A stretch of 47,839 nucleotides of DNA from assembly GCA_947570505.1 (NCBI GenBank), contig CANOTH010000005.1, positions 1 to 47,839 on the forward strand, written 5' to 3'. Origin of the DNA: an uncultured Candidatus Saccharibacteria bacterium (GTDB taxonomy: Bacteria > Patescibacteriota > Saccharimonadia > Saccharimonadales > Saccharimonadaceae). The translations under genes and the position numbers were made by a program. Each line of letters begins with the position of its first letter. Position 1 is the first letter of the stretch. Under the pieces are notes generated by a model. The model was not told where the DNA came from. It saw nothing but the letters and a program-made list of their open reading frames with translations, and made no database searches. This document shows positions 1 through 47,839 of the stretch, piece by piece.

Positions 1-115
1 TAAATCTAAGTATAGAACTTACCTTATTTTGTTGCAAAGGTAGTGGAGCAATACGATAGCAAACTTTATTAAGCTTTGCAACTTAAAATGTGGTAGAAAA
101 TGGAGGGTGATTTCT

Positions 116-1147
116 ATGTTTGGAAAAATCATGAGTAACAATGCTTATCAGCAGCTGTGGGACGACAAAAACAATGCCGAGAAAAAGGTCGAGGAACTGA
201 CCGAACAGCTCCAGAATGCGATATATGCGCGCAATACTTATAGCAAAGAAGTCGACGAGCTGACGGCCAAGCTAAGAAGTTTGGAAGAAAACCATCAGTA
301 TGATCTCAAGATGAATCAGCAGCAGACGCAGAAAATGCGAGCAGAGTTGAACGAAGCGCAGGTCATAGTCGCTTCAGCTGAAGAACGCATAAAAACCGAG
401 GTAGCGGCTGCCATCAAACAAACCGCAGAGCGCCATGCTATCGCCGAGCTTGATCGGAAGGGATTAGAGCTGATATGTGCTCAGGCTTACCCGATGATTT
501 GCGGAGTAGAAGCAGAGGACGACTGTCACCGTTTGGAATATCGGCATTCAAATGATTACGGCGACCGGTTGTATATGAAGCTACCGCAGGGCATTCGCGT
601 GCAGAGACTGTCGCAATTGGCGGAGTTGATGGTACCTCAGGAATTTCCGGAGCTGACGGAGTATCTGCGGCTGGACCGCGAGCTGAACCATCTGGAGCTC
701 AGATATTTACCGCTGTCGGATATTTACTGGGAAGCTAATAACCGCACGGCTAGCGAGTCGTCGGCATCAGTAACGGTGACCCTTAATATTGGCGAAGGTG
801 ATTTAGGCGGATTCATGCTGGTGGTACCTCACGTCAAAGAATTATTTGACGAGGATCGATACAATCTCTTGATGCGTAACCTAGCTAACAAAGTCATTGA
901 ACGTGAAGATGAGGAGCAGGACCATAAACCGTTCTTATGCTTTGAGCATGACGACGAGGAAATTTATCTCATCAGAGGTAGATATGAGTGTGTCACGCAT
1001 GGCCATGACTCAAAGACCGGCTGGCATTCATCTGTACAGCCCTTTTGGGAAAAACAGGATAATGGAATTAGCCGGGCTTGCCAAGCACGTTGGGGAGCTT
1101 ATCTCCCGGGTGTAGTAGTGCCGAGACTAGTCCTGAACGAAATCTAA
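116..1147 (+). CDS. Coiled-coil protein of unknown function (343 aa)
   Basis: I do not recognise this protein. The first ~105 residues are rich in Glu, Lys, Gln and Ala in heptad-like order and should form a coiled coil; the remaining ~240 residues look globular and mixed alpha/beta, with scattered Cys and a Trp-rich C-terminus. There is no signal peptide or membrane segment, so it is probably cytoplasmic. I chose the ATG at 116 because a strong Shine-Dalgarno (GGAGGG, 102-107) lies 8-9 nt before it; a GTG at 107 in the same frame overlaps that Shine-Dalgarno and is unlikely. It stands alone: the gene ends at a TAA and a hairpin with a T-run follows at 1233. The neighbours are accessory elements, so it may be strain-variable. 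The gene is certain, its function unknown. Confidence 0.8.
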   Translation: MFGKIMSNNAYQQLWDDKNNAEKKVEELTEQLQNAIYARNTYSKEVDELTAKLRSLEENHQYDLKMNQQQTQKMRAELNEAQVIVASAEERIKTEVAAAIKQTAERHAIAELDRKGLELICAQAYPMICGVEAEDDCHRLEYRHSNDYGDRLYMKLPQGIRVQRLSQLAELMVPQEFPELTEYLRLDRELNHLELRYLPLSDIYWEANNRTASESSASVTVTLNIGEGDLGGFMLVVPHVKELFDEDRYNLLMRNLANKVIEREDEEQDHKPFLCFEHDDEEIYLIRGRYECVTHGHDSKTGWHSSVQPFWEKQDNGISRACQARWGAYLPGVVVPRLVLNEI

Positions 1148-1232
1148 AAATCAGAGTAATTAATCTGACCCAGGTCTAATTTCAGCGGGGCTTTGCCCTA
1201 GGGATGTTGATTTGCCCATTGCCACACTATTA

Positions 1233-1263
1233 AGCACCTCGGCTGCGGCTGGGGTGTTTTTTT
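1233..1263 (+). terminator. Rho-independent terminator
   Basis: A G+C-rich stem pairs CACCTCGGC with GGCTGGGGTG, using two G-U wobbles, and is followed by seven T. It lies 85 nt after the coiled-coil gene and probably ends that transcript. Confidence 0.7.
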
Positions 1264-1288
1264 ATGTGCTAAAAAGCCGAAAAAACTC

Positions 1289-1317
1289 TTGATATGCTTA
1301 AACTTATGCGTTATACT
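1289..1317 (+). promoter_or_regulatory. Sigma70-like promoter of a candidate small RNA
   Basis: TTGATA (1289-1294), a 17-bp spacer and TATACT (1312-1317). The predicted start is near 1324, exactly at the first hairpin of the RNA candidate. Confidence 0.6.
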
Positions 1318-1323
1318 AAAGAT

Positions 1324-1412
1324 AGTTCGAAAGAACATAAGGCTAACTGCGAGCCAACGTTTAAGTTGAGAGCTTATATGTTCAAAAAGCCACCAGTTGA
1401 GGGTGGTTTTTT
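1324..1412 (+). ncRNA. Candidate structured small RNA (~89 nt), four hairpins
   Basis: Between a good promoter and a strong terminator lies a stretch with no convincing start or Shine-Dalgarno. It folds by eye into four successive hairpins: GTTC-GAAA-GAAC (1325-1336, a GNRA-type loop); GGCT...AGCC (1341-1355); AAC...GTT/CAAC...GTTG (1355-1368); and the terminator stem CCACC...GGTGG (1390-1406) followed by six T. An outer pairing of ATAAG with CTTAT (around 1337 and 1373) may enclose the middle two. I cannot match it to a known family. It ends 4 nt before FISUMP-type cassette 1. It could also be a short leader attenuated before the cassette. No expression evidence is available. Confidence 0.5.
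1384..1412 (+). terminator. Rho-independent terminator of the small RNA
   Basis: Stem AAAAAGCCACC / GGTGGTTTTTT with a 7-nt loop. Its T-run ends only 4 nt before the conserved start of cassette 1. Confidence 0.75.
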
Positions 1413-1416
1413 GGTC

Positions 1417-1617
1417 GTCCGTAGCGGACGCATCGATCTTGGTAGTGGTGTTTTGAGACACCTTGGTGACCATGGTTTCGGTAGATCAGGTACTGCTGTT
1501 ACTTATTCGTCACCGACCTCAGCTTATGCTTACAACTTTACATTCACTGGCTGGACTGTCTACTCATCAGATAACTACTATCGTTATCTTGGTTTCCCCG
1601 TCCGCTGTTTGGTATAA
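1417..1617 (+). pseudogene. FISUMP-type C-terminal cassette 1
   Basis: This 66-codon segment encodes only the last part of a domain resembling the Fibrobacter succinogenes major paralogous (FISUMP, C-type-lectin-like) domain. It starts VRSGRI, continues with a TSAYAY segment and ends GFPVRCLV then TAA. The reading frame is open upstream to 1294, but that part overlaps the small RNA and terminator and shows no domain. The DNA begins with CGTCCGTAGCGG and ends with CCCCGTCCGCTGTTTGGTAT (1596-1615); both blocks recur in three other cassettes in this window. No Shine-Dalgarno, signal peptide or N-terminal domain is present. It may be a decayed gene end or a silent donor cassette for a full-length surface protein elsewhere. 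Confidence 0.65.
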
Positions 1618-1635
1618 TAGTTGGCAGAGTATTAA

Positions 1636-1711
1636 CTTTCTAGAAAGCACCTGCTATAACGGAAACATATTCGGGAATACCCGTCCAACCCCAGCCGTAA
1701 AGGTCTGGGGG
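1636..1711. other. Spacer between cassettes 1 and 2: palindrome and hairpin
   Basis: It holds a 12-bp palindrome (CTTTCTAGAAAG, 1636-1647) and a hairpin CCCCAG...CTGGGG (about 1690-1710). Neither has an assigned role. The hairpin could end transcripts entering from either side, though its T-run is poor. Confidence 0.4.
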
Positions 1712-1715
1712 ATAT

Positions 1716-1850
1716 TTATTGCTCTAAACCAAGGCACAACTTACCAAAACCTGTTTTTACCAGCTCAAAATCCGAATTCGGTAGCATCCCCATGCGTTCA
1801 TAGAGTCGCGCTACACTAATAACACGTGCCTGTGCAAAAGCCGCAGTCTG
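1716..1850 (-). pseudogene. Possible 44-codon gene remnant
   Basis: On the minus strand a stretch with protein-like composition (it includes ARVISVARLYERMG) is open from a TGA near 1850 to a TAA at 1716-1718. There is no start codon with a Shine-Dalgarno, and an ATG just upstream is in another frame. It may be the end of a decayed gene or chance. I do not recognise it. Confidence 0.2.
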
Positions 1851-1905
1851 TCATATTTACTCCAATTATTACTCTGCATTATACCTCAAGCTCATTTTAC
1901 TATTA

Positions 1906-2109
1906 CTAGTATACCAAACAGCGGACGGGGAGACCATATTGACGACCACCATGCGTAGATGGTACTACTAGGTTTCTGTTCATGCCAAACCAGTAAGTGT
2001 TACTAGAAGTAGGCGAGGTATAATTGCCGGTCGTCTGTGCCCAATTATTTCCGTCAAAGCCGACATATCTCACACTGCTATTGCCGTCAACTACTCGCCC
2101 GCTACGGAC
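1906..2109 (-). pseudogene. FISUMP-type C-terminal cassette 2
   Basis: This cassette is on the minus strand and convergent with cassette 1. It encodes VRSGRVV, then YTSPTSS...YWF, and ends GLPVRCLVY with TAG. The conserved DNA ends are exact: the 20-bp 3' block is at 1911-1930 and the 5' block at 2099-2110 (reverse complement). Upstream in the same frame the codons read ICPKG, which resembles the SICPKGWRLP motif of full-length FISUMP domains, suggesting a deletion joined distant parts of a domain. The frame runs directly out of a terminator stem (2155-2187), so no independent start is evident. Function as a protein is doubtful; donor cassette or relic are both possible. Confidence 0.65.
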
Positions 2110-2153
2110 GTTATCCCCTTTGGGACAGATCCTCCGACTGGAAGTCAGAGACA

Positions 2154-2187
2154 GCAAAAAGCCTGCCACAAAATCGTAGCAGGCCTC
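2154..2187 (-). terminator. Rho-independent terminator of the frameshifted minus-strand gene
   Basis: Read on the minus strand, GCCTGC pairs with GCAGGC across a 12-nt loop and is followed by TTTTT. It lies 25 nt after the stop of the gene at 2212-2761 and directly before cassette 2. Confidence 0.7.
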
Positions 2188-2211
2188 GTCTCGGAGCTAT
2201 TTATGACTTCA

Positions 2212-2761
2212 CTAATCCAGCAGAAACTCCTCAAAGCAGTCTTCAAACCGCGCATAGGACGACCATTCTAAGAATGCCTCCAGCTCCCTCATCAGCAAGA
2301 AGACATTTGATCTCATGGTATAGAGCACGCATTCCTGAGTATACATGGTCTCAGATTTGCTGTATTTGCAGAGTATTACCCAGCTAGCTCCTTCAGCTTT
2401 GAGGCAGATTTCTCCCTGTCGCAAGATCATATTCTCGGACATTTCCTCCAAGGGAACATTACGTTCCTGGCTTGCCTCGCAAGAATAATAACATTTGCCG
2501 TCGCTGAGCATATAAGCCAGCTCAACTGCACCGGAATGTCCGCAAGGATCCCAATCCGCCTGCATTTGATTCAGTAGGAAGGTGTCTAACCAAAATGCTA
2601 CCCTCCTTCAGGTTCATATCAATGTAAACCTGCACCTCCCAGCCATTATAGGAGAACTTAGTGTCCTCCTGAGACTTGGTGATCAAATGGCTCAGATCCT
2701 CGTTTTCACCTAACATTGCGGAGGTGATTTGGCAGTTGTTGATACTGATTGATAATTTCAT
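2212..2761 (-). pseudogene. Orphan gene split by a frameshift (~182 codons)
   Basis: Two overlapping minus-strand frames look like one gene. The first (2761 to 2522) starts MKLSISINN after a GGGG-type Shine-Dalgarno and a good promoter. The second (to 2212) continues the protein from about 2563, but its ATG has no Shine-Dalgarno. Near 2560-2570, dropping one G would join LPTESNA to DWDPCGHSG and give one protein of ~182 residues. The segment GWEVQVYIDM resembles GWRVIIEMIR in the next gene upstream, of similar length, so the two may be paralogues. I see no slippery heptamer. The break may be a real mutation or a sequencing error. Function unknown. Confidence 0.55.
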
Positions 2762-2828
2762 AAAAATAACCCCTTCTCTGTTAAACTTCTAATCAGCCGA
2801 CCAGAGTCGACTTCATCACTATCTCTCT

Positions 2829-2857
2829 GTTATAGCACACTTTATTGAAAAAGTCAA
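2829..2857 (-). promoter_or_regulatory. Sigma70-like promoter of the frameshifted gene
   Basis: On the minus strand: TTGACT, 17 bp, TATAAC, with TGTGC directly before the -10. It is nearly the same as the promoter at 3593-3621. Confidence 0.75.
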
Positions 2858-2879
2858 TGGTAATGCACTGATTTTGCAG

Positions 2880-2907
2880 AAAAAGGCCACCCTAGCTAGG
2901 GTGGCCG
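2880..2907 (-). terminator. Rho-independent terminator
   Basis: A perfect stem GGCCACCCTA / TAGGGTGGCC followed on the minus strand by TTTTT. It ends the 2926-3462 gene. Confidence 0.8.
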
Positions 2908-2925
2908 TAACAGACTGTTACGTGA

Positions 2926-3462
2926 TCATTTGCAGACTTCTTTGATTTTCAGGTGCTTAATCCAGAACTGTGCGAAGATATTTTTGTCAAATCCGCGTAA
3001 ATTCCACCAGATCTGGTCCATTGTCCAATTTCTTTTTAAAATCTTCTGGACTCTCTTAAAAATCCAGAATTCAAAGAAACTGTTCAGCTGCGTATCGGCA
3101 GCCCCGTCAAAAGCAATAGATACATGACCCTTTGTGTTTCGGACGATCTGTTGATGGTTACGGTGAAGACATAAATCCTCGCTTTCTGCAATTTCTGTGA
3201 CCAAGATATCGTACGGCACTATCAAGCCATCACCATCGCTAGAAGCTCTGATTAAGGCATTATCGCCTCCGCCCTTGTTGCCCTGCAAATCAAGATGATA
3301 GTACAGGCTTTCCTCGTCGTCATTGCGTATCATCTCAATAATTACGCGCCAACCATCAGGCAGGAAAGAACGATATTCGCAAACTACCTCTTCAATTGCG
3401 TCTAAGATCTTAGCATTTACCTCTGGGCTACATTCTGAAACAAATGGACCTAAAACCTTCAT
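2926..3462 (-). CDS. Orphan protein of unknown function (178 aa)
   Basis: I do not recognise this protein. It has no signal peptide or clear membrane segment. The N-terminal third holds FLPDGWRVIIEM, resembling FSYNGWEVQVYIDM in the frameshifted neighbour downstream. The C-terminal third is rich in Trp, Phe and Lys. The ATG at 3462 follows an AAGGAGG Shine-Dalgarno at a spacing of about 9-10 nt. A sigma70-like promoter lies at 3593-3621, leaving a leader of ~125 nt that contains a strong hairpin. The gene ends at TGA before a perfect terminator. Single-gene units with shared promoters suggest that this and its neighbour are expressed together but independently. The gene call is sound; the role is unknown. 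Confidence 0.75.
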   Translation of the reverse strand: MKVLGPFVSECSPEVNAKILDAIEEVVCEYRSFLPDGWRVIIEMIRNDDEESLYYHLDLQGNKGGGDNALIRASSDGDGLIVPYDILVTEIAESEDLCLHRNHQQIVRNTKGHVSIAFDGAADTQLNSFFEFWIFKRVQKILKRNWTMDQIWWNLRGFDKNIFAQFWIKHLKIKEVCK

Positions 3463-3504
3463 AAAAAATTCCTCCTTGGAAAATCTCTACGAAGCCAGCT
3501 GTCT

Positions 3505-3549
3505 CCGTAGGATATCGACCCACTTTTGTAGCAAGACGATAACCTACGG
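3505..3549 (-). promoter_or_regulatory. Leader hairpin of the 178-aa gene
   Basis: Two 13-nt arms (3505-3517 and 3537-3549), CCGTAGGATATCG and CGATAACCTACGG, pair with one mismatch around a 19-nt loop. It lies in the 5' leader ~30 nt before the Shine-Dalgarno, so it could stabilise the mRNA or act as a regulatory element. Confidence 0.6.
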
Positions 3550-3592
3550 CGACATTTTGTAACCACGACCATTAAAGTGCTCTCATACCTAC

Positions 3593-3621
3593 ATTATAGC
3601 ACACATCGCCAAAAAAGTCAA
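3593..3621 (-). promoter_or_regulatory. Sigma70-like promoter of the 178-aa gene
   Basis: On the minus strand: TTGACT, 17 bp, TATAAT, with TGTGC before the -10. Confidence 0.8.
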
Positions 3622-3678
3622 TAGAAAAAGTGGGTCTAGATTGATGAAATATAGATTGTATGGTAAGAAAGATACAGG

Positions 3679-3692
3679 CTGGTATATACCAG
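3679..3692. repeat. 14-bp perfect palindrome upstream of the leader ORF
   Basis: CTGGTATATACCAG, 52 nt before the leader ORF Shine-Dalgarno. It is a possible operator. No convincing promoter is visible in this 280-nt gap. Confidence 0.35.
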
Positions 3693-3743
3693 AGTAGTCT
3701 TAAAAAATGCGTTTGAGCTTGGCTCAGAAAGGAGGGGTAACTA

Positions 3744-3800
3744 ATGATTTTAGTCGTTAGGCAAAAAGTATCATTTACTGAGGGGGAATTAATACATTGA
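3744..3800 (+). CDS. 18-codon leader ORF coupled to the next gene
   Basis: The ATG at 3744 sits 6 nt after a very strong Shine-Dalgarno (GGAGGGG, 3731-3737). The frame reads MILVVRQKVSFTEGELIH and stops with TGA at 3798-3800. That TGA overlaps the TTG start of the following membrane protein in a TTGA arrangement. The short, strongly initiated frame therefore looks like a translational leader that delivers terminating ribosomes to a poor start codon. The peptide has no obvious regulatory codon run. Whether the peptide itself has a function cannot be told. Evidence is the Shine-Dalgarno, spacing and overlap only. Confidence 0.55.
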   Translation: MILVVRQKVSFTEGELIH

Positions 3801-4252
3801 CTAATGTTGCATACGTAACTCTTATGGCCAGTTTCGTTTTCAATATTATCAGCATGATTATGGGCTCATACATCTTGTGGACTAGCAGCAATCCGTTCGG
3901 AATCATCATGTTTTTTGGTATTGTGGCTTTTTGCGCAAGTTGCTGGATATTGAGACCGTTTTGGAAGATGACAGTGCGACACTTTGGTGGTAAGCTTCAG
4001 CCTATTGACACAGCACGATTAAGTGTTTTACACTGGCTGACTAACTATTATCGCAAAATGTCCTATCGGTTCTTTGTGCTGGCGCAATTCCTTGTTGCTA
4101 CCACCGCGATACGGTATATTCTAGCTATAGCTTCTGGCGAAGACAACCTGAATGCTACGCAAATTACCGCTATCATTCTTGTCAATGTTGGAATTATTAT
4201 CATGGAAACACACTTGTTTTTATTTAGATTTTCCTGTATAATGATCTATTAA
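3797..4252 (+). CDS. Small multi-pass membrane protein of unknown function (151 aa)
   Basis: Hydrophobic segments at about residues 5-27, 33-52, 86-110 and 121-147 indicate four transmembrane helices. I recognise no family motif. The start is TTG at 3797, with a G-rich sequence (GAGGGGG, 3780-3786) about 11 nt upstream, and it overlaps the stop of the 18-codon leader ORF, so translation is probably coupled. No in-frame ATG gives a better start. The last ~40 nt contain a promoter-like sequence that probably drives rpoB, so the gene may be co-regulated with RNA polymerase or only adjacent to it. Function unknown. Confidence 0.65.
   Translation: MTNVAYVTLMASFVFNIISMIMGSYILWTSSNPFGIIMFFGIVAFCASCWILRPFWKMTVRHFGGKLQPIDTARLSVLHWLTNYYRKMSYRFFVLAQFLVATTAIRYILAIASGEDNLNATQITAIILVNVGIIIMETHLFLFRFSCIMIY
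4214..4242 (+). promoter_or_regulatory. Promoter of rpoBC
   Basis: TTGTTT (4214-4219), 17 bp, TATAAT (4237-4242), inside the end of the preceding gene. Confidence 0.6.
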
Positions 4253-4435
4253 GAAGTAGTGAGTGATATTTTGGATGCTCTAGAGATGGCGACTTGAGGG
4301 CAAAGATATCACAGTTAATCTTCGGCGCTACAAACTTGAGGGACAAAGTGGGAATGAGCTCGCTTGATCTTCCACGGTGACCTAGGTTTGACTCGCTCAG
4401 CGAGAGAGATTATCAACACTAATAGAGAGGAAAAA
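4250..4435 (+). promoter_or_regulatory. ~185-nt leader of rpoB
   Basis: There is no gene in this stretch. It contains the short hairpin CTCGC-TCA-GCGAG (about 4394-4406) just before the Shine-Dalgarno region. In many bacteria rpoBC is controlled through an upstream L10/L12 leader; here rplJ and rplL are absent from the window, and any control by this leader is inference. Confidence 0.4.
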
Positions 4436-7400
4436 GTGAGTAAAGCAACTACTAATGCTGGTCGCGTGTTCTTCACGGAGGGTGACCAAGCACTTCCTAT
4501 TCCTGATCTGATTGCTCATCAGAAGGATAGCTGGGAAGATTTTGTCAAATCTGGTCTAAGAGAGGTGTTCAATGAGTTGAATCCGATTGACGACTATACT
4601 GGACAAAAATTGTCCATGCGGTTCAAGGACTATTATTTCAAGGAACCGTTGGAAGACGAAAAAACTGCGAAATATAACCTGTCTACTTATGCTGCGCCTC
4701 TGCATGTGCAGGTAGAGTTGACTAATAAAGTGACTGGCGAAGTCAAAGAACAGGATATTTACTTTGGTGATTATCCTTGGATGACCGACCGTGCCACCTT
4801 TATTATTAATGGTACGGAAAGGGTAGTGGTTTCACAGCTGATTCGTTCGGCTGGAGTTTTCTTTACTGCGGACGAAATAAATGGTAAGCGCTACTATGGT
4901 GCTAAGGTTATTCCGGGCCGTGGTGCTTGGCTAGAGTTTGAGACTACTCCGAGTGGTTGTATCAACGTGAAGATCGATCGTCGCCGCAAGATTCCAGTGA
5001 CCACTTTCTTGAAGGCTCTAGGCATTGCTAAGGACGACGAGATCCGCGCTAAGTTTGCTGAAATCGACAACGGCCCAATCAGCTATATTAATGCCACTTT
5101 GGAGAAAGATACCGCTACTAGTCAATCTGCTGCTCTTCTTGAAGTCTATCGCCGCTTGCGTCCGGGCGATTTGGCTACGGTTGATAATGCTAGGTCAATG
5201 ATTGAGCGAGCTTTCTTTGATTACCGCCGCTATGACTGTTCTAGAGTGGGTCGTTTCAAACTTAATCGCCGACTTGGCTACGATACTCCTAACGATGCCG
5301 AGCATCGCACTTTGCAGATGAAGGATCTCATCGCCATCATTAGTGAAATTATCCGGCTCAATAATTCTCAGGAACCAGCTGATGATATTGATAGCTTGTC
5401 TAATCGCCGGGTGAAGCTAGTTGGTGAGCTGGTACAGAGGCAGTTTAGATTAGGTATGCTTAGGTTACAGCGGAATATTCTTGACCGTATGTCCATGGTG
5501 AATCCAGAGGAGGTCACACCGTCACAATTACTCAACTCTCGTCCGGTAGTGGCAGCCGTGAAAGAATTCTTCTCCAGCTCTCAGCTGTCGCAGCTAATGG
5601 ATGAAGTTAACGGTTATTCTGAGCTAGCTCATAAGCGCCGTCTGTCTAGTATGGGCCCTGGTGGTCTAACTCGTGAACGTGCTGGTTTCGATGTGCGTGA
5701 TGCTCACCCTACTCATTATGGTCGAATTTGTACCGTGGAGACTCCAGAAGGTGGTAACGTGGGCTTGGTGCTTAACCTTGCGACCTATGCTCGGATTAAT
5801 GAGTATGGTTTCATTGAAGCACCATATCGCGTGGTTAAGAACGGCAAAGTTACGGATGAAGTAGTTTACGTGGATGCGGCCAGTGAAGATGATATGATTA
5901 TCGCCGATGCTTCAGTAAAGCTGAATGATAAGGGCGAATTCGTAGAAGACTGGGTGTCTGCTCGGGTGAAGGGCCGTCCTAGCCAGGTAGCCTCTAACTT
6001 GGTCACTCATATTGATGCTGCGCACAAGGAAATCTTGGGCACGAGTGCGAGCTTGATTCCGTTCGTCGAGAAGAACCGTGTCGACCGTTCCTTGATGGCT
6101 TGTGCTATGCAGAAGCAGGCGGTACCTTTGCTCAAGAACGATGCGCCAATTGTTGGTACGGGTATTGAGCATGAAGTGGCAATGAATACGTCGCAAGTCG
6201 TGGTGGCAGAATCCGATGGCGAAGTGAAGAAGGCTGACGGTGTCAGTGTGATCGTCAAATACAAAGATGGCGAAAAAGAATACAAGCTAGAACACTTCGA
6301 GAAGACGAACGACGATCGTTGTTATAATCAACGGGTCAAAGTAGCTCGTGGTCAAAAGGTCAAGAAAGGCGATATCCTGATTGAAGGTGCTTCTGTGATG
6401 AATGGGGAGCTAGCTCTGGGTAAAGATTTGCTGGTCGCCTTCATGCCTTGGCGCGGTTACAACATGGATGATGCGATTGTAATTTCCCGCCGTTTGGTAG
6501 AAGATGATAAGTTGACTTCTATCAATATTAAAGACTTTGATGTTGAAGTGCGTGAGACCAAGCTTGGTCCAGAACAAGTCACTCGCGATATTCCAAATGT
6601 GCCAGAGAAGAGCTTACGTCATCTCGGTGAAGATGGTATTGTCGTAGTGGGCTCAGAGGTGCAACCGGGCGATATCTTGGTTGGTAAAATTACACCAAAA
6701 GGTGAGCAAGAGCTAAGCTCTGAAGAGCGCTTGCTCAGAGCAATCTTTGGTGAAAAGGCTAAAGACGTCCGCGATACTTCTGTACGCATGAACGGCTCGA
6801 GTACAGGTAAAGTAGTTGGGGTACGAATTTATACTCATGAACAAGGCCACGAACTCAAAGCTGGTGTCTTGATGCAGATCAAGATCTATGTGGCGGAAAT
6901 GCGTAAAATCAGTGTAGGTGATAAGATTGCTGGTCGTCACGGTAACAAGGGTGTAGTATCGAGGATTCTTCCGGTAGAAGATATGCCTTTCATGGAAGAT
7001 GGTACCCCGATCGATGTCTTGCTCAGCCCAATGGGTGTGCCAAGCCGTATGAACCTAGGTCAGTTGTTTGAAGTGCACCTCGGCATGGCAGCACGAGCTC
7101 TTGGTTATGAGGTGGCGACACCGTCCTTTAACGGTGTCAGCGACGAGACGATTTCTGAACAGCTGGAAAAAGCTGGCTTTGCTCGTGACGGTCGGGTTCA
7201 GCTCTATGATGGCTTGACCGGCGAACCATTTAATGAACGTACGAGTGTGGGGGTTATGCACATGCTCAAGCTGCACCACATGGTGGAAGATAAGATTCAT
7301 GCTCGTAGCACTGGTCCATACACCGCAGTGACTCAGCAGCCACTTGGTGGTAAAGCTCAGAACGGTGGTCAGCGCTTTGGAGAAATGGAGGTGTGGGCTC

Positions 7401-7816
7401 TCGAGGCTTACGGTGCCGCTACGGCTCTACAAGAAATGCTCACGATTAAGTCTGATGATGTCTATGGTCGTGCTAAAGCTTACGAGAGCATTATTAAACG
7501 TGAACCAATTGAAGGACCGAAGCTACCAGAAGGCTTTAACGTCTTGGTCAAGGAATTCCAAGGTTTGGGTCTCAAAGTTGACTTGTTGGATCACGGTGAA
7601 TCAACTGACGCGAGTGAAGTGATTGAAAAGACTTCCCGCGAAATTGAGAAACAACATGATGATCGTTTGATTTATGCGCAGCATGGGCATAATGAAATCG
7701 TCGACACCGTAGTTGATCTCGACGATGAAGAAGCTAAAGAAATGCTTGATGATGAGGGGGTAGAAATAACGGAGGCAGAAGACTTGGATAGTACTGACCT
7801 CGGAGAGGAGTTGTAA
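4436..7816 (+). CDS. rpoB: RNA polymerase subunit beta
   Basis: This is the beta subunit of DNA-dependent RNA polymerase, which forms the catalytic cleft with RpoC. The length of 1126 residues fits small bacterial RpoB. Conserved blocks are clear: RRLSSMGPGGLTRERAGFDV in the rifampicin region, the ETPEGGNVGL segment, and GRHGNKGVVS near the active site. I chose GTG at 4436 because AGAGAGG lies 5 nt before it and the protein then starts VSKATTNAGRVFF; a TTG at 4364 in frame has no Shine-Dalgarno. The rifampicin pocket is slightly divergent: the usual SQFMDQ reads SQLMDE and ETPEGPN reads ETPEGGN. rpoC follows after one base, so the two are one operon. The acidic C-terminal tail is typical of lineage extensions. 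Confidence 0.97.
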   Translation: MSKATTNAGRVFFTEGDQALPIPDLIAHQKDSWEDFVKSGLREVFNELNPIDDYTGQKLSMRFKDYYFKEPLEDEKTAKYNLSTYAAPLHVQVELTNKVTGEVKEQDIYFGDYPWMTDRATFIINGTERVVVSQLIRSAGVFFTADEINGKRYYGAKVIPGRGAWLEFETTPSGCINVKIDRRRKIPVTTFLKALGIAKDDEIRAKFAEIDNGPISYINATLEKDTATSQSAALLEVYRRLRPGDLATVDNARSMIERAFFDYRRYDCSRVGRFKLNRRLGYDTPNDAEHRTLQMKDLIAIISEIIRLNNSQEPADDIDSLSNRRVKLVGELVQRQFRLGMLRLQRNILDRMSMVNPEEVTPSQLLNSRPVVAAVKEFFSSSQLSQLMDEVNGYSELAHKRRLSSMGPGGLTRERAGFDVRDAHPTHYGRICTVETPEGGNVGLVLNLATYARINEYGFIEAPYRVVKNGKVTDEVVYVDAASEDDMIIADASVKLNDKGEFVEDWVSARVKGRPSQVASNLVTHIDAAHKEILGTSASLIPFVEKNRVDRSLMACAMQKQAVPLLKNDAPIVGTGIEHEVAMNTSQVVVAESDGEVKKADGVSVIVKYKDGEKEYKLEHFEKTNDDRCYNQRVKVARGQKVKKGDILIEGASVMNGELALGKDLLVAFMPWRGYNMDDAIVISRRLVEDDKLTSINIKDFDVEVRETKLGPEQVTRDIPNVPEKSLRHLGEDGIVVVGSEVQPGDILVGKITPKGEQELSSEERLLRAIFGEKAKDVRDTSVRMNGSSTGKVVGVRIYTHEQGHELKAGVLMQIKIYVAEMRKISVGDKIAGRHGNKGVVSRILPVEDMPFMEDGTPIDVLLSPMGVPSRMNLGQLFEVHLGMAARALGYEVATPSFNGVSDETISEQLEKAGFARDGRVQLYDGLTGEPFNERTSVGVMHMLKLHHMVEDKIHARSTGPYTAVTQQPLGGKAQNGGQRFGEMEVWALEAYGAATALQEMLTIKSDDVYGRAKAYESIIKREPIEGPKLPEGFNVLVKEFQGLGLKVDLLDHGESTDASEVIEKTSREIEKQHDDRLIYAQHGHNEIVDTVVDLDDEEAKEMLDDEGVEITEAEDLDSTDLGEEL

Positions 7817-7817
7817 T

Positions 7818-10800
7818 ATGGCCTGGATGGACAATTTTATCAGCGCCAGCGATTTCGATTCAATTCGTTTATCAGTAGCCAGTAAGGAAGATATTCTGAA
7901 CTGGAGCTACGGTGAAGTCTTGAAGCCGGAAACTATTAATTATCGCACCCAAAAGCCAGAACGCGACGGTCTGTTCTGCGAAAGGATCTTTGGTCCAGTC
8001 AAAGATATTAACCCGCATGATTCTAAGCTCAAAGGCGTACGTTCGCGCGAAGCTGCCATCGACAAAGAGGGCAACTTGGTGACCAAGAGTATCGCCCGTC
8101 GTGAACGTATGGGTCATATCAGCTTGGCCGCACCGGTGGCGCATATCTGGTTTATGCGTGGTACACCGAGCGCCCTGAGTACTTTGCTGAATTTGACGGT
8201 GAAGAACATCGAGAAAGTGGTTTACTTTGCGGCTTACCTGATCGTGAATGCCAAGGATGAGGAGATTGCTCAGACTTTGGCCGATCTTGAAGCTAATACC
8301 ACGGCGGCACGCGAAGCTATCCGTTTGCGTTATGAGCAAATGGCGGCTGAACCAAATGCTAATATTACTGCTCTGGCTGACGAACAGGTTAAAGAGACTG
8401 AAGCTCTAGAGTCGGATTATGCTATGCGTAAAAATGCCCTCGAGAAAATGGTCAAAGGCGCGGTGATTGGTGAACAAGAGTATCGTAATCTGCCTGAAGA
8501 ATACGAAGAGCTGATTGAAGTAGAAATGGGGGCCACGGCTATTAAGCAACTGTTGGATGAGATTGACCTCAAGAGCATGATTGATGAGCTGCGTGAGGAA
8601 GCGGACAATTCTAAAGGTCAAAAGCAAAAACGTATCATGAAGCGCCTTAAGGTGCTCGAAGGTATGGAAGCGGCCGGGATTAAGCCAATTGACCTGATTC
8701 TGACCGTTGTACCAGTGATTCCGCCGGATCTACGTCCAATGATTGCTTTACCTGGTGGTAGGTTTGCGACCTCAGATTTGAACGATTTGTACCGTAGAGT
8801 AATTAACCGGAATAATCGTTTGCGCAAGCTACTAGAGCTGAATGCGCCAGCGGTGATTTGTCATAATGAGATGCGCATGTTGCAGGAAGCTGTGGATGCT
8901 TTGATCGATAACTCAGCCGTCCATGGTAGCCGCAGCGCCAGCGCCCAGAACGGTCGCCGGAAGCTCAAGAGTATTTCGGATCTGCTCAAAGGTAAACAGG
9001 GTCGCTTCCGTCAAAACTTGCTTGGTAAGCGCGTAGATTACTCTGGCCGTAGTGTGATCGTAGTAGGTCCAGAACTGAAGTTGAATGAATGTGGTTTGCC
9101 TAAACAGATGGCACTAGAACTCTTTAAGCCATTCGTGATTTCTTGGTTGATTGCCAATGAACACGCGGCTAATATTCGCTCCGCGACCCGGATGATTGAA
9201 GCTGGCGAAGCTGTGGTCTGGGATGGTCTAGATGAAAGCATTAAGGGTAAGTATGTGCTACTGAACAGGGCACCGAGTCTACATAGACTGTCCGTACAAG
9301 CTTTCCAGCCGAAGCTGATTGATGGTAAAGCAATCCAGCTCCACCCATTGGTGGCGAGCGGTTTTAACGCGGACTACGATGGTGACCAGATGGCGGTGCA
9401 TTTGCCACTCTCTGATGCTGCGCAGGCTGAGGCACGCGAGCTGATGTCGGCCGGTAAGAACTTGCTTAAGCCAGCTGATGGTGCTCCAGTACTCGCGATT
9501 TATCAGGACGTCGTGCTAGGTATTTATTATCTGACTTATGACAAACCAGGCACTGAGACGGATAAGGTTAAGCCATACAGTTCGGTCTACGAAGCCGAGA
9601 TGGCTTATGATCAGGGAATTATCGCTTTACAGACTCCGATTCGGGTGTTTGCTAAGGGCGAGATTCGCAATACCACTCTAGGACGAGTAATCTTTAATGA
9701 AGTCTTGCCGAAGGATTATCCTTATGATAACTCCGTACAGACTAGTAAACAGCTGAAGCACGTGATGGCAGAAATCTTTGACCGCTTTGGCGCAGATACC
9801 ATGGTGCAGACCGCCGACGCAGTGAAGAACTTGGCCTTTGAGTATGAGACGGTTGCTTCGGTGTCTACCGCTAAGGATGATTATCCAACTTATCCGGAGA
9901 TTGATGACTTTATCGCCGAAGGTGATGGTAAGACAGCTTTGATTCAGGAGCAATTTGACCAAGGTCTAGTGACTGAGGAAGAGCGCTACAACCTAACCGT
10001 AGCTAACTGGCGCGATATTGATAAAAAGATTTCGGATTTCTTGAAGAGTAAGCTAGCTGAGATGGACACCGATATTGCCGTGATGGTGAACTCTGGTGCT
10101 CGTGGTAGCATTTCTAACATTAAGCTCGCATCCGCTGAAATCGGTATCATGGTGGATATTAATAACAATGAGATTGAGCTGCCGGTCAAGAGTAGCTACA
10201 AGAAGGGCTTGAACACCCTGGAGAGCTTTATTGCCACCCGAGGTGCTCGCCAAGGTCAGGTGTCTACGGCTCTGCGTACAGCCGACTCTGGGTATCTCAC
10301 TCGAAGGTTGGTAGATGTGGCCCAAGATGTCTTCACTACCGATGAAGAAGCCCCGGACCCAGGCTTTGAAGTCTTTAAGACCGAAAGTGAATATACTGGT
10401 ATTGGCTTCGCTGCCCGAATCGCTGGTCGCTATACAGCTGCTCCAGTACCAGGCTACGTCGATGCTGATCAGCTGATTAGCCCAGAGATCGCCCAACAAA
10501 TTGAAGACGATGAGAAGATTGAAAGTATCAAGATTCAATCAGTCTTGACCACTACCGCGATTAGTGGTGTGCCGCGTAAGGCTTATGGTGTGGACATGTC
10601 CACTCGTGCCCTCGTAGAGGCGCATCAGCCGGTCGGTGTGATTGCGGCTCAGTCATTAGGTGAGCCAGGTACACAGCTGACTCTTGATACTAAACACGGT
10701 TCTGGTGTGGCTGGTTCTGGTGCAATCGCCCGTGGTCTTCCACGTGTGGAAGAGTTGCTAGAGGCACGTTCGCCAAAGGGTCAAGCCTATATTACTCCGA

Positions 10801-11681
10801 CAGCCGGTGTAATCGAGACTTGGGAAGATGCTAATAAATATATCGTACAGATTACCCCCGAGACTGGTGCTACCGAACGGTATGAGCTGGATGGCCGCAC
10901 AGCCAAAGTCAAAGATGGTGCCAGTGTGAAAGCTGGTGATGTCTTAGCTGACAAGGGTAATGGTAAGGAGCCACTAGTCTCACCAGTCGACGGCAATGCT
11001 CAGCTGGTTAAGGATGCTATCATCGTGGTGGCGGAAGCTGGCGGAGCAGTTCGGGTAGAAATTCCAAATGATGCTGAGCTGCTAGTGAAGTCTGGCGATC
11101 ATGTAGAAGCTGGTGATCGGCTAACTACTGGTTCTTTGAACTTGCAAGATTTGCTCAAGTACAAGGGAGCTGAAGAAACCGCTAGATACATTATGAACGA
11201 TGTGATCTCAGTCTATGCTGCGCAAGGTCATGAGATTTCTGCTAAGCACCTTGAGATTATTGTCCGACAAATGTTTAGCCGGGTGATGATTGATGAGGCG
11301 GGTGATTCAAGCTTCGTCTCTGGCGATATCGTCTCGAAAGCGGCGATTATTGCCGAGAATCAACGCCTTGAGGCTGCTGGTAAAGAACTGGCCACTTATG
11401 AGAGTCTGTTGCTAGGTATTACCAAGGTGTCAATTTGGTCAGATTCGTTCTTGTCGGCGGCTAGCTTCCAAGATACCACCAGGGTCTTGATTAATGCGGC
11501 AATCAATGGCCGAGTTGATCACTTGAATGGTCTGAAGGAAAATGTCATCATTGGTCGCAAGATTCCGGTTGGTACCGGTGTAGTACCTCTGGCCGTGACC
11601 GACGAAGAGCAGGCTGAGGAAGCTGCTGAGACGGCTGATATGGCCAGCGGACCCAGCGCCGAAGATGTTGCTGAGCTGTAA
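7818..11681 (+). CDS. rpoC: RNA polymerase subunit beta-prime, without zinc-site cysteines
   Basis: This is the catalytic subunit of RNA polymerase (1287 aa). The Mg-binding loop NADYDGDQMA is at residues ~517-526, and KPETINYRTQKPERDGLFCERIFGP marks the N-terminus in two adjoining conserved blocks. The ATG at 7818 follows rpoB by one base with GGAGAGGAG as Shine-Dalgarno. Unusually, both structural zinc sites are gone. In the N-terminal site, where E. coli has four Cys between KD and RRERMGHI, this protein has none (residues ~62-95). In the second site the usual SC...GVCxxCYG reads TTTAISGVPRKAYG, and the earlier Cys is also missing. Only three Cys remain in the whole protein, none at these positions. 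A terminator follows at 11702. Confidence 0.97.
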   Translation: MAWMDNFISASDFDSIRLSVASKEDILNWSYGEVLKPETINYRTQKPERDGLFCERIFGPVKDINPHDSKLKGVRSREAAIDKEGNLVTKSIARRERMGHISLAAPVAHIWFMRGTPSALSTLLNLTVKNIEKVVYFAAYLIVNAKDEEIAQTLADLEANTTAAREAIRLRYEQMAAEPNANITALADEQVKETEALESDYAMRKNALEKMVKGAVIGEQEYRNLPEEYEELIEVEMGATAIKQLLDEIDLKSMIDELREEADNSKGQKQKRIMKRLKVLEGMEAAGIKPIDLILTVVPVIPPDLRPMIALPGGRFATSDLNDLYRRVINRNNRLRKLLELNAPAVICHNEMRMLQEAVDALIDNSAVHGSRSASAQNGRRKLKSISDLLKGKQGRFRQNLLGKRVDYSGRSVIVVGPELKLNECGLPKQMALELFKPFVISWLIANEHAANIRSATRMIEAGEAVVWDGLDESIKGKYVLLNRAPSLHRLSVQAFQPKLIDGKAIQLHPLVASGFNADYDGDQMAVHLPLSDAAQAEARELMSAGKNLLKPADGAPVLAIYQDVVLGIYYLTYDKPGTETDKVKPYSSVYEAEMAYDQGIIALQTPIRVFAKGEIRNTTLGRVIFNEVLPKDYPYDNSVQTSKQLKHVMAEIFDRFGADTMVQTADAVKNLAFEYETVASVSTAKDDYPTYPEIDDFIAEGDGKTALIQEQFDQGLVTEEERYNLTVANWRDIDKKISDFLKSKLAEMDTDIAVMVNSGARGSISNIKLASAEIGIMVDINNNEIELPVKSSYKKGLNTLESFIATRGARQGQVSTALRTADSGYLTRRLVDVAQDVFTTDEEAPDPGFEVFKTESEYTGIGFAARIAGRYTAAPVPGYVDADQLISPEIAQQIEDDEKIESIKIQSVLTTTAISGVPRKAYGVDMSTRALVEAHQPVGVIAAQSLGEPGTQLTLDTKHGSGVAGSGAIARGLPRVEELLEARSPKGQAYITPTAGVIETWEDANKYIVQITPETGATERYELDGRTAKVKDGASVKAGDVLADKGNGKEPLVSPVDGNAQLVKDAIIVVAEAGGAVRVEIPNDAELLVKSGDHVEAGDRLTTGSLNLQDLLKYKGAEETARYIMNDVISVYAAQGHEISAKHLEIIVRQMFSRVMIDEAGDSSFVSGDIVSKAAIIAENQRLEAAGKELATYESLLLGITKVSIWSDSFLSAASFQDTTRVLINAAINGRVDHLNGLKENVIIGRKIPVGTGVVPLAVTDEEQAEEAAETADMASGPSAEDVAEL

Positions 11682-11701
11682 AATAGACGACAGATGAGGG
11701 G

Positions 11702-11729
11702 AAAGTAGCTCGGTGGGGAGCTACTTTTT
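11702..11729 (+). terminator. Rho-independent terminator of rpoBC
   Basis: AGTAGCTC pairs with GAGCTACT around a 6-nt loop, followed by TTTTT. Confidence 0.85.
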
Positions 11730-11740
11730 GGGTTGATGCT

Positions 11741-11757
11741 TAGGAACATCAACGTAT
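11741..11757 (+). repeat. 17-bp repeat, copy 1
   Basis: TAGGAACATCAACGTAT recurs with one change (TAGGAACATCACCGTAT) at 12425-12441. The copies bracket the DUF2975 gene; the second abuts the Xre regulator start. Confidence 0.6.
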
Positions 11758-11762
11758 CGCAA

Positions 11763-11806
11763 AACGATAAAAAGTTATTGACAAACGATAAACTAAGCTG
11801 TATATT
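11763..11806 (+). promoter_or_regulatory. Promoter and direct-repeat operator of the DUF2975-Xre operon
   Basis: TTGACA (11778-11783), 17 bp, TATATT (11801-11806). Two identical 9-bp repeats, AACGATAAA, lie at 11763-11771 and 11784-11792, 21 bp (two helical turns) apart on either side of the -35 box. They are candidate binding sites for the Xre-type regulator of this operon. Confidence 0.65.
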
Positions 11807-11836
11807 GGAACTAGTCAAACTAAGAAGGAAAAATAT

Positions 11837-12427
11837 ATGGCAAAATCTAAAAATGTTTTCAACTCGCATAAACTAATCACCTTTACACGAGTTTTCTCTA
11901 AATGTGTGGAAGTATTACTCTGGGTCATGACGGGCGCCATGGTCGTGTTTTTCATCGTATCATTAGCAAATCCCGAGCTCGTACTAGATCTGCTAGCACA
12001 CATCTATGGAGCTGGCGAAGAACTGAACTCCTTCGGCTTCTCGATGATCCCGGCCGCTGGCGAAAGTTTAAGTGGTGGCATGCTAGTAGCTTTTGGCATT
12101 ACGGCTTCAATCTTATGCGGGCTAATGGCGATGACCTTTCGCAATGTTTATCTAATTCTGCAGACGGCGGACGGTAAAACTTGGTTTGCCAAGTCTCAGA
12201 CACCTTTCCAGGCCGACATCGTGCGTATGCTGCGCGAAATTGGTATTTTCTTAATTTCTCATATGGCGGTAAGTACGATTGCGGTGATTGTAATTACTCT
12301 AATTTTCCCAAATGTCGAGCTGAGTGCCGGGACTATGTCTTTCACCTTGGGTCTGCTAATGCTCTGCCTAGCGCAGTTCTTTAATTATGGTACAGAGCTA
12401 GAACAGGATACCAAAGGCCTAATTTAG
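11837..12427 (+). CDS. DUF2975-like membrane protein (196 aa)
   Basis: Four hydrophobic segments at about residues 24-46, 80-103, 131-155 and 164-184 fit the DUF2975 layout, as do the loop with TPFQADIVRMLREIG before the third helix and the YGTELEQD end. DUF2975 proteins are commonly encoded directly upstream of a small Cro/CI-type regulator, as here; their biochemical role is not established. The ATG at 11837 follows AAGAAGGA at a spacing of 7 nt, and a good promoter lies at 11778. The next gene begins 12 nt downstream. I infer that the pair forms a membrane-linked regulatory unit. Family assignment is by pattern, without a profile search. Confidence 0.75.
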   Translation: MAKSKNVFNSHKLITFTRVFSKCVEVLLWVMTGAMVVFFIVSLANPELVLDLLAHIYGAGEELNSFGFSMIPAAGESLSGGMLVAFGITASILCGLMAMTFRNVYLILQTADGKTWFAKSQTPFQADIVRMLREIGIFLISHMAVSTIAVIVITLIFPNVELSAGTMSFTLGLLMLCLAQFFNYGTELEQDTKGLI

Positions 12428-12441
12428 GAACATCACCGTAT
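12425..12441 (+). repeat. 17-bp repeat, copy 2
   Basis: Matches 16 of 17 bases of 11741-11757. It includes the stop of the DUF2975 gene and the first base pairs of the Xre regulator start. Confidence 0.6.
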
Positions 12442-12646
12442 GGGTAAAATCATCTTCAAACTCGACGAAATGATGGCGAAACGCAAAATTTCGCTAGGTA
12501 GCCTGGCGGAAGAGGTCGGTATCACCAATGTAAATTTGTCTAAGATTAAAAATAATCATGTCACGGCCGTGCGTTTCTCCACCTTAGCAGCGCTCTGTGA
12601 AGCTTTGGATTGTCAGGTGGGGGATTTGATTGAATATATCGAATAG
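12440..12646 (+). CDS. Cro/CI (Xre)-type DNA-binding regulator (68 aa)
   Basis: A single helix-turn-helix domain of the Cro/CI type fills the protein: the recognition region is about residues 20-41 (LAEEVGITNVNLSKIKNN), followed by LAALCEALDCQVGDLIEY, typical of the short YozG-like regulators that accompany DUF2975 proteins. The ATG at 12440 lies 12 nt after the DUF2975 stop; an AGGAAC sequence may serve as a weak Shine-Dalgarno. It probably regulates its own operon through the AACGATAAA direct repeats at 11763-11792, which is an inference from position and helical spacing. No sensor domain is present, so any signal must come from the partner membrane protein or elsewhere. Confidence 0.85.
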   Translation: MGKIIFKLDEMMAKRKISLGSLAEEVGITNVNLSKIKNNHVTAVRFSTLAALCEALDCQVGDLIEYIE

Positions 12647-12716
12647 GGAATGTGCTACAGCTGTTAATCGCAGATCCGTGAATTGACGCATTTGTACAGA
12701 TTAAGGCGACCAGGAC

Positions 12717-12746
12717 TGGCTTACGTTTTTTAAAAAACGTAAGCCA
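12717..12746. promoter_or_regulatory. 30-bp perfect palindrome upstream of merR, copy 1
   Basis: The half-site TGGCTTACGTTTTTT is followed exactly by its reverse complement. Identity with a second copy at 22062-22091 extends one base on each side to 32 bp. It is probably an operator for the adjacent MerR-type protein; it could also fold as a hairpin in RNA. Confidence 0.6.
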
Positions 12747-12775
12747 CATTTTGCCCTCTAACAGTGGTAGACTAG

Positions 12776-12814
12776 CTTACACTTTTTTAAAAACGTAAGT
12801 GACCGTGATATAAT
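12776..12814 (+). promoter_or_regulatory. merR promoter with imperfect operator
   Basis: The -10 TATAAT (12809-12814) is 6 nt before the merR ATG, so the mRNA should be leaderless. Just upstream, CTTACACTTTTTT...AAAAACGTAAG (12776-12799) is a degenerate copy of the 30-bp palindrome at 12717. A palindrome upstream of the -10 is usual for MerR-type autoregulation. No clear -35 is seen. Confidence 0.6.
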
Positions 12815-12820
12815 AAAAAC

Positions 12821-13210
12821 ATGAATCAAGAACAGTTGATTGTTGCAAACAGTATGGCCGAGGAACTCGGAGTTTCGACACGTACCCTTCGCCATTTCTG
12901 CGACAGTGGTTATATACCACATATCAAACGCAATCACAAATATCAGCGCATACTTACTCAGGAACAATTTAAGCTACTGACAATCCTGGTTAGAATGCGT
13001 CAAACGGGCTTCTCTAAGGCTGAAATTAAGCGCTATGCTAAGCTAGCTCGATTGGGCAAAGCTACTGAACCGGAACGTCTCGCCATCTTAACTACGAAAA
13101 AGCATCAGCTACAGCAGGAAATCAAGGACCGTCAAACCGCGATTGATTTTATTGAGCGGCAGGAAGAGATTTATCAAGATAATATTGACAATAATACAAA
13201 TAAATGCTAA
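12821..13210 (+). CDS. MerR-type transcriptional regulator (129 aa)
   Basis: The N-terminal winged helix-turn-helix is clear: MAEELGVSTRTLRHFCDSG (residues ~8-26), then a wing with HKYQRILTQEQ and LLTILVRMRQTGFSKAEIKRY. A C-terminal helix (~85-120) should form the dimerising coiled coil. There is no Cys cluster or large ligand domain, so the effector cannot be guessed. The ATG at 12821 is 6 nt after TATAAT and has no Shine-Dalgarno, which points to a leaderless transcript. Two palindromes sharing the CTTAC...GTAAG halves lie upstream and probably bind the protein. The perfect one recurs between cassettes 3 and 4, so those elements may be in its regulon. Confidence 0.85.
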   Translation: MNQEQLIVANSMAEELGVSTRTLRHFCDSGYIPHIKRNHKYQRILTQEQFKLLTILVRMRQTGFSKAEIKRYAKLARLGKATEPERLAILTTKKHQLQQEIKDRQTAIDFIERQEEIYQDNIDNNTNKC

Positions 13211-13286
13211 ATTGCTAAGTGAAACCTAAAGAAAGGCCCAGGTTTTAATGACCGGGTCTTTCTTTAAAATTAGTTTAGCAATTTAG
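13207..13286 (+). promoter_or_regulatory. Long nested stem-loop between merR and the 284-aa gene
   Basis: Outer arms CTAAATTGCTAA (13207-13218, overlapping the merR stop) and TTAGCAATTTAG (13275-13286) are perfectly complementary. The inner stem AAAGAAAGGCCC / GGGTCTTTCTTT (13228-13239 and 13254-13265) has one G-U pair and resembles a terminator. The right outer arm overlaps the first bases of the next Shine-Dalgarno (AGGAGG, 13285-13290), so folding could reduce translation of that gene. Confidence 0.6.
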
Positions 13287-13299
13287 GAGGTAGAGAATT

Positions 13300-14154
13300 A
13301 TGTGGGATTTTTTACGACAAAAAATGACCAGAAATGAGGTCGAAATGCTTTTGCAGGGAACTGGCAATTATCAGGCGTTAATCAGTGATAACGATAAATT
13401 GCAGTTGACTGACCTTGATAGCGGCTTCATCAGCGAGATGGCGCGTTCTTGGACTTTAGACGGTACAGGTCAGCCAGTTGATCCGCGGCATTTGTTACAT
13501 TATGGCAAGGCTAGGAGCTTCGCTTGGCTAGGAGACTTTTCTGAGCTTAATGCTGTTCATTATGTAATTGGACTGGGGCGAGTGAGCCATCGTAACGTGT
13601 TCTGTTATACCGAGCCAAAGCAGGCTACTAGCGCGGTGCTGACCTGCTACTACCGTTATGCAGATGGTTACAGCGACGATGGGATAGATATTAATCGTCA
13701 TCCAGATCTAGTGATTCGCCGACAGTTTCAATACAGCATCCCTATGGCAGATTGGGATAAGTACGGGGACGCCTATGACGAATGTCGTATTTACGTAATG
13801 ACATTGCCCGATACACCTCAAGCAGCAGAATTCTGTCTTAAACGAGACCAAGAGTTGAGCAAGAAAGCTTTAGAAAACTATCAAGAGCTGGTCGCTTATC
13901 AGGCGCAAATTGAAGCTGAGTTCCCGAAATTTAGTATCTTGAAGAGGCTGGTCGAACTCAGCTCTGAGCCGGTAGGCTATGACATATACTTAGGTAAATA
14001 TCGGGCCAAGTTGATTCCAAATCGCACGAATCTAAATTACGTTGGTGTTTATCAGTATACTCCAAATGGTCTGTCGCAGCTGCTGGGGGACTTGGTAGTA
14101 CACGGCTTAATAAAAGATATCATCACCCTGGATCAGATACAATTACTGAGCTAA
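13300..14154 (+). CDS. Orphan protein of unknown function (284 aa)
   Basis: I do not recognise this protein. It lacks a signal peptide and membrane helices, so it is probably cytoplasmic. The N-terminal ~220 residues are rich in Tyr, Asp and His, and a helical segment lies at about residues 184-215 (SKKALENYQELVAYQAQIEAE). The ATG at 13300 follows AGGAGG at a spacing of 9 nt. The gene stands alone between a nested stem-loop and a strong terminator, so it is probably a single-gene unit. It may instead be co-transcribed with merR by read-through. It is accessory in character, lying between rpoC and gatC with regulators only. Confidence 0.75.
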   Translation: MWDFLRQKMTRNEVEMLLQGTGNYQALISDNDKLQLTDLDSGFISEMARSWTLDGTGQPVDPRHLLHYGKARSFAWLGDFSELNAVHYVIGLGRVSHRNVFCYTEPKQATSAVLTCYYRYADGYSDDGIDINRHPDLVIRRQFQYSIPMADWDKYGDAYDECRIYVMTLPDTPQAAEFCLKRDQELSKKALENYQELVAYQAQIEAEFPKFSILKRLVELSSEPVGYDIYLGKYRAKLIPNRTNLNYVGVYQYTPNGLSQLLGDLVVHGLIKDIITLDQIQLLS

Positions 14155-14166
14155 AGCCTCCAGGTC

Positions 14167-14196
14167 AAAATCTCCATCGTAGGGTGGAGATTTTTT
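14167..14196 (+). terminator. Rho-independent terminator
   Basis: AAAATCTCCA pairs with TGGAGATTTT around an 8-nt loop, with further T after it. Confidence 0.85.
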
Positions 14197-14215
14197 CAAG
14201 ACCTCAAAACTGTAG

Positions 14216-14221
14216 TATAAT
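14216..14221 (+). promoter_or_regulatory. -10 box of gatC (leaderless)
   Basis: TATAAT, 7 nt before the ATG at 14229; no Shine-Dalgarno between. Confidence 0.65.
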
Positions 14222-14228
14222 AAAAGAC

Positions 14229-14516
14229 ATGGAAATAAACCAAGAAACCATCGCGCATTTAGCTAAGCTATCTAATTTTGCGCTCAGCGAAGAACAATCT
14301 CAGAGTCTTGAGCAGGATTTGCAGTCAATTATTCAATATATTTCGCAACTTGATGAGCTGGATACTGAAGGAGTCGAGCCGACTTATCAAGTTTTCGAAA
14401 TGGAGAATATCTGGCGCCCTGATGAGATTCTGGAGCAAGAAGCCGACCGCGAAGAGCTGTTAGGCTTGACCAGAGAAGTCAAAGATCACCAAATTAAAGT
14501 GCCAAAGGTGTTATAA
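14229..14516 (+). CDS. gatC: Glutamyl-tRNA(Gln)/aspartyl-tRNA(Asn) amidotransferase subunit C
   Basis: GatC is the small subunit that stabilises the GatCAB amidotransferase, which converts misacylated Glu-tRNA(Gln) (and often Asp-tRNA(Asn)) to the correct amide form. The 95-residue protein starts MEINQETIAHLAKLSNFAL and holds the family pattern of an N-terminal helical pair, then LDTEGVEPTYQ and a short C-terminal VPKVL. The start is set by homology and by TATAAT 7 nt upstream; an in-frame ATG at 14184 would precede the promoter and lie in the terminator. gatA begins one base after the stop. Operon: gatC-gatA-HEPN protein-gatB-helicase. Confidence 0.93.
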   Translation: MEINQETIAHLAKLSNFALSEEQSQSLEQDLQSIIQYISQLDELDTEGVEPTYQVFEMENIWRPDEILEQEADREELLGLTREVKDHQIKVPKVL

Positions 14517-14517
14517 A

Positions 14518-15894
14518 ATGAAAATTGCAAGTAAAGATCAGAGTGCGGTAGAACTGGTGCGGGAGGCTCTAGACAAAGCACATCAGTACCAGAATGAATA
14601 CCAGGTGTTTAACTGGATTAATGATGAAGCGATTAAACAAGCCGAAGAGATCGACCGCCGGATTGCGAACGGGGAAACAGTCGGGCGGCTGGCTGGTGTA
14701 CCGTATGCTCTAAAGGACAATTTTTTGAGTAAAGCTGGGGAGACTACGGCTTCGGCTTTGATTCTAGAAGGATTTAAGAGTCCGGTGACAGCGACGGCAG
14801 TGAAAAAGCTCGAAGCTGAAGGAGCGATCATGATTGGGCGGACTAATCTGGATGCCTTTGCTCACGGCTCCAGCACCGAGAATAGCTATTATGGGCCAAC
14901 TAAGAATTCCAAGGATACCGAACGCGTGGCTGGTGGATCTAGTGGTGGTAGTGCCGTGGCGGTAGCTCTTGGGATTGTGCCTTTTGCGACCGGTACCGAT
15001 ACTGGCGGTAGCATTCGTCAACCTGCGAGCTTCAACGGGGTTTATGGGCTAAAACCGACTTATGGTGCGATTAGCCGTTATGGTGTAGTGGCCATGGCTA
15101 GCAGTACAGATTGCGTAGGATTCTTTGCTCGAGAGGCAGAAGATCTAGATTTACTGATGGAGGTTTGTGCTGGGCAAGATGCGAATGATCTCACAAGCCT
15201 GCCAGATTATTATGCAGCGAGTGAGGCAGAGGAGGGTCCGAAGAAAATTGGTATCATCAAGGATTTTGATAATGAGGCGATTGATAGCGAGATTCGGAAC
15301 ACATTAAAGCAGAAGATTGCGGAGCTAGAGGCCAAGGGGCACGAGATCGTAGAGCTAGAAATGCCAGCTCTGAAGTATGCCCTAGCGGCTTATTACATTA
15401 TTGTGCCGGCCGAAGTCTCGAGCAATTTGTCTCGACATGACGGTGTGCGCTATGCTTATCGTAGTGAGGAAGCGCAGACCCTTGATCAACTCTACGAGCA
15501 TACTAGGGGTGAGGGCTTTATGCCAGAGAATAAGCGTCGGATTATGATCGGTAACTTTGTACTCTCTAGTGGCTTTTATGATGCCTACTATATTAAGGCT
15601 GCTAAGGCCCGTACGGTAATTATTAATGAGTATCAGAAGGCCTTTGAACAGTGTGATTTTATCTTGTCTCCAGTTAGCCCAAATCCAGCTTTTAAGCTGG
15701 GGGCCAAAGTCAATGATCCGGTAGCTATGTATCTTGAAGACGTGCTGTCAGTGCCTCTGAATTTGGCTGGTTTGCCTGGACTGAGTGTGCCAGTGGGGCA
15801 GACGGCGGAGGGGCTAGATTTGGGATTACAACTAGTCGGGCCAAGGCGCAGCGATAAAAGCTTGATAAAATTTGCACAGGAGTTAAAGGGGTAA
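14518..15894 (+). CDS. gatA: Glutamyl-tRNA(Gln) amidotransferase subunit A
   Basis: GatA is the amidase subunit: it releases ammonia from glutamine for transamidation by GatB. The amidase-signature catalytic residues are visible: Lys66 in ALKDN, the Ser pair in GGSSGGSA (residues 139-146) and the nucleophile Ser165 in DTGGSIRQP. The length of 458 residues is slightly shorter than the usual ~480, mainly at the N-terminus. The ATG at 14518 lies one base after the gatC stop. Downstream, a small membrane protein separates it from gatB, which is unusual. Nothing suggests inactivation. Confidence 0.96.
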   Translation: MKIASKDQSAVELVREALDKAHQYQNEYQVFNWINDEAIKQAEEIDRRIANGETVGRLAGVPYALKDNFLSKAGETTASALILEGFKSPVTATAVKKLEAEGAIMIGRTNLDAFAHGSSTENSYYGPTKNSKDTERVAGGSSGGSAVAVALGIVPFATGTDTGGSIRQPASFNGVYGLKPTYGAISRYGVVAMASSTDCVGFFAREAEDLDLLMEVCAGQDANDLTSLPDYYAASEAEEGPKKIGIIKDFDNEAIDSEIRNTLKQKIAELEAKGHEIVELEMPALKYALAAYYIIVPAEVSSNLSRHDGVRYAYRSEEAQTLDQLYEHTRGEGFMPENKRRIMIGNFVLSSGFYDAYYIKAAKARTVIINEYQKAFEQCDFILSPVSPNPAFKLGAKVNDPVAMYLEDVLSVPLNLAGLPGLSVPVGQTAEGLDLGLQLVGPRRSDKSLIKFAQELKG

Positions 15895-15897
15895 AAG

Positions 15898-16317
15898 ATG
15901 AATTCATCATTAATTTTTCTGATAATTGCTATTGTGGCAGTGGGGCTACTGGCCTTGATTGCTATGACACTGACTGGCAAGCATAGTTACACTTTTGATA
16001 TTGAAGAGTATCAGACTAGGTGGCTGAAGATTGAGAATAGTCTAGTGCGTAATGATCCTCGGACTTATAGTATTGCCGTGATTAATGCTGATAAGTTGCT
16101 TGATCGCGCCTTGAATGAAATGGGGACTCCGGGTAAAACCATGGGAGAAAGGCTGAAGAAAGTCACTAGTAAGTTTGAAAAGCCTAATGCCGTCTGGTCG
16201 GCGCATAAGCTACGCAATCAGATTGCTCATGAGAGTGATTTTGAGATTGAATATGGCCAGGCTAGTCGCGCACTGGCGGCTTTTCGGCAGGCTTTAAAAG
16301 ATTTAGGAGCAATTTAG
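15898..16317 (+). CDS. Membrane-anchored HEPN-like protein (139 aa)
   Basis: One N-terminal transmembrane helix (residues ~4-24) is followed by a soluble helical domain of ~110 residues. Near its end, AHKLRNQIAHESDF contains RNxxxH, the R-x4-6-H motif of HEPN domains, many of which are metal-independent RNases. Preceding helices (INADKLLDRALNEMG, TMGERLKKVT) fit a HEPN four-helix bundle. The protein should face the cytoplasm or the outside depending on orientation; after the anchor no strong positive cluster fixes it. The ATG at 15898 follows AAAGGGG. It sits between gatA and gatB with 3-bp and 1-bp gaps, so it is co-translated with them. RNase activity is an inference; it could also be a structural HEPN. 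Confidence 0.7.
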   Translation: MNSSLIFLIIAIVAVGLLALIAMTLTGKHSYTFDIEEYQTRWLKIENSLVRNDPRTYSIAVINADKLLDRALNEMGTPGKTMGERLKKVTSKFEKPNAVWSAHKLRNQIAHESDFEIEYGQASRALAAFRQALKDLGAI

Positions 16318-16318
16318 T

Positions 16319-17782
16319 ATGACGAAATATCTTCCTACGATTGGTATTGAATGCCATGTGCAGCTTTGCACTAAGACCAAACTCTTTTCTGAAGTTGATA
16401 ATGATGCTAGGCTGAAGGAACCGAATAGCTGCGTTTCGCCAGTTGATTATGGTTTGCCTGGAATGCTACCTAGGCTGAATCACCAAGCCGTCAAGTTGGC
16501 CGTCCGGGCGGGACTGGCTTTGAATGCCGAAATTAACCTCGAAAGTCGGTTTGACCGTAAACATTATTATTATCCGGATTTGCCCAAAGGTTATCAGATT
16601 ACCCAGATGTTTCATCCAATTATCGGAGCTGGATATGTGGAGTTACCTAGCGGTCAGCAGGTGCGAATTGAGCATGCGCATCTAGAGGAAGATGCCGGTA
16701 AGCAGACTCACGAAGCGGGCTATAGCTTGGTAGATCTGAACCGTGCTGGTACACCACTGGTCGAGATTGTCTCTATGCCGGATATGCACAGTGCCGCCGA
16801 AGCCAGGGATTATACTAAAGAATTGTGGCGAGCGATGACTTATGCTGGAGTGACTTATGGCGATTTGTATAATGGCAATATGCGGTTTGACGTTAATATT
16901 AGCATTGCACCAGAGGGCAGCGAGCAGCTTGGCACTAGGACCGAGGTCAAAAATCTTAATTCCTTCCGCAGTGTAGAACGTGCCGTAGACTATGAAGTGA
17001 AGAGGCAGGCTAAGCTATTAGATAAAGGTGAAAAAGTTGTCCAAGAGACCCGCGGCTGGAATGATGCTACTGGTGAGACTACGGCCCAACGCAGCAAGGA
17101 GGAGGCCCAAGATTATCGCTACATGCCCGAGCCGGATATTCCGCCGATTAGGTTATCAGAAACTGATGTGGCGGAGCAAAGGCAACTGATGGGAGTGCAG
17201 CCGGCTGCGGTGCGCCAGATGTTGCAGGAATTCGTGCCTACCGATATTGTAGAAGTTTTGCTAGATTATAAAGCTTTAGTCGAGAAGTTGCTAGAGCTAA
17301 AGCAGTGTCTGTGTGGGCGCGCGAAGGTTGAGGAACTGACGAGCGAACTGAAGGGACAGTTGAAGAAGGTCGCTAATCTGTTTGCCTCGGTTTTACTGGC
17401 GGAAGAGAATACCAGTCTCTTGAACGATGAAATGCCGAGTAGTGACCAGCTGGCGGATTTGGTCGAGATGAATGAACAGAAGTTGCTATCTAGTACTGGT
17501 ACTAAAGAAGTGTTCTTGAAGTTTTATGATCCAGAAATGCATTATAAGACTACGGAGGCTATTGCCAAAGAGTTGGGTGTAGTACAAGAGAATGATTTGG
17601 GAGCACTAGAAGCAATTGTTGATGCTGTGCTGGCCAAGCCCGAAACCCAGAAAGCTCAGGCGGAGTACAAGGCTGGCCAAGAAAAAGTCTTGGGATTCTT
17701 AGTGGGGCAGGTAATGAAAGCATCCCAGGGCAAAGCCAACCCTAGCGCCGTGCAAGAAATCTTGCGCCAGAAGTTGCAGTAA
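16319..17782 (+). CDS. gatB: Aspartyl/glutamyl-tRNA amidotransferase subunit B
   Basis: GatB binds the misacylated tRNA and phosphorylates the Glu/Asp carboxylate before amidation with ammonia from GatA. The protein (487 aa) has the cradle domain start GIECHVQLCTKTKLFS, the HLEEDAGKQTHE and NLNSFRSVERA segments, and YRYMPEPDIPP; a helical middle and C-terminal YqeY-like tail domain end in NPSAVQEILRQKL. Length is normal. The ATG at 16319 lies one base after the HEPN stop with AGGAG upstream. A helicase gene follows after 4 bp. Confidence 0.95.
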   Translation: MTKYLPTIGIECHVQLCTKTKLFSEVDNDARLKEPNSCVSPVDYGLPGMLPRLNHQAVKLAVRAGLALNAEINLESRFDRKHYYYPDLPKGYQITQMFHPIIGAGYVELPSGQQVRIEHAHLEEDAGKQTHEAGYSLVDLNRAGTPLVEIVSMPDMHSAAEARDYTKELWRAMTYAGVTYGDLYNGNMRFDVNISIAPEGSEQLGTRTEVKNLNSFRSVERAVDYEVKRQAKLLDKGEKVVQETRGWNDATGETTAQRSKEEAQDYRYMPEPDIPPIRLSETDVAEQRQLMGVQPAAVRQMLQEFVPTDIVEVLLDYKALVEKLLELKQCLCGRAKVEELTSELKGQLKKVANLFASVLLAEENTSLLNDEMPSSDQLADLVEMNEQKLLSSTGTKEVFLKFYDPEMHYKTTEAIAKELGVVQENDLGALEAIVDAVLAKPETQKAQAEYKAGQEKVLGFLVGQVMKASQGKANPSAVQEILRQKLQ

Positions 17783-17786
17783 GACT

Positions 17787-19457
17787 GTGGCTGAGCATGA
17801 AAAGGAGATTCAGCAGTGGTTCGCTGAGCATGTAACTTTAGACAGTGAGCCCTATACATTGGATTTAGACCAGGCCCGTGCCGCTAGCGATTTGCATCAG
17901 AATACTCTCGTGACCGCTCGAGCTGGCTCGGGCAAAACGCGGGTTATTGTGGCGAAAACAGCCTTTTTGGTTGCGTATCAAGGCATACCTTTGTCACAGA
18001 TTGCGATTTTCATGTTCAACCGTGCCGCCGCTGCCGAAGTGAACCAGAGAATCAGTACAGTCAAAGTCGACGGCCACAGCCTTACAGAAATATCTCATCA
18101 AAACACCGTAGATGTGGTACAGATCGCCTCAACTTTTCATAAATTTGCACTTGACATAGTCAAACAAGCTCAGAATTCGCCGCAAATCATTTCCGAAAAT
18201 GACCAAGCGGATCTCATCCAGCGAGCCCTCACGCAGGCTGTAGCAGGCCAAAAGATTAGCCCCCAGGCTTATCAAGAATTATTAAATATCGTCAAAGGTT
18301 TTATCGCTCGCGCTGGACAAAAGTTCCCCGGCAAAAGTAGTCTACCTCAGCTGAAGCAGGTCGTAACGGAGACTTGCAAGATTTTGCTTGAGAAGTCTCC
18401 CAGAGATGAAGCGACCAAGCAGCAAATCTTTTACCATCAAGTTGCCCTAAAAACCTATATATCATATCTTGATCAGCTACAACCCCCGTGTATAGATTTT
18501 AATCTGCTGATGGATCAAGCGACTAGGTTGCTAGAGCGGACCAGCAGTGATAAACGGTCAGAAGAGTCTTATCTGAACATCAGAGCCCTGCGTTATGTGA
18601 TGATTGATGAATATCAGGATTTTTCTTACCTCTTTTATGCCCTGACTACCGCGATTCGTACTCTGGCTCCAGCTGCTCATCTGTTCGCGGTCGGTGATGA
18701 CTGGCAGGCGATTAACCGTTTTGCGGGCTCGGATGTGGATTATTTTATCAACTTTCCTGAGTATTTTCCTGAAGATTGTGTTAATATCCCGCTCGCTACT
18801 AATTATCGTAGTGCTAAGGGAATTGTAGAGCATGCGAATCGATACATGCTCGGCCACTATGATGCCGAGGCTCTGCCTGCTCGGGCACATAGCAAGAAAA
18901 AGGGTAAGGTTAAGGTAGTGAATCCCGCACGTCAGAAATTCGACTGCCAGGATATAGAAGAAGATAGCCTAGGTGATGGGCGCTTTCTCCAGGCTCTAGC
19001 TACTGCGAGCAGCCAGCCGCTTGCCAAAATCTCCAGTGCCGCCGGTAAATTACTTAAGCAGCTTTACAAAATTTGCAAGAAACACCGCCATGAGCAAATT
19101 ATGTTACTACACCGCCATAATTTTACCAGTTTTCGTAATCTAGACCTGGAGCAATTACAAAGTGCCCTCAGGGATCTTTTGCTCAGTGAAGAGATTATGA
19201 GCCCAGATGAATTCACCCAGCAGGTGCGCTCCATGACTATGCATAAATCCAAAGGACTAGAGTCCGACGTGGTAATCTTGCTGGAATTTAATCGCGAAAT
19301 TGTGCAGTCACATCATCCCCATGCCACAATTTTTCCGATTTTTGGCGATACTCTAGAGGCGGAACTAGCTGACCAGCAAAGATTAATTTATGTCGCCCTC
19401 ACTCGTGCTAAGCATCAACTGTATCTACTTAGCACGGACCAAGAAATTTGCCTGTAA
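17787..19457 (+). CDS. Small UvrD/Rep-family superfamily 1 helicase (556 aa)
   Basis: This is an ATP-dependent DNA helicase of superfamily 1. Walker A is ARAGSGKT (residues ~44-51), motif II is DEYQDF (~273-278), the GDDWQAI segment follows motif III, motif IV has TNYRS, and the last motif is VALTRAKHQLYL. At 556 residues it is shorter than PcrA/UvrD (~720), with reduced accessory domains, closer in outline to helicase IV-type enzymes. The start is GTG at 17787, with no strong Shine-Dalgarno, so read-through or coupling from gatB (4-bp gap) is likely. A link to translation quality is not implied; the operon may simply be a packing arrangement. Substrate unknown. Confidence 0.88.
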   Translation: MAEHEKEIQQWFAEHVTLDSEPYTLDLDQARAASDLHQNTLVTARAGSGKTRVIVAKTAFLVAYQGIPLSQIAIFMFNRAAAAEVNQRISTVKVDGHSLTEISHQNTVDVVQIASTFHKFALDIVKQAQNSPQIISENDQADLIQRALTQAVAGQKISPQAYQELLNIVKGFIARAGQKFPGKSSLPQLKQVVTETCKILLEKSPRDEATKQQIFYHQVALKTYISYLDQLQPPCIDFNLLMDQATRLLERTSSDKRSEESYLNIRALRYVMIDEYQDFSYLFYALTTAIRTLAPAAHLFAVGDDWQAINRFAGSDVDYFINFPEYFPEDCVNIPLATNYRSAKGIVEHANRYMLGHYDAEALPARAHSKKKGKVKVVNPARQKFDCQDIEEDSLGDGRFLQALATASSQPLAKISSAAGKLLKQLYKICKKHRHEQIMLLHRHNFTSFRNLDLEQLQSALRDLLLSEEIMSPDEFTQQVRSMTMHKSKGLESDVVILLEFNREIVQSHHPHATIFPIFGDTLEAELADQQRLIYVALTRAKHQLYLLSTDQEICL

Positions 19458-19534
19458 AACCCCTACCAAGGATCCAGATTTTATGTTAAAATGTAGAAAA
19501 GTCTATTTTTTAATGTTTAAGGAAAATCATTTGT

Positions 19535-21634
19535 ATGGCAAACGAGATTAAGGACCTAGCGAAATTCCGCAATATTGGTATCATTGCACATATTGACGCA
19601 GGTAAAACTACTACTTCAGAAGCGATCCTCTACCGCACCGGTATCAAGCACAAAATCGACTTGGTTAAGGGTGGCACTGGCGGCGCTACTACCGACTGGA
19701 TGGAGCAAGAAAAGGAACGTGGTATTACCATTACTTCTGCTGCTGTCACAGTGTACTGGAAGAATCACAAGATTAACGTGATTGATACCCCAGGGCACAT
19801 CGATTTTACAGCTGAGGTAGAGCGCAGCTTGCGTGTTCTGGATGGTGCCGTCGTAGTCTTTGATGGTAAGATGGGTGTAGAAGCTCAGTCTGAAACGGTT
19901 TGGCGACAGGCTACCAAGTACGGTGTACCAAGGATCTGTTTTGTGAATAAAATTAACCAAATTGGTGGTGATTTCTATAAATCTCTAGATAGTATTCATA
20001 AACGTTTGTCAAAGAATGCTGTCGCTATTCATTTGCCAATCGGTTTCGAAAAGGACATCTGCGGTGTGGTTGATCTGATCGACATGAAGGCTTATACCTA
20101 CAAGGATTATGCCGATCATGAGTTGACCGTAGGTGAAATTCCGGCTGACATGCTCGAGAAGGCTAAGAATGCCCGTAGCATGTTAGTTGAAGAAGCTGTA
20201 CAAGCTGATGAAGCTTTGATGGAGAAATTCTTTAACCAAGGTGAAGATGCTATCACTGAAGTTGAACTGAAGGCAGCTTTGCGTAAACGCGTGCTGGATG
20301 GTGACTTCTTCTTAGTGACCGGTGGTGATGGCCGTGGTGTGATTGTCGAGAAGGTGCTAGATCTGGTCACCGATTATCTACCAAGTCCACTAGATCGCGA
20401 TCAAGGTCAAACAGTTGGTATTGATCCTAAGACTGGCAATGAAGTTGTCCGCAAAGCGAGCGATAGCGAACCGCTAACTGCCCTAGCTTTCAAGATTGCT
20501 ACTGATCCATTTGTCGGTAAGCTAATCTTTATCCGGGTATATGCCGGTAAGCTCAAGTCTGGTGATACTGTGCTAAATGCGACTACTGGCGACAAAGAAC
20601 GCATTGGCCGTATCGTACGGATGTTCGCTGATAAACGTGAGGAAATTTCCGAGATTTGCGCTGGCGATATTGCTGCAGTGGTCGGTATGAAAGAAGTTAC
20701 CACCGGTACTACGATTTGTGATCCAGCTCATCCAATTCATCTTGAGGATATCACCTTCCCAGATCCACCAGTTTCGATTGCAATTGAGCCAAAGACTAAG
20801 TCTGACCAAGAGAAAATGGGTATGGGCTTGCAAAAGTTAGTTGAGGAAGACCCAACTTTGCGTGTACATACCGATGAAGAAACTGGCCAAACCATTATTT
20901 CTGGTATGGGCGAGTTACATCTTGAGATTGCCATTGACCGCTTACAGAAGGAACATGGTGTCGAAGCTAATACCGGCGCTCCACAAGTGGCCTACCGTGA
21001 GACTATTCGTGGCACTGCGGAAGCTCAAGGTAAGCATGTTAAACAGTCTGGTGGTAGTGGTCAGTACGGTGACGTTTGGGTGAAATTTGAGCCCAATGAG
21101 CCCGGCAAAGGCTTTGAGTTTATCGATCAGATTAAAGGTGGTGTGGTGCCTCAAGAGTTCCGCAAACCAGTACAAAAAGGTATTGAAGAGACTTTGCAAG
21201 GTGGTGTGATTGCTGGATATCCGGTGGTTGATGTGAAAGCCACACTTTATGATGGTAGTTACCACGATGTCGACTCTAATGAACTAGCCTTTAAACTAGC
21301 TGGTAGCTTGGCTACTCGAGAAGGTATTAAGAAAGCTAAACCAGTGTTGCTTGAGCCAGTGATGAAGCTTGAGATTACTACTCCAGAGGAGTTCATGGGT
21401 GATGTAATTGGTGATATTAATGCTCGCCGTGGTCGTATTGATAGCATGGAAGATCTCAGCGGTGGCGCTAAGCTGATTAAAGCATTTTGTCCACTTGGGA
21501 ACCTGTTTGGCTATACTTCAGATCTGCGTAGCATGTCGCAAGGTCGAGCTGCTAGTAGCATGGAACTGTTTGCTTATGAGGAAGTACCACCAAATGTGGC
21601 CGCAGATATTATCGAGAAGCGGAACACAAAGTAA
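19535..21634 (+). CDS. fusA: Translation elongation factor G with altered G4 motif
   Basis: EF-G drives tRNA-mRNA translocation and, with RRF, ribosome recycling. All five domains are present in 699 residues. G1 is [10 protein letters not shown] (18-27), G2 has RGITI (62-66) and G3 is DTPGH (84-88). G4, normally NKxD, reads NKIN (138-141; Asn codon AAC at 19955-19957). In other GTPases Asp-to-Asn here weakens guanine recognition in favour of xanthine, so this is a notable change. The rest, including the domain IV segment [10 protein letters not shown] and the C-terminal EVPPNVA, is normal. The ATG at 19535 follows AAGGA. It is a single-gene unit with a strong terminator. Confidence 0.96.
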
Positions 21635-21656
21635 GCAGAAGCAAGTGAAACTGAGA

Positions 21657-21690
21657 CTGTACCGGGCTGATGGGTCCGGTACAGTTTTTT
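21657..21690 (+). terminator. Rho-independent terminator of fusA
   Basis: CTGTACCGG pairs perfectly with CCGGTACAG around a 10-nt loop, followed by six T. Confidence 0.9.
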
Positions 21691-21699
21691 GATTTGGAC

Positions 21700-21773
21700 T
21701 AATCTTCTGTACTACTTCTATAATTGTTTTCATAAATAAATCTAGCAGACTGAGAAAGTAGTACAGAAGATTA
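21700..21773. repeat. 18-bp perfect inverted repeat at the 3' side of cassette 3
   Basis: Arms TAATCTTCTGTACTACTT (21700-21717) and its exact complement (21756-21773) flank a 38-nt loop. The inner arm ends only 4 nt from the stop codon of cassette 3. It may be an end structure of the cassette unit or a recombination or transcription signal. Confidence 0.7.
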
Positions 21774-21777
21774 ACTA

Positions 21778-21981
21778 TTATACCAAACAGCGGACGGGGA
21801 AACCGTGCCAACGATCGTACGGACCGGTGGACGGGCGAGACTCTGAGGCAGTAAACTCAAACCAGTAAGAGCTAGCCGAGGTCGCAGAGTAGTAAGCTAC
21901 AGAGGTACGCGACCAGTCGTAGCCAATGAGGCCCGAGTCCCTCAGTGAGCCGTTGTTTAAGCTAATATTCCCGCTACGGAC
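21778..21981 (-). pseudogene. FISUMP-type C-terminal cassette 3
   Basis: Minus-strand cassette encoding VRSGNISL, then SLRDSG and GYDWSRTS, a YYSATSASSYWFEF segment, and HGFPVRCLV then TAA. The conserved 20-bp 3' block is exact (21780-21799) and the 5' block lies at 21971-21982. The frame extends back to an ATG at 22056, giving ~92 codons, but there is no Shine-Dalgarno, signal peptide or N-terminal domain. A 30-bp palindrome lies directly upstream and an 18-bp inverted repeat directly downstream. The residue pattern GYxWSxT...YxSxTSAxxYxFxF matches the sugar-binding-like FISUMP C-terminus. It could be a relic, a donor cassette or a short expressed peptide. Confidence 0.65.
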
Positions 21982-22061
21982 GAAGTAAGGGCTAATCATG
22001 GTGTGGTCTCTAGGTTTTGCTTTGAAGACCGTAGAATTTATTAAAAATGTGATCATGTTTC

Positions 22062-22091
22062 TGGCTTACGTTTTTTAAAAAACGTAAGCCA
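22062..22091. promoter_or_regulatory. 30-bp perfect palindrome between cassettes 3 and 4, copy 2
   Basis: Identical to 12717-12746 upstream of merR, with one further matching base on each side. It lies between two divergent cassettes and may be a binding site of the MerR-type regulator. Confidence 0.6.
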
Positions 22092-22167
22092 CTATAAACC
22101 TATCATTTTGTGCTATTTTTAGCCTCTACTACCTCTGCCTTATAATCAACAAGTCTCAACTAGCTTC

Positions 22168-22374
22168 GTCCGTAGCGGAAGCATCAAGTTAAGTGAAGAT
22201 CCAATACGAGAGTTCGGTAGAAATGGCTACATTCGTTCTAATGTAAGTGCAGTCTACCTCTCATCTATTACTGCTAGTGCTTACTGGCTAGAATTTAATG
22301 CTAGCGGTGTCTACCCATCAGCTTGGCCTGATTATCGTTACTACGGTTTTCCCGTCCGCTGTTTGGTATGCTAA
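22168..22374 (+). pseudogene. FISUMP-type C-terminal cassette 4
   Basis: Plus-strand cassette, divergent from cassette 3. It encodes VRSGSIKL, then EFGRNGYIRSN, a SSITASAYWLEF segment, and YYGFPVRCLVC then TAA at 22372-22374. The 5' block CGTCCGTAGCGG (22167-22178) and 19 bases of the 3' block (22351-22369) are conserved. The frame is open upstream to 22023 but contains no ATG, GTG or TTG with a Shine-Dalgarno, so it cannot be a complete gene. A TATAAT at 22141 may be a chance -10. Middle DNA differs strongly from the other cassettes although the ends are identical. Confidence 0.6.
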
Positions 22375-22389
22375 TTAATCATAAAGATA

Positions 22390-22419
22390 ATGACAAAAAC
22401 CTACATAAAGTTATATAAT
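22390..22419 (+). promoter_or_regulatory. Promoter of the secreted-protein/ABC operon
   Basis: ATGACA (22390-22395), 18 bp, TATAAT (22414-22419). The -35 is imperfect. Confidence 0.5.
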
Positions 22420-22454
22420 AGAAATATAAATATTTAATAGAAGGAGTGAAAAGT

Positions 22455-22772
22455 ATGAAAAAACTTTTACCAATGCTGATGGCCGGCCTAATAGCCATAT
22501 CAGGCATCACAGCACTTAATTATCGGTCAGCTAGTGCCGCGGGGCATAAAGCAGATGTGGATATGGTCGCAGCATGCAAACGTCAGTTTGAGGCAGCATA
22601 TAGTCATGTAGTAAAAATTGTTGAATGGAATGTTATGGGATGGAAGTGCTATATAAATAACAAGGACTATGCGCATGATATTGATGTGAAGGGGTGGTGT
22701 AAAGCTAAATATGGCGGGACTGCTAAGTATGATGATTTTAATAATCCATACTCATGGTATTGTGAATACTAG
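22455..22772 (+). CDS. Small secreted four-cysteine protein (105 aa)
   Basis: A classical signal peptide (MKKLLPMLMAGLIAISG, cleavage probably after SASA at residue 28) precedes a mature domain of ~77 residues with four Cys, enough for two disulfides. The mature part holds GWKCY, IDVKGWCKAKYG and NPYSWYC; a similar Asp-x-x-x-W/A-C...YG...YSWxC pattern is familiar from small extracellular domains in actinobacteria whose function I cannot name. The ATG at 22455 has GGAG at a spacing of 8 nt; a GTG at 22446 in frame lies in the Shine-Dalgarno. The gene ends 12 nt before an ABC exporter pair, so the three genes form one operon. It may be the exporter's cargo or an accessory protein; this is inference. 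Confidence 0.75.
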   Translation: MKKLLPMLMAGLIAISGITALNYRSASAAGHKADVDMVAACKRQFEAAYSHVVKIVEWNVMGWKCYINNKDYAHDIDVKGWCKAKYGGTAKYDDFNNPYSWYCEY

Positions 22773-22784
22773 GTAGGGATTAAA

Positions 22785-23456
22785 ATGACGCACCCAAAAT
22801 TGCTAAAAGCGACGAATCTCACCAAATCCTATGGCAAAACCACTATTTTGCATGGGGTGAGCTTGTCGGTGAGAGCAGGCGAGTTCCTCGCCATTGTCGG
22901 ACCGAGCGGCAGCGGTAAAAGTACCTTACTGCATATTCTTGGGTGCGTCGAACAAGCGGATTCGGGAGAACTCGAAATCTGCGGGAAGAATGTTCAGAAA
23001 CAAAGCTCAGCCCAGCTTGCCGAGCTACGTGGCCACGAGCTGGGCTTTGTCTTTCAGTTTTTCTACTTTCAGCCGCATCTTACGGTTGGTAAAAATCTGG
23101 AAGTACCCATGATGCCTTTACACACCAAAGTCAAAGAGCGACAGGCACGCATTGAGGCAGCCGCTGGTTTAGTTGGCATTGAGAATAAACTAAAGCAAAA
23201 GCCGAATAAGCTTTCTGGAGGGCAATTACAACGCGCAGCGATCGCCCGGGCGACCATTAATCGGCCAAAAATCATTCTAGCGGATGAACCAACTGGTAAT
23301 CTGGACGGCGAAAACACTCGTCGCACTATGGAATTATTATTGGAAATTAAAAACAGCCAGAATACTGCCCTAATTATCGTCACGCACGATGATACTGTAG
23401 CGGAAATGGCTGATAGAGTTCTACGTATGGAGGATGGGAGATTGCAAGCATGTTAA
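22785..23456 (+). CDS. MacB/LolD-type ABC transporter ATPase (223 aa)
   Basis: This is the ATP-binding subunit of a type VII (MacB/LolD/FtsE-like) ABC transporter. Walker A is GPSGSGKST (39-47), the signature is LSGGQLQRAAIARA, Walker B is IILADEPTGNLD, and the H-loop has IIVTHDD. The length is normal for this class. The ATG at 22785 follows TAGGGA. The stop overlaps the start of the permease gene by 7 bp, so the two are translationally coupled and probably work as a homodimer with two permease copies. The upstream secreted protein is in the same operon. These transporters act by moving periplasmic or extracellular domains rather than carrying solute through the membrane. Confidence 0.93.
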   Translation: MTHPKLLKATNLTKSYGKTTILHGVSLSVRAGEFLAIVGPSGSGKSTLLHILGCVEQADSGELEICGKNVQKQSSAQLAELRGHELGFVFQFFYFQPHLTVGKNLEVPMMPLHTKVKERQARIEAAAGLVGIENKLKQKPNKLSGGQLQRAAIARATINRPKIILADEPTGNLDGENTRRTMELLLEIKNSQNTALIIVTHDDTVAEMADRVLRMEDGRLQAC

Positions 23457-25324
23457 AATTACGTGATGCGTTTACCCTAGCATGGACGAAGCTACTTAGC
23501 CGGAAATTCTGGACCAGCCTCTTTCTAGCTTTAGAAATTATTTTGCTGACAGGAGTGCTGATTTTTGCATCTTGTATTCAAGGTTTTGAGGGGAGCCTAG
23601 CGAAATTTAATAGTGAAGGCCTGAATGGTAGATATCTCGTGACGGCGGCCAATTCGCGCAATAACCCAGACTTAGAGAAAGATCCAAAGCTAATGGATTT
23701 AGCAGAAGAATTATATCAGAGAGGTATAGAAGAACATCGCGCAGTCGCCCAGAAATTAGGTCTGGAGTACTCGGCAGATTCAGAAATCGCCCCTACAGAA
23801 TATTATGACGGTAGGCGGGAGTTAGTACCGTATTCACCGTATGCTAAGCAAGCTACTGATATTATGATGCGCGATTATCTCGTGGCTGATAAAGACGACT
23901 TGGAAAAGATTCTGGAGAATTATCCATATCAACGGATTTTCGTCGATGAAACCGTAATTGCAAATGGTCGTGTAGTGAATTTAGAGAATGGAGTAGAAAA
24001 CCTCAAGCAGTATACTTCATCCATTGACAGTATGCGCACACAAGTTTTTAATGGTCTGCATGTGATAGACGAGGAGCTGTATCAAGATTATTTCTTCGAA
24101 GATGTCGAGCTAGACAACGAGGCGATTCCGGTCGTGGTTTCCGTGGAGCAAGCCGAAACCATCTTGGAGATCAGTAGTATTAGCAGTGCGGCTAGTAGTG
24201 AAGAAAAGATCCAGCACTTCGAAGAGCTAAAATCAAAGTCTAGTGGGATGATTATCGAAGCCTGCTATCGTAACGGCGCTTCGCAAGAAATGATTTTTAA
24301 GGCGCAGCAGATTCTCGATGAAATCGCCCGCAACAAGGACAAACCATACTACACTGAACCGAGTTTAATCTATAACCTGCCGGAGAGTACTTGCGGAGCA
24401 ACCACGGTGAAGAAAGATACTCGCACGGCTGAGGAGAAGAAACAAGATCAGTTACGCGAAGAGTATCAGAAGGCGATCGGGAGTTACGAGGCACCAAAAG
24501 AGCAGCCGCTAAAATTCCAAATTGTCGGTTTGATTCCAGTTAGTAGCATATCTCGGCAAAGTAATGATATCATTAGTATGATTCAGTCGCTGGGCGGGGT
24601 TTCTATCGCCACACCGATTATTAGTCGAGGCTATTATGATGATCATACGACGGAGCTTTCGGAAGTTTATGACGAGCCGGATACTAGCCTAGATTATCTC
24701 GGAATCGATACAGATTATATTATTGAATTCAATGATGCAAAGACTGCTCGTGAGTTTATTGATGCGGAAAGCTGTGAATTTAAGGGCGCCATGAATTATG
24801 GCTGCGCTACTGAAGAACATCGTTTCTTGCTTACGAGCGACAGTAACAATAGCCTAGTGATTGAAGATATTTCTCGCACCTTTACGCAGATTTTGATTAT
24901 TATCGTGCTGATTGTACTAGGTATAACGGTGATATTTGTAGCGCTCATGGTGGTGCGTTCAATTACGAATGATCGTAAAGAAATTGCTATTTTCCGTGCC
25001 ATCGGTTTTCGCCGCACACATATTTTGCAGGTTTACCTAATGTATGCTTTGATACTAGCAGCAATTATTGTTGGCGGAAGTGTGATTTTGTCGCTGGTAG
25101 CAGGCTTCGTACTTAATCCGTGGCTGTCTGGAGTACTGACGGAGTTTCTCCGGGCGACTTTCTTTACTCTGGATTCCTCAATCGTGGCAAATCTCTTCGT
25201 TCCGCAGATCGTAGAATATCTTTGCCTTGGCGGGGCGATTATCGGAGTTTCGCTGCTCAGCGCCTTACTCCCCGCCCTCATTAAATCGCGACAGAATATT
25301 ATTGATGGATTGAAGTTTGAATAA
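23450..25324 (+). CDS. FtsX/MacB-like ABC transporter permease (624 aa)
   Basis: The layout is that of MacB-class permeases: one N-terminal transmembrane helix (about residues 20-42), a large extracellular domain (~45-475), and three C-terminal helices (about 482-507, 532-560 and 590-612). The C-terminal FtsX core is visible in VRSITNDRKEIAIFRAIGFRRTHI. The extracellular domain is longer than usual (~430 residues) and acidic, with a few Cys. It overlaps the ATPase gene by 7 bp. With the secreted four-Cys protein upstream it may export or process that protein, or act in peptide resistance; sequence alone does not decide. Confidence 0.9.
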   Translation: MLKLRDAFTLAWTKLLSRKFWTSLFLALEIILLTGVLIFASCIQGFEGSLAKFNSEGLNGRYLVTAANSRNNPDLEKDPKLMDLAEELYQRGIEEHRAVAQKLGLEYSADSEIAPTEYYDGRRELVPYSPYAKQATDIMMRDYLVADKDDLEKILENYPYQRIFVDETVIANGRVVNLENGVENLKQYTSSIDSMRTQVFNGLHVIDEELYQDYFFEDVELDNEAIPVVVSVEQAETILEISSISSAASSEEKIQHFEELKSKSSGMIIEACYRNGASQEMIFKAQQILDEIARNKDKPYYTEPSLIYNLPESTCGATTVKKDTRTAEEKKQDQLREEYQKAIGSYEAPKEQPLKFQIVGLIPVSSISRQSNDIISMIQSLGGVSIATPIISRGYYDDHTTELSEVYDEPDTSLDYLGIDTDYIIEFNDAKTAREFIDAESCEFKGAMNYGCATEEHRFLLTSDSNNSLVIEDISRTFTQILIIIVLIVLGITVIFVALMVVRSITNDRKEIAIFRAIGFRRTHILQVYLMYALILAAIIVGGSVILSLVAGFVLNPWLSGVLTEFLRATFFTLDSSIVANLFVPQIVEYLCLGGAIIGVSLLSALLPALIKSRQNIIDGLKFE

Positions 25325-25362
25325 ATCTAAGATAAAGACCTCCATTGCACCTATCCGCGGTC

Positions 25363-25373
25363 TATAATATAAT
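25363..25373 (+). promoter_or_regulatory. -10 region of rmuC (leaderless)
   Basis: Two overlapping TATAAT boxes (25363-25368 and 25368-25373); the second ends 6 nt before the ATG. Confidence 0.6.
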
Positions 25374-25379
25374 AAGCAT

Positions 25380-26570
25380 ATGGATATTATTCTACTCGTT
25401 GCCGTCCTGATATGCATCGTTTTGCAACTACTTCAACTTTTTCGTCATCCCATCGCCCGCACCGATACTCGTCATCTAGAAGAACGTCTAATCAGGATGG
25501 AAGCAGAATTAGACAAACTTGTACCTCAAATTGAAGATAGCTTCCGCGAGAATCGCAAAGAATTAACCAGTAATCTCCAGGGCAGCCGTAAAGAAATTTC
25601 CGATAATTTGCAACACATCCAAGCCACCGTCGACCAGAGAGTTAAAAGCTTACAAGAAGATAATTCCAAACGTCTGCAAGAAATGCAAATGACTGTCGAC
25701 GAAAAGTTGCAGCGCTCAGTTGAGCAAAGATTTAACGAAAGTTTCAAAACTATTTCTGGCCAGCTCACCCAAGTCTACCAAGGTCTAGGCGAAATGAAAA
25801 ACCTCGCGCACGGAGTTGGCGACCTGAAGAAAGTGATGGAGGGTGTTAAAACTCGTGGTATTTACGGCGAGGTACAGCTAGGTAATATTATTACTGATTG
25901 TCTCACCAACGACCAGTATGCTGAGAATATTATTACAAAAGAGGGCAGCAACGATCGCGTAGAATTTGCCATCAAAATGCCTGGGCGCGACGAACATGCC
26001 GTCTATTTACCGATTGATTCTAAGTTTCCGATTGAGAACTACTCTCGTCTACTGACGGCCTACGACCATGGCGATAAAATTGAAATCGAAAGCTTACGTA
26101 AGGCACTAGCCGGAGATGTCAAAGAACAAGCCAAAAAGATCTCTACCAAATATCTTGATCCGCCTGCTACGACTGATTTTGGATTAATGTTTGTTCCGAC
26201 CGAAAGCTTGTATGCTGAAATTTTGCGCATCCCCGGATTATCTGATGAAATTCGCCAAAGGAGAAACGTTGTGATTGTCTCGCCATCCACTTTGCCCACA
26301 GTCTTGTCTGGACTTACTATGGGCTTTCGCAGTGTCGCGATTGAGCAGCGCTCTGCCGAAGTTTGGCAAACTCTAGGAGCCGTTAAGACTCAGTTTAATA
26401 AATTTGGCGATCTGCTCGCTGCCACCCGCAAGAAGCTCCAAGAAACTGCTAACAAAATTGGTGATGCCGAGGTAGCTTCACGGCAAATTGAACGTAAGCT
26501 AAAAAATGTCGAGAGCCTACCTGAACAGGAGACCTCGCATTTGCTGGGCGAAATCAAAATTGACCCATAG
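25380..26570 (+). CDS. rmuC: RmuC-family DNA recombination protein
   Basis: RmuC limits rearrangement at inverted repeats and is predicted to be a nuclease. The protein (396 aa) starts with a membrane anchor (~2-20), then a long coiled coil (~25-135), then the RmuC domain with RGIYGEVQLGNII, VEFAIKMPG, YLPIDSKFPIENY and IRQRRNVVIVSPSTL. The ATG at 25380 follows TATAAT by 6 nt and lacks a Shine-Dalgarno. Length is within the family range. The next promoter and gene follow immediately. Its presence fits the number of inverted repeats in this region, but that link is speculative. Confidence 0.92.
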   Translation: MDIILLVAVLICIVLQLLQLFRHPIARTDTRHLEERLIRMEAELDKLVPQIEDSFRENRKELTSNLQGSRKEISDNLQHIQATVDQRVKSLQEDNSKRLQEMQMTVDEKLQRSVEQRFNESFKTISGQLTQVYQGLGEMKNLAHGVGDLKKVMEGVKTRGIYGEVQLGNIITDCLTNDQYAENIITKEGSNDRVEFAIKMPGRDEHAVYLPIDSKFPIENYSRLLTAYDHGDKIEIESLRKALAGDVKEQAKKISTKYLDPPATTDFGLMFVPTESLYAEILRIPGLSDEIRQRRNVVIVSPSTLPTVLSGLTMGFRSVAIEQRSAEVWQTLGAVKTQFNKFGDLLAATRKKLQETANKIGDAEVASRQIERKLKNVESLPEQETSHLLGEIKIDP

Positions 26571-26579
26571 GCTATATGC

Positions 26580-26585
26580 TATAAT
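26580..26585 (+). promoter_or_regulatory. -10 box of the CmpB-like gene (leaderless)
   Basis: TATAAT, 7 nt before the ATG at 26593. Confidence 0.55.
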
Positions 26586-26592
26586 GTTAAAT

Positions 26593-27258
26593 ATGGAGCA
26601 AATCGCCACCTGGTTTCTGATTTTTATTTTTTATTCCTTTGCCGGATGGTTGATGGAGGTCTGCGTTGGAATATTGCGCAATCGCAAAGTAATTAATCGC
26701 GGTTTTTTAATTGGGCCAATCTGTCCAATTTACGGTACTGGAGCATTATTGCTCTCGTTTATTTTAAGGGAACCCGAAAACCCATTCGTCATCTTTTGCG
26801 TAGCTGTAGTAGGTAGTGCAGTCTTGGAATATGTCGTCAGCTATCTAATGGAAAAACTCTTTCGAGTGCGTTGGTGGGATTACACCAATCGCGTTTTTAA
26901 TATTAATGGCCGTATTTGTGTAGAATCAGTAGTTTCGTTTGGAGTAATTGGTGTACTCATTCTTAATGTGATTAATCCGTGGCTACTATCAATTTTGGGC
27001 AGTTTACCATCAAACTTTTTAATAGCCTTCGCCGTAATTATCTTTTGCTGGCTAATTTGCGATATTGCTCTATCGCTCTGGCTGATTCTAGGGGTTCGCG
27101 TTACTGTAGGCACAATGCAGCCGGATGCTACGGAGGAAATCACTCAGAATATTCAAGAAGTATTAATGAATAAGGGCAAGCTAAATCGCCGCTTAGCGAA
27201 AGCTTTTCCTAATCAAACACCAAGCAAAAAGAAACCTCGTAAAAAGAAGAAATCCTAG
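26593..27258 (+). CDS. CmpB-like putative ABC-transporter type IV membrane protein (221 aa)
   Basis: The pattern matches PF06541 (putative ABC-transporter type IV, CmpB): FYSFAGWLMEVCVG near the N-terminus, NRGFLIGPICPIYG, then LEYVVSYLMEKLFRVRWWDY. Five or six hydrophobic segments span about residues 5-26, 44-62, 71-92, 119-137 and 146-174. The C-terminal ~25 residues are strongly basic (KKKPRKKKKS). I chose the ATG at 26593 because TATAAT lies 7 nt upstream; longer frames would start inside rmuC. Transport function in this family is not proven. It forms its own leaderless unit between rmuC and the DHH gene. Confidence 0.8.
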   Translation: MEQIATWFLIFIFYSFAGWLMEVCVGILRNRKVINRGFLIGPICPIYGTGALLLSFILREPENPFVIFCVAVVGSAVLEYVVSYLMEKLFRVRWWDYTNRVFNINGRICVESVVSFGVIGVLILNVINPWLLSILGSLPSNFLIAFAVIIFCWLICDIALSLWLILGVRVTVGTMQPDATEEITQNIQEVLMNKGKLNRRLAKAFPNQTPSKKKPRKKKKS

Positions 27259-27278
27259 ACCAATACCCCTAAACAGAG

Positions 27279-27284
27279 TATAAT
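27279..27284 (+). promoter_or_regulatory. -10 box of the DHH gene (leaderless)
   Basis: TATAAT, 7 nt before the ATG at 27292. Confidence 0.6.
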
Positions 27285-27291
27285 AGACAAT

Positions 27292-28293
27292 ATGTATGAC
27301 AATTTTAGAGACTTTTTGCAGGGCAAAAAACGTATCTGTATAATTCAAGCTGAGAACCCTGATGGTGATTCGGTTGGATCGGCCATTGCGCTCGATTATC
27401 TACTCAAAGATACTGAGAATACTCTGTATTGCCCAGTCGATGTGCCAAAATATCTACATTATTTCCCAGATTGGTCACGTATTAGCAATGAATTTGATTA
27501 TCGTGCTGATGGCTACATTATTGTCGATACAGCCGCTAGTATTTTGTTATCTAAGCTCTTAGATGATGCCGCGATTAGAAATTGTCTATATCAAAAGCCT
27601 GTCTTCGTCTTTGATCATCATGAGAGTGAAGATGATCTAGACTTTCCGCACGAAGCCATTATTGAGCCTCTGCCCGCTTGTACGGAATTGATATTTCGAG
27701 CAGCTAAAACTCTAGGTTTTGAAGTTACAAAACCCGCTGCCGAGGCTATTTATTCCGGTATTTCGTCGGATACATTGGGGTTAGTAAGTGCTTCGGTAAC
27801 ATCTGATACTATGCGTACTATGGCTGAATTGATTGATCTAGGAGCAAATCCAGCCGAGCTTGACGAGGCCCGCCGTGAATTTATGAAAAAATCACCCCGC
27901 ATTCTGGATTATAAAGCCGATCTCATTAAACGCATTGAATATTCGCTTGATAATCAATTAGCTACCATTCATATTCCATTTGAAGATATTCAGCAGTATT
28001 CTGATGAGTATAATCCGAATGTGCTGATTTTGGAAGAAATGCGTTTAGTAGAAGGTGTTATCGTGGCCGTAGCCATTAAAACTTACCCTGACGGCAAAGT
28101 CACGGGCAAGATTCGCACTAGTAAACCTATCGCGGAACAAATCGCCGGTTATTTTGGTGGGGGCGGACATCCATTTGCAGCTGGGTTCCGCACTTATGAT
28201 GTAGACTATGCCGACGTAGTGGCGGATATCGTAAAGATTATGCCCGAGTTGCTAGAACAAGCGGCAATTGATACGGCCGAGGAGACTGCCTAG
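27292..28293 (+). CDS. DHH-family phosphoesterase, NrnA-like (333 aa)
   Basis: DHH/DHHA1 phosphoesterases of the NrnA group degrade nanoRNA, pAp or cyclic dinucleotide products using two Mn ions. Metal ligands are visible: NPDGDSVGS (~23-31), the Asp in VDTAAS, DHHES (~105-109), and the later DHHA1 substrate motif GGGGHPFAAGF near the C-terminus. Length is typical. It should be cytoplasmic. TATAAT lies 7 nt before the ATG and no Shine-Dalgarno is present. The alpha/beta hydrolase and cysS follow with gaps of 2 and 0 bp, so this is the first gene of that operon. The substrate (nanoRNA, pAp or c-di-AMP product) is not decided by sequence. Confidence 0.9.
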   Translation: MYDNFRDFLQGKKRICIIQAENPDGDSVGSAIALDYLLKDTENTLYCPVDVPKYLHYFPDWSRISNEFDYRADGYIIVDTAASILLSKLLDDAAIRNCLYQKPVFVFDHHESEDDLDFPHEAIIEPLPACTELIFRAAKTLGFEVTKPAAEAIYSGISSDTLGLVSASVTSDTMRTMAELIDLGANPAELDEARREFMKKSPRILDYKADLIKRIEYSLDNQLATIHIPFEDIQQYSDEYNPNVLILEEMRLVEGVIVAVAIKTYPDGKVTGKIRTSKPIAEQIAGYFGGGGHPFAAGFRTYDVDYADVVADIVKIMPELLEQAAIDTAEETA

Positions 28294-28295
28294 CA

Positions 28296-29150
28296 ATGCC
28301 CAAAGCTTTCAGTGAGTTTTATAATCGCCGCAAAAAAATCAAGCACAAGGTCTTGCATCGCCCGATTTATATGCGCGCTGCTTATGAGCGCAAGGTTAAA
28401 AACCCAGTACTTACAGTAGTTTTTCTGCATGGAATTTCTGCTACATCTGAGACCTGGCGCGCCACCTTTAAGCAGTTGAGCAAAACTCCAGAGATGAAAC
28501 AGGTGCAACTCATTGTCTTGGACTTGCTAGGCTATGGCAAATCTTTACAGACGAATTGGTTAGATTATGACTATACCGATTATAATCAAGCTCTTGAACA
28601 GACCCTTAGGAAAAAGCAGGTGACTGGCCCCATAGTGTTGGTTGGGCATTCCATGGGTTCGCTAATTGCGGCTGATTTTGCTACAAACTTTCAGCACGAG
28701 GCGCAAATCGTTGGGCTAATATTGGTTTCTCCGCCCGTCTTGATGCCAGAAGAATTAGCTAAATTGCCCGATCGAGTCTATACCAAATCTTATGGAGCTC
28801 TGCAACAACTAGCCAAAGATGAACCGGCTATGGAAGTGATAGCTAACTTCATCCAGAGATTTAGCAGTTTTAGTAGTAAGTATATTAAAACACCAGCTTT
28901 TGGTCGCGCCATGGATCAGATTATTCTTAATCATAATAATTACCACACTTTTACCCAGATTCGGATCCCCACTTTGATTATCCACGGGCACTTCGATCCT
29001 CTAGTGATGGCTTCAAATCTCAAACGAGCGGCAAAAGCTAATAGTTCGTATGTGCAGTTTGTGAGTGTACTCGGGCATCATGATGTATCATCAGCCAAAC
29101 GTAGCAAGATTCTAATCGAATTAAAACGCATAATCCATGAGGAGATCTAG
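28296..29150 (+). CDS. Alpha/beta hydrolase (284 aa)
   Basis: An alpha/beta-hydrolase-fold enzyme with a complete triad: nucleophile Ser119 in GHSMGS, an acid in HGHFDPL near residue 235, and His in LGHHDVSS near 270. The oxyanion region is LHGISAT (44-50). There is no signal peptide; a basic N-terminal segment (RRKKIKHKVLHRP) precedes the core. It resembles esterases and MhpC/BioH-type hydrolases, but the substrate cannot be deduced. The ATG at 28296 lies 2 bp after the DHH stop and the gene ends directly before the cysS ATG, so it is in the DHH-hydrolase-cysS operon. Confidence 0.88.
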   Translation: MPKAFSEFYNRRKKIKHKVLHRPIYMRAAYERKVKNPVLTVVFLHGISATSETWRATFKQLSKTPEMKQVQLIVLDLLGYGKSLQTNWLDYDYTDYNQALEQTLRKKQVTGPIVLVGHSMGSLIAADFATNFQHEAQIVGLILVSPPVLMPEELAKLPDRVYTKSYGALQQLAKDEPAMEVIANFIQRFSSFSSKYIKTPAFGRAMDQIILNHNNYHTFTQIRIPTLIIHGHFDPLVMASNLKRAAKANSSYVQFVSVLGHHDVSSAKRSKILIELKRIIHEEI

Positions 29151-30515
29151 ATGGAAAAGGGTGAGCTAAGATTATATAATACTTTGACCAGGAATGTTGA
29201 AACTTTTCGGCCGTTTAATCCGAAGAAGGTAAAAATTTATACTTGCGGGCCAACTGTTTATAGTATGCCGCATATTGGCAATTTTGCGGCTTATGTTTAC
29301 TGGGACTTGCTGGTACGAATTCTCAAAATGAATGGGTATGTCCCGTATCGAGTCTTGAATTTGACTGATGTAGGCCATTTGACCTCCGATGGTGACGAGG
29401 GTGAAGATAAACTAGAAAAAGGCGCCAGGAAGACTGGTAAAAGCGTTTGGGAAGTAGCCGAATATTATATTGATCAGTTTCAGAAAGATTTCAAGAAGCT
29501 AAATTTAGTGCAGCCACAAGTTTGGGCTCGAGCGACGGATTATATTGAAGAAGATGAAAAACTGGTAGATGCACTTACAAGTCAAGGTTATACCTATGAA
29601 ACAAAGGATGGAATATATTATGATACTAGCAGATTTGCGAAATATGCTGAGTTCGCACGACTAGATTTAGATGGAATTAAGGCTGGCGCCCGAGTGAAAT
29701 TCTCTCAGGAGAAACACAATCCATCTGATTTTGCCGTTTGGAAGTTTATTCAGCCAGGTGAAAATCATACTATGCGTTGGGATTATTTGGGACGACCAGG
29801 ATATCCCGGCTGGCATTTAGAATGTTCTAGCATTATTCATGCCGAGCTAGGCGAAACTATTGATATTCACACTGGCGGAATTGATCATATCTCAGTACAC
29901 CATACTAATGAAATTGCTCAAAGTGAAGCTGCTTTCGAAAAAGAACTGGCCAAGTACTGGCTACATTGTCATCACTTGATGGTAAATGGTGAAAAAATCT
30001 CTAAGTCTCTAGGAAATGGCTATACTTTGAAGGATCTTGCCAAACAAGGTTATTCGGCTCTTGATTACAAAATGTGGGTTTTGCAAGGTCACTATCAATC
30101 CGAACGAGATTTCAATCTAGAAGGGCTAGAGGCAGCCAGAGTACGCAGATTAGGATGGAGAAACCGTGTGGCTCGATGTTATCAAGATCAGGAGGATGAA
30201 GTTCCTATAGAAGTAATGGAAGATTTACAAGCCGCTTTCAATGATAATCTGAATTCCCCTAAAGCTTTTGCTATTATTGATTCCTGTCATCAAGATAGCT
30301 TGGTGTTTTGGCGGTGGGTCGATGATGTACTCGGTTTAGGGCTGATCAGGGGTCGTAAGCTGCCCGAGAATGTGCAGCAGATTCTCCAGGATCGTCAAGT
30401 TGCCCGCGATCAAAAAGATTATGCCAAGTCCGATTATCTCCGAGACGAATTGATGAAATACAGTTATACTGTTTTAGACACAAAAGCAGGACAGGTCTGG
30501 CAGTATCTCCGTTAA
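29151..30515 (+). CDS. cysS: Cysteinyl-tRNA synthetase
   Basis: CysRS charges tRNA(Cys). The class I signatures are HIGN (in SMPHIGNF) and KISKS (in EKISKSLGN). The catalytic zinc ligands look intact: Cys in YTCGPT, Cys in HLECSS, then His and Glu in HHTNEIAQSEA. The length of 454 residues is typical. The ATG at 29151 directly follows the hydrolase stop, with GGAG upstream. The C-terminal anticodon-binding part has ARDQKDYAKSDYLRDEL, as expected. Nothing is odd. Confidence 0.96.
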   Translation: MEKGELRLYNTLTRNVETFRPFNPKKVKIYTCGPTVYSMPHIGNFAAYVYWDLLVRILKMNGYVPYRVLNLTDVGHLTSDGDEGEDKLEKGARKTGKSVWEVAEYYIDQFQKDFKKLNLVQPQVWARATDYIEEDEKLVDALTSQGYTYETKDGIYYDTSRFAKYAEFARLDLDGIKAGARVKFSQEKHNPSDFAVWKFIQPGENHTMRWDYLGRPGYPGWHLECSSIIHAELGETIDIHTGGIDHISVHHTNEIAQSEAAFEKELAKYWLHCHHLMVNGEKISKSLGNGYTLKDLAKQGYSALDYKMWVLQGHYQSERDFNLEGLEAARVRRLGWRNRVARCYQDQEDEVPIEVMEDLQAAFNDNLNSPKAFAIIDSCHQDSLVFWRWVDDVLGLGLIRGRKLPENVQQILQDRQVARDQKDYAKSDYLRDELMKYSYTVLDTKAGQVWQYLR

Positions 30516-30520
30516 CGTGG

Positions 30521-30526
30521 TATACT
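30521..30526 (+). promoter_or_regulatory. -10 box of the second ABC operon (leaderless)
   Basis: TATACT, 6 nt before the ATG at 30533. Confidence 0.5.
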
Positions 30527-30532
30527 CATAAG

Positions 30533-31303
30533 ATGAAACCTGTTATAGAAGTGCAAAAACTAGTCAAAGTCTATGGTAAACGTTCCACGGCTTTTACAGC
30601 CTTAAAGAATATTGATCTTACTATTAATGAAGGAGAATCGGTCGCAATTGTCGGGAAATCTGGTTCTGGTAAGTCTACACTCATGCACCTGATTGCTCTA
30701 CTAGATCGACCTACCGAAGGTACAATCAAAATCGACGGAGTAGACTCTACCAAGCTTAGCTCCCGCAAGCTAAATCATCTGCGCAATCATAGCTTTGGCT
30801 TTGTATTTCAACAATTCTTTATGAATCCGCAAGATACAGTACTAGAAAATGTCGTACTGCCACTCAAAATCGCCGGGGAAAATCGACGCACTAGGCGGCG
30901 CCTGGCCGAAAAGGCTCTCAGGACTGTCGGTTTGGAAGAGCGAATCAAATTCAAAGCCAACGATTTGTCTGGCGGACAAAAACAGCGAGTTTGTATTGCT
31001 CGAGCCATTGTTAACAACCCTAAGATTCTCTTTGCCGATGAGCCAACGGGTAACTTGGATTCCGCTACTGGTGACAAGGTGATCGAATTACTGTTTGGGC
31101 TGAATAAGAAACAGGGTGTTACTCTAATCATCGTTACTCACGATGAAGATCTAGCCAGACTTTGCGACCGTCAGATTCGCATTTCTGATGGTAAAATCGT
31201 TGAAGACACGGGGGCAAAGAAAACGGAAAAAACGAAGAAGAAGACGAAGGTAACAAAGAAAAAGGCTACTAAGTCTACCACTAAGAAAGGAGCCAAAGCC
31301 TAA
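30533..31303 (+). CDS. MacB-type ABC transporter ATPase with Lys-rich tail (256 aa)
   Basis: The ATPase has Walker A GKSGSGKST (41-49), signature LSGGQKQRVCIARA, Walker B ILFADEPTGNLD and H-loop IIVTHDED. After residue ~222 a tail of ~33 residues made almost entirely of Lys, Thr and Ala is added; such tails occur on several proteins in this group and may bind lipid head groups or nucleic acid, but that is conjecture. TATACT lies 6 nt before the ATG with no Shine-Dalgarno. The stop TAA shares its last A with the permease ATG (TAATG). It forms a second MacB-like pair in the window. Confidence 0.93.
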   Translation: MKPVIEVQKLVKVYGKRSTAFTALKNIDLTINEGESVAIVGKSGSGKSTLMHLIALLDRPTEGTIKIDGVDSTKLSSRKLNHLRNHSFGFVFQQFFMNPQDTVLENVVLPLKIAGENRRTRRRLAEKALRTVGLEERIKFKANDLSGGQKQRVCIARAIVNNPKILFADEPTGNLDSATGDKVIELLFGLNKKQGVTLIIVTHDEDLARLCDRQIRISDGKIVEDTGAKKTEKTKKKTKVTKKKATKSTTKKGAKA

Positions 31304-32625
31304 TGGGTATTCTAGAAACTATTCGTACCGCGAATCATAACCTTTTCCGCAACAAGGTTCGCACAATTTTGACGATTATTGCTATCTTTGTCGGAAGTTT
31401 TACGATAATTTTGAATGTTGCAATTAATTCCGGTGTTAACAAGTTCATCGACGAACAAACCCGCGCACTCGGTGGCGATAATTTCATCATGCTGTTTAGT
31501 AGCGGCGCCGAAGATATGGCTAGCGGTGCTGGTCTGGCTGGCGCCTCCGATGAACCGATGGAGTATGTCGAAGCAGGCTCGGCGCAAGACGTCGAGGCCT
31601 TGAAAGACGCAGATATTGAAAAACTAAAAAAGATTGAAGGCATTGATGCCGATTCGTTCTACATGCCTTCCATGCTCAACGGCGAAGGTTATCTAACTAG
31701 CGCGAAGACCGACAAAAAATACGTCGCCGAAAATTTCATGATCATGCCACCAGGAAACTTCAAGATTCCGCTTTCCGTCGGTAGCTTACCCGATGACAGC
31801 AAAAACACGAACCAAGTCACTCTTACACCAAATTACGTTAAAGCCCTCGGCTACGAACATGATGAGGATATCATTGGTCAGACGATTACCATTGCGATTA
31901 AGAATCAAGCCATGGATAAATGGTTTGAATATGAGACCGAAGTTGTCGGAGTGGAAGCCAACGGCATCGTCTCGCGCAGCATGGGTTCAATTATTTCTCG
32001 TGCGCTCTACGACAAAGCTTTTGATGCCGTCTATGCCCATTTGCCAGCCGAAGCAAAAGAGAACATGCCAACTTATTTCATCCTCGCGACTTTCGATAAC
32101 GAGAAGTTCACCGAAGCTGAGATTAAACAAAAAATCTCTGATGCTGGCTACTCCTCGATGACTGTCGGCGACGTCATGGGCATGATTCGCACTTTCTTCG
32201 ACGTCATCATGGTGGTCTTCAATGTCTTCGGAGGCATTGCCCTGCTCGCCGCAGCCATCGGTATCGTTAATACTTTGTTAATGTCAGTCGAGGAGCGTAC
32301 TCGCGAAATCGGTCTCGACAAAGCCCTCGGCATGTCGAGCTGGAAAATCTTCTTCGACTTTGCCACCGAGGCGATTTTGATTGGCTTCTGGGGTTCGGTC
32401 GTGGGCATCGCCGTCGCCATCGGTATCGGCACAGCTGTTAATGGAATAGTACATGCTCCTGGCGGATTTTTGGAAGTATTTCCAACATTTGATTTATTCA
32501 GTTTCTCGCTGCAAACTATCATCCCAATTGTTCTGATTATTATGCTGATTGCGCTTATTGCTGGCACTGCGCCCGCGATCAAAGCCGCTCGTAAGAATCC
32601 GATTGAAGCCCTTAGGTACGAATAA
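31303..32625 (+). CDS. MacB-like ABC transporter permease (440 aa)
   Basis: The MacB/FtsX layout is complete: helix 1 (about residues 20-42), an extracellular MacB-type domain (~43-300), then three helices (about 303-330, 355-380 and 400-425). LMSVEERTREIGLDKALGMSSWKI is the typical coupling segment, shown here across two conserved blocks, and the end AARKNPIEALRYE is characteristic. It overlaps the ATPase by one base. Such pairs export peptides or act in envelope stress. There is no dedicated outer-membrane partner, consistent with a monoderm envelope. Confidence 0.92.
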   Translation: MGILETIRTANHNLFRNKVRTILTIIAIFVGSFTIILNVAINSGVNKFIDEQTRALGGDNFIMLFSSGAEDMASGAGLAGASDEPMEYVEAGSAQDVEALKDADIEKLKKIEGIDADSFYMPSMLNGEGYLTSAKTDKKYVAENFMIMPPGNFKIPLSVGSLPDDSKNTNQVTLTPNYVKALGYEHDEDIIGQTITIAIKNQAMDKWFEYETEVVGVEANGIVSRSMGSIISRALYDKAFDAVYAHLPAEAKENMPTYFILATFDNEKFTEAEIKQKISDAGYSSMTVGDVMGMIRTFFDVIMVVFNVFGGIALLAAAIGIVNTLLMSVEERTREIGLDKALGMSSWKIFFDFATEAILIGFWGSVVGIAVAIGIGTAVNGIVHAPGGFLEVFPTFDLFSFSLQTIIPIVLIIMLIALIAGTAPAIKAARKNPIEALRYE

Positions 32626-32677
32626 TATACCATAATATGAATAAATAGTGGGGTAAAAAAGCAGGAAAATCGTAAAA

Positions 32678-33880
32678 ATGCCTAGAAAACGAGAAAAATA
32701 TATCACAGAATGCATAAAAGTTCAGAAATTGATTCCCGGTGGTCAAGCTCTCGGCGAACTAGCATCAGGTAAAAAGGTTTTTCTCTGGGGTGTGCTGCCG
32801 GGTGAGATAGCGACGAAATGTCAGGTGACGAAAGAAAAAAATAGTTATGTGGAGGCTATAGCCTTAGAATATCGCCAGCCTTCATCAGCTAGAATGGCAG
32901 CAAAAGACAAATGTTATTTAGCCACTTCGCCCTGGCAAATCATGGATTACGATTATGAGTTGGCACAAAAAGCCGAAATCCTGCGCGAGGTCTTCCGTCA
33001 ACACCAGATTGAGAACGGTCAAATAAATACTGTGAAGACGGACGGTCTAGATTTCTATTACCGTAATAAAATGGAATATGCCCTTTATTACGATCATGGT
33101 ACTGCCAAGATCTATCCAGCTTTTCATCGCCGCGGATCACATCAAAAAGTTCCAATTTTGAGTTCTAGCATTGAACGTCCTGAGATTTGGGTTCAAGCTC
33201 AAACAGTCGTTCAGGAACTAAATGCCCAAGGTGCGGATGCTAGAAAGTATCAATCATTATTGCTCAGGTGCAGTCAAGATGGTGAGGTTAGCGGCGGACT
33301 TTTAGAAAACGGTTGCCCCCACCCGCGGTTTGACCTGCTCGAAGATGATATCTTAGGGTACCGATATTCGTATTCGCCAAATGGATTTTTCCAGATTAAT
33401 TTGCCCGTTTACGAGCTAGCTTTACAGGATATCAAGCGCTGGACCAAAACTGATAAAGTGTTAGATCTCTATGCCGGGGTTGGTACAATTGGCCTGAGTG
33501 TGGCGCGCGATCGAGAATTAATATTGGTTGAGAGTAATCAGGCTGCCTATGCTGAGCTGGAACGAAACTGTCAGGGTACAGGTGCACGAGCTGTACTAGC
33601 CAAATCGGAAGATGCCCTGGAATATATCCAGCCAGACATTACAGTAATTGTTGATCCGCCCCGTGCCGGCTGTGAGGGGAAGTTGCTGGAAAAAATCTTA
33701 ACTGCGGAGCCGCAGACGGTAATCTATCTATCATGCAATCCTGCTACTCAAGGCCGCGATGTGAAAATCTTGCTAGAAAAATACCAGATTCGCCAAGTGC
33801 AACCTTATAATTTCTTCCCCCGTACCCCACATCTAGAAAATTTAATTGTTTTGGAACATCGGCATGGGGCTCAACTCTAA
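32678..33880 (+). CDS. RNA m5U methyltransferase, RlmCD/TrmA/RumA family
   Basis: The enzyme methylates C5 of uridine in rRNA or tRNA using AdoMet. A TRAM-like domain (~8-65) starts with VQKLIPGGQALGEL, the AdoMet site is DLYAGVGTIGLSVA, and the catalytic Cys is in LSCNPATQGRDV with DPPRAGC before it. RumA-type enzymes carry four Cys for a 4Fe-4S cluster after the TRAM domain (CPxFxxCGGC); here that segment reads KCYLATSPWQIM, so the cluster is lost. The ATG at 32678 has only a weak AGGA upstream. The 3' end overlaps the helicase-nuclease by 17 bp. The exact uridine target cannot be given. Confidence 0.88.
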   Translation: MPRKREKYITECIKVQKLIPGGQALGELASGKKVFLWGVLPGEIATKCQVTKEKNSYVEAIALEYRQPSSARMAAKDKCYLATSPWQIMDYDYELAQKAEILREVFRQHQIENGQINTVKTDGLDFYYRNKMEYALYYDHGTAKIYPAFHRRGSHQKVPILSSSIERPEIWVQAQTVVQELNAQGADARKYQSLLLRCSQDGEVSGGLLENGCPHPRFDLLEDDILGYRYSYSPNGFFQINLPVYELALQDIKRWTKTDKVLDLYAGVGTIGLSVARDRELILVESNQAAYAELERNCQGTGARAVLAKSEDALEYIQPDITVIVDPPRAGCEGKLLEKILTAEPQTVIYLSCNPATQGRDVKILLEKYQIRQVQPYNFFPRTPHLENLIVLEHRHGAQL

Positions 33881-36800
33881 GCAACAGGCAGCCGTCAGCT
33901 ATCTGGAAGGACCACTATTGGTTCTAGCTGGGCCTGGCACCGGAAAGACGCAGCTGCTCTCGGCCAAGGTAGCTTATATCCTAGAAAACACTGATACTAA
34001 TCCCGAGAACATCCTCTGTTTAACTTTTACCGAATCTGGCGCCAGCAATATGCGCGAACGTCTAGGTACCATGATTGGTAATGCCGCCCATCAAGTCAAC
34101 ATCTTTACTTATCATGCTTTTGGAGCTAATATCTTGGAGCGCTACAAGAGTTATGCGGAAAATTTTGATCGCAATCTCGATGCAGCAATTGATGAGGTAA
34201 TGCAGTATAAACTAGTGCGCGAAATCCAGCATGAGCTGCCGAGCACAGATATTCTCAAACAAGCTAATGTTAGCGATTTGATTAGTACTATCAGTCAAGC
34301 CAAATCCGCACGGCTGTCCGCCGCGGATTTACGCAAAATTGCCGAAGTTAACTTAGTAGATAGTGAACAAATTAGTGAGTTGGCCTCACAATATTTTGCA
34401 CAATTAGTGCCTCGCATGAAAGTTGATCTAGCTTTAGAGCAAGTTTATCAACCGTTAGCCCTTGAGCTAGCGGCGATGTCTGGCTCAGAACCCATTACAC
34501 AGAATATTGAACGTACGGCCAATTTGCTTACTCGAGAATTAGGGAATATCATCCAAGAGACCAAGAACCAAGAAAAGCCTAAACTCAGTCCTCTCAGCAA
34601 GTGGAAGACAGATCGGTTTGAATGCGACGCAACGGGGAATTATCGCCTCAAAGATTACATTGCCAATAAGAAACTATTATCCCTCGCTAATATCATGCAG
34701 CAATATGATCAGAAACTGCATGCTGAAGGTTTATTCGATTTTGCCGATATGATTGAAGAGGCCATTCGTGCTCTGCGAGATGATGAAGGATTTCGTCTCA
34801 GCATGTCCGAGATCTTTCAATATATTCTGCTCGACGAGTTTCAAGATACTAACCCTTCACAATTCGAGATTATTAAACTTTTGACAGCCTACGAAAACCC
34901 GATAGTAATGGCTGTGGGTGACGACGATCAGGCTATTTTTGCTTTTCAGGGCGCTAATGCTTCCAATCTGCTTGATTTTCAGAATTATTACCAAGCCAAA
35001 GTTATTAACCTAGAAGACAATTATCGTAGCACCGGCGAAATCTTGGACTTTTCTTATCATATTGCTGAGCAAGTTGAGGATAGCTTTGCCAAGCACCATG
35101 GTATCGTAAAGAAATTACGGTCGATGATGGATCTAGCTACTGGTCGTACAGCTGGTAATCATACGAGTTCTCGAATTGAAAGGCACGAGTTTCTCTCGGC
35201 ACATGATGAATATTATTGGATTGCTCAGAATATTAGCCAGTTACTCAGAGACGGAGTGTCGGCCGATGAGATTGCCGTTATTGCTCCTAAGCATAAATAT
35301 ATTGCCCCTTTACTGCCCTATTTGAAAGAACAAAACATTAATATCGCCTACGAGAAAAGATCTAATTTGCTAGAAGATGTCAAATTGAACGAGTTAAATG
35401 TCATTGCTCGATTTGTTTTTGAACTAGCTAAAGAACAGCAACCAACTCACAGGCTGCTAGAAATTTTAGCCTTTCCATTCCTCAATGTCTCACCACTAAC
35501 CGCTTTGCGAGCCGTAAGCGAAGCTCGGGAAAGCAAAAAAGCTACTTTAGATTACCTCGCAGAGGCAGACGATAAGCATTTAGCTTGGATTGCTCAGTGG
35601 TTAGCAGAGCTAGCTATGGCAGCTTTTGAGGCTCCGCTCGAGCTTTGGCTAGATTATCTCACAGGTATAGTCGCTATGCCAACACGGGATGGCCAAGAAC
35701 TTAAATCGCCTTACTTGGATTATTATACTGAACACTGCAGTGACTTAGAATTATTTGAGCTATACGAAAACATCAATACTCTGAAAAATACGGCTCTAAA
35801 TCATACTAAAAGTACCAGACCCAAACTAGAAGATTATATTGCAATGCTTGATGATTATACGGCTGCGGAGGCTGCCATTATTGCTACCAGTCCCTATCGT
35901 GACAGTGCTAAGGCAGTCCAAATAATGTCTGCACACAAAAGTAAAGGTCTTGAATTCAAGTATGTTTTCTTAATCGCGGTCGATGATACAGCTTGGGGCA
36001 AGGCCAAAGGGAATAATAATCTGTTTAGCTTGCCACGCAATCTTCTGCAAATTCGACATACTGGTATTACTAACGATGAACAGGTCAGATTACTATTTGT
36101 TGCTGTCACTCGCGCCAAAAACTACCTCATTATGACTAATTCCGTGCAAGATTTTTTCGAGAAGCCCACCGCAAGATTGCAGTATCTAGCAGAGCAACGC
36201 GATGAAAAGGCTTCAGAACAGATTTCACCTTACTTAGAAGATGGCCGGCGAGGAATTATCGTCCACCAAGACGAGGCCGATCTGAACACTAAGATTTCTA
36301 CCCTTTGTCAAAGCTGGACCAGTGCCTATCAAAAGTTAACTCCAGATCTGCGCTTAATGCTAGAATCTCGAGTTGAAAATTATCGTTTAACTGCCTCGGA
36401 TTTGACTAGCTTTATTGATTTAATTTATGCTGGGCCAGAAGCAGTGTATCGCACCAGAATTTTGCGCGCCCCCGAAGAGCCTCTCACTACTCAGTTGGCC
36501 TATGGTATCTTGATTCATAGTGCACTAGAACAAGTAATCAATCAAAAACTCAGCCCTGAAGTCGCAATTGCTTATTTTCAAGAAAAAGCAGCGGAGCTGC
36601 CGTTGCTTAGCCATGATATTAAGGAGCTCCAAGAAAAGGGTCAGCACGGGCTAGAAATCGCTCTAAGGCAATTTGGAGATATTCTTAAGGAAGAACACAC
36701 TAAGGCCGAAGTGAACTTATCTTCTGAACATCTAGCTTATGATGGTATTCCTCTGACCGGGAAGATCGATTTGATTAAGCTTGACCCAGAAGCCAGGGAG

Positions 36801-37169
36801 CTAGAAATCTATGATTACAAGACTGGCAAATTTCACAATAACAAATGGCAAAGCCACCCTACTCTTTATAAGTATGCTTTGCAGCTGGAATTTTACAAGT
36901 TGCTGCTTAACCTTTCACCGACTTACAGTAAATATAAGGTGACGAAAGGGCATATTCTCTTTGTCTCGCCGGACGAAGAAGGGAAGGTTTATGATAAAGT
37001 TTATGAATATGATAGTCTTAGCGGCGAAGAGTTAAAAAAACTGGCGAAGACAGTCTATGGACATATTAAAAACCTAGACTTCTTGGACGATCCAGAGCTG
37101 AATCTCAGTGCAGACAAGAGCCGCACTCTCAAAGATATCAAAAATTTTGTCGAGAAACTCATTAGCTAA
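33864..37169 (+). CDS. UvrD/PcrA-like helicase fused to a RecB-type nuclease (1101 aa)
   Basis: This is a superfamily 1A helicase with a C-terminal PD-(D/E)xK nuclease, resembling AddA/AdnB-type recombination subunits. Walker A is AGPGTGKT (~18-25), motif Ia has CLTFTESGA, motif II is LLDEFQDTNPSQ, motif III has GDDDQAIFAFQG, and motif VI is VAVTRAKNYLI. The nuclease (~880-1101) shows SALEQVI, then GKIDLI and YDYKTGK. I chose the ATG at 33864 (MGLNSKQQAAV), overlapping the methyltransferase by 17 bp; upstream in-frame starts are inside that gene. No AddB-like partner is in the window. It probably processes double-strand breaks. Confidence 0.92.
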   Translation: MGLNSKQQAAVSYLEGPLLVLAGPGTGKTQLLSAKVAYILENTDTNPENILCLTFTESGASNMRERLGTMIGNAAHQVNIFTYHAFGANILERYKSYAENFDRNLDAAIDEVMQYKLVREIQHELPSTDILKQANVSDLISTISQAKSARLSAADLRKIAEVNLVDSEQISELASQYFAQLVPRMKVDLALEQVYQPLALELAAMSGSEPITQNIERTANLLTRELGNIIQETKNQEKPKLSPLSKWKTDRFECDATGNYRLKDYIANKKLLSLANIMQQYDQKLHAEGLFDFADMIEEAIRALRDDEGFRLSMSEIFQYILLDEFQDTNPSQFEIIKLLTAYENPIVMAVGDDDQAIFAFQGANASNLLDFQNYYQAKVINLEDNYRSTGEILDFSYHIAEQVEDSFAKHHGIVKKLRSMMDLATGRTAGNHTSSRIERHEFLSAHDEYYWIAQNISQLLRDGVSADEIAVIAPKHKYIAPLLPYLKEQNINIAYEKRSNLLEDVKLNELNVIARFVFELAKEQQPTHRLLEILAFPFLNVSPLTALRAVSEARESKKATLDYLAEADDKHLAWIAQWLAELAMAAFEAPLELWLDYLTGIVAMPTRDGQELKSPYLDYYTEHCSDLELFELYENINTLKNTALNHTKSTRPKLEDYIAMLDDYTAAEAAIIATSPYRDSAKAVQIMSAHKSKGLEFKYVFLIAVDDTAWGKAKGNNNLFSLPRNLLQIRHTGITNDEQVRLLFVAVTRAKNYLIMTNSVQDFFEKPTARLQYLAEQRDEKASEQISPYLEDGRRGIIVHQDEADLNTKISTLCQSWTSAYQKLTPDLRLMLESRVENYRLTASDLTSFIDLIYAGPEAVYRTRILRAPEEPLTTQLAYGILIHSALEQVINQKLSPEVAIAYFQEKAAELPLLSHDIKELQEKGQHGLEIALRQFGDILKEEHTKAEVNLSSEHLAYDGIPLTGKIDLIKLDPEARELEIYDYKTGKFHNNKWQSHPTLYKYALQLEFYKLLLNLSPTYSKYKVTKGHILFVSPDEEGKVYDKVYEYDSLSGEELKKLAKTVYGHIKNLDFLDDPELNLSADKSRTLKDIKNFVEKLIS

Positions 37170-37179
37170 ATAGTTATGC

Positions 37180-37208
37180 TTGCGTTTTGTAGCGCTAAGT
37201 GATAAAAT
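37180..37208 (+). promoter_or_regulatory. Promoter of the small zinc-finger-like gene
   Basis: TTGCGT (37180-37185), 17 bp, TAAAAT (37203-37208). The leader is ~70 nt. Confidence 0.5.
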
Positions 37209-37283
37209 GCCAACAGTCAGATAGTTTTTGACGAATGAAGCACATTATTTTGTTCTCATGCGCACGAATGGAGGTGAATATGC

Positions 37284-37522
37284 ATGAGTTTACTTGGTGG
37301 ATTACTTGGATCAGGTGGTGTATATGACGACCAGAAAAAACCGGCTGCTTCGCAGTACATCCTCGACAGCAGATGCTGCAATAACGAGCAGGAAGTCAGA
37401 GATGCAATCAATGCCGGAAGCGGCTGGGGTAGCTTAGGCGGTACATGTCCATACTGCGGACTGTACTGTTCTAGCAAAGACAAGCTCCTTGACCACGAAT
37501 CAAAATGCACCTATCGGAAATA
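37284..37522 (+). CDS. Small zinc-finger-like protein (79 aa)
   Basis: The protein has a Gly-rich N-terminus (MSLLGGLLGSGG) and a C-terminal module CPYCGLYCSSKDKLLDHESKC, in which CxxC and H-x3-C could bind one zinc. An extra CC pair lies at about residues 31-32. I do not recognise the family; C2H2-type folds can bind nucleic acid or protein. The ATG at 37284 has GGAGGTGA at a spacing of 6-8 nt. An ATG at 37280 in another frame gives only 15 codons. The gene is a single unit with its own promoter and a terminator at 37543. Confidence 0.65.
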
Positions 37523-37542
37523 ACCGATTATTTCCAGAACAC

Positions 37543-37572
37543 AGGGCTGTATTAGTATATGCAGCCCTTTTT
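37543..37572 (+). terminator. Rho-independent terminator
   Basis: AGGGCTG pairs with CAGCCCT around a 12-nt loop, then TTTTT. Confidence 0.8.
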
Positions 37573-37589
37573 GCATATTAACCGTCATC

Positions 37590-37620
37590 AAAAAAGACCC
37601 CGATCACCAGGGCCTTTTTT
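37590..37620. terminator. Bidirectional terminator between convergent units
   Basis: AAAAAAG-CCC pairs with GGG-CTTTTTT. A-rich and T-rich flanks allow use on both strands; it ends rpmE on the minus strand. Confidence 0.8.
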
Positions 37621-37631
37621 CATATCCTAAA

Positions 37632-37973
37632 CTATTTCTCGCTAGCTTCGGCCTTTTCTGCTTTCTTCACTGCTTCTTTCTCGGCCTTTTTCGCCTTGTT
37701 ACTCAAGCTAGCGCGCAAAGCCTCTGCCTTTTTGGCGCGAGCCTTGAAGCGATCCACGCGGCCCTCAGTATCGATAATCTTCTCTTCACCGGTAAAGAAT
37801 GGATGTGAAGCCGAGGAAATCTGCACCTTAATCAACGGATATTCATTACCATCTTCCCATTTGATGGTCTCTTCGCTCTGAGCAGTAGACTTGGTCAAAA
37901 ACGAAAAATTCGCCGCCTCATCCATAAACACCACATAGCGATAATCTTTAGGTTGTGAAACTTTTGTACTCAT
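37632..37973 (-). CDS. rpmE2: Ribosomal protein bL31, type B (Zn-free form)
   Basis: bL31 is a large-subunit protein near the central protuberance. The core reads [20 protein letters not shown], then [19 protein letters not shown] and [12 protein letters not shown], matching type B bL31. The CxxC zinc motif of type A is absent. The protein is 113 residues, longer than the usual ~85, because of a C-terminal Lys/Ala/Glu-rich tail of ~40 residues. The ATG at 37973 has AAGGA upstream on the minus strand and a promoter at 37984-38012. It is divergent from rpsB. Confidence 0.9.
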
Positions 37974-37983
37974 AATTCCTTAA

Positions 37984-38012
37984 ATTATAGCAAAGTTAAC
38001 CCCAAAAGTAAA
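37984..38012 (-). promoter_or_regulatory. Promoter of rpmE2
   Basis: Minus strand: TTTACT, 17 bp, TATAAT, with TTTGC before the -10. Confidence 0.7.
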
Positions 38013-38061
38013 GAGGGAAAATCCGCCTCATATCCGCCTCAATCTCCCCATTCTACCTCCA

Positions 38062-38090
38062 TTGACTTTTCGCAAAATCTGTGCTACAAT
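38062..38090 (+). promoter_or_regulatory. Promoter of rpsB-tsf
   Basis: TTGACT (38062-38067), 17 bp, TACAAT (38085-38090), with TGTGC before the -10. A leader of ~85 nt follows. Confidence 0.75.
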
Positions 38091-38179
38091 GGTATTATAT
38101 ACTATTTTAACGAAACAGCTATGGGAGATTCCTGGTCATTCATGATCTATCCCCGTAGTCTAAGCGAAAGGAATACAAA

Positions 38180-38875
38180 ATGACTGTAGAAGTCGATATC
38201 AAAGCTCTATTAGAATCTGGCGCCCACTTTGGACACAAGACTAGCCGCTGGCACCCAAAAATGGCTCCTTATATTCACAGCAAGCGTCAAGGTGGCCACA
38301 TCATTAACCTAGAAAAGACCGTCGAGGCCCTTAACAAAGCTTTACCCGAACTGACTAAAATTGTCGCCAGCGGCAAAAAAGTACTTTTCGTCGGTACCAA
38401 GAAACAACTCAAAGAAATTACCAAATCCGCAGCCGAATCAGTCAATATGCCATATGTCACAGTACGTTGGGTAGGTGGTGCTCTCACCAATGTCGAGACC
38501 GTCAATCGCCAGGTTAAGAAGCTTCATGATTTAGAACGTCGCATGGCTTCTGGTGAGCTCGAGGCTCGTTATTCCAAGCTTGAAGTTCAGCGCTATCAAG
38601 AAGAAATCGACCTGCTTAATGAACGTTATGGTGGCATCAAGGATATGAACGAGCAGCCAGCTGCTTTGATCGTAGTAGATGCCTGCCAAGACAAAAATGC
38701 TATCAAAGAAGCTAACACTTTGAAGCTACCGGTATTTGCCATTACAGACACCAACGTTGATCCCACCAATATTGACTACGTTATCCCAGCTAATGACGAT
38801 GCTATCAAATCTGTACAACTTATTTTGGATTACATGGTGGCCGCTATTAAAGAAGGTGAAGCCAAAAAAGCCTAA
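38180..38875 (+). CDS. rpsB: Ribosomal protein uS2
   Basis: uS2 binds the small-subunit head-body junction and helps recruit bS1. Conserved segments are LLESGAHFGHKTSRWHPKM, FVGTKKQ, RWVGGALTN and the end VIPANDDAIKSVQLIL, in separate blocks. The length of 231 residues is normal. The ATG at 38180 follows GAAAGGA. tsf lies 52 bp downstream with its own -10-like sequence, the usual bacterial order. The ~85-nt leader could hold the uS2 autoregulatory structure, which I cannot define. Confidence 0.97.
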   Translation: MTVEVDIKALLESGAHFGHKTSRWHPKMAPYIHSKRQGGHIINLEKTVEALNKALPELTKIVASGKKVLFVGTKKQLKEITKSAAESVNMPYVTVRWVGGALTNVETVNRQVKKLHDLERRMASGELEARYSKLEVQRYQEEIDLLNERYGGIKDMNEQPAALIVVDACQDKNAIKEANTLKLPVFAITDTNVDPTNIDYVIPANDDAIKSVQLILDYMVAAIKEGEAKKA

Positions 38876-38927
38876 TTTCACCCAAACCAGACATTATAAT
38901 ATATAATTAAGATAACTAAGGAGGAAT

Positions 38928-39551
38928 ATGAGCGAAGAATTAAAAGAGAAGGCTGGCGAAGTTAAAGCCATTTCGATTGAATTAATCAAGAAACTCAAAG
39001 AATTATCCGGTGTGGGTCTAACTGATGCCAAAAAAGCTCTCGTCGAAGCCAAAGGTGATTTTGACAAAGCTCTTGATGCCATGCGTAAAAAAGGCATGAC
39101 TAAAGCCGAAAAACGCGGCGATCGCGAAACCCGTGAAGGTATTATTGACAGTTACATTCATGACGGTCGGCTTGGTGCCATTGTCGAAGTCAACTGTGAG
39201 ACTAGTTTTGTAGCTAAAACTGATGAGTTCAAAGATCTAGCTCACAAAATCGCCATGCAGGTCGCTAGCATGAATCCAGCCTACGTTAGCCTTGAGGATA
39301 TTCCAGCCGAGGTCATGGATGAGAAGAAAAAAGAGTTTGAGGCTAATTTCCATGGCCCAGAGAATATGAAAGACCAAATCATCGAAGGCCAAATCAAGAA
39401 AGCCTTCTCGGATAAGGTCTTAATGGAACAGCCTTATATCTTAGACGATACCAAGACTGTAGCTCAGTTCATCAAAGAAGCTATTGCTAAGACCGGCGAA
39501 AACATTACCATTCGTCAATTCAAGCGCCTAGAACTAGGTGTGACTGAGTAA
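38928..39551 (+). CDS. tsf: Translation elongation factor Ts
   Basis: EF-Ts exchanges GDP for GTP on EF-Tu. The N-terminal UBA-like domain reads IKKLKELSGVGLTDAKKAL, and the core has GAIVEVNCETSFVAKTDEF. At 207 residues it is the short form with a reduced C-terminal module, as in Thermus and cyanobacteria-like forms. The ATG at 38928 follows AAGGAGG; a TATAAT ~30 nt upstream may give a second promoter. It precedes frr, with pyrH missing from the usual place. Confidence 0.96.
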   Translation: MSEELKEKAGEVKAISIELIKKLKELSGVGLTDAKKALVEAKGDFDKALDAMRKKGMTKAEKRGDRETREGIIDSYIHDGRLGAIVEVNCETSFVAKTDEFKDLAHKIAMQVASMNPAYVSLEDIPAEVMDEKKKEFEANFHGPENMKDQIIEGQIKKAFSDKVLMEQPYILDDTKTVAQFIKEAIAKTGENITIRQFKRLELGVTE

Positions 39552-39604
39552 GTAAAACCCAGAAAATATATTAGCTACTAAGCAAAAACATTGAGAGGTA
39601 AAGT

Positions 39605-40147
39605 ATGTTTGATGATAGTGAATACCGTAAAAGTATGGAGGCGGTAGTCGCGCGGTTCCAAGAAGCGATGAAAAAAGTTCGCACTGGACGGGCCCATCCC
39701 GACATGCTAGCTAATATCAAAGTTGAGGCCTATGGTCAATTTATGCCTCTAAACCAAGTAGCTAATGTCACAGCTTCGGGCGGCACTATGATAGTGGTAA
39801 CACCCTTTGATCCAAGTAATATTCAGAATATATCCAAAGCCATTCGCGATGATCAGACTCTAGGGCTAAACCCATCTGACGACGGACACGTAGTACGTGT
39901 CCCAGTACCGCCATTGACCGAAGAACGACGCAAGGAGATTGTCAAAACTACCTCTAGTAAAGTCGAGGATGCTAAGGTAGCGATTCGTAACGTCCGTGAA
40001 GATGCTCGCAAAGAGCTCAAAGCTGCTGAGCTACCCGAAGATGTGACTAAAAAAGCCGAAAAGAGTGTAGACGAACTTACTAAGAATTTTTCAGATCAAA
40101 TTGATGCCGCCTTCAAAGCTAAAAGCGCGGAGATTATGGCTATCTAA
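39605..40147 (+). CDS. frr: Ribosome recycling factor
   Basis: RRF splits post-termination ribosomes with EF-G. It has the expected MRKVRTGRAHPDMLANIKVEAYG-like region (here KKVRTGRAHPDML), VTPFDPSNIQNISKAI, and LTEERRKEIVK, in three blocks. The length of 180 residues is typical. The ATG at 39605 follows GAGAGG. The final TAA overlaps the uppS ATG by one base (TAATG), so the two are coupled. RRF works with the EF-G in this window whose G4 motif is altered. Confidence 0.95.
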   Translation: MFDDSEYRKSMEAVVARFQEAMKKVRTGRAHPDMLANIKVEAYGQFMPLNQVANVTASGGTMIVVTPFDPSNIQNISKAIRDDQTLGLNPSDDGHVVRVPVPPLTEERRKEIVKTTSSKVEDAKVAIRNVREDARKELKAAELPEDVTKKAEKSVDELTKNFSDQIDAAFKAKSAEIMAI

Positions 40148-40827
40148 TGGCAACCGAGCTCACGCATGTAGGATATATCGCTGATGGCAATCGGCGCTGG
40201 GCCAAGGAACGCGGATTGCCAACTCTCGAAGGCCACCTACGAGGCTTCGAGAAAGTAGAAGTGATTATTGATGCCCTGAAAGGCACAGAAGTTAAGTTCG
40301 TCTCATTTTATTTGTTTAGCACGGAAAACTGGGATCGTTCTCCGGAAGAAGTGAGCTACCTCATGGATTTAGCTGGCAAAAAGATAGATAGCTTGACAAA
40401 GAAATTACAAAAAGAAAATTTACGTTGTGTCATTATGGGTCGACCAGAACCAGTAAACCCAAAATTATGGCAAAAGATGATGGACGCAGAGGTCAAAACT
40501 GCCGAGAACACCGGCTTAACAGTCTGCATTTGCTTCAACTACGGCGGCCAATGGGAAATTGCCGATGCTGCGAGCCGTGCAATAGCTGCCGGCGAGGCCG
40601 AATTATCTCCAGAAAGCTTTGCTAAATATCTTTATCATCCAGAAGTGCCACCTCTAGATATGTTAGTGCGTACTAGCGGCGAACAACGCATTTCTGGATT
40701 TCAGCTTTGGCGCGCGGCTTATGCCGAATTTTGGTTTATTGAGAAGCATTTTCCTGAAATTAAAGCTGAAGACGTGGCCGCAACTATCCAAGAGTTTCAT
40801 CAACGTCAAAGAAGATTCGGAAAATAA
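40147..40827 (+). CDS. uppS: Polyprenyl (undecaprenyl) diphosphate synthase
   Basis: UppS is a cis-prenyltransferase making the C55 lipid carrier for cell-wall synthesis. The catalytic Asp lies in IADGNRRWA (normally MDGNGRWA), then FSTENWDRSPEEV and RTSGEQRISGFQLWRAAYAEFWF, all recognisable. The length of 226 residues is slightly short. It overlaps frr by one base. Because no MEP-pathway gene accompanies it in the cluster (dxr is missing), its isoprenoid precursors may be imported from a host or made from genes elsewhere. Confidence 0.93.
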   Translation: MATELTHVGYIADGNRRWAKERGLPTLEGHLRGFEKVEVIIDALKGTEVKFVSFYLFSTENWDRSPEEVSYLMDLAGKKIDSLTKKLQKENLRCVIMGRPEPVNPKLWQKMMDAEVKTAENTGLTVCICFNYGGQWEIADAASRAIAAGEAELSPESFAKYLYHPEVPPLDMLVRTSGEQRISGFQLWRAAYAEFWFIEKHFPEIKAEDVAATIQEFHQRQRRFGK

Positions 40828-40848
40828 AACATAAACTTTATTCTGTAG

Positions 40849-40854
40849 TATAAT
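40849..40854 (+). promoter_or_regulatory. -10 box of rseP (leaderless)
   Basis: TATAAT, 6 nt before the ATG at 40861. Confidence 0.6.
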
Positions 40855-40860
40855 AAACCT

Positions 40861-42078
40861 ATGAGTATTGTATTTGGGATTATTATTGGACTGATAATTT
40901 TAATGCTCCTAGTGGTAGCACACGAGTTTGGGCATTTTATCATGGCTCGCCGCAATGGTGTCAAAGTCAATGAATTTGGTATTGGTTTTCCACCCAGAGC
41001 CATCGCCTGGAAACGCAATCCAGACTGGAAAAAGGGCAAAAAGGACGTCAAGAAGTGGCTCCGCATACCCAAAGAAGAGTGGGATCAGCCTCAAAAGACC
41101 TTAATTTTTAGCATTAACTGGTTGCCAATCGGCGGTTTTTGTTCCATGGACGGAGAATCAGCCGCCGATACCCGCAAAGGCACCTTTGGGGCAGCTAGTT
41201 TCTGGGCCAAGACCAAAATTTTGTTCGGTGGGGTAGTCATGAACTGGTTGGTTGCTTTTGTGCTACTGACAATTCTGGCTTTTACCGGCATGCCACAATT
41301 CATTGCTAACCAATTTTATCTCGCTAACGATGCGAAGATTATTGGCGACGGAGTGACGATTATGGAGGTAATGCCGGATTCACCCGCTGCGAAGGCTGGT
41401 TTCGAAAAAGACGATGTCATTGTCGCCGTTGATGGACAATCAATTGTTTACCCAGCCGACGTCACAAGAATTGGGCAAGAAAATGCTGGACAAAAGATTA
41501 GTTATAGGGTACGTCGCGGAAATGAAGAAATAGAGCTAATGCCAGACTTGAATGACAAAGATGCCGAGTATATTTTGGGAGTATCCATGTCTTATGGGCA
41601 AACTTTCATTCGGTCAAGTTGGTCTGCACCACTTGTGGGTGCGGTGACTACGGTTCAGCTCACCGGTGAGACTTTTCGTGGTCTGGGTGATATGGTTTGG
41701 AATCTGATCTCGGGAGTGGCCCGACAGTTTAGCAGCAACGATACAGTGCGCAGCGAAGGTCAAGCTGCACTTTCCGCCGCTGGAGACTCTGTTTCCGGGC
41801 CAATCGGTATTATCGGAGTAATCTTTCCCGCTTTTGCCAGTAGCGGTATTGCTAATCTGGTCTTCTTAGCTGCTCTAATTTCTGTTTCACTTGCTTGTAT
41901 GAATATATTGCCAATTCCAGCCCTAGACGGTGGCCGATGGCTACTAATTGCTATTTACAAAATTCGCGGCAAAACCTTGAGTAAAGAAACCGAGGAAAAG
42001 ATCGTATCGCGCGCCTTTATGTTCTTACTTATGCTGATTTTCCTGATTTCAATTCTAGATGTCATGAGGCTGTTCTAA
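40861..42078 (+). CDS. rseP: Site-2 membrane metalloprotease, RseP/RasP type
   Basis: An intramembrane M50 zinc protease that cuts membrane-bound regulators or signal-peptide remnants. The zinc motif HEFGH lies in the first helix region (~residues 21-25), a single PDZ domain covers about 160-235 (PDSPAAKAGFEKDDVIVAVDGQ, in two blocks), and the third ligand is in LPIPALDGGRW. Length is 405 residues. There are four transmembrane helices. TATAAT lies 6 nt before the ATG, with no Shine-Dalgarno. It shares one base with the CPBP gene downstream (TAATG). Confidence 0.94.
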   Translation: MSIVFGIIIGLIILMLLVVAHEFGHFIMARRNGVKVNEFGIGFPPRAIAWKRNPDWKKGKKDVKKWLRIPKEEWDQPQKTLIFSINWLPIGGFCSMDGESAADTRKGTFGAASFWAKTKILFGGVVMNWLVAFVLLTILAFTGMPQFIANQFYLANDAKIIGDGVTIMEVMPDSPAAKAGFEKDDVIVAVDGQSIVYPADVTRIGQENAGQKISYRVRRGNEEIELMPDLNDKDAEYILGVSMSYGQTFIRSSWSAPLVGAVTTVQLTGETFRGLGDMVWNLISGVARQFSSNDTVRSEGQAALSAAGDSVSGPIGIIGVIFPAFASSGIANLVFLAALISVSLACMNILPIPALDGGRWLLIAIYKIRGKTLSKETEEKIVSRAFMFLLMLIFLISILDVMRLF

Positions 42079-42869
42079 TGGTAGGTAAATCTTCGGCAAG
42101 CCAAAAGGGCACATCAACCAAGTTTAAAATTGCCTATGCTATATTTGTAGTAGCTTGGGCAGCCATTGCAATGTTGACCGGACAATATGTTGTAGCCCTG
42201 TTTTTACAAATCCTAGTCGGCAAAGCAGTAAGCACTCCGATTTGGACTCTAATTTATTATATTTTAAGTTATAGTGCCACACTGGGGCTAATTATTTGGC
42301 TACCAGCGAGAGTTTGGCGAGTCTACCAGACACGTAAAAAATCTTCAGACAAAGTCAAAAATAAATTAGCTGCCGAGGCCGTAGATACTGATATTGAAGA
42401 ATTAGGCATGCAGACTTGGCCTACTTTAGTTGACATCGGCTTAGTACCTGTAGCTTATGTTATTTATACTGTCGTTGGTAATATTGTACAAGAAATTATG
42501 AAGGGCTTTTCTTGGTTTAATGCCGATCAAGCCCAAAACGTTGGTTTTGGTTATTTTATTACTGGATGGGAGCAGTTTGCAGCCGTAATTGCAATTGTGT
42601 TCGTTGCTCCGATTGCTGAAGAAATTATCATGCGTGGTTGGGTCTATGGTAAACTGCGCCGTCGCCTGCACGTAGTTGTAGCAATGCTGCTGACATCAGT
42701 GTTATTTGGCGCCTTACACGGTCAGTGGAATGTAGCTGTCACGACTTTTGTGTTGAGCATGATCCTTTGTGGACTACGCGAAATCACTGGGACGATCTGG
42801 AGTGGGATTTTACTTCATATGCTCGTTAATAGTATCGCTTTCTATATATTGTACATAGCGGCATTATAA
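42078..42869 (+). CDS. CPBP-family intramembrane metalloprotease (263 aa)
   Basis: CPBP (Rce1/Abi-like) proteases cut near or within membranes; bacterial members have roles from bacteriocin immunity to protein maturation. The EExxxR motif is APIAEEIIMRGW (~180-191), followed by FGALHG and then the final HMLVNS with another conserved His/Asn. Six to seven hydrophobic segments are present. The start overlaps the rseP stop by one base, so two membrane proteases are co-translated. The substrate is unknown. Confidence 0.9.
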   Translation: MVGKSSASQKGTSTKFKIAYAIFVVAWAAIAMLTGQYVVALFLQILVGKAVSTPIWTLIYYILSYSATLGLIIWLPARVWRVYQTRKKSSDKVKNKLAAEAVDTDIEELGMQTWPTLVDIGLVPVAYVIYTVVGNIVQEIMKGFSWFNADQAQNVGFGYFITGWEQFAAVIAIVFVAPIAEEIIMRGWVYGKLRRRLHVVVAMLLTSVLFGALHGQWNVAVTTFVLSMILCGLREITGTIWSGILLHMLVNSIAFYILYIAAL

Positions 42870-42876
42870 CGTGTGT

Positions 42877-42882
42877 TATAAT
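42877..42882 (+). promoter_or_regulatory. -10 box of proS
   Basis: TATAAT, 10 nt before the ATG at 42893; no Shine-Dalgarno. Confidence 0.5.
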
Positions 42883-42892
42883 ATAAAGTGTT

Positions 42893-44116
42893 ATGCGTTA
42901 TAGTAAATCATTTGTAAAAACTCTACGTTCTGCGCCCAAAGACGAGACTGCGCGCGGTGCCCAATATCTTGCTCGAGCTGGATACGTGCATAAGGAATTA
43001 GCTGGTGTCTACGATTATCTACCTTTAGGTCTGAAAGTTCTAGATAAAATTAAGACCATTATACGTGAAGAATTAGATGCCATCGGCTGTCAAGAAGTCT
43101 TGATGTCTACCTTACAGAATCCCGAACCATGGCAAAAAACTGATCGTTGGGACATTAAAAAGATGGACATTTGGTTCAAAACTCAGCTAGCAGCTGGTGG
43201 AGAACTGGGCCTCGCTCCGACCCATGAAGAACCGTTCACCAATATGATGAAGACTTATATCTCTAGTTACAAAGATTTACCAGTCTATACCTATCAAATC
43301 CAAACCAAATTTCGCAATGAGCTACGCGCCAAATCTGGCATTATGCGTACTCGAGAGTTTATTATGAAAGATTTGTATAGTTTTTCTGCAAACATGGAAG
43401 AACATGATCGCTTCTATCATAAAGCCGAAATTGCTTACCAGAAGATTTATGATCGCCTGGGCATTGGCAATGATACCTATCAGACTTTTGCCAGTGGTGG
43501 GGTTTTTGCCAAATATAGCCACGAATTTCAGACTCTCACCGATGTAGGCGAAGATACAATTTATTATAATCAAGATAAGTCTGTAGTGCTAAATGAAGAA
43601 GTCTTGAATGATGAAGTACTGGCCGAGCTAGGAGTTAAGCGATCCGAGCTGGAGTCCGCCAAAGCTGCCGAAGTAGGCAATATTTTCACTCTCAAAACCA
43701 AATATTCTGAGCCCCTAGGGTTAGAATTCACCAATCAAAATGGTGAACGTCAAACAGTAGTAATGGGCTGTTATGGTATTGGGGTCTCACGTGTCATGGG
43801 TGTAATTGCCGAGAAATATGCCGACGAACATGGTCTAGTCTGGCCTGAACAAATCGCTCCGTATCAGTATTATTTGATCGGTATTGGCAATGCAGGAACA
43901 CAAAAGGCCGAAGAATTATATAATAAGCACCAAGATGTGATTTTGTACGACGATCGCGATCTTAGACCGGGCAATAAATTTGCTGATGCTGAATTACTTG
44001 GCATACCATATCGCATTGTCCTAAGTGATAAAACTTTGGCTGAGGGGAAAGCTGAGTTAACAAACCGAGCTACCGGCGAAAGTAAGCTCGTAACGATTGA
44101 AGAATTAGCATTTTAA
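42893..44116 (+). CDS. proS: Prolyl-tRNA synthetase, short form without editing domain
   Basis: ProRS charges tRNA(Pro). The class II core is complete: motif 1 around GLKVLDKIKTIIREEL, motif 2 around TKFRNELRAKSGIMRTREF and motif 3 GCYGIGVSRVMG, followed by an anticodon-binding domain (~310-407). Ordinary bacterial ProRS is ~565-570 residues, with an INS domain that removes Ala-tRNA(Pro); here only ~407 residues remain and the INS domain is absent. Editing may be done by another protein or not at all. TATAAT lies 10 nt upstream and no Shine-Dalgarno is present. Confidence 0.94.
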   Translation: MRYSKSFVKTLRSAPKDETARGAQYLARAGYVHKELAGVYDYLPLGLKVLDKIKTIIREELDAIGCQEVLMSTLQNPEPWQKTDRWDIKKMDIWFKTQLAAGGELGLAPTHEEPFTNMMKTYISSYKDLPVYTYQIQTKFRNELRAKSGIMRTREFIMKDLYSFSANMEEHDRFYHKAEIAYQKIYDRLGIGNDTYQTFASGGVFAKYSHEFQTLTDVGEDTIYYNQDKSVVLNEEVLNDEVLAELGVKRSELESAKAAEVGNIFTLKTKYSEPLGLEFTNQNGERQTVVMGCYGIGVSRVMGVIAEKYADEHGLVWPEQIAPYQYYLIGIGNAGTQKAEELYNKHQDVILYDDRDLRPGNKFADAELLGIPYRIVLSDKTLAEGKAELTNRATGESKLVTIEELAF

Positions 44117-44152
44117 GGGTTTACTTTTATAAATTACCGTGATAAACTATCA

Positions 44153-44605
44153 ATGATTATGAAAAAGACAGTTAAGCTCACAGCGGCTGGTAAAGCCGAC
44201 TTAGAACAAGAATTAGCCGAACTAATCGGTCAACGTCCTGCAATTGCCGAACGCATCGCCACGGCACGCGCTTTTGGTGACCTTTCCGAAAACCAAGAAT
44301 ACACTGATGCTCGTGCCGAACAAAAAAATGTTGAGAATCGCATTCTGGAGATTCAAGAAATTCTCAAGAATGTTACAATTATTGAAGCACCTAAGGAAAC
44401 TGATCAAGTTACGATTGGCTCGACAGTAGTGATTGATATGAATGGTAAAGAATTTACCTATGTCTTAGTAGGACCAGTTGAAGCAAACCCGCTAGAAGGC
44501 AAGATTTCTCATGAGTCGCCGATTGGTAAAGAATTACTAGGTCGCAAAGCTGGAGCAGAATTTGACTTTAATGGCAAAAAAGTGCTAGTGAAATCAGTCG
44601 CATAA
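44153..44605 (+). CDS. greA: Transcription elongation factor GreA
   Basis: GreA enters the polymerase secondary channel and stimulates cleavage of backtracked RNA. The N-terminal coiled coil reads KKTVKLTAAGKADLEQELAEL and carries the acidic tip in FGDLSENQEY; the C-terminal FKBP-like domain ends KVLVKSVA. The protein is 150 residues (usual ~158). Two in-frame starts are possible: ATG 44153 and ATG 44159; the second matches the usual MKKT start and lies 10 nt after a TAAACT -10-like box, so it may be the true one. Confidence 0.95.
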   Translation: MIMKKTVKLTAAGKADLEQELAELIGQRPAIAERIATARAFGDLSENQEYTDARAEQKNVENRILEIQEILKNVTIIEAPKETDQVTIGSTVVIDMNGKEFTYVLVGPVEANPLEGKISHESPIGKELLGRKAGAEFDFNGKKVLVKSVA

Positions 44606-44610
44606 TGTGC

Positions 44611-44623
44611 TATAATATATAAT
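44611..44623 (+). promoter_or_regulatory. -10 region of lysS (leaderless or nearly so)
   Basis: TGTGC precedes TATAAT (44611-44616), 10 nt before the ATG at 44627. A second TATAAT at 44618-44623 ends 3 nt before the ATG. Confidence 0.55.
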
Positions 44624-44626
44624 ATT

Positions 44627-46135
44627 ATGACATTAGACGATTATCGCAACGAGCGCTTACGCAAGCTAGAACAGATCAAAGAGCAAGGCATCGACCCGTA
44701 TCCTGCTAAATCTCATAGAAATACTAAGATTTCGGCTATTCTGAACCATTTTGATGAAAAAGATGGTCAAAAAGTCTGTGTGGCAGGTCGTATTGCAGCA
44801 ATTAGATCATTCGGAAAATTAGCTTTTGTTAAACTACGTGACTTTACTGGCGAAGTGCAAGTATTCATGCAAAGAGTAGACGATGTACCAGCCGGAGAAT
44901 TTGGAGTCAAAGAGCTTAAGCTACTTGATACAGGAGACTTTGTAGAGGCAGAAGGTCAGGTCGGTAAGTCTAGCACTGGAGAAATTTCTGTCTTTGCAAA
45001 TAGTGTGCGATTATTAACCAAGAGTCTGCGACCACTGCCAGGCTATGATGGTTTTACTAATAAAGAAGAACGTTATCGTCGTCGCTACGTCGATATGAAC
45101 GTAAATTCTGAAGTTCGCGATCGATTGGTGCGCCGGTCAAAGTTTTGGCAAGCTACCCGTGATTTCATGAATAGCCACGGTTTTATCGAAATTAATACTC
45201 CTGTGCTCGAAAAAACGACCGGTGGCGCTGATGCTACCCCTTTTGTCACTCACATGAATGCCTTGGACGAGGATTATTATTTGAGAATTAGCCAAGAGCT
45301 ACCGCTCAAACGGCTACTCGGCGGCGGATTTGAGAAAGTTTACGATATTGGCCCTAGATTCCGTAATGAGGGTGTTGACGATGAGCACTTACCCGAGCAT
45401 ATCGCATTTGAAAGTTATGCCGCCTACGAGAATTACGAAGATGGCATGAAACTTTACGAAGAAATGATTAAGTATGTTGCTTTGCAGACTTGGGGAACGT
45501 TAAAGTTCCAAGTAGGCGGTTTTGATATCGATCTGGATTGTGAATGGCCACGAATTAAATATGCTGATTTGCTCATGGAGAAATTTGGAATTGACGTTTT
45601 TCGGCCAGATCGCCAGAAAATTCAAGCCGTATTGGCACGAGAATATGATGCTGATAAGTTTAATCCGGACGATAAAGCTGAACGCGCAAAGATCAAACGC
45701 GAATTGTTGTCCGACGAAATTAGCACTCCAAGGTTAATTGACTGGGCTTGGAAAATGATTCGTAAAACTTCAGCTGGACCATATTGGTTAATTGAAGAAC
45801 CTTTGAGCTTGAGCCCACTAGCCAAGGTTTCCGAAGAGAATCCCCTGGTGACCCAGAGATTCCATCCGATTATCGCTGGTACCGAAATGGGCAATGGCTA
45901 TAGTGAGCTCAACGATCCACTTGATCAGCTTGCGCGTTTTCAGGAGCAACAAGCCATGCGCGATGCCGGTGATGACGAAGCTCAGATGCTGGATTTGGAT
46001 TTTGTCGAAATGTTGGAATACGGCATGCCACCAGCCTGTGGCTGGGGCAATAGTGAGCGCAATTTCTGGTTGCTCGAAGGAGTAAGCGGACGCGAAGCTG
46101 TACCGTTCCCAATTATCAAGAATCGTGGCGATTAG
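44627..46135 (+). CDS. lysS: Lysyl-tRNA synthetase (class II) with divergent motif 3
   Basis: Class II LysRS of 502 residues. The N-terminal OB-fold anticodon domain covers ~50-140, motif 2 is around FRNEGVDDEHLPEH, and TEMGNGYSELNDPLDQLARF precedes the end. Motif 3, normally GLGIGIDRLVM, reads GWGNSERNFWLL: the Arg is kept but one residue is missing and the following helix differs. The ATP-binding pocket may thus be reshaped. The ATG at 44627 follows a TATAAT-rich stretch. The 3' end overlaps convergent tdk by 20 bp, with no terminator between them. Confidence 0.94.
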   Translation: MTLDDYRNERLRKLEQIKEQGIDPYPAKSHRNTKISAILNHFDEKDGQKVCVAGRIAAIRSFGKLAFVKLRDFTGEVQVFMQRVDDVPAGEFGVKELKLLDTGDFVEAEGQVGKSSTGEISVFANSVRLLTKSLRPLPGYDGFTNKEERYRRRYVDMNVNSEVRDRLVRRSKFWQATRDFMNSHGFIEINTPVLEKTTGGADATPFVTHMNALDEDYYLRISQELPLKRLLGGGFEKVYDIGPRFRNEGVDDEHLPEHIAFESYAAYENYEDGMKLYEEMIKYVALQTWGTLKFQVGGFDIDLDCEWPRIKYADLLMEKFGIDVFRPDRQKIQAVLAREYDADKFNPDDKAERAKIKRELLSDEISTPRLIDWAWKMIRKTSAGPYWLIEEPLSLSPLAKVSEENPLVTQRFHPIIAGTEMGNGYSELNDPLDQLARFQEQQAMRDAGDDEAQMLDLDFVEMLEYGMPPACGWGNSERNFWLLEGVSGREAVPFPIIKNRGD

Positions 46136-46718
46136 TTTTCGCTAGGTACTCCAAATAACACTTATGACAAAGTGCGCGGTACTCGATTTTGGTCTTTCCA
46201 TTATCAATTAGGATATCAGGGCCATCGGTTACTAACTGGTCATCCAGAAAACGTGTAGTGCGTGTAGCTTTTTTACCACAGCTACAAATTGTTTTTAGCT
46301 CTGTTAATTCTTGGGCGATTTGTAGCAGCCGAGTGGCACCTTCAAAACCACCATCAGTTTGCCGAAAATTTGTCCGTAGACCATAACAAATCACTGGTAT
46401 ATCAAGCTCCGTTGCCACCAGCGCTAATTGATCTACCTGTGCCAGATCAAGAAACTGTGCCTCGTCCACCAAGACACAAGCTACATTAGCATAATCATTT
46501 TCAATTATCTCATAAACATTATCATTTGAACTACAAACAAAGTCTGTGGGGCGCTCTAAGCCAATCCGCGAAAGCAGCTTGGTCTGGTTCTTAGTATCAA
46601 TACCAGGCTTAAAAACGCAGACTTTTTGCCCACGTTCTTCATAATTAAAAGCCGTTTGAAGCAAATTCGCCGTCTTACCACAATTCATTGCTCCATATCG
46701 AAAATATAATTTAGCCAT
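46116..46718 (-). CDS. tdk: Thymidine kinase
   Basis: Type II thymidine kinase phosphorylates thymidine for salvage, fitting an organism with limited nucleotide synthesis. The P-loop is YGAMNCGKTA (~7-16), Walker B is LVDEAQFL (~84-91), and the structural zinc Cys are present as CSCGK and CHKC. The length of 200 residues is normal. The ATG at 46718 has AGGAGG upstream on the minus strand, and TATAAT lies ~22 nt before it. It ends at TGA within the last 20 bp of lysS, so the two transcripts are convergent and overlap. Confidence 0.95.
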   Translation of the reverse strand: MAKLYFRYGAMNCGKTANLLQTAFNYEERGQKVCVFKPGIDTKNQTKLLSRIGLERPTDFVCSSNDNVYEIIENDYANVACVLVDEAQFLDLAQVDQLALVATELDIPVICYGLRTNFRQTDGGFEGATRLLQIAQELTELKTICSCGKKATRTTRFLDDQLVTDGPDILIDNGKTKIEYRALCHKCYLEYLAKTNRHDS

Positions 46719-46766
46719 AAACCTCCTTTGCCTATCTAATTATACCAGATTTTTCCACTCTTCTCT

Positions 46767-46798
46767 TATTCCAACATTCCGCAGAGATTGTTGGAATA
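46767..46798. repeat. 9-bp inverted repeat at the start of the 107-aa ORF
   Basis: TATTCCAAC (46767-46775) and GTTGGAATA (46790-46798) with a 14-nt loop. It covers the putative TTG start at 46788. Confidence 0.5.
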
Positions 46799-47111
46799 CA
46801 TAAGATATAGTGTAAAATATGCTAACAATTATCCGGATTTTACAAGGCTAATTACAAACAACACTGGCCACATCAGTGTTAATTTCACGGAACCGCATAC
46901 GATATCTCTTTGCGGTGTTTCCTGTGATAATTATGACGGGAAAGTTAGTCTTGAAGATGTTGTCGAATTTCTTATTACGCAAGTTGCCGGTAGAGCATAC
47001 GGACACCCTGCGCCTGAAACAATTGAATTCTTACAATATTGTGAATTAAAAGAAAAACCCGACTGTGAAGACCATTTGCGAATCAGACAACAGCAAACAT
47101 CCCAAGCATAA
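46788..47111 (+). CDS. Orphan ORF of unknown function (107 codons)
   Basis: The protein contains NNTGHISVNFTEPHTISLCG and several Cys and His, with no signal peptide, membrane helix or known motif. There is no internal Met, no Shine-Dalgarno, and the only usable start is a TTG within an inverted repeat, so the true start or the intactness of the gene is doubtful. A promoter-like TTGGAA...TAAAAT overlaps the beginning, which would leave the start out of the transcript. A strong terminator follows directly. It may be a truncated gene. I do not recognise it. Confidence 0.4.
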   Translation: MLEYIRYSVKYANNYPDFTRLITNNTGHISVNFTEPHTISLCGVSCDNYDGKVSLEDVVEFLITQVAGRAYGHPAPETIEFLQYCELKEKPDCEDHLRIRQQQTSQA

Positions 47112-47139
47112 AAAATGACCCCATTACAGGGGTCATTTT
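47112..47139 (+). terminator. Rho-independent terminator
   Basis: AAAATGACCCC pairs perfectly with GGGGTCATTTT around a 6-nt loop. It is symmetrical enough to work on both strands. Confidence 0.85.
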
Positions 47140-47143
47140 AGTA

Positions 47144-47172
47144 TTGACTTTTTATAATATGTTTGCTATAAT
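47144..47172 (+). promoter_or_regulatory. Sigma70-like promoter without an obvious gene
   Basis: TTGACT, 17 bp, TATAAT, with TTTGC before the -10. It is one of the best promoters in the window, but no plus-strand ORF follows. Confidence 0.75.
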
Positions 47173-47177
47173 GGAAC

Positions 47178-47272
47178 TATCACCAAGCTGGACTAGCCTA
47201 AGGTTTCGACCGAACGCAAATGCCGGCATTTTTAGTGGTCTAGTCTAACCATCGGCTCTATTTGTTTGAGCG
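47178..47272 (+). ncRNA. Possible small RNA (~95 nt)
   Basis: Downstream of a strong promoter there is no plus-strand coding sequence but several pairings: GACTAGCC (47191-47198) with GG-T-CTAGTC (47237-47245), GGT-TTCG-ACC (47202-47211), the palindrome AAATGCCGGCATTT (47218-47231) and GCTC...GAGC (47255-47271). It runs towards the 3' end of the minus-strand NYN gene and could act against that mRNA. No clean terminator is seen, so its end is uncertain. No known RNA family fits. Confidence 0.35.
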
Positions 47273-47727
47273 GTAAAATATACTTACTAAAATTGGCTGA
47301 AATAGTGAAGAATAAAACTTTGTTGGAGTAATGATGCGCTCTAGTTTTTCTTTTTCTTTCAGATATTCAAAAAGACATCTAAAATCGCCATCCGAAGTGA
47401 TTACGATCGCCTTATCGTAATTATCATACTCAATAGCAGCCGAGTGCAGCACCAATTCTGCATCCACATTACCTTTCATCGTCTTTTTCCGTTCTCATAG
47501 TATTTAATAGTTGGCTTCTGAACCAATAGAAATCCGGCATTTTGTAGCGCTACATACAATGATGTGCGGTCAGGATCATAACCAATGAAAATAAAAGCCT
47601 TCGCCACATTGAATTTATGTGTAAGATAAAGCCGCAGCTTGCGATAATCCACCTTGATACCTTGCGATTTTGCACCAAGATATAAGTTATTTCCATCGAT
47701 AAAAGCATAGTTTTTTGTTTTATTCAT
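47258..47727 (-). pseudogene. NYN-domain (PIN-like) gene split by a frameshift
   Basis: Two minus-strand frames form one NYN/LabA-type protein of ~155 residues. The first (47727 to 47476) has the N-terminal AFIDGNNLY metal-site motif and DPDRTSLY. The second (to 47258) has KGNVDAEL and VITSDGDF, the other acidic residues of the nuclease site. The break lies at a run of five A near 47480-47490: one extra A would join ENGK to KTMKGNVD. NYN proteins are predicted Mg-dependent RNases. A Shine-Dalgarno (GGAG) precedes ATG 47727 and TATAAT lies ~25 nt upstream. A sequencing error in the A-run is as likely as a real mutation. Confidence 0.75.
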
Positions 47728-47839
47728 ATTAACTCCAATTTATTACTTCAATTATACCTTATAGTCCCTATTTCCTCCAGTGCGACCGCTTCTTTTTTAT
47801 TTACTCTTTTCTTTCTTGAGGTTTGAGCAACGGAGAATC
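47728..47839. other. Window end
   Basis: It holds the minus-strand promoter region of the NYN gene (TATAAT near 47753) and otherwise nothing I can identify. Confidence 0.4.

Follow-up and report, generated by a model that had tools for sequence, protein, structure and literature searches.

An element at positions 1289–1412 of a 47,839-nucleotide stretch of Candidatus Saccharibacteria DNA (hereafter the window) comprises a promoter, a predicted transcript of approximately 89 nt and an intrinsic terminator, and on comparative grounds it probably represents a stand-alone gene for a lineage-specific, trans-acting, structured small RNA of the Saccharibacteria order (a probability of roughly 0.8). 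Genome comparison indicates that the element itself is beyond chance, being a near-universal single-copy gene in the genus of the window and occurring across the family and order. In common with small RNA genes it has its own promoter and intrinsic terminator, a covarying structure and no coding capacity. Bacterial small RNA genes are an ordinary kind of element, but the family to which this one belongs appears new.

The promoter is a sigma70-type sequence match on the plus strand (1289–1317) consisting of TTGATA at 1289–1294, a 17 nt spacer and TATACT at 1312–1317. The predicted small RNA extends over 1324–1412 (+), its start site being placed from the -10 box with an uncertainty of approximately 2 nt, and its homologues are single-copy and likewise provided with promoter and terminator. 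The terminator (1389–1412, +) is formed by GCCACC (1389–1394) and GGTGGT (1402–1407) flanking the loop AGTTGAG (1395–1401), with a T-run extending to 1412. An initial annotation of the DNA had described a layout of promoter, hairpins and terminator at 1289–1412, and this layout is present. Fourteen promoter-like sites were found in the window compared with 7.4 expected, which is not significant in the window alone, and as promoter-like and terminator-like sites reach only up to twice their chance number there, a fortuitous resemblance without function might be suspected. The reality of the promoter is settled by its conservation among homologues: a match of at least 9/12 was present upstream, at a conserved position, in 98% of 112 homologues, compared with 6% of random windows and 12% of shuffled upstream sequences, and a perfect TATAAT was present in 69% of homologues compared with 2% of controls. 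This conservation, together with the single-copy distribution, synteny and covariation described below, refutes a chance resemblance, to which we attach practically no probability.

The same annotation saw no plausible open reading frame in the element, and this was borne out by comparison. The span between two conserved motifs occurs in all three lengths modulo 3 (44/32/36), with no conservation of frame, and since this length varies outside multiples of three the element is not coding. An open frame at 1294–1617 overlaps the element, apparently open only through running into a downstream protein fragment. A small peptide product was ruled out, the frame lacking conservation among homologues.

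A 136-nt query retrieved the element from genomes of the same genus, and a pattern of the two most conserved motifs, AACTGCGAG..GTTGAGAGCTTAT, gave matches in at least 115 contigs of the collection of genomes. Among the matches listed, nearly all titles were of Candidatus Saccharibacteria, including oral TM7 (HOT 351), with one titled 'bacterium' and one 'Nomurabacteria', the latter corresponding to a genome that is assigned to the same family. A viral origin was rejected, as no viral contig carries the pattern. Because both AACTGCGAG and GTTGAGAGCTTAT are fixed by the pattern, they are necessarily invariant in this set, a bias from which covariance models are free. A model of the window's clade (R1) matched 87 of 294 genomes of the class, exactly once each, made up of 65 of 76 same-genus genomes, with the window's own among them, and 22 from six other genera. 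Three of the 11 same-genus genomes missed by R1 were later recovered with plausible sequence and neighbours, giving approximately 68/76, and no match was accepted with the covariance models in 8 of the 76. Two models built from other genera, R2 and R3, matched 62 and 92 genomes, respectively, with one match each and in up to 33 genera, a number reached by R3. Although trained without the window's genus, R3 placed the elements of that genus at the R1 positions, and under lax filters the window's own element was the best R3 match of its genome. In a sample of 380 genomes from the phylum, all 17 matches fell inside the same order and none outside, though models trained within the order may overlook relatives at a greater distance. 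Weak matches (E about 0.01 to 1.2) add at least 11 families of the order beyond that of the window; these are believable since each lies downstream of khpA with AAAGCUC-AUGCGAGC-hairpin-GGAGCUUU-AUGUG or a close variant.

The gene preceding the RNA in most loci is khpA. The window's clade has the gene order rnc-rpsP-khpA-[RNA]-rpoB, whilst in other genera and most families it is rpsP-khpA-[RNA]-trmD, with trmD, which we take to be such from its N-terminus, located after the RNA at approximately 20 loci from other genera and families. The terminator lies 14–50 nt before trmD in many loci, and a separate trmD promoter is not obvious in loci L258, L252 and L264, as might be expected of a cis-acting leader or attenuator of downstream trmD or rpoB. 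However, in the window's clade the RNA is found on either strand between khpA and rpoB and so has no fixed downstream gene on its own strand; RNA and rpoB lie 2.9 kb apart in the window, with other reading frames in between, and many trmD genes carry an extended -10 box of their own immediately ahead of the ATG. The occurrence of both orientations indicates that the RNA constitutes its own transcription unit and rules out cis-leader as its general role, leaving this explanation quite unlikely. The extended box (TGnTATAAT) is often situated approximately 12 nt before the trmD ATG (L199, L202, L248, L250, L257 and others), a proximity suggesting a leaderless trmD mRNA. In L167-L203 and L207 the RNA promoter overlaps the khpA 3' end, with the -10 box taking in the stop codon (GAT ATA TAA T), and for this reason a double constraint may act on the C-terminus of KhpA, ELAxLDDLDI.

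A covariance search among homologues had been proposed in the initial annotation, with a lack of covariation in the stems named as grounds for rejection; homologues were found and the stems covary. Four hairpins had been described, of which the first, third and fourth are supported, whilst the second, GGCT/AGCC, is the least supported and possibly an alternative state. The first, H1 (1325–1336, +), pairs GTTC at 1325–1328 with GAAC at 1333–1336, and has counterparts in homologues (AGUUC/GAACU, AGUUA/UAACU, AUGC/GCAU and AUGUC/GACAU). The third, H3 (CAAC-GUUUAA-GUUG, 1355–1368, +), pairs (C)AAC at 1355–1358 with GTT(G) at 1365–1368 and shows the strongest covariation, with 22 distinct stems among 43 sequences of other genera. 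Over distinct regions the mean H3 stem was 5.7 bp, compared with 4.0 when 3' halves were exchanged and a maximum of 4.5 in 500 trials. A tool count gave 98.5% paired and six pairs with two-sided changes, compared with 24–41% paired in slid controls; this count leans towards the stored structure, which had itself been fitted to the model, and the exchange test is independent of that alignment.

The second hairpin, H2 (1341–1355, +), pairs GGCT at 1341–1344 with AGCC at 1352–1355. When the core was folded alone, the minimum-energy structure consisted of the first two hairpins of the initial annotation, H1 and H2 (z = -2.0 versus shuffled sequences), whereas a fold that included the terminator favoured a long hairpin GAACAUAAGGCU.../...AGCUUAUAUGUUC (z = -4.0). 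This long-range helix, P1 with its extension (1333–1383, +), is part of the minimum-energy structure of the complete RNA and is supported by covariation of the extension. It occurs in two registers, GAACAUA 1333–1339 with UAUGUUC 1377–1383 and AUAAG(G)CU 1337–1344 with AGCUUAU 1371–1377, overlapping at 1337–1339 and 1377, and its order-wide form is AAAGCUC/GAGCUUU. Covariation of the 5' helix takes the form GAACAU/AUGUUC in some homologues and GCAU/AUGC in others. For the P1 extension and P2, 14 two-sided cells were counted compared with 5.7 in shuffles, none of 500 shuffles being as high. Within the window's clade no covariation was seen for the distal pairing AAGCUAAC / GUUGAGAGCUU, and order-wide sequences support its outer part as P1. 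P1 encloses a conserved UGCGAG bulge and competes with the GGCT/AGCC hairpin, which has the counterpart GCUC/GAGC in other genera and weaker comparative support. Outer pairs formed were 2.2 of 3 for P1 and 0.34 for GGCT/AGCC, a comparison somewhat favouring P1 as a one-base bulge was allowed for it. Sequence comparison thus suggests that P1, which shares its 5' strand with H2, is better supported than the local hairpin. H1 in turn competes with the GAAC/GTTC pairing at 1333–1336/1380–1383, and because both use the same middle strand, H1 and the P1 extension are mutually exclusive. Pairing of at least 5 bp was available for both in 46 of 113 elements, as a raw count with no shuffled control. 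The three strands at 1325–1383 (GUUC, GAAC, GUUC or AUGC, GCAU, AUGC) can thus form two mutually exclusive helices, an arrangement that is a possible conformational switch.

Two motifs accompany these helices. AACUGCGAG, in a bulge or loop at 1345–1353 (+), is kept in the family and its GCGAG part is retained order-wide. GUUGAGAGCUUAU at 1365–1377 (+) is retained across the family and corresponds to GGAGCUUUAUGUG in other families. A third short sequence recurs in the terminator, where the loop AGTTGAG repeats the GUUGAG motif: 95 distinct element terminators were detected directly downstream, and GUUGAG was present in 21/95 of their loops compared with 3/665 other terminators of the same loci, a contrast that is descriptive as related elements were counted repeatedly and the events are not independent. 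The terminator, taken at 1384–1414, is of the form CAAAAAGCCACC..GGTGGTTTTTTGG and might function in either direction, that is on both strands; similar ones occur elsewhere in relatives.

Intergenic bacterial small RNA genes likewise consist of a promoter, a short multi-hairpin transcript and a terminator with a U-run, with no open reading frame; the present element is distinguished from known ones by its restriction to one order of Patescibacteria, its conserved UGCGAG and GAGAGC motifs and the lack of an Rfam family. None of 4227 Rfam families matched at the gathering score, either in the window or in divergent homologues, in support of the original statement that the gene lies outside SRP RNA, 6S, RNase P and tmRNA. 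With relaxed thresholds the element produced only a sub-threshold score for RNAI (RF00106) over 1334–1415, of 24.6 bits compared with a gathering score of 47, which was treated as chance; RNAI is also a small RNA ending in a terminator, but the element has no plasmid context. A diverged version of one of the four housekeeping RNAs would be in keeping with a single-copy, near-universal RNA of about 90 nt, similar to small SRP RNA. However, SRP RNA was not found in Saccharibacteria genomes (RF00169 0/24, RF01854 0/20, controls positive), nor was the Ffh M domain (PF02978) in any of 20 genomes, again with positive controls, so that there is no SRP for such an RNA to serve, and the signal recognition particle seems absent from Saccharibacteria. 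6S RNA (RF00013), which at about 180 nt with a central bubble differs from the ~89 nt element, was found in 0/15 same-genus genomes and gave no match in the family and one sub-threshold match in another family of the order, whilst the window contains no tRNA or tmRNA. A diverged housekeeping RNA is consequently regarded as highly improbable. Among the open-access papers searched, none described the element, and no Saccharibacteria small RNA family was found in them.

The locus would be transcribed as an ~89-nt RNA acting in trans, with the P1/H3 helix presenting a protein with the conserved UGCGAG bulge and the GAGAGC strand, and the RNA may accordingly form a ribonucleoprotein core or be a protein-binding RNA. 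A different mechanism for the same gene is that of a trans-acting antisense RNA, in which GUUGAGAGCUUAU and AACUGCGAG would be seeds for a few mRNAs. Near-invariant short motifs, the promoter-terminator layout and the GUUGAG of the terminator loop, resembling a repeated seed, are consistent with this. However, complements to the conserved motifs were not enriched around start codons in two sampled relatives (2 x 400 kb, with crude gene starts), weakening a general seed-pairing model; the motifs lie partly inside the covarying helices P1/H3, and Hfq was detected in 0/20 genomes, compared with 5/14 control genomes. For the whole RNA, summed 7-mer complements in one relative (G158) numbered 149 compared with 113 expected, mostly from variable parts, and in the other (G026) were not above expectation. 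Pairing with rRNA was considered as well, and the sampled stretches contained no rRNA. The same results would be expected of a base-pairing regulator that has few targets, and the antisense mechanism is kept as a possible, less probable account.

A protein-binding RNA is favoured because motif complements were not enriched, neither Hfq nor SRP was found, and a KhpA/B KH domain was present in 20/20 genomes; that the RNA has some protein partner is considered slightly more probable than the opposite. The leading candidate is KhpA, an RNA-binding protein with a KH domain whose gene lies immediately upstream in most relatives, which as a proposal from neighbourhood only is a guess and a doubtful one, as the rpsP-khpA-trmD order may be conserved for its own sake, counting against the link. 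A housekeeping ribonucleoprotein RNA of the order, probably essential and scaffolding a KH-protein particle where Hfq and SRP are undetected, is a bolder proposal and improbable. CsrB/RsmZ-type protein-binding RNAs carry a GGA motif, repeated in loops and bulges, with CsrA as partner; the element may be likened to these in its manner of working, as it shows a short motif more than once, but its motif is UGMGAG/GAGAG rather than GGA and has two to three copies only. Since a single copy is retained over an order with strongly reduced genomes, the RNA is likely to matter to the cell. Saccharibacteria are very small, parasitic bacteria, some of which are in culture, and a mutagenesis method has been published for the group (PMC10633639). 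The gene is thus directly testable, and through it RNA-based regulation could be approached in bacteria where no Hfq was detected.

Within the assembly that contains the window (G000), khpA is situated at 37.2–37.7 kb of a different contig, the 40.0-kb C7, and thus close to its end. C7 stops within protein-fragment repeats resembling those beside the RNA and may therefore adjoin the window's contig. In the window these fragments lie at 1414–1617 (+) and 1906–2169 (-), end in G[FL]PVRCLV, are apparently without their own start and form an inverted repeat (1581–1621/1905–1945). A like fragment (L279) is present at the end of C7, at contig coordinates 39290–39539 on the minus strand. No Pfam match was obtained for the two window fragments; G[FL]PVRCLV fragments resemble C-terminal Fib_succ_major domains, those at L014 and L016 matching PF09603 below the cut-off. 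The fragments possibly constitute a cassette array between khpA and rpoB.
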